NCBI GenBank assembly: GCA_028874795.1
Contig: JAPPHT010000070.1
Span: forward strand, 191,068-228,955
Reading direction: 5' to 3'
DNA: 37,888 nt
From: Chloroflexota bacterium
Lineage (GTDB): Bacteria > Chloroflexota > Dehalococcoidia > Lucifugimonadales > Australimonadaceae
Part shown: piece after piece, positions 1-37,888 of the stretch
Layout: each line of letters starts with the position of its first letter
Position numbering within the stretch: position 1 is the stretch's first letter
The notes under the pieces: generated by a model
What the model was told of the DNA's origin: nothing
The model's input: the letters and a program-made list of their open reading frames with translations, nothing else
Database searches by the model: none
Position numbers and translations under genes: made by a program

Positions 1-621
1 CCGGGTTGTCACAACCGGCGGCCGCCGCCGTTGGGGGCAGCCCTATTCCTCCCCCGCTTCCGGGTGGCACCCCCGCTCACCTCGCGCGTCGACGTGCGTG
101 TCTCCTTGCCGCGTAACACAGCGCCCGGCGACTACTTCATCCCCGTCCACGTCATCGACGAGGCTGGCTTCGAGGCGTCGACTCTTCTGCAGGTGACCGT
201 CCGTGGGCGGGGAGACGTGTTCATGAGCACGGATACCGGCCTGCTCAATCTGGACGCCACAGCGGGCGAGGAAGCCTCCACCGTGTTGCGGCTCACCAAC
301 TTCGGCACCGGCGACCTCGTGAACATCGAGCTCGTCGCGGACAAACCTTCTGGATGGGAGGTCGCCTTCGAGGTTGACTCCGTGGAGAGCCTGCCGCTCA
401 ACAACCAGATCGACATCACCACGACCGTTCTCCCCGCGGCGGACGCCATCCCCGGCGACTACCTCGTAACCCTGCGCGCCAACCACCCCGACACGAACGC
501 CTCGCTCGAGCTCCGCGTGACCGTGGCGCAGTCCACCATCTGGGGATGGCTCGGCATCGTTCTCGTCGTGCTCGTCATCCTCATCCTCGGCGGGCTCTTC
601 GTGAGGCTCGGCAGGCGATGA
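1..621 (+). CDS. NEW3-domain membrane-anchored protein, 5' truncated by the window
   Basis: The frame is open from base 1, so the true start lies upstream and only about 206 residues are visible. Two Ig-like beta-rich segments can be seen, each carrying a PGDY turn (NTAPGDYFIPV and AIPGDYLVTLR). This pattern fits the NEW3 domain family (NPCBM-associated, alpha-galactosidase type). The protein ends in one hydrophobic helix (WGWLGIVLVVLVILILGGLF) followed by basic residues, so most of it should be extracytoplasmic with a C-terminal anchor. The stop codon overlaps the ATG of the following ABC ATPase (ATGA), indicating translational coupling. It is probably the extracytoplasmic partner of that exporter; the substrate cannot be told from sequence. 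Confidence 0.75.
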   Translation, partial: PGCHNRRPPPLGAALFLPRFRVAPPLTSRVDVRVSLPRNTAPGDYFIPVHVIDEAGFEASTLLQVTVRGRGDVFMSTDTGLLNLDATAGEEASTVLRLTNFGTGDLVNIELVADKPSGWEVAFEVDSVESLPLNNQIDITTTVLPAADAIPGDYLVTLRANHPDTNASLELRVTVAQSTIWGWLGIVLVVLVILILGGLFVRLGRR

Positions 622-1553
622 GCGCGCTGATCGAGGCCCGCGGGCTTACCAAGCGCTACGGCGGGTTCACCGCCGTGGACGAGATCGACCTGTCCATCGA
701 CGAGGGCGAGGTGTTCGGCTTCCTCGGCCCCAACGGGTCAGGCAAGAGCACCAGCATCCTCATGATGCTTGGCCTCACCGAGCCCACTGCCGGGACCGTC
801 CGCGTCTGTGGTCACGACCCCGCGCGCAATCCCCTCGCCGTCAAGCGGCAGGTCGGTTACCTCCCCGAGTCCGTGGGCTTCTACGGCGACCTGACCGGCG
901 CGCAGAACCTCCGCTTCACCGCCGAACTCAACGGGATACCCCGCAACGAGGCTGAACCCCGCATCGCCGAGCTGCTCGATACGGTCGAGCTCGAGGACGC
1001 AGCCAACCAGCCCGTCGCCCAGTACTCGCGCGGCATGCGCCAGCGCCTGGGCCTTGCGGACGTGCTGCTCAAGCGGCCGCGCCTCGTCATCCTGGACGAC
1101 CCCACGCTCGGCCTCGACCCCGCCGGCATCGTCTGGCTGCTCGGCATCATCGAAGAGTTGAGCGCCCGGCAGGGCATCGCCGTATTCCTCTCGTCACACC
1201 AGCTCCAGGAGGTGCAGCGGGTCTGCCACCGCGTCGGCATCATGTCGCACGGCAGGATCGTGCTGGAGGGCACCGTCGCCTCGCTGACCGCGCAGACGGA
1301 CGCGGGCGGCTTCCGCATCACGCTCAAGGTCGAGGGCGCGAACGCCGCGCTGGACGGAGCGCTTGCCGCGCTCCCCTCTGTCCGCGAGGCCTCCCGCGCC
1401 GGCATAGACGTGGTTATCGAGAGCGATGAGGACGTGCGCGCCGCCGCGGCAGCCGCCGTCCACGAGCACGGGGCGCGGCTCCTGGAGATGCGCGCCAACG
1501 ACCGCACGCTCGAGGACATCTACCTCCGCTACTTCCAGGAGGCGGTCGCATGA
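618..1553 (+). CDS. ABC transporter ATP-binding protein (ABC-2 exporter type)
   Basis: A 311-residue ATPase that should energise the permease encoded next. Visible motifs in order are Walker A (GPNGSGKS), a signature loop in the variant form YSRGMRQRL instead of LSGGQ, Walker B with D-loop (LVILDDPTLGLDP), and the switch region SSHQLQEV. The C-terminal ~80 residues form the extra regulatory-like tail common in ABC-2/drug-exporter ATPases (CcmA/NatA type). The ATG at 618 is chosen because it overlaps the stop of the upstream NEW3 gene and gives the canonical N-terminus MSALIEARGLTKRYGG. Its own stop overlaps the next ATG, so the three genes form one operon. Confidence 0.92.
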   Translation: MSALIEARGLTKRYGGFTAVDEIDLSIDEGEVFGFLGPNGSGKSTSILMMLGLTEPTAGTVRVCGHDPARNPLAVKRQVGYLPESVGFYGDLTGAQNLRFTAELNGIPRNEAEPRIAELLDTVELEDAANQPVAQYSRGMRQRLGLADVLLKRPRLVILDDPTLGLDPAGIVWLLGIIEELSARQGIAVFLSSHQLQEVQRVCHRVGIMSHGRIVLEGTVASLTAQTDAGGFRITLKVEGANAALDGALAALPSVREASRAGIDVVIESDEDVRAAAAAAVHEHGARLLEMRANDRTLEDIYLRYFQEAVA

Positions 1554-2470
1554 GCGCCCTCTTCTGGAAGGAGTTGGCGGACCACTTCGGGCGGCGCAGG
1601 TTCACGCTGCTCCTCGGCCTCGTTGCCCTCGGCCTCGTGTGGGGCGCGTTCGTTGACCTGGGAGCGCTCGCCGCGTCGGGGCGGCGGTTCTTCTTCCTGG
1701 ACGTCTTCACCACCACCGCGGGCGTCCCCATCTCCCTGCTGTCATTCCTCAGCTTCTTCGGCCCGGTCATCGGCATCGCACTCGGGTTCGACGCCATCAA
1801 CGGAGAGCGTACGCAGGGCACGCTCGCCCGCCTTCTCGCGCAGCCGCTCCACCGCGACTCCGTCTACAACGCCAAGTTCCTCGCCGCCTTGCTCACGCTC
1901 GGGCTGGTCGTCGCGAGCATGATGATCGTCGTGATCGGGCTCACCATGTTCCGCATGGGCATCGCCCCCACAGGCGAGGAGGTCGTACGCCTCACCGGCC
2001 TCGGCCTTGTCACCGTCGCCTACCTCGCCTTCTGGCTCGCGCTCGCCATCACCGCCTCGGTCCTCTTCCGCAACACGGTGACCTCCGCGCTGGCCTCCAT
2101 CGGCATGTGGTTCGCGCTGGGCTTCCTCATCACGCTCCTCGGCGGCGTCCTCGCCGACCGCATCGTCCCCGAGATCGAGACGACCGACGACGCAGTGCGC
2201 CACGTCAACGTCGAGTCGTGGGCCGGCCGCGTCTCCCCCGCGGGCCTCTACTCCGAGGCCACTTCCATCCTCCTCGACCCCATCGGCGGGCGGGCGCTCA
2301 ACCTCTTCACCATCGAGCCGGAACGCCTGGAAGGCCTGCTGTCGACGCCCGTGTCGGCGGGCCAGAGCCTCCAGCTCGTCTGGCCGCACATCGTCGTGCT
2401 CGTCGCGATGGTGGCCGTCCTCCTCGCCGTTTCCTATGTCCGCTTCATGCGCGAGGAGATCAGGGCCTGA
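1550..2470 (+). CDS. ABC-2 type transporter permease
   Basis: A 306-residue membrane protein with about six hydrophobic helices, for example around residues 20-40, 65-85, 110-135, 155-175, 185-200 and 280-300. The motif FDAINGERTQGTLARLLAQP is typical of the ABC-2/NosY-like permease family, where it follows the second helix. The start codon overlaps the stop of the ATPase (ATGA). The gene ends 3 nt from the stop of a convergent small gene. Together with its two upstream partners it makes a complete exporter; gliding-type, copper-processing (NosY) or lipid/polysaccharide exporters are all possible and cannot be separated here. Confidence 0.88.
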   Translation: MSALFWKELADHFGRRRFTLLLGLVALGLVWGAFVDLGALAASGRRFFFLDVFTTTAGVPISLLSFLSFFGPVIGIALGFDAINGERTQGTLARLLAQPLHRDSVYNAKFLAALLTLGLVVASMMIVVIGLTMFRMGIAPTGEEVVRLTGLGLVTVAYLAFWLALAITASVLFRNTVTSALASIGMWFALGFLITLLGGVLADRIVPEIETTDDAVRHVNVESWAGRVSPAGLYSEATSILLDPIGGRALNLFTIEPERLEGLLSTPVSAGQSLQLVWPHIVVLVAMVAVLLAVSYVRFMREEIRA

Positions 2471-2473
2471 CGC

Positions 2474-2686
2474 TCACTCCCGCCGGCGCCACCCGAAAAC
2501 GATCAGCGCGACACCCGGCACGCCGAAGATGATGGCGGAGAGCACGGCAACGAGGACCTGGCCGCTCTGCGGCTCCGCGATGAGCCCCTCCTCCGCAGCG
2601 TCGGACGCCCCCTGGAACAGCGCGAGCGTCACCCACACCGTGACCAGCACCCACAGCACGCCGCCCGCTATCGATATCCGCCACAT
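2474..2686 (-). CDS. Small two-TM membrane protein
   Basis: Seventy residues starting MWRISIAGGVLWVLVTVW, with two hydrophobic helices (about residues 6-24 and 44-64) joined by an acidic loop and ending in a basic tail GWRRRE. No known family is recognised. The start codon shares one base with the amidase stop codon (TGATG), so it is probably translated by re-initiation after the amidase. The downstream end converges on the ABC permease with a 3-nt gap. A housekeeping or accessory role beside the amidase is only inferred from position. Confidence 0.6.
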   Translation of the reverse strand: MWRISIAGGVLWVLVTVWVTLALFQGASDAAEEGLIAEPQSGQVLVAVLSAIIFGVPGVALIVFGWRRRE

Positions 2687-4119
2687 CAGGCCTGGTGCCT
2701 CACCACCGGATCGATGGGCACCCGCTCCGCGAGGCCGCACGCCTCCTCGAACAGCGCTGCTGCTGAAAGCAGCGCCGCCTCGTCCGCACGCGGCGCCATC
2801 AGCTGCAGCCCCACCGGCAGACCGGATGACGTGAACCCGCACGGCACCGAGATCGACGGGCACGACGTGAGCGTCAGCGCGAACGACATCACCAGCCAGC
2901 TCACGTACGTCTCGAACCGCACGCCGCCGGCCTCCTCCACGTACCGCTGGTCGACGTCGAACGGCGGCACGAGCACCGTCGGCGACGCGAGGATGTCGTA
3001 CCGCTCGAAGAACGCCGCCGTGCGGTAGTAGAGCGCGCCGCGAGCCGCCTCCGCGCGGTTCACGTCCTCCGCCGACAGGGCCAGACCCGCCTCCACATTC
3101 CAGATGACCTCAGGCTTGAGCAGGCGCCGGTTCGACTCCAGGTGCTTCCCGTACAGCGCCGCGAACTGCGCAGCCCGCAGCGCCTGGAAGATTGGCTCCG
3201 CGTCGTGCAGGTCCGGCGCGTCCTCGTCCACCGGCGCCCCGATCCCCTCGAACAGTTGCACGGCCCGCCCGCAGATCTCGCGCACCTCCGCGTCCACCGG
3301 CGCAATGCCGAGGTCTGGCGAGTACGCGACCCGCTTTGGCGCTCGCGGCGCATCCACCGCCTGGGTGAACGGGCGCTCGGGACGCGGCAGGCTGATCGGG
3401 TCGACGGCCTGCACCCCGCTCGCCTGCGTATCGAGGAAGAGAGCAACGTCTCCCACCGTCCGCCCCATCGGCCCCTCGACCGAGAGCCCGGCGAACGGCA
3501 GCTCCTTCGGCCCGTGCGGCACCCGTCCCGGCGAAGGGCGCAGCCCGACGACCGAGCAGAAGCTCGCGGGGATGCGCAGGCTCCCGCCGAGGTCGCTCCC
3601 CGTCGCGAGCCACACCTGCCCCGTGGCGAGGGCGACTGCGGCGCCGCCGGAGGACCCCCCGCACGTCATCCGCGTGTCCCAGGGGTTGCGCGTCTTCCCG
3701 AACACCTCGTTGAACGTGTTCGCCCCGGCGCCGAACTCCGGCGTATTCGACTTGGCCAGCACAACGCCGCCCTGCGCCTCGATGTTCTCGACGAGGTAGT
3801 CGGAGCGCTCCGGCACGTGCGCCGCGTAGATGGGCGATCCCTTCGTGGAGCGCACGCCCGCAACGTCCTTCAGGTCCTTCACCGCGAACGGGAGTCCGTG
3901 GAGGTAGCCCGGAGGCGCGTCGTCGGGCGGCCCGGACGCCGTCAGCCGGGCCGCGTGCTCGCGCGCCCGCTCCACCGCCAGCGTCGGCAGCGCGTTCACT
4001 GCGCCGTCCACCTCCGCGATGCGCTCGACCCCCGCGTCGATCAGCTCAAGCGGCGACACTTCCCGCGCCGCGAGCTGCCGCACCGCCTCCCGCGCCGTCA
4101 TCCGTACCAGGTCATTCAT
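2686..4119 (-). CDS. Amidase (amidase-signature family)
   Basis: A 477-residue enzyme of the amidase-signature family, which hydrolyses amides through a Ser-cisSer-Lys triad. The triad is intact: Lys81 in FAVKDL, Ser156 in the GGSSGG loop and Ser180 in GSDLGGSLRIP. Length is normal for the family. The substrate is unknown; the lack of gatB/gatC nearby and the divergent C-terminal half argue against GatA of the tRNA amidotransferase. The ATG at 4119 is preferred over the earlier in-frame ATG at 4203 because it has a GGAGG ribosome site 8 nt upstream and the family's usual N-terminus. The extension upstream would read through a repeat copy (4176-4198). Confidence 0.9.
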   Translation of the reverse strand: MNDLVRMTAREAVRQLAAREVSPLELIDAGVERIAEVDGAVNALPTLAVERAREHAARLTASGPPDDAPPGYLHGLPFAVKDLKDVAGVRSTKGSPIYAAHVPERSDYLVENIEAQGGVVLAKSNTPEFGAGANTFNEVFGKTRNPWDTRMTCGGSSGGAAVALATGQVWLATGSDLGGSLRIPASFCSVVGLRPSPGRVPHGPKELPFAGLSVEGPMGRTVGDVALFLDTQASGVQAVDPISLPRPERPFTQAVDAPRAPKRVAYSPDLGIAPVDAEVREICGRAVQLFEGIGAPVDEDAPDLHDAEPIFQALRAAQFAALYGKHLESNRRLLKPEVIWNVEAGLALSAEDVNRAEAARGALYYRTAAFFERYDILASPTVLVPPFDVDQRYVEEAGGVRFETYVSWLVMSFALTLTSCPSISVPCGFTSSGLPVGLQLMAPRADEAALLSAAALFEEACGLAERVPIDPVVRHQA

Positions 4120-4175
4120 CGCCCGCCCCTCCGTGCCGTTCGGAAGAGGCGAACGACGCTGCATCGGCCAACCCC

Positions 4176-4210
4176 GTCCTTCCTGCGGAGGCAGGAACCT
4201 CACAGCCCTG
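4176..4210 (+). repeat. Family A palindromic repeat, copy 1
   Basis: Hairpin TTCCTGC-ggag-GCAGGAA flanked by GTC and by AACCTCACAGCCCT. The right flank matches the copy buried in ileS (AACCTCGCAGCCCTT), so the repeat unit extends beyond the stem. It lies just upstream of the amidase start. Confidence 0.75.
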
Positions 4211-4236
4211 GAATGAAGGGGTGTGAGGCGCCTTAT

Positions 4237-4270
4237 CCCCTCTCCTGAGGGAGAGGGTTAGGGTGAGGGC
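4237..4270 (+). repeat. Family B palindromic repeat, copy 1
   Basis: Palindrome CCCTCTCCTGAGGGAGAGGG followed by TTAGGGTGAGGGC. The same palindrome plus the GGGTGAGGG tail recurs at 5496, 7423 and, inverted, at 25351, 25604, 26439 and 27979. Confidence 0.75.
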
Positions 4271-4300
4271 CCTGCCGGGGCGTGGGGTAAGGTGGGGGTT

Positions 4301-4342
4301 TGTCATGCTGAGCGGAGCGCAGCGGAGTCGAAGCATCTCTCG
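4301..4342 (+). repeat. Family D dispersed repeat (TGTCATGCTGAGCG type)
   Basis: Sequence beginning TGTCATGCTGAGCGGAGCGC and running through GTCGAAGCATCTCTC. Only one copy is in this window. From memory, closely similar strings are common dispersed repeats in Chloroflexota and other genomes; this is recollection, not something shown by the window. Confidence 0.5.
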
Positions 4343-4354
4343 GGTGGCGTTGTC

Positions 4355-4377
4355 CCTTCCCCCTCGATGGGGGAAGG
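4355..4377 (+). repeat. Family C palindromic repeat, copy 1
   Basis: Palindrome CCTTCCCC-CTCGATG-GGGGAAGG followed by a G-rich tail. A second, slightly shorter copy is at 5541-5560. It lies about 35 bp beyond the stop codon of the downstream minus-strand dehydrogenase gene. Confidence 0.65.
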
Positions 4378-4413
4378 TCATGATGGGGGTGGAACCGCCG
4401 GGAGCGAGGGCCC

Positions 4414-5304
4414 TCACTCGCGCACCTCGATGCCCGCGCGCTCCTCCGCCAGCATGAACGTCGCCAGGTTGTCCCACTCGCCCCAGCCACGGTCGATGCC
4501 CGCCTCCATCACCCGCTTCGCCATCGCCGCCAGCTCCATCGGCGCGCCCATCTCCTCCGCGAGCTCCTGGCCGAGACTGACGTCCTTGTGCGCCAGCCGC
4601 AGCGAGAAGCGCGGGGTCTCGAAATCGCCCTTGAACACCACGTCCGGTATCTGCCTCAGCAGCGTCTGCTTGCCGAACGCGGCGTCCCGCAGCACCTGCA
4701 GCATCACGCTCGGCTGCACGCCCGCCTTCACCGCGAGCGTCATCCCCTCCTGCACGACGACGCGCGTGGTCAGCGTTATGGAGTTGTGCACCAGCTTCGC
4801 CACCGTCCCCGAGCCGATGGGCCCCACGTAGCTCACGCCCGTCCCGATCGCCTCGAACACCGGGCGCACCGACTCGAACACCTCCCGGTCGCCGCCCACC
4901 ATCACCGCGAGCGTGCCCTCCTCCGCGCCGATGGTGCCCCCGCTCACCGGGGCATCCAGCATGTGCGCGCCCATCGCTTCGATCTGCTCCGCCACCTGCC
5001 GTATCCGCCTGGGCGAGCCCGTCGAGAGGTCGGCGTACACCGACCCCGGCTGCAGTCCCAGCGCGAGCCCCTGCGACCCCAGGGCGACCTCCTCGACCTC
5101 CGCCGGCCCCGGCAGCGACGTCAGCACCACCGGCGCCCGCCGCGCGACCTCCTCCGGCGTCGCGGCCCATGCCGCGCCCATCTCCCGGTGCGTCGCGGTT
5201 TTCGCCTCGTCGATGTCGTTGACGATGAGCTCGTGGCCCGCCTTGATCAGGTTCCGGGCCATGGGCCCGCCCATGTTCCCGAGGCCGATGAATCCGATGC
5301 GCAT
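4414..5304 (-). CDS. NAD(P)-dependent beta-hydroxyacid dehydrogenase (3-hydroxyisobutyrate / tartronate semialdehyde reductase family)
   Basis: A 296-residue member of the 6PGDH/3-HIBDH superfamily. The N-terminal Rossmann motif is GFIGLGNMG (residues 4-12), the substrate-binding signature is DAPVSGG (117-123), and the catalytic Lys170 lies in GSGTVAKLVHN with Asn174. The family oxidises beta-hydroxyacids or reduces the matching semialdehydes in the cytoplasm; the exact substrate cannot be set from sequence. The ATG at 5304 follows a GGAGGAA ribosome site, and a promoter-like TTGACC-17-TAGACT pair lies just upstream. The amidase lies downstream on the same strand, separated by a block of four repeats. 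Confidence 0.9.
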   Translation of the reverse strand: MRIGFIGLGNMGGPMARNLIKAGHELIVNDIDEAKTATHREMGAAWAATPEEVARRAPVVLTSLPGPAEVEEVALGSQGLALGLQPGSVYADLSTGSPRRIRQVAEQIEAMGAHMLDAPVSGGTIGAEEGTLAVMVGGDREVFESVRPVFEAIGTGVSYVGPIGSGTVAKLVHNSITLTTRVVVQEGMTLAVKAGVQPSVMLQVLRDAAFGKQTLLRQIPDVVFKGDFETPRFSLRLAHKDVSLGQELAEEMGAPMELAAMAKRVMEAGIDRGWGEWDNLATFMLAEERAGIEVRE

Positions 5305-5343
5305 GATTCCTCCACTTCGCCGCCCGGCGGCGTGCCGCCGCGC

Positions 5344-5372
5344 AGTCTAGGCTGCCCCCCTCTGGGGGTCAA
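5344..5372 (-). promoter_or_regulatory. Predicted promoter of the 3-HIBDH-like gene
   Basis: On the minus strand a -35 box TTGACC (5372-5367) and a -10 box TAGACT (5349-5344) are separated by 17 bp. The predicted start near 5337 leaves a leader of about 33 nt that contains a GC-rich inverted repeat and ends in the GGAGGAA ribosome site. Confidence 0.55.
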
Positions 5373-5406
5373 CGCACACTGAGGGTCGTGAGCGAGCGGG
5401 TGTTGG

Positions 5407-5430
5407 CTCCCTCTCCTGAGGGAGAGAGGG
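5407..5430 (+). repeat. Family B palindromic repeat, copy 2
   Basis: CTCCCTCTCC-TGAG-GGAGAGAGGG, the same palindrome as at 4237. It opens the long gene-free stretch 5373-6181. Confidence 0.65.
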
Positions 5431-5450
5431 CTGGGGGCGTGGAGTGGGGT

Positions 5451-5481
5451 GCTGGTGCGGGGGCACTCCTCGTGGGTGCCC
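5451..5481 (-). repeat. Tail segment of family E element, partial copy
   Basis: Read on the minus strand it gives GGGCACCCACGAGGAGTGCC followed by CCCGCACCAGC. This matches the outer tail of the family E element at 26271-26304 and the partial copy at 34237-34270. Confidence 0.55.
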
Positions 5482-5495
5482 TGTTCGGTTCCTCC

Positions 5496-5530
5496 CCTGT
5501 CCCGCTGAGAGAGGGGCCTGGGGTGAGGGT
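5496..5530 (+). repeat. Family B repeat, copy 3 (degenerate)
   Basis: A decayed left arm, then GAGAGAGGGGCCTGGGGTGA and GGGT. The GGGTGAGGGT tail identifies it as family B. Confidence 0.5.
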
Positions 5531-5540
5531 GTCTGTTCTC

Positions 5541-5560
5541 TTCCCCCTCGATGGGGAAGG
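5541..5560 (+). repeat. Family C palindromic repeat, copy 2
   Basis: TTCCCCCTCGATGGGGAAGG, one G shorter in the right arm than the copy at 4355. Confidence 0.55.
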
Positions 5561-5580
5561 TTGGGATGGGAGTGGACCAT

Positions 5581-5649
5581 GTGACATCTGCCCCTTACGC
5601 GGTCGCCCCTGCGTCGGCTACGCTGGTTCCATGCCCGTCGCGCTGACAC
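5581..5649 (+). repeat. 69-bp dispersed repeat R, copy 1 (promoter-like plus ATG)
   Basis: By my count about 60 of 69 positions match the inverted copy at 25252-25320. Inside it, TTACGC (5595-5600) and TACGCT (5619-5624) are spaced 18 bp like a -35/-10 pair. An ATG follows at 5631, so the unit looks like a promoter joined to the first codons of a gene (Met-Pro-Val-Ala-Leu here, Met-Thr-Val-Ala-Leu in the other copy). Confidence 0.65.
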
Positions 5650-5920
5650 TACCCATAGATCGGACCTATAGCTCACCGTCGCAGCTATCGATGAAACCTA
5701 TGGGTCCGCGCACGAACTCGAAAATCAGTGAAATCTTGAGTGCCTTGGTGCCGCGAACCATCTGGAAGCAGGCCACGGCCATGGAAATGGGACAGACCAA
5801 GGAGACCAAGATTTCATCGCAGGAGGCTGGTCCACTCGTGACTCGAGGAACAAGAGTTCATTTTCAGGGGCCGGTTGGAATCTTGGTCTCCCGGTGGGCA
5901 AGGGTTTGGCATCCTTGATC
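5650..5920. other. Gene-free tract of lower GC and unlike composition
   Basis: This stretch is visibly richer in A/T than its surroundings and starts with an 8-bp inverted repeat ACCCATAG (5651-5658) / CTATGGGT (5698-5705). A 75-codon frame from ATG 5691 to TGA 5918 is open but has no GC-rich third positions and resembles nothing I know. I see no convincing gene; a decayed mobile element or foreign fragment is possible. Confidence 0.4.
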
Positions 5921-6049
5921 GGCCCGGTTGCCCGGCTGGCGCGCCCCGCATAGCATGACTGGCAGGTGAAGGGATCCCCCGTGGGGGCCTTCTCCCCTTC
6001 TTCCTCTGGAGGGAGGATGTGAGCCTGCGCCATTTGATGGAGAGATAAA

Positions 6050-6147
6050 GGCTCGACGGGGAGTGCAGAGGGGGATCCCTCTCTGCCGGGGGTGTGGGGG
6101 TGCCCCCCACAAGCGTACCGGGCGGGTGGGAGGGAAGAACTACGCTG
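6050..6147 (+). repeat. Family E element, copy 1, in the leader of the Gfo/Idh gene
   Basis: The shared core starts GGGGAGTGCAGAGGGGGAT and continues with a hairpin (GTGGGGG-TGC-CCCCCAC). It ends in a four-tract G run GGGCGGGTGGGAGGG (6120-6134) and GAAGAACTACG. The orientation is sense with respect to the gene whose ATG is at 6182, 47 nt beyond the G run. The same core is at 26190 (minus), 27604 (minus) and 31374 (minus). Confidence 0.75.
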
Positions 6148-6181
6148 CGCCATGCGTGGCCGAAGGAGCGGAGTGAGGAAC

Positions 6182-7273
6182 ATGGCAGACAACATCAGGG
6201 TCGGCATCATCGGCGGCAACGTGAACGGCTGGGCCGGGCGCGCCCACATGCCCGCGATGGCGGCGGGCATCCCCGGCGTCGAGCTCGTCGCCGTCTCGAC
6301 AACCAGGCAGGAGTCGGCGGACGAGGCCGCGTCGAGGTTCGGCGCGAAGTACGCCTACGCTGACCACCACGACCTCCTCGCGAACCCGGAGGTGGACGTC
6401 GCCGCCGTGGTTGTCAAGCTGCCCACCCACTACGAGCTGACGAAGGACATCATCGCGGCGGGCAAGCATGTCTACACCGAGTGGCCGCTCGGCACGACCA
6501 CCGCCCAGGCCGAGGAGATGGCCGACCTTGCCGCTGCCGCGGGCGTCCGCACCTGCGTCGGCCTGCAGGCCCGTCATTCGGCCGAGTACCGGGAGATGCG
6601 GCGGCTCGTGGACGGCGGCGCGATCGGCGACGTGCTGAGCGTGAGCCTCACCCAGTTCGGCGGCGGCGGGCTCGCGCGGCCCTCCGGACGCATCTGGATG
6701 CGGGACGAGGCCGCCCACGCCAACACCCTCAGCATCACGTTCGGCCACGCCATAGACGGGCTCATGTCCGTTCTCGGCCCGGCCGGGACCATCGCCTCGG
6801 TTGTCAGCAACCAGGTGAAGGAATGGACCGCCTCCGACACCGGCGAACGGTTCTCCGTGGATGCGCCCGACAACGCGCTGGTGAGCGGTACGCTGGCAGG
6901 CGGCGCGTCGTTCTCCGCGCACGTCGCGTCGGTCGCCGGCGTCGGCACCGGCCAGAGCCTCCAGATATTCGGCTCTCGCGGCACGATGACGCTCTACTCT
7001 TCCAGCTCAACGCACATGAGCTCCGGAGAGGTGCGTGTGGCCCTCGAGGGCGAGACGGAACTCCACGAGGTGGATGTTCCGCAGGATGAGTGGGTCACCG
7101 CCGCGGGGCTGGGAGGGTCGTCCGTGAATATCGCCAAACTCTGGGCGTCCTACGCTGACGCCATCCTCAACGACCGCGAGTTCCATCCCGACTTCAGCGA
7201 CGCTGTCCGGCATCACCGGCTGATCGACGCGGTGCAACGCGCCTCGGACACCGGCCAGGCGCAGGAGGTCTAG
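6182..7273 (+). CDS. Gfo/Idh/MocA-family protein, Gal80-like
   Basis: A 363-residue protein with an N-terminal Rossmann fold (VGIIGGNVNGWAGRAHMPA) and a C-terminal beta-sheet domain of the Gfo/Idh/MocA family, which usually oxidises or reduces sugars and cyclitols with NAD(P). In place of the canonical EKP motif the protein has Glu100-Trp101-Pro102 (YTEWPLGTT). The lysine thought to serve catalysis is therefore missing, as in Gal80-like members. It may still bind NAD(P) but act as a sensor or use another mechanism. The ATG at 6182 is chosen over upstream ATGs because it gives the normal N-terminus and follows GTGAGGAAC. The leader contains the family E element. Confidence 0.85.
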   Translation: MADNIRVGIIGGNVNGWAGRAHMPAMAAGIPGVELVAVSTTRQESADEAASRFGAKYAYADHHDLLANPEVDVAAVVVKLPTHYELTKDIIAAGKHVYTEWPLGTTTAQAEEMADLAAAAGVRTCVGLQARHSAEYREMRRLVDGGAIGDVLSVSLTQFGGGGLARPSGRIWMRDEAAHANTLSITFGHAIDGLMSVLGPAGTIASVVSNQVKEWTASDTGERFSVDAPDNALVSGTLAGGASFSAHVASVAGVGTGQSLQIFGSRGTMTLYSSSSTHMSSGEVRVALEGETELHEVDVPQDEWVTAAGLGGSSVNIAKLWASYADAILNDREFHPDFSDAVRHHRLIDAVQRASDTGQAQEV

Positions 7274-7275
7274 GT

Positions 7276-7361
7276 ATCCGGCCATGAGGCCAGCCACCCG
7301 GCGTGGGGGGGTTGGCATCCGGCGTGGGGCCAGGCATCCGGCATGAGGCTTGGCACCCGGC
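7276..7361 (+). repeat. Short tandem repeat, about four units of 19-21 bp
   Basis: Imperfect units starting ATCCGGC or ACCCGGC, such as ATCCGGCGTGGGGCCAGGC and ATCCGGCATGAGGCTTGGC, follow one another directly after the Gfo/Idh stop codon. The array merges into the next family A copy. Confidence 0.7.
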
Positions 7362-7376
7362 ATTCCCGCCCCACCC

Positions 7377-7401
7377 GTCATTCCCGCGAAAGCGGGAACC
7401 C
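7377..7401 (+). repeat. Family A palindromic repeat, copy 2
   Basis: GTCATTCCCGCGAAAGCGGG followed by AACCC, with a perfect 7-bp stem TTCCCGC/GCGGGAA and a GAAA tetraloop. Confidence 0.75.
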
Positions 7402-7422
7402 AGGGCGGAGGATGAGTGTCTG

Positions 7423-7460
7423 GTTCCCTCTCCCTCAGAGAGAGGGCCAGGGTGAGGGTG
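7423..7460 (+). repeat. Family B repeat, copy 4, abutting the recG start
   Basis: The palindrome CCCTCTCCCTCAGAGAGAGGG is followed by the GGGTGAGGGTGG tail. It ends 4 nt before the TTG start assigned to recG, so the only visible ribosome-site-like bases for recG belong to the repeat. Confidence 0.65.
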
Positions 7461-7464
7461 GTCT

Positions 7465-10203
7465 TTGACGACGAGACGCGGCCAACGGGCGGGGGCATCG
7501 CAGGTCCGTGCCCTGCGGAACATCCTGGACCTGGAGACGGCCAACGGCTTCGCCGACAAGGCCGTCGCGGGTGGGCTCGACCGCTTCCTCGCGACGCTCC
7601 GGGGGCAGGTGGGCGCGGACCCGGCGCTGAAGGCGCTGGACGAGCGGGGCCTCCTCTCTGTCGCCTACGCGGAGTTCGATGCCACTCGACGTGAGCGCTG
7701 GGCGGACGAGGTCCGCCGCTTCCTCGGCGACGCCGGCCCCGCCACTCGCTCCCCGAAGCGCGCCGCTCCCCCGCCGGAGCCTCCGCCTGCCGCCCCGCAA
7801 GCCCGTGATCCGCTCGACGTTCCCCTGGGCGCGCTGCGGGCCGTCAACCGCACGCACGCAACCGCCATCCGCAACCTGCTCGTCAGGCGGGGCATGCTCG
7901 CGCACGAGGGTGAACCAACCGTCGGCGACCTCCTCTACCTCTTTCCCCTGCGGCACGTCGACCGCCGGGAGCGCACCGCCGTCGGCAGACTCCGCGTGGG
8001 CGAGGAGCAGACGATCGAGGCCGTTCTCTGGGACGCGTACGAGGTGCGCCTGGGGCGTGGCGGCCGCATCCGCGCCACGGAGGCCGTCGTGGGCGACGAT
8101 ACCGGCAACATCCGCGTCATCTGGTGGGGCAACCCGTGGATCGCGCAGCAGCTCAGGAAGGCCATGGCCGCGACGGCGAACACGCCCAGCGGCGTTCCCC
8201 GCATCGTGCTCAGCGGCAAGGTGACGCTCTTCCAGGGTAAGCGGCAGATGGAGTCGCCGGAGTGGGAGCTGATGGGGAGCGTCGCCGCTTCCGGTCTCCA
8301 TACGGCAGGCCTCGTTCCGTTCTATCCGTCCGCGATCACCGCCAGAGGCAGGCGCATACCGCCGCGCAGGATGCGCGAGATCGTCCGCGAAGCGCTGGAC
8401 AGCACGAGGAACGGCGGCAACCTCCGCATCCTCGACGCCCTGCCGGATGCCGTTCGTGAGGATATGGGGCTGCTCACGCTCGGACAGGCCATCGAACGAG
8501 CGCACTACCCGGACTCCGAGGATGCGAAGGAGCAGGCGCGGCGGCGGCTCGCCTTCGACGAGTTCCTGGCGATCCAGCTCCGGGTCGGGATGGAGCGCAA
8601 CTATACGTCCAGCCAGGAGGGCATCGTCCTTCCCGTCTTCCCCCCGCTCGTGGAATCGTTCGTCGCGTCGCTCCCGTTCGAGCTGACTCAGGGCCAGCGC
8701 GACGCGCTCGACGAGGCGATGCGGGACGTGTCGAGCGGCGGCAGACCGATGAGCCGCCTGCTGCAGGGAGACGTCGGCTCCGGCAAGACCGTGGTTGCGG
8801 TAGCGATGCTGCTCACCGCCATTGCTGGCGGCTACCAGGGCGCGATGATGGCCCCCACCGAGGTGCTCGCGGAGCAGCACTTCCTCAACGTGCGCCGCCT
8901 GTTCAGTGGCCCCGAGCACTCGCTGGAGAACCCGGACTGGTTCAGCGCGGCGCTGGACGGCAGGGATGAGCCCGTGACCGTCGCGCTCCTGACCGGCAGC
9001 ACGCGGGCGCCCGCCAGGCGCGAGATACTCAGGATGGCCGGAGAGGGTACGCTGGACCTGCTCATCGGAACGCACGCGCTGATCCAGCGGCAGGTTTCCC
9101 TGCCGAACCTCGCGCTCGCCGTGGGCGACGAGCAGCACCGCTTCGGCGTCCTCCAGCGCGAGGCGCTGCGGGGCAAGAGCGCCGTCGGCGAACCGCACCT
9201 GCTGCTCATGTCTGCCACGCCCATCCCCCGCACGCTCGCCCTCACCCTCTACGGTGGCCTGGAGATCTCCACGATGCGCGAGCTGCCGGCGGGGCGGCAG
9301 GAGATACTGACGAGGAACGTGGACCTCGCGCGCGCCACCGACGCCGAGCACTACCTGCTGGCGCAGGTGCGGGAGGGCCGCCAGTGCTTCATCGTCTACC
9401 CCCGCATCGACGAGGCGGACGACCGTTTCAGCGGGGACGACGACGATGACGCTGCGGGCGACGAGGCGAACGAGAACTCGGACGTCGTTCCGGAGTCGGC
9501 GGCGCTGCCTCCGCTCACCGCCGTCGCGGAGTACGAGCGTCTGCGCTCCACCACGCTCGCAGACGTGCGCGTCGGCCTGCTCCATGGGCGGATGCCGCTC
9601 CCGGAGAAGCAGGCGGTCATGGACGCTTTCCGGGCCGGGGAGATAGACGTGCTCGTCTCGACGCCGGTCATCGAGGTCGGTATAGACGTGCCGAATGCCA
9701 CGGTCATGATGGTCCAGAGCCCGACGCGGTTCGGCCTCGCCCAACTCCACCAGCTGCGTGGCCGTGTCGGGCGCGGGGCGCACCGCAGCTACTGCTTCCT
9801 GGTCGCGGAGTCCGGGGAGGAGACCTTCCGACGCCTGAGCGAGGTGCGGCAGCGCCGCGTCGCGAACGGGGACGACTGGCGGGAGGTGGAACAGTGGTTC
9901 CGGGCCGCCCTCGCGCAGGCCGAGTCGAGCGGGAAGCGGCTGGACGTGCTGGTACGCACCAACGATGGGTTCGAGATCGCGGAGGCCGACCTCGAGATGC
10001 GGAGCCAGGGCGACTTCTTCGGGACGCGGCAGTCCGGTATCGCCCCGGTCAGGATGGCGCGCCCCGACGACCGCGACCTGCTCGACGCGTCGCGGGAGCA
10101 CGCCGGGCGCATCCTCGCCGCCGACCCCGAGTTGCGCACGCTCACGGGTCTGCGTGCCGCTGTCGACCGGCTGACCGCCGCCGTGACCGACGAGATGGCC
10201 TGA
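7465..10203 (+). CDS. recG: ATP-dependent DNA helicase RecG
   Basis: A 912-residue superfamily 2 helicase that remodels stalled replication forks and branched recombination intermediates. The N-terminal third contains the OB-fold wedge domain (around FPLRHVDRRERTAVGRL). The motor follows with Walker A GDVGSGKT (near residue 435), the DEQHRFG box (near 555), SATPIPRT and the distal motif QLRGRVGRG. An acidic low-complexity insert (SGDDDDDAAGDEANENSD) separates IVYPRIDEAD from the next helix; otherwise length is normal. The start is uncertain: an in-frame stop at 7453 leaves TTG 7465 as the first usable codon, directly after a family B repeat. Downstream genes are on the same strand but have their own promoter-like signals. 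Confidence 0.95.
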   Translation: MTTRRGQRAGASQVRALRNILDLETANGFADKAVAGGLDRFLATLRGQVGADPALKALDERGLLSVAYAEFDATRRERWADEVRRFLGDAGPATRSPKRAAPPPEPPPAAPQARDPLDVPLGALRAVNRTHATAIRNLLVRRGMLAHEGEPTVGDLLYLFPLRHVDRRERTAVGRLRVGEEQTIEAVLWDAYEVRLGRGGRIRATEAVVGDDTGNIRVIWWGNPWIAQQLRKAMAATANTPSGVPRIVLSGKVTLFQGKRQMESPEWELMGSVAASGLHTAGLVPFYPSAITARGRRIPPRRMREIVREALDSTRNGGNLRILDALPDAVREDMGLLTLGQAIERAHYPDSEDAKEQARRRLAFDEFLAIQLRVGMERNYTSSQEGIVLPVFPPLVESFVASLPFELTQGQRDALDEAMRDVSSGGRPMSRLLQGDVGSGKTVVAVAMLLTAIAGGYQGAMMAPTEVLAEQHFLNVRRLFSGPEHSLENPDWFSAALDGRDEPVTVALLTGSTRAPARREILRMAGEGTLDLLIGTHALIQRQVSLPNLALAVGDEQHRFGVLQREALRGKSAVGEPHLLLMSATPIPRTLALTLYGGLEISTMRELPAGRQEILTRNVDLARATDAEHYLLAQVREGRQCFIVYPRIDEADDRFSGDDDDDAAGDEANENSDVVPESAALPPLTAVAEYERLRSTTLADVRVGLLHGRMPLPEKQAVMDAFRAGEIDVLVSTPVIEVGIDVPNATVMMVQSPTRFGLAQLHQLRGRVGRGAHRSYCFLVAESGEETFRRLSEVRQRRVANGDDWREVEQWFRAALAQAESSGKRLDVLVRTNDGFEIAEADLEMRSQGDFFGTRQSGIAPVRMARPDDRDLLDASREHAGRILAADPELRTLTGLRAAVDRLTAAVTDEMA

Positions 10204-10223
10204 CGTGCACCGGAGGCCGGCGC

Positions 10224-10252
10224 TTGCCCTGCCTCTCCCGCCCGCCCATAAT
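10224..10252 (+). promoter_or_regulatory. Predicted promoter for a leaderless transcript of the enolase-superfamily gene
   Basis: TTGCCC (10224-10229), a 17-bp spacer and CATAAT (10247-10252). The expected transcription start falls at about 10259-10260, on the ATG at 10260, which would make the mRNA leaderless. Confidence 0.5.
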
Positions 10253-10259
10253 GCGCCGC

Positions 10260-11375
10260 ATGCGTGTCAGCAAGATGGAATGGCGGGGCGTCCGCGTCCC
10301 GTTGCGGCAGCCTGAACGCGCCCTGGACCCTTCCAAGGCGGGCCGCAACGCGCTCCTCATCTGGATGCACATGGACAACGGACTCGTCGGGGTCGGCGAG
10401 GCAGCCACGGCGGGGCCGGGCCGCCCTCCCCGCATCGCCGACCTGGCGGCACTCCTGCACGACCTCGCGCCCTCGGCGCTCGGCCTGCACCCCGCGGTCG
10501 CCTTCGACATCCTCTCCGCGCTCGCACCTCCGGGCGCAACGGGCAACGCGCTCCGATTCGGCCTGGAGACAGCCGCCTTCGACGCCATGGGCAAGAACGC
10601 CGGACGCCCGGTGACCGATCTGCTCGGCGGCGTCATCGACTGGACCCCGATGGTGGGCCTCCTCGATTTCCTCCCACCGGATGCGGCCGCGGAGCAGGCG
10701 CGCGCCGCGGTGGAGGACGGCTACGAGTGCGTCAAGGCGTCGCTCGGCGCCCGCGACACAGCAACGGACGTCGAGATCGTCCGCAGCATCCGCCAGGCCA
10801 TCGGCGACGGCGTGGCGCTGCGCGCCGACGCGGACGAAGGATGGACCGCGGAGCGCGCCATCCAGACCGTCGAGCGGCTTGCCCCCTTCAACCTGGACTT
10901 CGTGGAGCAGCCGGTCATCGCGGAGGACATGAGCGGCCTCGCCCGCATCCGCAGCGTATCGCCCGTCCCCATCGCGGCGGACGAGGCCGTGGGCGTGATG
11001 AGCGACGCCGTCAGGGTCGTCGAAGCGGAGGCTGCGGACGTGCTCGTTGTGAAGGCCGCGCAGGCTGGCGGCATCCGGGCAGCGCAGGCCATCATGGCCT
11101 ACGCCGCGGACAACGGTCTGCGCAGCACCGTCTCCGCCTCGCTGGAGACCGGAGTCGGCATCGCGGCGGGCGTTCACCTCGCCGCCTCCCTGGGCAAGGC
11201 TGCTCCGGCGAGCCTCGGCGGAGGGGCGCGGCTCGAGAACGATCTGCTCACGAAGCCCCTCGTGCCGGTGCGCGGCCACATCACCGTACCGCACCTGCCG
11301 GGACTGGGCGTCGAGGTCGACCAGGACGCGGTGGACCACTACGCCACCGAGGTGGCCGGCGTCATCGCCGGGTAG
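10260..11375 (+). CDS. Enolase-superfamily protein (mandelate racemase/muconate lactonising type)
   Basis: A 371-residue protein of the enolase superfamily, whose members abstract a proton alpha to a carboxylate with Mg2+ help. The three metal ligands appear intact: Asp190 in LRADADEGW, Glu216 in FVEQP and Asp241 in IAADEAV. The barrel lysine on the far side, Lys265 (VVKAAQAGG), is also present. The usual KxK pair on strand 2 is instead Lys159-Ala-Ser161 (CVKASLG), so the normal second general-base lysine is a serine. Substrate is unknown. ATG 10260 is preferred because the promoter-like CATAAT overlaps the alternative ATG at 10251. The gene lies between recG and sucC and is probably transcribed alone. 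Confidence 0.85.
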   Translation: MRVSKMEWRGVRVPLRQPERALDPSKAGRNALLIWMHMDNGLVGVGEAATAGPGRPPRIADLAALLHDLAPSALGLHPAVAFDILSALAPPGATGNALRFGLETAAFDAMGKNAGRPVTDLLGGVIDWTPMVGLLDFLPPDAAAEQARAAVEDGYECVKASLGARDTATDVEIVRSIRQAIGDGVALRADADEGWTAERAIQTVERLAPFNLDFVEQPVIAEDMSGLARIRSVSPVPIAADEAVGVMSDAVRVVEAEAADVLVVKAAQAGGIRAAQAIMAYAADNGLRSTVSASLETGVGIAAGVHLAASLGKAAPASLGGGARLENDLLTKPLVPVRGHITVPHLPGLGVEVDQDAVDHYATEVAGVIAG

Positions 11376-11404
11376 GTCCTCGGGCCCGTCGTCGCCCGAT
11401 GCTC

Positions 11405-11413
11405 TGTTATCAT
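11405..11413 (+). promoter_or_regulatory. Possible extended -10 promoter for sucCD
   Basis: TGTTATCAT fits the extended -10 form TGnTATAAT with one mismatch. No good -35 box is seen. It would give a leader of about 50 nt before sucC. Confidence 0.35.
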
Positions 11414-11468
11414 CCCCCACGGCCCGCCGGAATGATTCCGGTTGGGCCAGTCTATCGAGAGGGCAGCG

Positions 11469-12617
11469 ATGAAACTGCACGAATACCAGGCCAAGCAGCT
11501 GCTGGCGGCATACGGCGTGCCGGTGCCCGAGAACTACGTGGCGTCATCGGGCGCCGAGGCTGCGTCAGCAGCGGAGCGGCTCGGGGGCAGAGGCGTCGTC
11601 AAGGCGCAGGTGCATGCCGGGGGCCGGGGCAAGGCCGGCGGCGTGAAGGTTGCGGACAGCCCTGAGGAAGCTGCACGGATCGCCGAGTCGCTCATCGGCT
11701 CGACGCTGGTGACCTTCCAGACCGGCCCCCAGGGAGTGCCCGTCCACCAGGTGCTCGTCGAACAGACGATGGATATCGAACGCGAGCTGTACCTGAGCAT
11801 CACCACGGACGGCGGGCGCCGGCGCCCGGTCGTCATCGCGTCGGCTGCCGGCGGCATGGAGATCGAGGAGGTCGCACAGACCGAACCCGAGAAGGTGCTC
11901 ACTGAACCCATAGACCCCGCGATAGGGTTCCAGGCGTTCCAGGGGCGCAGGCTGGCGGCGGGTCTGGGCCTTCCGCCCGCGCAGGTACGCTCCTTCTCCG
12001 CTCTCGTGCACGCCTGCTACCGCGCCTACGTGGAGAAGGACTCGGGGATGATCGAGATCAACCCGCTCGTCCTTACGAACGACGGTCAACTGCTGGCCCT
12101 CGACGCCAAGATGAACCTCGACGACGATGCGCTCTTCCGCCACAAGGCGGAGGCGGAGCTGCGCGACACGACACAGGACGACCAGCTCGAAGTCGAGGCG
12201 TCCGAGGCCGGGATCGCCTACGTGAAGCTGGACGGCAACGTCGGATGCATGGTCAACGGAGCGGGACTCGCCATGGCGACGATGGACATCGTCAAATTCG
12301 CCGGAGCCGAACCCGCCAACTTCCTGGACGTGGGCGGTGGGGCGGCCGAGGAGAAGATCAGCCACGCCATCCTCCTGATGCTCTCCGACCCGAATGTCGA
12401 GAAGGTGCTCGTCAACATATTCGGCGGCATCCTTCGCTGCGACATCGCCGCCCGGGGCATCGTCGACGCCTACCATAAGGCGGACCGCCAGCCCCCGCTC
12501 GTCGTGCGGATGCTCGGCACCAACGTTGACGAGGGGAAGCAGATCCTCGCGGAATCGGGGCTGAAGGCAACTATGGTGGACACGCTGGAAGAAGCGGCGG
12601 CGGCCATCAAGGGATAG
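11469..12617 (+). CDS. sucC: Succinate-CoA ligase (ADP-forming), beta subunit
   Basis: The 382-residue beta subunit of succinyl-CoA synthetase, which interconverts succinyl-CoA and succinate with ADP/ATP in the TCA cycle. The N-terminus [20 protein letters not shown] and the ATP-grasp segments ([33 protein letters not shown]) are all canonical and length matches the family. ATG 11469 follows GAGAGGGCAGCG and gives the conserved start. sucD begins 14 nt after the stop, so the two subunits are co-expressed. Confidence 0.97.
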
Positions 12618-12631
12618 CGGAGCGTATACGA

Positions 12632-13507
<876 letters not shown>

Positions 13508-13511
13508 GACG

Positions 13512-13538
13512 CCCGGCGAGGCGAGTCCCTCCGCCGGG
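13512..13538 (+). terminator. GC-rich hairpin after sucD
   Basis: CCCGGCG (13512-13518) and CGCCGGG (13532-13538) can form a 7-bp stem with a 13-nt loop right after the sucD stop. No T run follows, so termination function is only a possibility. Confidence 0.3.
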
Positions 13539-13565
13539 TCCATAAGAGGCAAAGGGGTAGTCTGA

Positions 13566-14744
13566 ATGATCGTGTTGCAGTGGCAGACGGGGGACTGCCG
13601 GGCGATGCTGGCCGAGGAGCGCCGCCGATACGGCGCGCGCCGGCGCACGAACCGTTCGGTCGCGCCGTTGCCGGAGCACCTGCTCGCCCGGCTGTGGCGA
13701 GCGAAGGAGGGACGCTCACTCCGCACGGTGGACGGCAGACGGGTGAAGGTGCTGTACGCAGGCCGCCCCGCGCCCGGCCACGGCCCGGACTTCCAGGACG
13801 CGGTCGTGCGCATGGACGGCGAACGCACCTCAGGCAACGTCGAGCTGCACCGGAAGCCTTCAGACTGGCATGCGCACGGACACGATGCAGACCCCGCCTA
13901 CGACGACGTCGTGCTGCACATCGTTGCACAGGCGGACGAGAGAGGTCCTGACCTCCCGCTCGCGGAACTCAGCCGGCCGGGGGCTCGTGAAGCACTTGAG
14001 CCTCCGCTCATGGCCGGGCTGGCCCGCGTCTCTTCCGGAGAGCTGCGGCAGACGCTCATGCGTTCGGGTATCGCTCGCTTCCGTGAGCGCATCCAGGCTG
14101 CATCCCGCAGCGTGGCAGCGAGCGGAGCGAAGCAGGCGCTGCACGAAGCCCTGTTCGTTGCTCTCGGGTACGCAGAGAACCGAGCCCCGTTCCACTGGCT
14201 CGCCCGGGCGGTCCCTGCCGCGGTCCTGAGGCAAACGGCGGGCAACCATCCTCCGGAGAAACGCAGGGCCGCCTTCGAGCGCATCCTGCTCGACGCATCG
14301 GGACTCGAAGGCGGGACCTCTCCGGAAGGAGCTCCTCCGTGGAAGACTGCGGGCGTACGGCCTGCGAACCATCCACGCCAGCGGGTACGTGGGGCGGCCG
14401 CGCTGCTTGCGCGTGTTTCGGAAGAGGGGCTGCTGGCCGCCTGCGAACGAGCCGTTGCGGAAGGAGGGGCGTCACTGGAGGCGTTGTTCGTCGTGGACGC
14501 TCCGGCCGGAGCGCTCATCGGCACAGGCCGTGCACGGGAGATCGTGGTGAACGCGGCGTTGCCGCTGCTCGCGGCAACGGGCAACGCCGATGCTGAGGGC
14601 CTGTTCCTGCGGCATCCCGCGCTGCCCGAGAACTCACTGACCCGCGAGGCGCGGCGCCTGACCGGAGCGCGGGGGATGCGCCTCTCCGCTTGTGAGCAGA
14701 TGGGGCTCCTGAGGCTCTACCGAGGGAGCATCGCCGGGGACTGA
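13566..14744 (+). CDS. DUF2851 family protein
   Basis: A 392-residue protein recognised as DUF2851 by the block LLYAG-like..GPDFQDAVVRMDG, GNVELHRKPSDWHAHGHD and AYDDVVLHIV. The spacing of Asp in GPDF and Glu in VELH looks like the core of a PD-(D/E)xK nuclease, but that is my inference and the usual Lys is replaced by His. The C-terminal half is Ala/Arg-rich and helical, ending with CEQMGLLRLYRG. No catalytic activity is established for the family as far as I know. It follows sucD on the same strand and is convergent with the PAP2 gene 12 nt away. Confidence 0.8.
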   Translation: MIVLQWQTGDCRAMLAEERRRYGARRRTNRSVAPLPEHLLARLWRAKEGRSLRTVDGRRVKVLYAGRPAPGHGPDFQDAVVRMDGERTSGNVELHRKPSDWHAHGHDADPAYDDVVLHIVAQADERGPDLPLAELSRPGAREALEPPLMAGLARVSSGELRQTLMRSGIARFRERIQAASRSVAASGAKQALHEALFVALGYAENRAPFHWLARAVPAAVLRQTAGNHPPEKRRAAFERILLDASGLEGGTSPEGAPPWKTAGVRPANHPRQRVRGAAALLARVSEEGLLAACERAVAEGGASLEALFVVDAPAGALIGTGRAREIVVNAALPLLAATGNADAEGLFLRHPALPENSLTREARRLTGARGMRLSACEQMGLLRLYRGSIAGD

Positions 14745-14756
14745 CCGTTCCGCACG

Positions 14757-15329
14757 CTACGCCACGTACAGCAGGCGGAGCCAGCGGAGCGCGTACCTGG
14801 GCACGAATGCCAGGACCCGGAAGAGGGCCGCCATCGCCAGCGCGGCAACGACGCCGATCGCGGCGCCTGCCAGCACATCGGTCGGGTAGTGCACTCCGGC
14901 ATAGACCCGCGCGAAGCCCCAGCAGAATGCCAACGCATACAGTACGCCGCCCAGCCGGCGGTGCCGAAGGAAGACAGCAGTGGCCAATGCGAAGCCGACC
15001 GACGCCGTGTTCGATGGGAAGGACGGGTCCGTTGGCGAATAGAAGAGACCTGTTGCCAGGTCGTTGTCCACGAACGGACGAGGGCGCTCGACGACGTTGT
15101 TGATGATCGTCGTTATGGCATTGGCGCAGCCTATGGCGGCTGCGGCAACTATCGTCGTGACCTGGTTCAGGGGACGTGTCTCGTGCGTGCCCGTCATCCA
15201 GAGCGATACGAGCGCCAGACTGCCGGTAACCGGAACGAAGTAGTCGCTCACCAGCACCTTCATCAGCGAGTCGAAGGGCGCGACGTTGCCGACTCCCGCG
15301 TTCAGGAAGAGGACGATAGCGCTGTCCAT
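14757..15329 (-). CDS. PAP2-like membrane phosphatase, degenerate active site
   Basis: A 190-residue membrane protein of the PAP2 superfamily with about five hydrophobic helices. Motif 3 is intact (Arg141-VYAGV-His147-YPT-Asp151), and motif 1 keeps RPRPF. The motif 1 lysine position appears to be Asn77, and motif 2 reads PSNTAS instead of PSGHAS, so the usual proton-donor His is Thr108. Family members dephosphorylate lipid pyrophosphates or phosphatidic acid outside the membrane; activity here is doubtful. The start overlaps the upstream gene's stop (TGATG), making ilvE, the 145-residue membrane gene and this gene one unit. Confidence 0.8.
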   Translation of the reverse strand: MDSAIVLFLNAGVGNVAPFDSLMKVLVSDYFVPVTGSLALVSLWMTGTHETRPLNQVTTIVAAAAIGCANAITTIINNVVERPRPFVDNDLATGLFYSPTDPSFPSNTASVGFALATAVFLRHRRLGGVLYALAFCWGFARVYAGVHYPTDVLAGAAIGVVAALAMAALFRVLAFVPRYALRWLRLLYVA

Positions 15330-15766
15330 CAGCGTGAGCCTCCAAGCACTGCCCTGATGCGCGCTGCAAGCGCCCGCGCGAAGGTAGTGTGCTCGAGCCA
15401 CGTGAGCCCGGAGGGCGGCCAGCGCTCTGCAGCAGAGTCCCAGCCGTGGGAAGCTCCCCACCGGTGATTCACGACGGAAGACACGGCGATCTGAAGAAGG
15501 ATGGAGATGGCCGCCGCTGCGGCGAACCATTGCGTCTGTTCGACGCCGTCCAGACCGTCACCGGTATCCGGCAGGTTGCGGTCCTCGCCGATGAAGAACC
15601 ACGCGAATGCCCCTATGACGATGACTGCTGCGCAGACCCTGGTGACGCCGGGCCACCGCCGCAGGACCACCAGCCCCCAGAGCTTGCTGCTGACCGCTGT
15701 GTACTGCGTCACCCCAAGCGTGCTGAGGGCGACCCACAGGACGTACGCGGCCTCGAAATCGGACAT
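15329..15766 (-). CDS. Small membrane protein of unknown function
   Basis: A 145-residue protein starting MSDFEAAYVLWVALSTLG, with about three hydrophobic helices (around residues 8-25, 42-60 and 80-97) and a basic amphipathic C-terminus. No family is recognised. It starts 7 nt after the ilvE stop and its own stop overlaps the start of the PAP2-like gene, so it is expressed between them. An earlier in-frame ATG at 15841 would lie inside ilvE and is not favoured. Confidence 0.65.
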   Translation of the reverse strand: MSDFEAAYVLWVALSTLGVTQYTAVSSKLWGLVVLRRWPGVTRVCAAVIVIGAFAWFFIGEDRNLPDTGDGLDGVEQTQWFAAAAAISILLQIAVSSVVNHRWGASHGWDSAAERWPPSGLTWLEHTTFARALAARIRAVLGGSR

Positions 15767-15773
15767 CCAGAAG

Positions 15774-16715
15774 CTATGCCCCGAGCAGCGCCTTCGGCTG
15801 CACGGGGGTGCACTCGTGCAGATAGGAGGGGTTCTGTCCACGCACGATGGGGAAGTAGAGCTCCTGGAGGCGCTGCGTCACCGGTCCGACGGCGCCGTTG
15901 CCGACCGGCCGGTGGTCCACCGAACCGACGCCCTGCACGTGCGCGGCGGTGCCAGACAGGAACACCTCGTCCGCGGTGTACAGCTCGCTGCGGTCGACCA
16001 GCCGCTCCTCCACCCGCATCCCCAGTTCGTCCTGCAGCAGGGCTATTACGGTGCCGCGAGTGATGCCCGGCAGCACGTTGCTCTCCAGTGTGGGCGTCGC
16101 GACGGTGTTGCCGTGCACGAAGAAGATGTTCTCTCCCGTGCCTTCACAGACGTGACCGTCCATGTTCAGCATGATGGCTTCGTCGAACCCCGATGCTATC
16201 GCGTCTGTCTTGGCAAGGATGGAGTTCAGGTAGAGGCCGCTCAGCTTGAACCGGGGAGGCACCATCGTGTCATCGATGCGACGGTACGACGCGACGCAGC
16301 AACTGATGGCGCCGCTGGCGTCCAGGTAGTTGCCGAACGGCACCGCCAGACAGAAGAACCCGTCGCCCAGCGATCGGAGGTTCAGGTTCGCCACCTTCTC
16401 CTCGGACTTGAAGGCGACGGGCCGTATGTAGAGGTCTTCCGTGTAGCCGCAACGTTCAACCAGTCCCGCCGTGATCGCACACAGTTCGTCCAGGTTGTAC
16501 GGTACGTCTATCCAGAGCATCTTGCAGCCGCGCAGGAGCCGCTCATAGTGCTCCCGGAGCTTGTAGATGTACATCGTCTCGTGTTCGGGGTTCCAGTTGC
16601 CGCGGATGCCTTCGAATACGGCGGTGCCGTAATGGAGCGCGTGGGTCATGATGCCGACCTTCGCCTCTTCCAGAGGTATGTAGTCGCCATTCATGAACGC
16701 AGTCGGGGTCGTCAT
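15774..16715 (-). CDS. ilvE: Branched-chain amino acid aminotransferase
   Basis: A 313-residue fold-type IV PLP aminotransferase that makes or degrades Leu, Ile and Val with glutamate/2-oxoglutarate. Hallmarks are FEGIRGNW (residues 34-41), the PLP lysine Lys157 in PPRFKLSGLYLNS, and LPGITRGTVIALL with the FLSGTAAHV loop near the C-terminus. Length and motif order match IlvE. The gene has the best promoter in the window: TTGACA-18-TATAAT, whose -35 overlaps the comEC stop codon. It heads a three-gene unit with two membrane proteins. Confidence 0.95.
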   Translation of the reverse strand: MTTPTAFMNGDYIPLEEAKVGIMTHALHYGTAVFEGIRGNWNPEHETMYIYKLREHYERLLRGCKMLWIDVPYNLDELCAITAGLVERCGYTEDLYIRPVAFKSEEKVANLNLRSLGDGFFCLAVPFGNYLDASGAISCCVASYRRIDDTMVPPRFKLSGLYLNSILAKTDAIASGFDEAIMLNMDGHVCEGTGENIFFVHGNTVATPTLESNVLPGITRGTVIALLQDELGMRVEERLVDRSELYTADEVFLSGTAAHVQGVGSVDHRPVGNGAVGPVTQRLQELYFPIVRGQNPSYLHECTPVQPKALLGA

Positions 16716-16777
16716 GGGGTCCGCCTGATCTTCCGTAGGTGCCGGTCGGGTGCCGGAGTGACTCAGAAACGAGCGGG

Positions 16778-16807
16778 ATTATAGGGAGGCGCTTCTGAGA
16801 GTGTCAA
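16778..16807 (-). promoter_or_regulatory. Consensus promoter of ilvE
   Basis: Minus-strand TTGACA (16807-16802), 18-bp spacer and TATAAT (16783-16778), both exact consensus. Predicted start is about 16771, giving a leader of about 56 nt. The -35 box overlaps the TGA of comEC (16806-16804). Seven-bp inverted arms CTCAGAA (16762-16768) / TTCTGAG (16793-16799) bracket the -10 box and could be a repressor site. Confidence 0.75.
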
Positions 16808-18921
16808 TCGCAGCCCTTCGAAGCCCACCAACGCGCGCCGTCGCTGGCGAAGCTGATGCAGCCGTCCTCGGCGGTGACGAAGACCCGGTCCCGGCCGACG
16901 GCACTGGTCAGGCGCGCAATCACATCCGGCGAGGGATGTCCGAAACGGTTGTCTGCATCCACCGACACCACGGCCGCAGCAGGGTCGACCGCGGCCAGCA
17001 GCGCAGGCGATGTGGAGGTTGCACTGCCGTGGTGCCCTACCTTCAGCACGTCGGCCGAAAGGTCGAGTCCCTCGCCCAGCAGAGCGTGCTCGGCCTCCGT
17101 GAACAGGTCGGCCATCAGCAACGCCGATGCATCACGGTACTCCAGGCGGAGCACGATGCTGTTGTTGTTCAGGTCGGAGGAGGTGCCGGTGTGCAAGGGC
17201 AATGGCGGATTCATGACTTCCAGGGTGACCTGTTCCCCGAGCGCTACGGTCGTCCCACGGATGCCTTCCTGCACATCCAGACCCAGCTCATCGAGTTCGT
17301 TGCGCCAGGAGACTTCTTCCGCCGAGAGTGACGGAGGCGCAAGCAGCTTGTCGAAACGTCCCTGGCGCGCGAGTCCCAGCAGACCCGTGGCGTGGTCGGC
17401 ATGCCGATGTGTGATCACGCCCAGGTCCATGTGGAGCCCTTCGAGCGGGAGGGCGGCGTCCACGAGGTTCGAGATCAGCCGCGGGTCGGCCCCGCCGTCC
17501 ACCAGTGCGGTCGCCCTGTCCGGCGTTACGATGAGCAGTGCGTCGCCCTGCCCGACGTCGAGTACGTGCAGGTGCAGCAGGTCACTCGAGGGCGTCAGCG
17601 CGGCGACCCAGACCGCACTCATGAGCACACCGGCAACGCCCAGTACTGCCAGGCGCTCGATGTTGCGCGCGGGCCCATGCCAGGTCGCCCGCAACGCCTC
17701 GGAGACGTCGGGAGTCCATCGCGGACGGCTCACGGCGGCCCCCGCGCACGCCAACAGCGCATAGGCGGCCCATACCCACGTTGCGCTCAAGCCCTCCACC
17801 GAAAGCCGGGCCCCGGGGACCGCGGCGAAGAGTGCTGCCAGGTGCGTGAGCGCCGTCCCCGTCAGCCACGTGACGAGGCCCAGCGCCTCGCCCAGTGGTG
17901 CGAACGTCAACCCGGCGACGGCCGTGAGCGCTGCCGCGATGAGGAACGCCGGCATCGCCAGCATCGCGAGGAGCGTTGCGGGTGCGCCCAGGAGTGGGAC
18001 CTCGCCGAAATTGAATGCGACCAGCGGTGTCGAACCCACGAACGCACCGAACGAAATCATGAGGCTTGCAATGGCCGCTCGCAGCGCCTGGCGCGTCGTC
18101 TCTGGCAGCCGTGCCTGCAGCGCGGACGTTCGCTCCAACGCCCATGCACTCCCAGGCAGCCCCAGCAGCAGGACGCCTACCATCGACGAGAAGCTCAACT
18201 GGAAGGAGCGGTCCCACAGCGAGAGCGGTTCCAGGAGGAGCATGAGGAAGGCGGCGAGGCCAAGGGCGTTGACGGCCGCGGGCATCCTCCCGGTAGCGAG
18301 CGCCAGCAGGAACGCCGAACCCATGACGCCCGCTCGCACCGCGGAAGGCGGAGCGCCCGCAAGGAGGATGTACCCCCAGAGCAGCATCAGCGGGCCGACG
18401 AAGTAGAGGCCGAACCGGCGTCCCAGCAGCGCGCGCGAGACGAGTAACGAGAGGCCCAGCACCAGCCCGGCGTGCAGCCCTGACACAGCCAGCAGGTGGG
18501 CGAGCCCGGCCTCGCGAAACCGGGCATAGGTCTCCGGCGTGATCCCTGCCCGCAGGCCGAGCAACACGGCCGCAGCGACCGGCGCGACCGGCTCCGGCAC
18601 GGAGCGTTGTAGAGCACCCGCCAGTTGGAGGCGGCCATGGTGCAGGAGCGGAACGACCCCTCCCGGGCCCGGCGTTGTCGAGACGACCTCCGCTCTGGAG
18701 ACCACCGTGTGGATGCCCCGGACGGCGAGGTGCTCCCGGTAGTCGAACGGGCCGATGTTGCCTGGGGCGTCGATGTGGCCGTGGATGACAACTTCGTCGC
18801 CGTGGCGCAGGAAGGGATAGGTGCGCCCTTCCACCGGGGGTGATTCCGGGTCGGCCCAGACCAGCGCCTCGCCGGATACGGGCATCCAGCCGCCCCTGCC
18901 CGAGGGCCTCGGCATTTTCAA
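16804..18921 (-). CDS. comEC: ComEC/Rec2 DNA uptake channel, main part (5' end shifted out of frame)
   Basis: This frame holds most of ComEC, the membrane channel that passes single-stranded DNA into the cell during natural transformation. After the DUF4131-like segment (GDEVVIHGHIDAPGNIGPFDYREHLA) comes the multi-helix competence domain (AHLLAVSGLHAGLVLGLSLL). The C-terminal metallo-beta-lactamase domain has LDVGQGDALLI, the ligand motif THRHADH and KVGHHGS. The first ~110 residues are in another frame (18900-19231), so this gene as read here has no proper start. Joined, the two parts would give about 808 residues, normal for ComEC. It may be a sequencing or assembly error or a real inactivating insertion. 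Confidence 0.85.
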   Translation of the reverse strand: MKMPRPSGRGGWMPVSGEALVWADPESPPVEGRTYPFLRHGDEVVIHGHIDAPGNIGPFDYREHLAVRGIHTVVSRAEVVSTTPGPGGVVPLLHHGRLQLAGALQRSVPEPVAPVAAAVLLGLRAGITPETYARFREAGLAHLLAVSGLHAGLVLGLSLLVSRALLGRRFGLYFVGPLMLLWGYILLAGAPPSAVRAGVMGSAFLLALATGRMPAAVNALGLAAFLMLLLEPLSLWDRSFQLSFSSMVGVLLLGLPGSAWALERTSALQARLPETTRQALRAAIASLMISFGAFVGSTPLVAFNFGEVPLLGAPATLLAMLAMPAFLIAAALTAVAGLTFAPLGEALGLVTWLTGTALTHLAALFAAVPGARLSVEGLSATWVWAAYALLACAGAAVSRPRWTPDVSEALRATWHGPARNIERLAVLGVAGVLMSAVWVAALTPSSDLLHLHVLDVGQGDALLIVTPDRATALVDGGADPRLISNLVDAALPLEGLHMDLGVITHRHADHATGLLGLARQGRFDKLLAPPSLSAEEVSWRNELDELGLDVQEGIRGTTVALGEQVTLEVMNPPLPLHTGTSSDLNNNSIVLRLEYRDASALLMADLFTEAEHALLGEGLDLSADVLKVGHHGSATSTSPALLAAVDPAAAVVSVDADNRFGHPSPDVIARLTSAVGRDRVFVTAEDGCISFASDGARWWASKGCD

Positions 18922-19231
18922 TGGTGAGCCGCAGCGAACCGCCCGCTGGTTCCGGTGCGCCGGTTACTGCCCCTCGCAGGGTGACTTCCTTTCCGTGCAG
19001 GGCAACGAGGCCGTCGTCCGGGGTCAATTCGGGCAAGGGGCGCGCGATGCCGAGCAGCCCGCCCGCAAGGAAGACCACGGCCATGCCGACGCGTAGCCCG
19101 GCCAAACGCAGCCGGAGCGCTCCGACGGCAACTGCGACGATGGCGAGCACCGCTCCCCAGAGGGGCACTCCCGCGCTGGACTGCGCGAACAGCCCCAATA
19201 CGTACCCGAGACCCAGCCATGCGAGGGGCAT
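18900..19231 (-). pseudogene. comEC: ComEC N-terminal portion, separated by a frameshift
   Basis: ATG 19231 opens MPLAWLGLGYVLGLFAQSSA and continues through two or three helices into the OB-like segment LHGKEVTLRGAVTGAPE..LRLTIENAEALGQG. At about 18893-18906 the protein-like sequence jumps to the frame of the main comEC part (RGGWMPVSGEALVWADP). The jump lies at a G-rich run (GGGCAGGGGCGGC) and is explained by one extra base. The start lies 3 nt beyond the stop of the MFS transporter, so comEC is the second gene of that unit. Confidence 0.75.
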
Positions 19232-19234
19232 GAG

Positions 19235-20575
19235 CTAGCCGTGCCTCCCGGCCTCGCGAGCCGCAGCGGATGCCTGGCGCTCTGCGAGCCGTATGCGCGC
19301 GCTCAGACGCCGGGGCGACCCCATGGCCAGCGCCGTCGGAATCATCAGCGCTCCTATGAAGGCGAGGACCCATATGGCTGCGCGATAGTCGCCCGTGATG
19401 TCGAACACGCGGGCCATGAAGATCGGCCCCACGACGCCTGCGGCCACGGAGCCGCCCTGCAGCAGTCCCACGATCGATCCGAGAGAGCGCGTGCCGAACA
19501 TCATGCTCCCCAGCGTCCCGCGCGTGGGGATGACGCTGCCGAAACCGATGCCGAACAGCGCGACGAACGGGAGCGCCAGGGCGACGGTCGTGGCCGTTAC
19601 GAACTGCAGGTAGAGCATGGACGCCGTCAGCATGCTCGCCACGACGGCCAGCACGAGGCGGTAGTCCACCTTGTCCAGCATGTAGCCCGCCCCCAGGCGG
19701 CCGATGCCGCTGAGGAAGAAGACGAGCGTGAAGGTTACCGCCGCCTCGCCCTTCGTGAGCCCGGCGTCCTCCACGAAGTAGAAGATCTGGTGGACCTGGA
19801 ACGCGGAGTTCACCATGAACATGCCGGAGAGGTAGCCCATGAACAGCCAGAACTCCTTCGTACGCATCGCCCGGCGCGCGTTCATGCCGCGGACGGGCGG
19901 GACCGTCCTTATCGCCGCGCCCTGCTCGTCGCGCTCGGGAGGGTCGCCGTCGGGGCGGAGGCCGTAAGGTTCGGGCCGTTCGCGGGCGATCGCGCTGATG
20001 AGCGTGAGGAGGATGAGTACGATCACCCCGTAGGCGATGATGATGTTCCGCCAGCCGAACGTCTCTTCCAGCGACGTGTTCAGGATGACGAACGGCGAGC
20101 CGAAGATCGGTCCCATCACCGCCCATCCCGTGGCGGTGCCCAGCTTGCGCCGGAACCAGCGCGCGATGAGCACCGGCCACGTCACCGCATGGCTCATCGC
20201 CGAGGTGCCGATGGAGATGACGAATATGGCGAGGTAGAACGTGAGGATGCCGTTGATCAGCCCCAGCCCGACGAGGCCGAGACCGGTGATGATGGCGCTC
20301 CAGAAGAGAAGTGTGCGCGGCTTTACGCGGTCCAGCAGGATGCCGACAAGCGGGCTCGTGATGCCGGACTCCATCTGCCGCATCGACATCGCTCCGCCGA
20401 CCACGGAGCGCGACCAGCCAAAGTGCCCCTCGATGGAGACGGCGAAGGCGGTCATCCCCTGGAAGTAGGCCGCCGAGAGGACGGTGTTCGTGAAGATGCT
20501 TCCGGCGACGATGTACCAGCCGTAGAAGATGCGCGGTCGGCGCGTTGTGGCAGGGGTCTGGGAAAGGGGTTCCAA
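19235..20575 (-). CDS. MFS transporter
   Basis: A 446-residue protein with twelve predicted helices in two halves, separated by a charged central loop (PEPYGLRPDGDPPERDEQG). The loop between helices 2 and 3 has the MFS pattern GILLDRVKPRTLL and the second half repeats it as GYMLDKVDYRLVL. The overall look is that of the oxalate/formate or monocarboxylate branch, but the substrate is not predictable. The start is TTG at 20575 with GGAG upstream. comEC starts 3 nt after its stop. A possible weak promoter (TTTCCC-17-TACCAT) lies at 20645-20617. Confidence 0.88.
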   Translation of the reverse strand: MEPLSQTPATTRRPRIFYGWYIVAGSIFTNTVLSAAYFQGMTAFAVSIEGHFGWSRSVVGGAMSMRQMESGITSPLVGILLDRVKPRTLLFWSAIITGLGLVGLGLINGILTFYLAIFVISIGTSAMSHAVTWPVLIARWFRRKLGTATGWAVMGPIFGSPFVILNTSLEETFGWRNIIIAYGVIVLILLTLISAIARERPEPYGLRPDGDPPERDEQGAAIRTVPPVRGMNARRAMRTKEFWLFMGYLSGMFMVNSAFQVHQIFYFVEDAGLTKGEAAVTFTLVFFLSGIGRLGAGYMLDKVDYRLVLAVVASMLTASMLYLQFVTATTVALALPFVALFGIGFGSVIPTRGTLGSMMFGTRSLGSIVGLLQGGSVAAGVVGPIFMARVFDITGDYRAAIWVLAFIGALMIPTALAMGSPRRLSARIRLAERQASAAAREAGRHG

Positions 20576-20616
20576 GCAGGCGTCTCCACGCGGCCCGCTC
20601 CGGCCGCCATCGTCGC

Positions 20617-20645
20617 ATGGTAGCCGCGTGCGGCGTCGAGGGAAA
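20617..20645 (-). promoter_or_regulatory. Weak possible promoter of the MFS-comEC unit
   Basis: Minus-strand TTTCCC (20645-20640) and TACCAT (20622-20617), 17 bp apart. It is back to back with the stronger plus-strand promoter at 20659. The -35 is poor, so support is limited. Confidence 0.3.
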
Positions 20646-20658
20646 CCGCGCCGCGCCT

Positions 20659-20687
20659 TTGACAGCGGCCGCGCCGGCTTCTATCGT
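20659..20687 (+). promoter_or_regulatory. Predicted promoter of the PPOX-family gene
   Basis: TTGACA (20659-20664), a 17-bp spacer and TATCGT (20682-20687). The -35 is exact consensus. The predicted start is about 28 nt before the ATG at 20722. Confidence 0.6.
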
Positions 20688-20721
20688 GGGCCTTCCACCC
20701 CTGCTTCGCGGAGGCTGCTCG

Positions 20722-21144
20722 ATGGCGAACCTCGACGACCTGGACGGACTGCTGGCCCACAACAACGTCGTCGTGTTCACGACGTTCCGGCGCGACGGAA
20801 TGCCGCAGCAGAGCCTCGTCACCGTCGGCAAGATGGACGGCGGGTTGGCCTTCACGACGCGCTCGCGCAACGCGAAGGCGTACAACCTGGCGCGAGACCC
20901 GCGCTGCGCCATCATGCTCGTCAGGCCGGACAACCGCGGGTTCGCGGTGCTCGACGGCAGCGCGGAGGTGCAGGGCCCGCACAACACGGACGCGGACGCG
21001 CTGCGCCTCCGGCTGCGGGAGGTCTACCGTGTCGCGGCGGGCAAGGAGCACCCCGACTGGGACGAGTACGACCGCGTGATGCTGGAGGAGGGGCGCGTCA
21101 CGGTGCTGCTCCGGCCCGACCGGATCTTCGCGAGGAATGTCTAG
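20722..21144 (+). CDS. PPOX-class flavin/F420-type split-barrel protein
   Basis: A 140-residue protein of the pyridoxamine-5'-phosphate-oxidase-like split-barrel fold. Matching features are the opening strand NNVVVFTTFRRDGMPQQSLV, the KAYNLARDPRCAIMLV segment and a C-terminal GRVTVLLRPDRIFA. The closest group appears to be the small F420- or FMN-binding enzymes (TIGR03618-like), which reduce diverse substrates; no substrate can be assigned. ATG 20722 follows CGGAGG, and a TTGACA-17-TATCGT promoter lies upstream. Its stop overlaps the stop of the convergent protease gene in a CTAG palindrome. Confidence 0.8.
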   Translation: MANLDDLDGLLAHNNVVVFTTFRRDGMPQQSLVTVGKMDGGLAFTTRSRNAKAYNLARDPRCAIMLVRPDNRGFAVLDGSAEVQGPHNTDADALRLRLREVYRVAAGKEHPDWDEYDRVMLEEGRVTVLLRPDRIFARNV

Positions 21145-22355
21145 GGCTCGTCCCCGCCTTCGTTGCCCCCACCCTGTTCTTCTTCGTCGTCGAAGTTCAC
21201 CTCTTCCAACGTCAGCTCGAACGTGAACCGCACGGCAGCACGGACGATCTCGACGTCGATGGTGTCCCCGACGCGGTAGTCGGTGAGGAGCATCAGCACC
21301 AGCTGGCTCGTGCCGGTAATGGGGATGCCGTCCACCTGCACGATGACGTCGTTCACCTCGATGCCGGCGCGCGCCGCCGGGCTGTCCTCGGCGACGGAGA
21401 CCACGAGCGCGCCTTCGTCGACAGTCAGGTTGCGTTCCGTGACGGCCGTGGGGGTAACGTCCTGGACGGTGATGCCCATGCGCGGGCGCACGACGCGACC
21501 GAACTCGATGAGGTGCTGGGAGACGGCGGTGGCCGTGTCGGCGCTGATGGCGAAGCCCATGCCGTCGATCGATATGGCGCCGTCCAGCGATTCCCGGATG
21601 ACGCGCGTGTTGATGCCGACAACCTCGCCGTTCAGGTTCAGCAGCGGGCCCCCGCTGTTGCCGGGGTTGATGACTGCGTCCGTCTGCAGGAGGTTATCCA
21701 GCCGCTCGCCGCCCGTTCCGAGTGACCGGCCCTTGGCGCTGAGAACGCCCACGGTGACCGAGCCCTGGAAACCGAGCGGGCTGCCGATCGCCACGACCCA
21801 CTCGCCGATGCGGAGCCTGCCTACGTCGCCCAGGCGCAGGGTGACGAGGTCCTCCACCTCTTGCGGGTCCACCTTGAGCACAGCGAGGTCGGTGGCCTTG
21901 TCCACGCCGATGATGTCGACCGGCAGCCGCTGGCGGTTCGAGAGGACCACCTCCACGTCGACAGCACCCTCGACGACATGCTCGTTGGTCAGGATGTAGC
22001 CCTCCTCATGGAAGAAGACGCCCGAGCCCTGAGCGACGCCCGGGGTGGTCTGGCCGAAGACGTTGGTCTGCTCGACCGTGGCGATCACCTGCACGACCGC
22101 AGGCATGGTCCTCTCCACGGTATCTGCGATGAAGTACGCCGCGGTGAGCAGGTCCGCCGTTCTCTGGAGGGGGTCGATGGTCGGGGTCGGAAGCGGGCGC
22201 AGGGGGTCGGGAGTAGCAGTTGGAGGAGGGCCATCCGAGGTCGTGGTGGGCGTGGGCGCCGCGGTGCTCGTGCAGGCGGCAAGCATGCCGGCTACGAGCG
22301 TTGCCAGGAGCAGCAGGGCCAGTTTGTGCAATAGGGGCCTCCGTACGGCAGACAT
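21141..22355 (-). CDS. HtrA/DegP-type serine protease lipoprotein with PDZ domain
   Basis: A 404-residue secreted quality-control protease. The N-terminus is a lipoprotein signal (LALLLLATLVAGMLAAC, lipid-modified Cys28), followed by a Thr/Pro-rich linker to about residue 60. The trypsin-like domain has His126 (TNEHVV), Asp156 (KATDLAVLKV) and Ser234 (NPGNSGGPLL). One PDZ domain follows (about 290-380), ending in an acidic tail. ATG 22355 is preferred because it gives a compact signal peptide; the earlier ATG 22394 overlaps a -10-like TATCAT (22398-22393), which would place the transcript start between the two. It lies downstream of rph on the same strand. Confidence 0.92.
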   Translation of the reverse strand: MSAVRRPLLHKLALLLLATLVAGMLAACTSTAAPTPTTTSDGPPPTATPDPLRPLPTPTIDPLQRTADLLTAAYFIADTVERTMPAVVQVIATVEQTNVFGQTTPGVAQGSGVFFHEEGYILTNEHVVEGAVDVEVVLSNRQRLPVDIIGVDKATDLAVLKVDPQEVEDLVTLRLGDVGRLRIGEWVVAIGSPLGFQGSVTVGVLSAKGRSLGTGGERLDNLLQTDAVINPGNSGGPLLNLNGEVVGINTRVIRESLDGAISIDGMGFAISADTATAVSQHLIEFGRVVRPRMGITVQDVTPTAVTERNLTVDEGALVVSVAEDSPAARAGIEVNDVIVQVDGIPITGTSQLVLMLLTDYRVGDTIDVEIVRAAVRFTFELTLEEVNFDDEEEQGGGNEGGDEP

Positions 22356-22446
22356 GAGAGTGAGCAAGGCCAGCCGGATGCCTTCGCTTAACATGATACG
22401 GTGCGCAACGCCGTGTGGATTGCCAGCCGTAGCAACCAGACCCCGT

Positions 22447-23172
<726 letters not shown>

Positions 23173-23181
23173 AGCGTCTCC

Positions 23182-23991
23182 TCAGGTGCCCAGCCGGACG
23201 GGGTCGGCTTCCTGCTGGAGCGTTCGGATGATGGACATGGCAGTGAGCCGCCCGGTCTTGGGGTTCTCGCCCGGGATGTTCTCCAGGTGGAGGCGCATGA
23301 GCCCGAACTCGCCCTCGACCTCGATGTCGTGGCAGTTCCGTTGGAGGCCGGGCACCGCAATCATCTTCACGGTGGTGCGGTCCGGCCCGATACCGGCGAA
23401 GCTGACCGCCGCGGAGACGTTGAGGTTGGCGGGGAAGCCGACGCATGCCTCGCGGGCCGAGCCGGAGAAGATGACCTCCTCCTCTTCCATCGACCAAAGG
23501 TCGATGCCGTTCTGCACGACGTGCGGGGCGCCGTCCAGCGCGGCGGGGCCCTTGCGGGACTCCATGACGACGCGGTCGATCCGGCCCACTGAGGCGGACT
23601 TGATGCCGTCCAGGCCGATGATGGCGCCGGAGGGCATGAGGAGGCGGCAGCCTGTCTCCCGCGCCCTGTCCAGCAACTCCGGGTGGGCGATGAGCGCGCC
23701 GACGCTGATGACCATCGCGCCCTTGCCGGCCGCGAAGGCGGCGTCGACGAGGCCGGGCACGATGGGCGCGCCGGCGGCCTCGACGAGCAGGTCGGCCTGC
23801 TCGATCAGCTCGCCCGTGCTCATGTAGGGCGGAGCCGTTTGGAGCGTCTGCAGGAACTCGCGGGCGCTGGACTCCGTGCGGCTCGCGACGCCGGCGACCT
23901 CCATACCGCCCAGCGTGCCCTCGTCAGCGGCGCGCAGGATGGCCTTGCCGATCGCGCCGCATCCGACGATGCCGATGGTGGGAGCGTTCAT
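23182..23991 (-). CDS. L-aspartate dehydrogenase-like protein (NadX/DUF108 family)
   Basis: A 269-residue NAD(P)-binding protein beginning MNAPTIGIVGCGAIGKAI. It carries the aspartate-dehydrogenase hallmarks ISVGALIAHPELL, PSGAIIGLDGIKSA, NVSAAVSFAGIGPDRT and a conserved His in RNCHDIEVEGEFG. The family converts L-aspartate to iminoaspartate (or the reverse) and can feed NAD synthesis. No nadA or nadC is nearby, so that role is not supported by context. The gene begins 6 nt after the stop of the upstream epimerase and 9 nt before rph. Confidence 0.85.
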   Translation of the reverse strand: MNAPTIGIVGCGAIGKAILRAADEGTLGGMEVAGVASRTESSAREFLQTLQTAPPYMSTGELIEQADLLVEAAGAPIVPGLVDAAFAAGKGAMVISVGALIAHPELLDRARETGCRLLMPSGAIIGLDGIKSASVGRIDRVVMESRKGPAALDGAPHVVQNGIDLWSMEEEEVIFSGSAREACVGFPANLNVSAAVSFAGIGPDRTTVKMIAVPGLQRNCHDIEVEGEFGLMRLHLENIPGENPKTGRLTAMSIIRTLQQEADPVRLGT

Positions 23992-23997
23992 GGCTAC

Positions 23998-24942
23998 CTA
24001 CTTCTCGTTGCCCTCTTCCAGCCAGGCGATGTAGTCGGCCATGGCGGACTCGGGCGTGTAGGCGTTCTCGAAGCCGAGCTCGTCGCGGGCGCGGCTCATG
24101 TCCAGGTAGTTCTGCTCCTTGTAGCCGGGGCCCTTGCCCTCCTGCAGCGGCAGGTTGGCGTCCGGCTTGACGGCCTTGACCGCGTCGACGAGGCGCTGGT
24201 TGGAGACGGCGACGCCGGAGCTGACGTTGTAGATGCGATGGGGCAGGTCCTCGGTGAGCTGCACGAGCTTGATGCCCTGGGCGCAGTCCTTCACGTAGCA
24301 GACGTCGCCGGTGTCCTCGGCGAACGGCACGCCGCGCGAGTAGTCCGGCTCGGCGCTGTTCACGCCGGCATGGGCGAGCCTGCTGGGGAGGTTCATCATG
24401 GAGTGGTAGAGCGGCCCCCAGATGCCGCCGATACGCATGGATACGACGTCCAGCCCGGTGCGGGCCGCGTAGTGGAAGGCGAGTATCTCCCACGACTTCT
24501 TGAACGTTTCGGTGGGGTTGGCCGACTCGACCGGGAGCCTGTCGGTCTCGCGGTAGGGTCCAGCGGGGAGGCTGTGGTAGACGGCGATGGAGCTGGCGAG
24601 CGAGAGTCGCTTGACCTCGGCGTTGCGAGCGGCCTCCAGCACGCCGATGAGGCCGTTCATATTGACGCGGTAGTCCTCGTAGGGACCGAGCGCGGCCACG
24701 CCGGGGACGGCGAGGTGCACGATGTGCTCCGCCTTGTGCTTCTTCGCCAACTCCTCGATCACGCCCGGCTGCGAAGCGTCCGCCTTCTCGACGATGACAC
24801 GCTTGCCGTATTCGTCCTTGATGAACGAGGGCTCGCGCCAGGTCTGGTAGTACGTGATGACGACGTCTTCGCCCGCGTCGACGAACGCCCTGGCCGTGTG
24901 CAGGCCGATGAAACCCATGCCGCCTGTGATGAGGACTGTCAC
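23998..24942 (-). CDS. NAD-dependent epimerase/dehydratase-like protein, atypical active site (paralogue 1)
   Basis: A 314-residue extended-SDR protein with the NAD motif GGMGFIG (residues 7-13), LASSIAVYHS and RIGGIWGP. Typical family members modify nucleotide sugars. In the usual YxxxK region the sequence reads ANPTETFKKSWEILAFHYA: the lysine is kept but the tyrosine four residues earlier appears to be Thr. The same pattern recurs in the paralogue at 26594, with Pro at that position. The gene starts with GTG (24942) after GGAGGTGGACG and heads the nadX-rph unit. Confidence 0.85.
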   Translation of the reverse strand: MTVLITGGMGFIGLHTARAFVDAGEDVVITYYQTWREPSFIKDEYGKRVIVEKADASQPGVIEELAKKHKAEHIVHLAVPGVAALGPYEDYRVNMNGLIGVLEAARNAEVKRLSLASSIAVYHSLPAGPYRETDRLPVESANPTETFKKSWEILAFHYAARTGLDVVSMRIGGIWGPLYHSMMNLPSRLAHAGVNSAEPDYSRGVPFAEDTGDVCYVKDCAQGIKLVQLTEDLPHRIYNVSSGVAVSNQRLVDAVKAVKPDANLPLQEGKGPGYKEQNYLDMSRARDELGFENAYTPESAMADYIAWLEEGNEK

Positions 24943-25039
24943 CGTCCACCTCCGCTGAGAGCAGGTACTGTGGGCGCGCGCCGCGCCGCAGTCGGTAAGG
25001 GTATCCCATCGCGCCCGGATGCGCGAGTGGCCGTCCGGT

Positions 25040-25200
25040 GGGACGGCTGCCGAACAAGGATGTCAACGGACGGCGCCATGAGATCCTTAATGCCGATCTC
25101 CAGGAGTAAACGGGGACGCAGTTCTGACATTCTTAATCCGTCCGTGACAGGCGCTTTTATGGCCGTGGCCTGCTTCCCGCGATTAAGGCAGTAACAATCT
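25040..25200. other. Gene-free tract, A/T-richer, possible mobile-element remnant
   Basis: Within the 24943-25719 gap this stretch has lower GC and the string ACGGGGACGCAGTTCTGACA (from 25109) followed by TTCTTAATCC. It reminds me of ends of small transposase-associated elements, but this is recollection only. No open gene is supported here. Confidence 0.3.
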
Positions 25201-25251
25201 CATGCGTTTCAAGTTTCTGCGCCGCCGCGATGGGTCCTGGCAGGTAGGGTC

Positions 25252-25320
25252 GTGCGAGCGCGACAGTCATAGAACCAGCGTAGCGGACGCGGGGGCGACC
25301 GCGTAAGGGGCGGCTGTCAC
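25252..25320 (-). repeat. 69-bp dispersed repeat R, copy 2 (inverted)
   Basis: The minus strand reads GTGACAGCCGCCCCTTACGC and on through TACGCTGGTTCTATG. It matches copy 1 (5581-5649) at about 60 of 69 positions, including the TTACGC/TACGCT pair and the ATG. Sequence after the repeat is unrelated in the two copies. Confidence 0.65.
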
Positions 25321-25350
25321 GAGATGAGGGGATGCCCCATGCCCCGAAGG

Positions 25351-25403
25351 CCCTCACCCGCCGCCCTTTAGGACGGCACCCTCTCCCCAGGAGAGGGATG
25401 AGG
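25351..25403 (-). repeat. Family B repeat, copy 5 (inverted)
   Basis: The CCCTCACCC tail, then a spacer and the palindrome CCCTCTCC-CCA-GGAGAGGG. The unit is in the opposite orientation to the copies at 4237 and 7423. Confidence 0.65.
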
Positions 25404-25451
25404 CCAAATGCCCCACCCCCCATCGCCGCCCCGTGCGCCCTGTCGGGCACG

Positions 25452-25480
25452 CTGGATTCCCGCCTTCGCGGGAATGACGG
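25452..25480 (-). repeat. Family A palindromic repeat, copy 3
   Basis: CTGG, then the hairpin ATTCCCGC-CTTC-GCGGGAAT and GACGG. The perfect 8-bp stem and fixed flanks are shared with the copies at 26563 and 34364. Confidence 0.75.
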
Positions 25481-25603
25481 GTGCTGCGCACCACGTTACG
25501 GGGGCGAGGTTGCGCGCTAAAGCGCGGGCCTTCGCAGGAACGACGAAAACGGAAGCACGCGCAGGCTGGTTCGGCATCACACCCCACTTCCACGCCTCGG
25601 TTC

Positions 25604-25662
25604 ACCCTCACCCGCCGCGCTGCGCTGCGCCGAGCCGACCTCTCCCCGAGGGAGAGGTGTGG
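25604..25662 (-). repeat. Family B repeat, copy 6 (inverted)
   Basis: CCCTCACCC, then a GC-rich spacer and the palindrome ACCTCTCC-CCGA-GGGAGAGGT. The outer A/T change is compensated on both arms relative to other copies. Confidence 0.6.
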
Positions 25663-25719
25663 AGCGTTCATGGTTTACCCTGAGGCCTGCCATCATCGCT
25701 GAGGTGTTGGGAGGGCGTT

Positions 25720-26145
25720 ATGTCGATAGCACCAGCAAGCATCAGAGAGTGCCGTAGGGAGGACATCCCCGACGTCCTCGCGCTCTGGGCAACGTCAGGC
25801 GCTTCGAACACTCCCACCGACACTCCTGAGGACGTCGAGCGCGCGGTGTCGGAGGCAGGACTTGAATTCCTCGTGGCGGAGGCGGACGGCGCGGTGGTGG
25901 GGACCATCATGGGCGGCTTCGACGGATGGCGTGGCGCGATCTCCCGGCTCGCGGTTGCGGAGAGCCACCGGCGGCAGGGCATCGGGCGCGCTCTGCTGGA
26001 CGAGGCGATGGCCCGCTTCGCTCGCAACGGGGTCAAGGTGGTCGGCGCGCTCGTCGAGAAGGACCATCCTTGGGCGATGGCGTACTGGGCGTCGGTGGGG
26101 TTCGAGCTCGACGAGCGGTTCGTGTTGTTCAGGCACGGGATGTAG
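25720..26145 (+). CDS. GNAT-family N-acetyltransferase
   Basis: A 141-residue acetyltransferase of the GNAT fold. The acetyl-CoA loop is RRQGIGRALLDEA (motif A, about residues 86-98), preceded by the strand ISRLAVAESH. The C-terminal part WAMAYWASVGFELDERFVLFRHGM carries the usual YxxxGF element. The substrate could be an amino group on a small molecule or protein; nothing in the context decides. A GGGAGGGCG ribosome site precedes ATG 25720. The gene is isolated between two repeat-rich gaps. Confidence 0.88.
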   Translation: MSIAPASIRECRREDIPDVLALWATSGASNTPTDTPEDVERAVSEAGLEFLVAEADGAVVGTIMGGFDGWRGAISRLAVAESHRRQGIGRALLDEAMARFARNGVKVVGALVEKDHPWAMAYWASVGFELDERFVLFRHGM

Positions 26146-26189
26146 TAGTCCCTCGCCGGGCGAGTGAGGTTGCGCATCGCGTAGGACGG

Positions 26190-26305
26190 TACTGCCCACC
26201 CACCCGCCCGGTACGCTGTGGGGGACACCCCCACGCCCCTGGCATAGGGGGTCTCCCCTCTGCACCCCCCAGGGCACCCACGAGGGGCGCCCCTACACCA
26301 GGCAT
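26190..26305 (-). repeat. Family E element, copy 2 (with tail)
   Basis: The minus strand contains the tail (GGGGCGCCCCTCGTGGGTGC), the hairpin GTGGGGG-TGT-CCCCCAC and the G run GGGCGGGTGGGTGGG (26209-26195). This is the only full copy that does not point into a start codon; it points antisense into the end of the GNAT gene. Confidence 0.7.
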
Positions 26306-26393
26306 GACCCCCTCCACGCCCTACCAAGGGCCTCTCACCGCCCGCCGTCCGGGCGGCACCTCCGCGCCACACCATCGCGTGCCCTGCGGGCAC

Positions 26394-26422
26394 CTGGATG
26401 CCAGCCTTCGCTGGCATGACGG
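26394..26422 (-). repeat. Family A palindromic repeat, copy 4 (compensated variant)
   Basis: CTGG, then ATGCCAGC-CTTC-GCTGGCAT and GACGG. Two stem base pairs differ from copies 3 and 5, each changed on both arms, so the stem stays perfect. Confidence 0.75.
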
Positions 26423-26438
26423 AGCGGGACGCTCCGCC

Positions 26439-26518
26439 AACCCTCACCCACGCGCCAAAGCGCGTTGCCCCGTTCGGCAAGTTCAGGGCAGGCTCTCTCC
26501 CCCAGGAGAGGGGTCAGC
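26439..26518 (-). repeat. Family B repeat, copy 7 (inverted, with long spacer)
   Basis: CCCTCACCC, a spacer of about 45 bp, then CTCTCTCCCCCAGGAGAGGG. Same arrangement as copies 5 and 6 but with a longer spacer. Confidence 0.55.
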
Positions 26519-26562
26519 CTCCTCCCACAACCCAGCCTCCCCCTGCGACCTTGACGGCCGCC

Positions 26563-26590
26563 CTGGATTCCCGCCTTCGCGGGAATGACG
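26563..26590 (-). repeat. Family A palindromic repeat, copy 5, at the 3' end of the second epimerase gene
   Basis: CTGG, then ATTCCCGC-CTTC-GCGGGAAT and GACG. It lies 3 nt from the TAA of the minus-strand gene ending at 26594, where a hairpin could end or stabilise the transcript. Confidence 0.75.
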
Positions 26591-26593
26591 AAG

Positions 26594-27559
26594 TTAGAAT
26601 TCTTGGCCGGAGTCGAGCCAGGCGATGTAGTCTGCGACGGCGGCGGGGATGGTGTGGGCGGGGCGCCAGCCGGTCTCGCCGGTGATGCGCTCGTTGTCGA
26701 GGCAGGCGTTGGGTCGGTAGCGGGCGCTGCGCCCGTCCTGCAGTTGGGCGTCGAAGCTGGGTTTGGCGGCGCGGACGGCGTCGAGGAGGTCGGCGGCGGT
26801 GACGGTCTCGCCGCGCCCGATGTTGTAGACGGTGTGCGCGAGCGATGGCGCCAGCTGCAGCGAACGTATCGCCTCAGCCACGTCCGGCGCGTAGGTGATG
26901 TCGAAGGTGTCGCCCGCGAACGGGACGCCGCCGAAGCGCTCGGAGAAGTCCGGCTCGTGGCCCCGGGACGCGGCGTGGCAGAGACGGCTCGGCAGGTTGA
27001 GCATCGAGCGGTAGGTGGGGCCGAAGACGCCGCTGATGCGCATGGAGACGACCTCCATGTCCGTGGTGGCGGCGTAGTTGTTGGCGTAGTTGTGGACGAG
27101 CACCTCCCACGCCTTCTTGAACGCTCCCGGCTGGACACGTCCGGTCAATAGGATGGGCGTCTCCTCGTGGAACGGCCCCTCCGGCAGTTCGGCGAACATC
27201 GCGCCGTTGGACCCCCAGCAGGTGCGCTTAACGCCCGCGGCCCTCGCGCCGTCGAACAGGTGGGAGAGCTTGTCCATGTTGACGCGGATGTCCTCGCCGG
27301 GGTCGGTGGAGGCGCGCCGGTGGAGCGCGAGATGGACGATGCCGTCCGCGTCGTGCCTGCGGGCGACCGCCTCGATAGCGCCGGGCTCATCGAGGTCGCA
27401 CCGTTCGATCGTGAGGCCGTTGCCGACGTGGGGCTGCAGGAACGAGGGCACGCGGGTGCTCTCGTACGACGTAGCGACGACTTGCTCTCCAGCCTCGGCG
27501 AGCGCGCGCACGGTGTGGGAGCCGATGAAGCCGAGGCCGCCGGTGACGATGGTGGTCAT
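26594..27559 (-). CDS. NAD-dependent epimerase/dehydratase-like protein, atypical active site (paralogue 2)
   Basis: A 321-residue extended-SDR protein with NAD motif GGLGFIG and RISGVFGP. It resembles the protein at 23998-24942 along its whole length (for example VVSMRISGVFGP..RSMLNLPSRL against VVSMRIGGIWGP..HSMMNLPSRL), so they are paralogues. The usual YxxxK reads QPGAFKKAWEVLVHNYA: the lysine is kept and the tyrosine position is Pro. Substrate unknown. ATG 27559 follows a strong TAAGGAGACACC ribosome site. The leader carries a family E element, and a family A hairpin abuts the stop. Confidence 0.85.
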   Translation of the reverse strand: MTTIVTGGLGFIGSHTVRALAEAGEQVVATSYESTRVPSFLQPHVGNGLTIERCDLDEPGAIEAVARRHDADGIVHLALHRRASTDPGEDIRVNMDKLSHLFDGARAAGVKRTCWGSNGAMFAELPEGPFHEETPILLTGRVQPGAFKKAWEVLVHNYANNYAATTDMEVVSMRISGVFGPTYRSMLNLPSRLCHAASRGHEPDFSERFGGVPFAGDTFDITYAPDVAEAIRSLQLAPSLAHTVYNIGRGETVTAADLLDAVRAAKPSFDAQLQDGRSARYRPNACLDNERITGETGWRPAHTIPAAVADYIAWLDSGQEF

Positions 27560-27603
27560 AGGTGTCTCCTTACGGACACTTGGGCCGCCGTGCTTCAGAG
27601 CGC

Positions 27604-27715
27604 AGTTCTTCCCACCCACCCGCCCGAACGCTTGTGGGGGACACCCCCACGCCCCCGGCAGGGGGAATCCCCCTCTGCACTCCCCAATAGGGCACCAATG
27701 AGGGCACCCCCTACG
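27604..27715 (-). repeat. Family E element, copy 3, in the leader of the second epimerase gene
   Basis: The minus strand has the GGGGAGTGCAGAGGGGGATT core, the hairpin TGTCCCCCACA with GTGGGGG, and the G run GGGCGGGTGGGTGGG (27625-27611). The G run ends 51 nt before ATG 27559, in sense orientation. Confidence 0.75.
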
Positions 27716-27819
27716 AGTTACGCCAAGTCTCCAGTTGAGTTCGAAAGCCGGAGGCTACCACACAGACCGAATGCGAAAGCACGGATGCCCCGGCGGCGTT
27801 GAAGGGAGAGGATTACCTG

Positions 27820-30800
27820 TCATCCCGCCCTTGCGACCCCCACCGTGAGCGTGACGCCGTCGATCTCGTGCTCCTCGGTGTGGGCTCCGGGTGGGGGAGC
27901 GGCGGCGTGGAGGGCGTCGCTCAGCGTCTCCTGGCGGATGTAGGTCTGTTGGGCCGCAAGGGCAGGCGGGAGAGAACCGCCCTCACCCCCAGCCCCTCTC
28001 CCAGGGGGAGAGGGGGGCCGGATAGTTCCCCCATTCTCCTCCTCTCTGAAGGGCTGCGAGGTTCCCGCCTTCGCGGGAATGACGGAAGGAGGGGCGGGAA
28101 CGACGGAGGGAGGGGCAGGAACGACGGAAGGAGGGGCGGGAACGACGTAGGTGACGATGCGGTCCTCGATCTCGAAGCCGGCGGCCTTGCGCATGTTCTG
28201 GACGCGGTGGACGAACTCGCGCGCCGTGCCCTCCGCCTCCAGTTCGGGCGTGAGCGTGGTGTCGATCCCGATAAGGAGCGCGCCCTCGGACGCGGCAGCG
28301 ACGCCGGGCTTGTCCTCCACCTCGATCTGAAAGTCGCCGGGCTCGAACGTGAAGCCGCCGAGCTCGATGCTGCCGTATCCGCCGGAGCGGAGCGCGGCGG
28401 CGACCGCTGATGCGTCCGCCTCGGCGATGGCCTGCCGGGCCGCGCCCATGTCCGCGCCGAGCCTGGGGCCGAGCACAGGCAGGTTCGGCTTGAGCGTGAA
28501 GTTTGCGAGGGACTCGGGCTCAGCGACCTCCATGGCCTTGACGTTTAGCTCGTCGAGCACCTGCGATTCGATGAGCGGCAGCAGCTCCTCGTCCCCTGGG
28601 CGGGGGCTGACGAGCACGCGGGCGAGGGGCTGGCGCACCTTGACGCCGCTCTTGCTGCGCGCGTTCCGCCCGAGGCTGGCGATGCGCATGGCGAGGCGCA
28701 CCGCACGGTCGAGGCGTTCGTCGGTGAGCGCCGGGTCAGTGTCGGGGAAGGGTTCGAGATGCACACTGGTGGGAGAGCCGGACGGGGTTCCTGCCTGCCC
28801 AGGAACGACGCGCTCTGCTTCCGAGGCTCCTTCGTTCCTCGGCGCGAGGTTGCGGAACATGGCGTCGGCGACGAAGGGAGTCATCGGCGCGGTGAGCTTC
28901 GTGAGGGTATGGAGGCAGGAGTACAGGGTGACGTATGCCCAGGTCTTGTCGTCGTCGTTCTCGGCCTTCCAGAAGCGGCGGCGGCTACGGCGGACGTACC
29001 AGTTGGAGAGGAGGTTCACGAAGTCCTGGATGCGGCGTCCGGCCCCGGTGGCATTGAGCGCGTCCATGTCGTCCGCGACCCGGGCGACGAGGCCGTTGAG
29101 CTCCGAGACGATCCAGCGGTCGAGCTCGTTCGGCGGCGGGGCGGCAAGTGTCGGCTCGCCCACGCGGCCGTCCTTCCAGTACTCGGCGTGGGCGTCGGGG
29201 TCGAAGCCGTCGATGTTGGCGTAGGTGACGTAGAAGCTGTAGGTGTTCCAGAGCGTGAGCAGGAACTGGCGCAGCGTCTCCTTGACGAGGTCCGGGGAGA
29301 AGCGGCGCGCGTCACCCGCGGGCGCGGCGGTGAAGAGGTACCAGCGGAGCGCGTCGGCGCCGTGCTCGTTCATGACGGCCCAGGGGTCGACAACGTTCCC
29401 CTTCGACTTGGACATCTTCTCGCCCTTGCCGTCCAGGATGAGGCCGAGGACGAGGCAGCTCTCGTAGGAGGGCTTGCCCGTGATGAGGGTCGAGAGCGCG
29501 AGCAGGCTGTAGAACCAGCCGCGCGTCTGGTCGACGGCCTCGGTGATGTAATCGGCCGGGAAGAGCGGGCTGGCGATGAGGTCGTCCACGCCGTTGAGCG
29601 TGACCTCCTCGCCGCCGGAGGCCTTGACGGTGACGGGGTAGTCCCACTGCGCGAACGGCATCGCGCCGGAGTCGTACCAAGCGTCGGCTACCTCCGGCAC
29701 GCGGCGCATCGTCCCTCCGCAGCCTGCCTCGGCGCAGCGCAGCTCGACGCGGTCGACGAACGGGCGGTGGAGGTCGAGGCCGTCCAGCAGCGGCCGGGTC
29801 TCGTCAGTCACACGCTCGGCGAGGTCGGCGGTAGAGCCGGCGACGAGCAGGTGCTGCGGATCGCGGTCGCAGCGCCAGATGGGGATAGGGGTCCCCCAGT
29901 AGCGCTCGCGGGAGACGGACCAGTCGACGTTGTTGCGGAGCCACTCGCCGAACCTGCCTTCCTTGATGTGCTCCGGCACCCACTCGATGCCACGGTTGCC
30001 CGCGAGCATCGCGTCCTTCATAGCGGTCGTGCGGATGTACCAGGAGGTCTTGGCGTAGTAGAGGAGGGGCGTGCCGCAGCGCCAGCAGAAGGGGTAGGTG
30101 TGCTTGTAAGGCGAATCGTCGCGGAAGAGCAGCCCGCGGTCGTCGAGGTCGCGTATGAGTTGCTTGTCGGCGTCCTTCACGAACGTTCCCCCGCCGGGGA
30201 AGTCCTCCGCGAGCACTCCGCGGTTGTCGACGGTGTGGACGGTCTCGATGCCGTGCGCCCTGCCGAGTTCGGCGTCCTCCGCGCCGTAGGCGACCGCGCT
30301 GTGCACGATGCCGGTGCCGTCGGCGGTCGATACGAAGTCGGCGGGGAGCACGCGGTGAGCGTGGCCGCGTCGGGCGAGGAAGTCGCCGTAGGGAGCGTCG
30401 TACTCGATGCCGACGAGGTCCGCGCCGGTGCATCGCGCGAGCTCGCGCCAGCCGTCGCCGAGGACGGTCCGCGCCAGCGCCTCGGCGACGATGGCGCGTT
30501 CGCCGTCGTCGTTCTCCGACAGGACGTAGGACACGTCGGGGCCGACCGCCAGCGCGCAGTTCGCGGTGAGCGTCCAGGGCGTCGTCGTCCACGCGATGAA
30601 GGCGGGACGGGGCGCGGTCCAACGTTCACCGTCGTAGCCGAGAGCGGTGAGCGTGTCGACCGATGCGCCGTAAGACATGGACTGGGACTCGCTCGCGGGG
30701 AAGCGGATGTAGATGCTGGGGTCGGGCGTGTCCTCCTGGTAGCCGAGGGCGACCTCGTGGGAGCTGAGGCTGGTGACGCATCGCGGGCAGTGGGGAGTGA

Positions 30801-31353
30801 CCTTGTAGCCTTCGTAGACGAGGCCCTTGTCCCACAGGCGCCTGAACACCCACCACGCCGACTCGATGTAAGAGTTGTTGTACGTGACGTAAGCGTCGGC
30901 CATGTCGAGCCAGACGCCGGCGCGCTCGGTCATGGCCTCCCACTCGCCGACGTAGCGGAAGACGCTCTCGCGGCAGCGGCGGTTGAACTCCTCGATGCCG
31001 AACTCCTCGATCTCCTGCTTGCTGGAGATGCCGAGCTCCTTCTCGATCTCCAGCTCCACGGGCAGGCCGTGGGTGTCCCACCCACCGCGGCGCAAGGGGC
31101 GGAAGCCGCGCATGGTCTTGTAGCGCAGGACCACGTCCTTGAACGAACGGGAGAGCACGTGGTGGATGCCGGGGCTGCCGTTCGCGGTGGGCGGCCCTTC
31201 ATAGAAGACGAAGAGCGGCGCTTCCGCGCGGGCGCGATCGACCTGGTGGAAGAGGTCAGCCTCGCGCCAAGCCTCGAGGACCGAGGACTCCAGTTGCGGG
31301 AAGTCGACCTTGCTGGAGACGGGTTCGTATCGTTTGTTCGCGTTGCTCGTCAT
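27820..31353 (-). CDS. ileS: Isoleucine-tRNA ligase (eukaryote-like type) with in-frame repeat insertions
   Basis: A 1177-residue class I synthetase that charges tRNA-Ile. The HIGH motif is the GIHH form (residues 62-65 in PPTANGSPGIHHVLSRS) and KMSKS is intact near residue 645 (DGKGEKMSKSKGN). The GIHH form and C-terminal region fit the eukaryote-like IleRS group. Unusually, about 60 residues near 1070-1130 (VPAPPSV repeats, VIPAKAGTSQPF, PPSPPGRGAGGEGG) are translated family A and B repeats plus a 21-bp minisatellite. A further family A copy lies near residue 850 (RVVPGQAGTP). The conserved tail YIRQETLSDALH resumes afterwards. ATG 31353 follows CGGAGAACCC. A T-box leader lies upstream. Confidence 0.96.
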   Translation of the reverse strand: MTSNANKRYEPVSSKVDFPQLESSVLEAWREADLFHQVDRARAEAPLFVFYEGPPTANGSPGIHHVLSRSFKDVVLRYKTMRGFRPLRRGGWDTHGLPVELEIEKELGISSKQEIEEFGIEEFNRRCRESVFRYVGEWEAMTERAGVWLDMADAYVTYNNSYIESAWWVFRRLWDKGLVYEGYKVTPHCPRCVTSLSSHEVALGYQEDTPDPSIYIRFPASESQSMSYGASVDTLTALGYDGERWTAPRPAFIAWTTTPWTLTANCALAVGPDVSYVLSENDDGERAIVAEALARTVLGDGWRELARCTGADLVGIEYDAPYGDFLARRGHAHRVLPADFVSTADGTGIVHSAVAYGAEDAELGRAHGIETVHTVDNRGVLAEDFPGGGTFVKDADKQLIRDLDDRGLLFRDDSPYKHTYPFCWRCGTPLLYYAKTSWYIRTTAMKDAMLAGNRGIEWVPEHIKEGRFGEWLRNNVDWSVSRERYWGTPIPIWRCDRDPQHLLVAGSTADLAERVTDETRPLLDGLDLHRPFVDRVELRCAEAGCGGTMRRVPEVADAWYDSGAMPFAQWDYPVTVKASGGEEVTLNGVDDLIASPLFPADYITEAVDQTRGWFYSLLALSTLITGKPSYESCLVLGLILDGKGEKMSKSKGNVVDPWAVMNEHGADALRWYLFTAAPAGDARRFSPDLVKETLRQFLLTLWNTYSFYVTYANIDGFDPDAHAEYWKDGRVGEPTLAAPPPNELDRWIVSELNGLVARVADDMDALNATGAGRRIQDFVNLLSNWYVRRSRRRFWKAENDDDKTWAYVTLYSCLHTLTKLTAPMTPFVADAMFRNLAPRNEGASEAERVVPGQAGTPSGSPTSVHLEPFPDTDPALTDERLDRAVRLAMRIASLGRNARSKSGVKVRQPLARVLVSPRPGDEELLPLIESQVLDELNVKAMEVAEPESLANFTLKPNLPVLGPRLGADMGAARQAIAEADASAVAAALRSGGYGSIELGGFTFEPGDFQIEVEDKPGVAAASEGALLIGIDTTLTPELEAEGTAREFVHRVQNMRKAAGFEIEDRIVTYVVPAPPSVVPAPPSVVPAPPSVIPAKAGTSQPFREEENGGTIRPPSPPGRGAGGEGGSLPPALAAQQTYIRQETLSDALHAAAPPPGAHTEEHEIDGVTLTVGVARAG
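27960..28150 (-). repeat. Composite repeat insertion inside the ileS reading frame
   Basis: In coding order: three 21-bp units (GTCGTTCCCGCCCCTCCTTCC type, 28146-28084), a family A hairpin with its AACCTCGCAGCCCTT flank (28083-28045) and a family B palindrome with its GGGTGAGGGC tail (28018-27979). All are read in frame, with no stop, and interrupt otherwise conserved IleRS sequence. Confidence 0.8.
28786..28810 (-). repeat. Family A repeat, copy 7, inside ileS
   Basis: The minus strand reads CGTCGTTCCTGGGCAGGCAGG followed by AAC, a hairpin GTTCCTG/CAGGAAC with a 6-nt loop. It is translated as part of ERVVPGQAGTPSGSP, where related enzymes have a short linker before SVHL. Confidence 0.6.
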
Positions 31354-31373
31354 GGGTTCTCCGTTCCCGGGCA

Positions 31374-31463
31374 CGTAATCCTTCCCACCCACCCGCCCGG
31401 ACGTTGTGGGGGACACCCCCACACCCCCGACAGGGGGATCTCTCTGCACTCCCCGTCGAGCGG
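31374..31463 (-). repeat. Family E element, copy 4, between the ileS T-box and ileS
   Basis: The minus strand has GACGGGGAGTGCAGAGAGAT, the hairpin TGTGGGGG-TGT-CCCCCACA and the G run GGGCGGGTGGGTGGG (31398-31384). The G run ends 30 nt before ATG 31353. A truncated family B arm lies just upstream at about 31498-31513. Confidence 0.75.
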
Positions 31464-31578
31464 ATGCCGATGGAACCACGCCCAAGGGTTACATCTGGCT
31501 CCTCAGGGAGAGGGAATCAGACACCTCGCTCCCCCTTCATCAAGAGTCAGGTCTCTCCGTGAGTCGGCTCTCCTTCCG

Positions 31579-31868
31579 AATAAGAAAACGCCCGACCGCG
31601 CACCGGCGGACGGACGTTGCCGTGGTACCACCACCATTCCCGCGCGCTTCAGCGCACGGGCACTTCGTGACCTCGCGCCACGCACGGATGCGGGCGGAAG
31701 GCTGCCGCTGTAACGGGCGGACGGCCCGTCCGCGCCTACTGGCCCCGTGGGGGAGCGTTCGGGCGGCGGCTCAGGAGGGATATTCGGCAGGTCGCGCGCA
31801 CCGGCTCGCACCGTACCCGGCTCGCTCTGCGCGCGGTGGCCCGCGTACTCGTCTCCGTCGCAGCCTGT
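31579..31868 (-). promoter_or_regulatory. T-box riboswitch (Ile specifier) in the ileS leader
   Basis: On the minus strand the leader has stem I elements GACGAGTACGCGG, CAGAGCGAGCC and GGTGCGAGCCGG, then the specifier region GAATATCCCTCCTGAG, where ATC (31781-31779) is an Ile codon. Next come a stem III hairpin (GCGGACGG/CCGTCCGC with CCGTTAC) and the T-box GGTGGTACCACGG (31632-31620). A terminator stem CGTCCG-T-CCGC/GCGG-T-CGGGCG (31616-31589) is followed by TTTTCTTATT. Uncharged tRNA-Ile should stabilise the antiterminator and switch ileS on. The switch lies about 225 nt upstream of ileS because repeats intervene. Confidence 0.85.
31589..31616 (-). terminator. T-box-controlled intrinsic terminator
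   Basis: Six plus four base pairs (one T-T mismatch between them, one G-T wobble) with a 6-nt loop, followed on the minus strand by TTTTCTTATT. Its 5' arm overlaps the CCGTCC bases needed by the antiterminator, as expected for a T-box. Confidence 0.8.
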
Positions 31869-31874
31869 CATCCG

Positions 31875-31904
31875 ATGGTAGCGCCGGAAGCGCGCGGGCG
31901 TCAA
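31875..31904 (-). promoter_or_regulatory. Predicted promoter of the ileS T-box transcript
   Basis: Minus-strand TTGACG (31904-31899), 18-bp spacer and TACCAT (31880-31875). The predicted start near 31868 places the T-box stem I at the very 5' end of the RNA. Confidence 0.65.
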
Positions 31905-31905
31905 A

Positions 31906-31944
31906 CGCCCGCAACCGCACCAGCCGCAGGTGCGGTTGCGGGCG
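31906..31944. promoter_or_regulatory. Perfect 15-bp inverted repeat between divergent promoters
   Basis: CGCCCGCAACCGCAC (31906-31920) and GTGCGGTTGCGGGCG (31930-31944) are separated by 9 bp. The repeat starts 2 bp from the ileS -35 box and ends 9 bp before the greA-like gene's -35 box. It could be an operator for both promoters. Confidence 0.55.
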
Positions 31945-31952
31945 CATTCGCG

Positions 31953-31982
31953 TTGACGCTCCCTCAAACGCGCCCGTACAAT
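31953..31982 (+). promoter_or_regulatory. Predicted promoter of the greA-like/pyrD unit
   Basis: TTGACG (31953-31958), 18-bp spacer and TACAAT (31977-31982). The predicted start near 31989 leaves about 48 nt before the TTG start at 32038. Confidence 0.65.
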
Positions 31983-32037
31983 CGCAATAGCGCCGTCTGC
32001 CCATCATGCAGCGGACATGCAGGGAGAAGGTCCAGCC

Positions 32038-32835
32038 TTGGATATCGGTAATGCGATCTCGCAGTATCTGTCTGAACGTGCGAACAAACTCGATTCTTAT
32101 GCACACCAGGAACTGAACCGGTTCGCGCGCGCGATGCGCGCCGTGAGCGGCTCCGAGCGACCGATCGATCAGTTGAAGGCTCCCCAGGTTGCGGCGTACG
32201 CCGAACGCGAAGTCGCCAACGGCGGCGACGTCCACGCCCGCCTTCGTCCCGTCAAAGACTTCCTCACCTACCTCGGGAAGAAGGGGTTCCACTCCGAGAA
32301 CCTCTCCGTGCACGTGAAGATACCGCGGCCGAGCGTGCGGGGCGGGATGGCCGTTGCGTCCTCACGCGCGACCTTCCAGACGATGGAGATGACGCAGAGC
32401 GGCCTGGAGGCCCGGAAGAAGGAGCTGGCGGACCTGAAGGGCCAGCGCCCGGACATCGTGCAGGCTATCCGCATCGCCGCGGCAGACAAGGACTTCCGAG
32501 AGAATGCGCCGCTGGACGCCGCGCGCGAGGAGCAAGGCAAGATCGAGGCCCGCATCCGCGACCTCGAGGAGGAGATACGGCGCGCCGAGGTTGTCGACAG
32601 CGCGGGCGGCTCCAGCGTCAAGGTCGGCGCGACCGTTTCACTGCGCGATCTGGAGACGAAGAGGGACGTCACGTACACCATCGTCGATACGATGGAAGCG
32701 GACCCGTCCTCGTTCAAGATATCCGTCTCGTCACCGGTCGGAGCGGCCATAGCGGGCAAGACCGAGGGCGCGGAGGTGAGCGTCCAGACCCCCAAGGGCG
32801 CCCGCAAGTACGTCATCAGCAAGGTCAAGTTCTAG
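32038..32835 (+). CDS. GreA/GreB-like elongation factor with an added N-terminal SAM-like domain
   Basis: A 265-residue protein. Residues ~113-265 form a complete Gre factor: the coiled-coil (GLEARKKELADLKGQRPDIV..GKIEARIRDLEEEI) with the acidic tip pair Asp152/Glu155 in DKDFRENAP, then the FKBP-like C-domain (VKVGATVSLRD..KYVISKVKF). Gre factors stimulate RNA cleavage by backtracked RNA polymerase. Residues ~1-100 (AISQYLSERANKLDSYAHQE..PVKDFLTYLGKKG) look like the SAM-like core-binding domain of tyrosine recombinases, without any catalytic domain. TTG 32038 is chosen because AGGGAGAAGG lies 7 nt upstream; the alternative ATG 32017 has no ribosome site. pyrD follows. Confidence 0.85.
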   Translation: MDIGNAISQYLSERANKLDSYAHQELNRFARAMRAVSGSERPIDQLKAPQVAAYAEREVANGGDVHARLRPVKDFLTYLGKKGFHSENLSVHVKIPRPSVRGGMAVASSRATFQTMEMTQSGLEARKKELADLKGQRPDIVQAIRIAAADKDFRENAPLDAAREEQGKIEARIRDLEEEIRRAEVVDSAGGSSVKVGATVSLRDLETKRDVTYTIVDTMEADPSSFKISVSSPVGAAIAGKTEGAEVSVQTPKGARKYVISKVKF

Positions 32836-32907
32836 GTCGCAGCGCTGTTCGGGTTCGTACGCAAGCGCCTACGCTCGCTCCTGTGGGGGGCGGCGTACCG
32901 CCGTGCC

Positions 32908-33879
32908 GTGCGGCCGCTGCTCTTCAAGCTTCCTCCCGAGACCGCTATCAACGCGAGCACCCGCGCGCTCAGCGTGCGACCGCTGTGGCGCGCGCTGGGG
33001 CCCTACACCGACGAAGTCGGCCTGCCCGCCTCCGTGGGGGGCGTTGTCCTCCGCAACCCCGTCGGGCTCGCCGCGGGACTCGACAAGCACTGCGCGTCGC
33101 TGGACAGCCTCGCCGCGCTGGGCTTCGGGTACGTGGTCGGCGGCACGGTGACAGCGCAGCCGCGGCCCGGCAACCCGAAGCCACGCGTCCTGCGGCTCAC
33201 CGAGCAGGAGTCGATCATCAACGCACTCGGCTTTCCGGGCGACGGCCTGGACGCGGCCCTCGCCCGGCTCGAACGGCTGCGCCGGATGCCTGCGCGCGTC
33301 CTCGTGAGCATCGCGGCGCTGGACGCGGAGGAGACGGCCGAGTGCGCCGTGCGGCTACAGCCACTCGTCGACGGCGTGGAGGTGAACATCAGCTCCCCCA
33401 ACACGGCCGGGTTGCGCCGCTTCCAGGAGCCGGATGCGCTGCGCGGCCTGCTTGGCATGCTGAACGCCGTGCGGCTGAAGCCGCTGTTCGTGAAGATACC
33501 CCCGTGGACGAACGAACAGGAGCGCGAGCAGGTGCTCGCCCTCGTGCGTGTTTGCCGCGAGGAAGGCGTGGACGCGGTGACGGCGGCGAATACCGTTCCC
33601 GTGGAGGATGGACGCCTGGCCACCGGACGCGGCGGACTGAGCGGGCGTGCGATACTGGAGCGCATGCTGGCGATGCTGCCCGATGTACGAGCAGAGTTGG
33701 GAAGCGGGGTGGGACTGAACGCCTGCGGGGGCATCGCCTCCGCGGACGACGCCCGCGCGGCGCTGGAGGCTGGCGCGGACACCGTCCAGCTCTATACCGG
33801 GCTCGTGTTCCGAGGGCCCGGGCTCGTCGAGGAGATATGTCGAGGACTGCGCGACCGCCCACCGGAGGGCTGGCGATGA
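32908..33879 (+). CDS. pyrD: Dihydroorotate dehydrogenase, class 2
   Basis: A 323-residue FMN enzyme that oxidises dihydroorotate to orotate in pyrimidine synthesis, passing electrons to quinones. The class 2 signatures are NPVGLAAGLDK, GTVTAQPRPGNPKPRVLRL, the catalytic Ser163 in NISSPNTAGLR and Lys196 in VKIPPW. The first ATG/GTG/TTG-type start is GTG 32908, giving MRPLLFKLPPE. Upstream the same frame reads on as LFGFVRKRLRSLLWGAAYRR, which looks like the family's membrane-associating N-terminal helix and could start at CTG 32845. It follows the greA-like gene by 72 nt and its stop overlaps the next ATG. Confidence 0.93.
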   Translation: MRPLLFKLPPETAINASTRALSVRPLWRALGPYTDEVGLPASVGGVVLRNPVGLAAGLDKHCASLDSLAALGFGYVVGGTVTAQPRPGNPKPRVLRLTEQESIINALGFPGDGLDAALARLERLRRMPARVLVSIAALDAEETAECAVRLQPLVDGVEVNISSPNTAGLRRFQEPDALRGLLGMLNAVRLKPLFVKIPPWTNEQEREQVLALVRVCREEGVDAVTAANTVPVEDGRLATGRGGLSGRAILERMLAMLPDVRAELGSGVGLNACGGIASADDARAALEAGADTVQLYTGLVFRGPGLVEEICRGLRDRPPEGWR

Positions 33880-34223
33880 CGCAGGAAGAGCGCGTCCGCG
33901 CGGCAGAGGACGTACTCGCCGCCACGGGGCCGTTGCGCAACCTGTCGGACGAGGTCCGCTCCTATCCGCTGCGACTGCTGCGCCTCGTGGCAGAGCAGTA
34001 CGCCGTCCGCAACGCGGCAGTGTCCGACCACCTGCTGCGGCTGCCGCCCTACCTGGGCGAGACTGCGCTGCGCGGCCTGCTGGAGGGCGGGTTCGTGGAG
34101 CGTGTGACGGCGTCATACGCCGTTTACGCGTATGCGCCGACGCCGGAGGGGCTGGCGCTGCTGGCATCCCTGGATGGGGATGCGGACGCTCCGAAGGGGA
34201 GGAAGCCCCGCAAGCGGGCGTGA
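33876..34223 (+). CDS. Small winged-helix-like protein of unknown function
   Basis: A 115-residue protein beginning MTQEERVRAAEDVLAATG, with helices followed by GFVERVTASYAVYAYAPTPEGLALLASL. That end resembles the recognition helix and wing of MarR/PadR-like winged-helix proteins, where YxxTPxG is a common turn. The C-terminus is Lys/Arg-rich (KGRKPRKRA). No specific family is recognised. The ATG overlaps the pyrD stop (ATGA), so it is translationally coupled to pyrD. A regulatory role is only a guess. Confidence 0.7.
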   Translation: MTQEERVRAAEDVLAATGPLRNLSDEVRSYPLRLLRLVAEQYAVRNAAVSDHLLRLPPYLGETALRGLLEGGFVERVTASYAVYAYAPTPEGLALLASLDGDADAPKGRKPRKRA

Positions 34224-34236
34224 GCCCTGCGTGGAA

Positions 34237-34270
34237 GGGCACCCACGAGGGGCGCCCCTGCACCAGGCAC
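34237..34270 (+). repeat. Tail segment of family E, partial copy
   Basis: GGGCACCCACGAGGGGCGCC followed by CCTGCACCAGGCAC, nearly identical to 26271-26304. The rest of the element is absent. Confidence 0.6.
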
Positions 34271-34363
34271 CCGAAAGGACTCTGCGCGCTAAGTGCGGGC
34301 CCCACTCCGTCCGGCAAGACAACCCCACTCCCACCAGCCCCGCCACGTGACCTGCCCGGTCAC

Positions 34364-34408
34364 CCTGGATTCCCGCCGGTGCGGGAATGACGGAGGATCG
34401 CGAATGAC
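34364..34408 (-). repeat. Family A repeat, copy 8, with duplicated flank
   Basis: CTGG, the hairpin ATTCCCGC-CGGT-GCGGGAAT and GACGGAGG, then a second GCGAATGACGGAGG directly after. It ends 7 bp before the stop codon of the lipoprotein gene at 34415, again at a gene's 3' end. Confidence 0.7.
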
Positions 34409-34414
34409 GGAGGT

Positions 34415-35527
34415 TCAGCGCTCGCGGCCACGCGCCCAGTTGAGCTCGACGAAGCCCTGGCCGACCACTTCGCCGGAGGGGTCCAGCACGTCGACGCCAG
34501 CTTCCCAGTAGGTGACGCCGATCGTGCCGCTACGGTACTCGGACTCCACTTCGAGCGGACGCAGGAGGAGAGAGAGCCCCTCGGAGGGCACCTCCACGCT
34601 CCAGTGCGTGCGATAGGCTGTGCCGGTGACAGGGCTGCGCCAGACCGGTTCGCCGGGTGTGAACGAGACCTCGTCCTCGAGCAGCGTCCGCGCCGGCCGG
34701 CCCGGCCTGCGGAGCGTTGCGTACCGCTCGATGAGCGGGCCCTCGCGCTCGTAGAGGCTGGAGACCATGAGGTCGGTGCCGTCGTCCAGCTGGATGCTCG
34801 TCCAGTCCCACTCGACGGCGACCGGCTGGAAGTCGCCCCACTGCTTGTCGAGCCACGCCAAGCCCGTGACGCCGGTGGTGGAACCGTCGGGGAGCGCCAG
34901 CGTGCCGCTCAGCTCGAGGCGCGGGCGGGTGTAGTAGTAGGTCACGCCGGCGTAGTCGAAGTCCACGAGTCCGCCCTGGTGCAGTAACGGCTCGGTCGTT
35001 GCGCGGAGCGTGAGGTCGTACGCGTAGCCGTCCGCCTCCGCGCGGAGCGAGTAGGTCTCGCCTCCCACGCCCGCCATGAGCGAACCCAGGACGGCGAGCT
35101 CGAAGTCTCCCGGCGTCGTCTCAACCGGAGCGGCGACCTCGAAGAGTTCCGTATGCGCATAGCCCGCTGCTCCGCCACCGAGGCCGATGTGCCGGACGTG
35201 AGCAGCGACGCCGCTGGAGGGCTCGCGGATGCGGAAGACGACGTCGTGCAGGGCGTAGCGGTCCTGCTCCTCCGACGTGAAGTGGGCGTTGAAGTACCAC
35301 CACTCGACGAGGAAAGTGTGCGGTGACTCGTCGGCGGGCAGGGTGAGCTGCGGGAGCTCGCTCAGGGGCACGAAAGTCGGTATGGGGAAGGGGGTCGGGG
35401 TAGCGGTGGGCGTGGGCGCAGGGAGGGGCGTCGCCGTGGGAGTCGGCGTCGGGGTCGGCGACGCGCACGCGGCGATCAGGCCGGCGGCGAGTCCGAGGGA
35501 GGTGAATGCGCGTGCTGCCCGGTCCAT
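34415..35527 (-). CDS. Secreted lipocalin-like lipoprotein (AttH/CrtC-like family)
   Basis: A 370-residue predicted lipoprotein. The signal LGLAAGLIAAC ends in a lipobox Cys at about residue 21, followed by a PTPTPTPT linker to about residue 50. The body has the family marks FLVEWWYFNAHF, LAWLDKQWGDFQP and EWDWTSIQLDDG, typical of the AttH/CrtC two-lipocalin fold once annotated as predicted secreted hydrolase. Carotenoid hydratase activity is possible in the family, but the exported location and lack of carotenoid genes speak against it. The linker resembles that of the HtrA-type lipoprotein. It is divergent from the alpha/beta hydrolase gene, with 75 bp between starts. Confidence 0.8.
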   Translation of the reverse strand: MDRAARAFTSLGLAAGLIAACASPTPTPTPTATPLPAPTPTATPTPFPIPTFVPLSELPQLTLPADESPHTFLVEWWYFNAHFTSEEQDRYALHDVVFRIREPSSGVAAHVRHIGLGGGAAGYAHTELFEVAAPVETTPGDFELAVLGSLMAGVGGETYSLRAEADGYAYDLTLRATTEPLLHQGGLVDFDYAGVTYYYTRPRLELSGTLALPDGSTTGVTGLAWLDKQWGDFQPVAVEWDWTSIQLDDGTDLMVSSLYEREGPLIERYATLRRPGRPARTLLEDEVSFTPGEPVWRSPVTGTAYRTHWSVEVPSEGLSLLLRPLEVESEYRSGTIGVTYWEAGVDVLDPSGEVVGQGFVELNWARGRER

Positions 35528-35562
35528 CGGCTACTTCTGTCAAACCAGATTACCCGAACGCG

Positions 35563-35592
35563 TGACGCCATGGGGAGTGGTTGGCCTAGAAT
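35563..35592 (+). promoter_or_regulatory. Predicted promoter of the alpha/beta hydrolase gene
   Basis: TGACGC (35563-35568), 18-bp spacer and TAGAAT (35587-35592). The predicted start is about 4 nt before ATG 35603, so the transcript would be nearly leaderless. Confidence 0.45.
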
Positions 35593-35602
35593 AGCCTGCG
35601 CT

Positions 35603-36526
35603 ATGCGACTCGCCATCCCCACGACCCTGCGAGGCAGAGCCCTGCTTGCCGCAGCCGTCGTCATCATCGCCGGGCTGCTCTACCTTCTCGTCTCGCTGTA
35701 TATCGTCAACACTGCGCTGGTCGCGGAGCGAAACGAGATCGAGGAGCGGCCGGAGGACTTCGGCCTCCGGTACGACGAGGTGGAGTTCTCTCCTCGCGAC
35801 TGGCCGGAGCTCACGCTGCGGGGCTGGTGGCTTCCGGCCGAGGACGCGAAGGGCGTCGTCATCCGCGTCCACGGGCTGGATGGCACGAGAGACTCGTCGC
35901 TGGGACTCTCGAAGGCGCTGGTGGAGGGTGGCTACTCGGTGCTCGTCTTCGATCTGCGCGGGCACGGCGAGTCCGACATCGCGCAGATGGGCGCAGGCAT
36001 CCACGAGCAGGACGACCTGCGGGGCGCGATCGACTATGTACTGACGCATCGCGGCGCGGAGCCGGGCCGCATCCTCGTGTACGGTGACTCGTTCGGGGGC
36101 GCCATCGCGCTGATGACGGCTGTGGATGAACCCGGAGTGGTGGGGCTGTTCTCCGACTCGTCGTTCACGAGCGTATCCGACCTGCTGATCCAGGAGGTCG
36201 CGGACCGCACGAGGGCGGCACGCTGGAGCGCCACCGCGCTGCGCCCGGGCATCCTCTTCGTGGCGAACACCGTGAAGGGGCTGGACATCAACGAGGTGCG
36301 TCCCGTCGACTCGGCCGGGCTGTACGAGTACCCGCTGGGGCTCGCGCACTGCCGCGCAGACGAGCGCGTCCCGCTCTTCCACCTGGCACAGATACGCGAG
36401 CAGTTGCAGGAGTTTCCGCACATGGTCATCTACGAAGACTGCGAGCACAGCCAGGGTTGGGAAGACTACACGGACCACTACGAGGCGTTCCTGCTGAACT
36501 ACTTCGACGAGCGACTGGGGTTGTGA
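35603..36526 (+). CDS. Membrane-anchored alpha/beta hydrolase
   Basis: A 307-residue protein. An N-terminal helix (LLAAAVVIIAGLLYLLVSLYI, about residues 14-34) anchors it, probably with the catalytic domain outside. The hydrolase fold shows the oxyanion region IRVHGLDGTRDS, nucleophile Ser163 in the GDSFGG elbow, the Asp of CRADERVP and the His of CEHSQGW. It belongs to the broad serine-hydrolase group; substrate could be an ester or peptide and is not set by the sequence. ATG 35603 lies just downstream of TAGAAT and gives a compact anchor. It is convergent with ftsH 13 nt away. Confidence 0.85.
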   Translation: MRLAIPTTLRGRALLAAAVVIIAGLLYLLVSLYIVNTALVAERNEIEERPEDFGLRYDEVEFSPRDWPELTLRGWWLPAEDAKGVVIRVHGLDGTRDSSLGLSKALVEGGYSVLVFDLRGHGESDIAQMGAGIHEQDDLRGAIDYVLTHRGAEPGRILVYGDSFGGAIALMTAVDEPGVVGLFSDSSFTSVSDLLIQEVADRTRAARWSATALRPGILFVANTVKGLDINEVRPVDSAGLYEYPLGLAHCRADERVPLFHLAQIREQLQEFPHMVIYEDCEHSQGWEDYTDHYEAFLLNYFDERLGL

Positions 36527-36539
36527 GGGGCGAGCGCGC

Positions 36540-37888
36540 CTAGGCGCCGACGGGGACGGCGCCGTCCAGCGGGGGCGCTTCGGATGCGAAGAGCTGCTCC
36601 AGGTCCGGACCCTCGATACTCTCGTTGAGCATGAGGTAGCGCGCTATCTGGACGAGCTTGGGGTAGTTCTCCAGCAGGAGCCGTTTGGCGGTGTGGTAGG
36701 CGTCCACGACGATGGACTGCACCTCTTCGTCGATCTCCTGAGCGACCTTCTCCGAGTAGTCCCGCATTTCGGAGATCTCCCGTCCGAGGAAGACCATCTC
36801 TTCGCGCTTGCCGAAGGTGCGGGGCAGCAGACTCTCGCTCATCCCGTAGCGGGTGACCATCGCGCGCGCTATCTGCGTCACCTGCTCGAGGTCGTTGCTC
36901 GCGCCGGTCGTCACCTCGTTGAACGTGATCTCCTCGGCGACGCGGCCGCCCAGCGCCATGGTGATGCGGTCTATCAGTTGGGGGCGCGAGTAGAACATCC
37001 TGTCCTCTTCGGGCAGGGACTTGGTGTAGCCAGCAGCCATCCCTCGCGAAACGATGGATATCTTCTGCACGGGGTCGCCATGCTCCAGCAGGTGCCCGAC
37101 GAGCGCGTGCCCGCCCTCATGGTAGGCGACGATCTCCTTCTCCTTCTGGGAGATGACGCGCGTGCGGCGCTCGGGTCCCATCGTCACGCGGTCGATCGAC
37201 TCCAGCATGTCCGACATGCTGACGGTCTTCTCACTGCGCCGCGCGGCAAGGATGGCGGCCTCGTTGACGAGGTTAGCGAGGTCGGCGCCGCTGAACCCCG
37301 GTGTCTGCCGGGCAAGGCGCTCCAGGTCGACATCCTCGCCGAGGGGTTTGCCCTTGCAGTGCACCTGCAGGATGGCGACACGGCCGTTGATGTCCGGCAG
37401 GTCCAGCACGACGCGCCGGTCGAAGCGTCCGGGCCGCAGCAGCGCCGGGTCCAGGATGTCAGGGCGGTTCGTTGCGGCGATGACGATGACGTTCGTGCTG
37501 GTCTCGAAGCCGTCCATCTCGACGAGGATCTGGTTGAGGGTCTGCTCGCGCTCGTCGTGGCCTCCGCCCAGGCCTGCGCCCCGGTGCCGTCCGACGGCGT
37601 CGATCTCGTCAACGAAGACGATGGACGGCGCGTTTCGCTTCGCTTGGTCGAACAGGTCCCGCACGCGGGACGCTCCCACGCCCACGAACATCTCGACGAA
37701 CTCCGAGCCGCTGATGGAGAAGAAGGGCACGCCAGCCTCTCCCGCGACGGCTTTGCTGAGCAGCGTCTTGCCGATGCCGGGCGGGCCCACCATGAGCACG
37801 CCCTTGGGGATGTGCGCGCCGAGAGCGAGGAAACGCTCCGGGTACTTGAGGAACTCCACGACCTCCTGCAGCTCGGTCTTGGACTCCT
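36540..37888 (-). CDS. ftsH: ATP-dependent zinc metalloprotease FtsH, C-terminal part (cut by the window)
   Basis: About 449 residues of FtsH; the membrane-spanning N-terminus lies beyond the window end, where the frame is still open ([19 protein letters not shown]). FtsH unfolds and degrades membrane and cytosolic proteins. The AAA domain has Walker A GPPGIGKT (Ile in place of the usual Thr), Walker [11 protein letters not shown] and the arginine-finger region [10 protein letters not shown]. The protease domain has the zinc motif HEGGH and the distal acidic region [18 protein letters not shown]. The C-terminus is short and ends in a proline-containing tail. Confidence 0.96.

Follow-up and report, generated by a model that had tools for sequence, protein, structure and literature searches.

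In-frame CGTC-type palindromic repeats in the isoleucyl-tRNA synthetase gene of a SAR202 bacterium

Since the discovery of Rickettsia palindromic elements, it has been asked whether new segments of proteins can be built from palindromic repeats. The element RPE-1 is longer than the CGTC-type repeats. The Neisseria dRS3 repeats (ATTCCC-N8-GGGAAT) have a core palindrome that we take to be similar to those of the present repeats. In the CGTC repeats described by Di Nocera et al. 2013 (PMC3733652), the CGTC-1 type consisted of a CGTC tag, an 8-bp stem starting with AT, a 4-nt loop, and a CCA-like tail. In the same work, the RPE-4/6 repeats of R. conorii were placed among the CGTC repeats, other bacteria were reported to have in-frame REPs in their tRNA synthetase genes, and no transposase was found for the CGTC REPs; the five phyla listed for these did not include Chloroflexi (PMC3733652).

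The present repeats were studied in a sponge-type SAR202 bacterium (Chloroflexota), represented by a MAG of 3.33 Mb (97% complete, 90 contigs) designated G000, together with five congeneric genomes (G001-G005). Among named records, SAR202/Dehalococcoidia MAGs were the closest to G000. The whole stretch of DNA analyzed, 37,888 nucleotides in length, is referred to as the window. What is new here is the lineage, the finding that sister species have different repeat families at the same reused loop, and the presence of an additional CGTC arm on a quarter of the family A copies. The locus is a new and unusually clear example of a phenomenon known from elsewhere, in a phylum new to it, and it shows a feature of CGTC repeats that is possibly new. 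A literature search with the repeat sequence strings returned nothing relevant.

Palindromic repeat families of the genus

Two palindromic families, A and B, were found repeatedly in the window and throughout the genome. Neither family was due to chance, since 193 genome copies of family A (up to three mismatches) and 103 copies of family B (exact pattern) were found, compared with none for the reversed control pattern of A and none for the control of B. The consensus of family A, derived from 181 copies, was CGTC-ATTCCCGC-GAAG-GCGGGAAT-CCAG. In these copies, the four tag positions were conserved at 94% (C), 100% (G), 87% (T), and 88% (C). The stem, ATTCCCGC / GCGGGAAT, was 8 bp long with A-T as its first and second pairs, and was conserved at 85-100% per position. 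All copies with exact arms had a 4-nt loop when 2-6 nt were allowed (GAAG in 40, GAAA in 21, others in the rest), and the tail read C (83%), C (62%), A (61%), followed by G (94%). Among the CGTC-tagged REPs, family A belongs to the CGTC-1 type.

The likeness to the CGTC-1 REPs included the tag, the length and sequence type of the stem, the 4-nt loop, the CCA tail, the high copy number, the lack of a dedicated transposase (judged here by a PF01797 search), and occasional in-frame copies, some of them in tRNA synthetase genes. Unlike the described CGTC REPs (PMC3733652), family A was found in a Chloroflexota host, where families B and C and arrays of CGTC arms accompanied it in frame. Like Rickettsia RPE-4, RPE-6, and RPE-1, the palindromes were kept in frame within conserved genes, but the SAR202 host is unrelated to Rickettsia, its genome has a high G+C content, and several repeat families can occur at one site. 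The first-pass annotation had likened the repeats to the Rickettsia palindromic elements, though in a lineage unrelated to Rickettsia, and this was borne out. Family A fits CGTC-1, and RPE-4/6 belong to the same superfamily (PMC3733652). The repeats also resembled the GTAG REPs of the REPIN/RAYT system as short non-autonomous palindromes present in many copies, mainly outside genes; unlike those, family A had no GTAG tag and G000 had no RAYT. The PF01797 profile (Y1_Tnp, RAYT family) gave no match in G000; across 16 genomes, its single match was in G001. RAYT was ruled out as the mover of family A for want of a candidate in G000.

The family A pattern was present in 97 of the 393 genomes of the class (296 negative) and in 54 of 226 genera. 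Within the bacterial family, all six congeners carried it, in 38 to 950 copies each, as did a single further genus; the rest were without it. Family B had 53-103 copies in five congeners and was nearly absent from G005, a single contig of 2512416 bases (L226-L245) with approximately 950 family A copies. The first-pass annotation had placed the same repeats in the gaps at 4176-4270, 7377-7460, and 25351-25480 of the window, and both A and B were located in each (Table 1). A 19-bp tandem array (AGGCATCCGGCATGAGGCC, 4.7 copies, 69% match) at 7272-7363 adjoined the A copy at 7377.

Table 1. Coordinates of ileS and of the repeats in the window
Feature	Position	Strand	Remarks
Window	G000:C84:191068-228955		
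ileS, isoleucyl-tRNA synthetase	27820-31353	minus	1177 aa from ATG at 31353
Insertion site 1, RNEGASEAERVVPGQAGTPSGSPT	28768-28839	minus	after NLAP; contains a degenerate copy of family A (28784-28810, 6 mismatches)
Insertion site 2	27967-28143	minus	approximately 55-59 codons repeat-derived; loop after RIVTYV; edges within about 3 residues either way
Three extra CGTC arms with spacer, 21-bp unit CGTCRTTCCYGCCCCTCCYTC	28084-28147	minus	read VVPAPPS
Family A palindrome CCGTCATTCCCGCGAAGGCGGGAACC (CGTC-tagged REP)	28060-28085	minus	1 mismatch to genome consensus; read VIPAKAGT
Family B palindrome	27976-28017	minus	core 27993-28015; read PPSPPGRGAGGEGG
A 4176-4199 and B 4239-4256	4176-4256		intergenic or gene-end
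A 7377-7400 and B 7427-7445	7377-7445		
B 25380-25396 and A 25455-25478	25380-25478		intergenic; A is the perfect consensus
A variant 26397-26420, B 26494-26511, A 26566-26589	26397-26589		last A is the perfect consensus
Family A, loop variant	34368-34391	plus	3 mismatches

Repeat-derived segments of IleRS

The ileS gene was identified by the equivalog model TIGR00392 (856.9 bits, far above the cut-off) and by the Pfam domains tRNA-synt_1, Anticodon_1, and DUF5915. Its frame was open from 31485 to 27820, the insert included, and the ATG at 31353 was the likely start, as the IleRS of relatives begin at the equivalent Met. The first-pass annotation had proposed that translated repeats fill about 60 residues near 1070-1130 in an open frame, after which the conserved C-terminal end resumes. 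The results agreed with this in each respect: the insert peptide VPAPPSVVPAPPSVVPAPPSVIPAKAGTSQPFREEENGGTIRPPSPPGRGAGGEGGSLP covered residues 1071-1129 counted from the ATG, the frame stayed open through it, and the conserved C-terminal end YIRQETLSDALH picked up again behind it. This insert (site 2) was composed of a palindrome from each of the families A and B and of a 21-bp array, all read in frame. The array, as reported by TRF, had a period of 21 and 3.6 copies with a 90% match (28073-28147), and its unit was equivalent to family A's own CGTC arm plus a 9-nt spacer. The first CGTC of the array overlapped the host codons TAC-GTC. These host codons were found at site 2 in G004 and G005 as well; a CGTC target was not visible in the empty TyrRS site, and a common target of this kind is not put forward as a rule.

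Comparison with relatives showed that the loop differed among sister species. The segment from RIVTY to LAAQQ had 72 residues in G000, 47 in G003, 33 in G002, 32 in G001, 27 in G005, and 17 in G004, and 20-26 residues in approximately 70 other IleRS from Chloroflexota and beyond. At the DNA level, G002 had one arm unit and A, G003 had the same two parts with a degenerate B-like tail in addition, G001 had B only, and G004 was empty; no recognizable repeat was found in the 27-residue segment of G005. Genera without any family A had no insert in IleRS. The alignment with close relatives, proposed earlier as a check, thus revealed different repeats or an empty site at the loop rather than an alignable non-repeat sequence. 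Downstream of site 2, the changes between species were, in most genome pairs, mainly at third codon positions (for example, 0.17/0.04/0.47 between G000 and G001 over 47 codons), and the absence of this bias in one of the 10 genome pairs (47 codons) counted against the explanation preferred below. The division of the inserts into those shared by descent and those gained independently was resolved in part, with weak support near G000 and G004, which also counted against that explanation.

The unit of the 21-bp array was the arm and spacer of family A itself, occurring once in G002 and G003 and three times in G000, which suggests that the array probably grew in place from one to three extra units rather than arriving ready-made. 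Provided that the arm-plus-A of G000, G002, and G003 was inherited in common, the composite of G000 would have been built stepwise. The earlier claim that the two families and a minisatellite had been inserted together is therefore unlikely, as G002 had A only, G001 had B only, G003 had A with a degenerate B, and the array was made of A's arm. An AlphaFold2 model of the C-terminal 315 residues, built with 54 relatives, had a mean pLDDT of 89. In this model, the strand that leads into the insert reached approximately 95, as did the helices and strands that follow, whereas the interior of the insert was below 50, and the insert is predicted to be a disordered loop in the C-terminal domain between confident elements, a β-strand and then a helix.

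A second, more degenerate A-type insert (site 1), which the first-pass annotation did not contain, was found in the same gene. At this position, G002, G003, and G005 had only about 5 residues and no repeat, other genera also had about 5, and G004 had a B+A+B composite. Alignment to the T. thermophilus IleRS (1ile) mapped site 1 onto the short link before SVHL.

In-frame repeats in other genes and the probable origin of the inserts

The census covered stretches around listed repeats rather than the complete genome. A codon-usage screen was applied to 470 kb of such sequence, and the domain identities of the repeat-bearing genes were taken from Pfam. Repeat peptides in other proteins of the genome, which the first-pass annotation had proposed to search for, were found, with in-frame A, B, or C in the TyrRS, the Lhr helicase, and an OppD-like ABC ATPase. 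The TyrRS contained A in G000 and B in G004, and was empty in G001-G003. Lhr had three insertion sites, the first of which was occupied by A in G000 and G004 and by B in G001, and was empty in G002, G003, and G005. The OppD-like gene carried a long C+B+A insert with arrays in G000 and a short A insert in G003, and none in G002, G004, and G005. Together with ileS, these three cases combined a conserved gene, an open frame, and homologues lacking the repeat, as do in-frame palindromic elements of the Rickettsia type. The third family, C, is of the CATTTCGAGCGAAGCGGAGTCGAGAAATCTC type and gave the in-frame peptides DFSTPPGSARNDKGD and SLSFRAESRDLSG, at L145:3410-4777 (OppD-like) and at L222 (Lhr of G001). 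The Lhr of G001 (L221, L222) was split into separate open frames in the assembly used, and the other congeners with the whole gene had it as one frame. Further candidate inserts of G000 were located in the linker of a 2-oxoacid dehydrogenase E2, a CoA-transferase fusion, and two terminase-like paralogues. The paralogues (L166:147-2153 and L177:2358-3863), for which a Pfam search gave no match, had a B insert at a common position (APLPEGEGSQTHL), and L166 also had an A insert. Low-score B-like matches at L137, L164, L183, and L186 were probably chance occurrences in ordinary genes and were left out of the insertions.

Within genes, the repeats of G000 were 7- to 10-fold depleted. Only 7 of 140 clusters under strict and 15 of 179 under relaxed conditions were intragenic, compared with 54% of 1189 random positions in the same sequences; the classifier was rough, but one rule was applied to clusters and random positions and the contrast was large. 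None of the 85 clusters in the 400 kb sampled from G005 was intragenic, compared with 55% of random positions. This depletion implied that insertions into genes are mostly removed and that the survivors keep the frame. Outside genes, family A was often found after stop codons with its CGTC end facing the gene, 64 of 160 copies lying within 90 nt compared with 25 on the other side, at a median distance of approximately 24 nt (L110-L188).

Non-autonomous palindromes very probably inserted at permissive loops and then grew in place in codon-length units, with decay to follow. According to this explanation, the CGTC REP family A and palindrome B, sometimes with C, would in this SAR202 genus insert mostly between genes, often by stop codons, and only occasionally within them. 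An intragenic copy that kept the frame in a solvent-exposed loop would survive, and for family A this would be possible because five of its six reading frames are open, four of these five being used in genes (VIPAKAG, DSRFRGND, VPAFAGMT, and SFPRKREP). The insert of ileS would have been lengthened in whole-codon units as the CGTC arm of A, together with its spacer, was copied in tandem, and would have been gained, replaced, and lost among the sister species. Counting against this explanation, no RAYT-family transposase that could serve as the mover was found in G000 with the PF01797 profile; the same lack was reported for the CGTC REPs (PMC3733652). The insert peptide may be retained in the mature IleRS, where it would be neutral.

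Recruitment for a function, by which the Pro/Gly/Ala-rich loop would alter tRNA binding, stability, or IleRS interactions and be kept by selection, is improbable. A related insert common to G000, G002, and G003 and the repeated striking of the same loops by different repeats speak for it, but the sequence and length varied by species, G004 had no insert, the insert was predicted to be disordered, and the strong depletion in genes is that expected of tolerated damage. It is less likely still that the repeat is a locally acting RNA or DNA element (a translation-slowing hairpin, or an element of mRNA stability or replication) whose coding is incidental. That 64 of 160 family A copies closely follow a stop codon, with the CGTC end foremost, favors such an element and makes a 3'-end role outside genes plausible; however, the RNA fold of the ileS insert was not unusual against shuffles (z -1.6), which left a special RNA structure unsupported, and G004 lacked the palindrome while G001 had B only. 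The first-pass annotation had held that the repeat must be selected or tolerated both as DNA/RNA and as peptide; tolerance was upheld, whereas selection as peptide or RNA was not, given the repeat-free G004 and the ordinary RNA fold. Mis-joining of repeat-rich reads within ileS during assembly or binning, for which a MAG in 90 contigs and a repeat of approximately 190 copies could be cited, is the least credible reading and was rejected because in each of the five other assemblies the loop either held a variant that keeps the frame or was clean, to which the position of the window inside a 229-kb contig and the similar inserts in three other conserved genes can be added.

With insertion at permissive loops as the preferred explanation, the in-frame inserts and the differing or empty loops of related species indicate that, as in Rickettsia to a large extent, DNA of a selfish type is decorating housekeeping proteins. 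One genus yielded before-and-after pairs of loops in essential enzymes, namely two tRNA synthetases, a helicase, and an ABC ATPase, in which the empty, single, composite, and expanded states were found across sister species. These clean pairs make the insertion, growth, and decay of a protein segment directly testable.

The extra CGTC arm of family A

An extra CGTC arm (CGTCATTCCCGC) was found 15-26 nt upstream of the copy's own CGTC in 40 of 169 family A copies, about a quarter, whereas dinucleotide shuffles gave an expectation of 4.0 (sd 1.8, maximum 9). The spacing peaked at 18-19 in G000 and at 22 in G005. Units of 19 bp were the commonest between genes, and units of 18 or 21 were found in genes. 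The spacers were pyrimidine-rich and locus-specific, and were alike inside one array. We tentatively suggest that CGTC REPs might have an unrecognized extended architecture, in which the hairpin is preceded by a second CGTCATTCCCGC arm at a distance of approximately 18-21 nt (22 in G005), with a short pyrimidine-rich spacer between them. Such an arm could be part of the mobilization mechanism or a product of hairpin-stalled slippage, and in genes it would generate codon-length protein loops. The transposase-less CGTC repeats thereby gain a spacing signature that needs explanation. The extra arm sometimes occurred in arrays of several units, as in L155, L156, L170, L172, and at 28073-28147 of the window.
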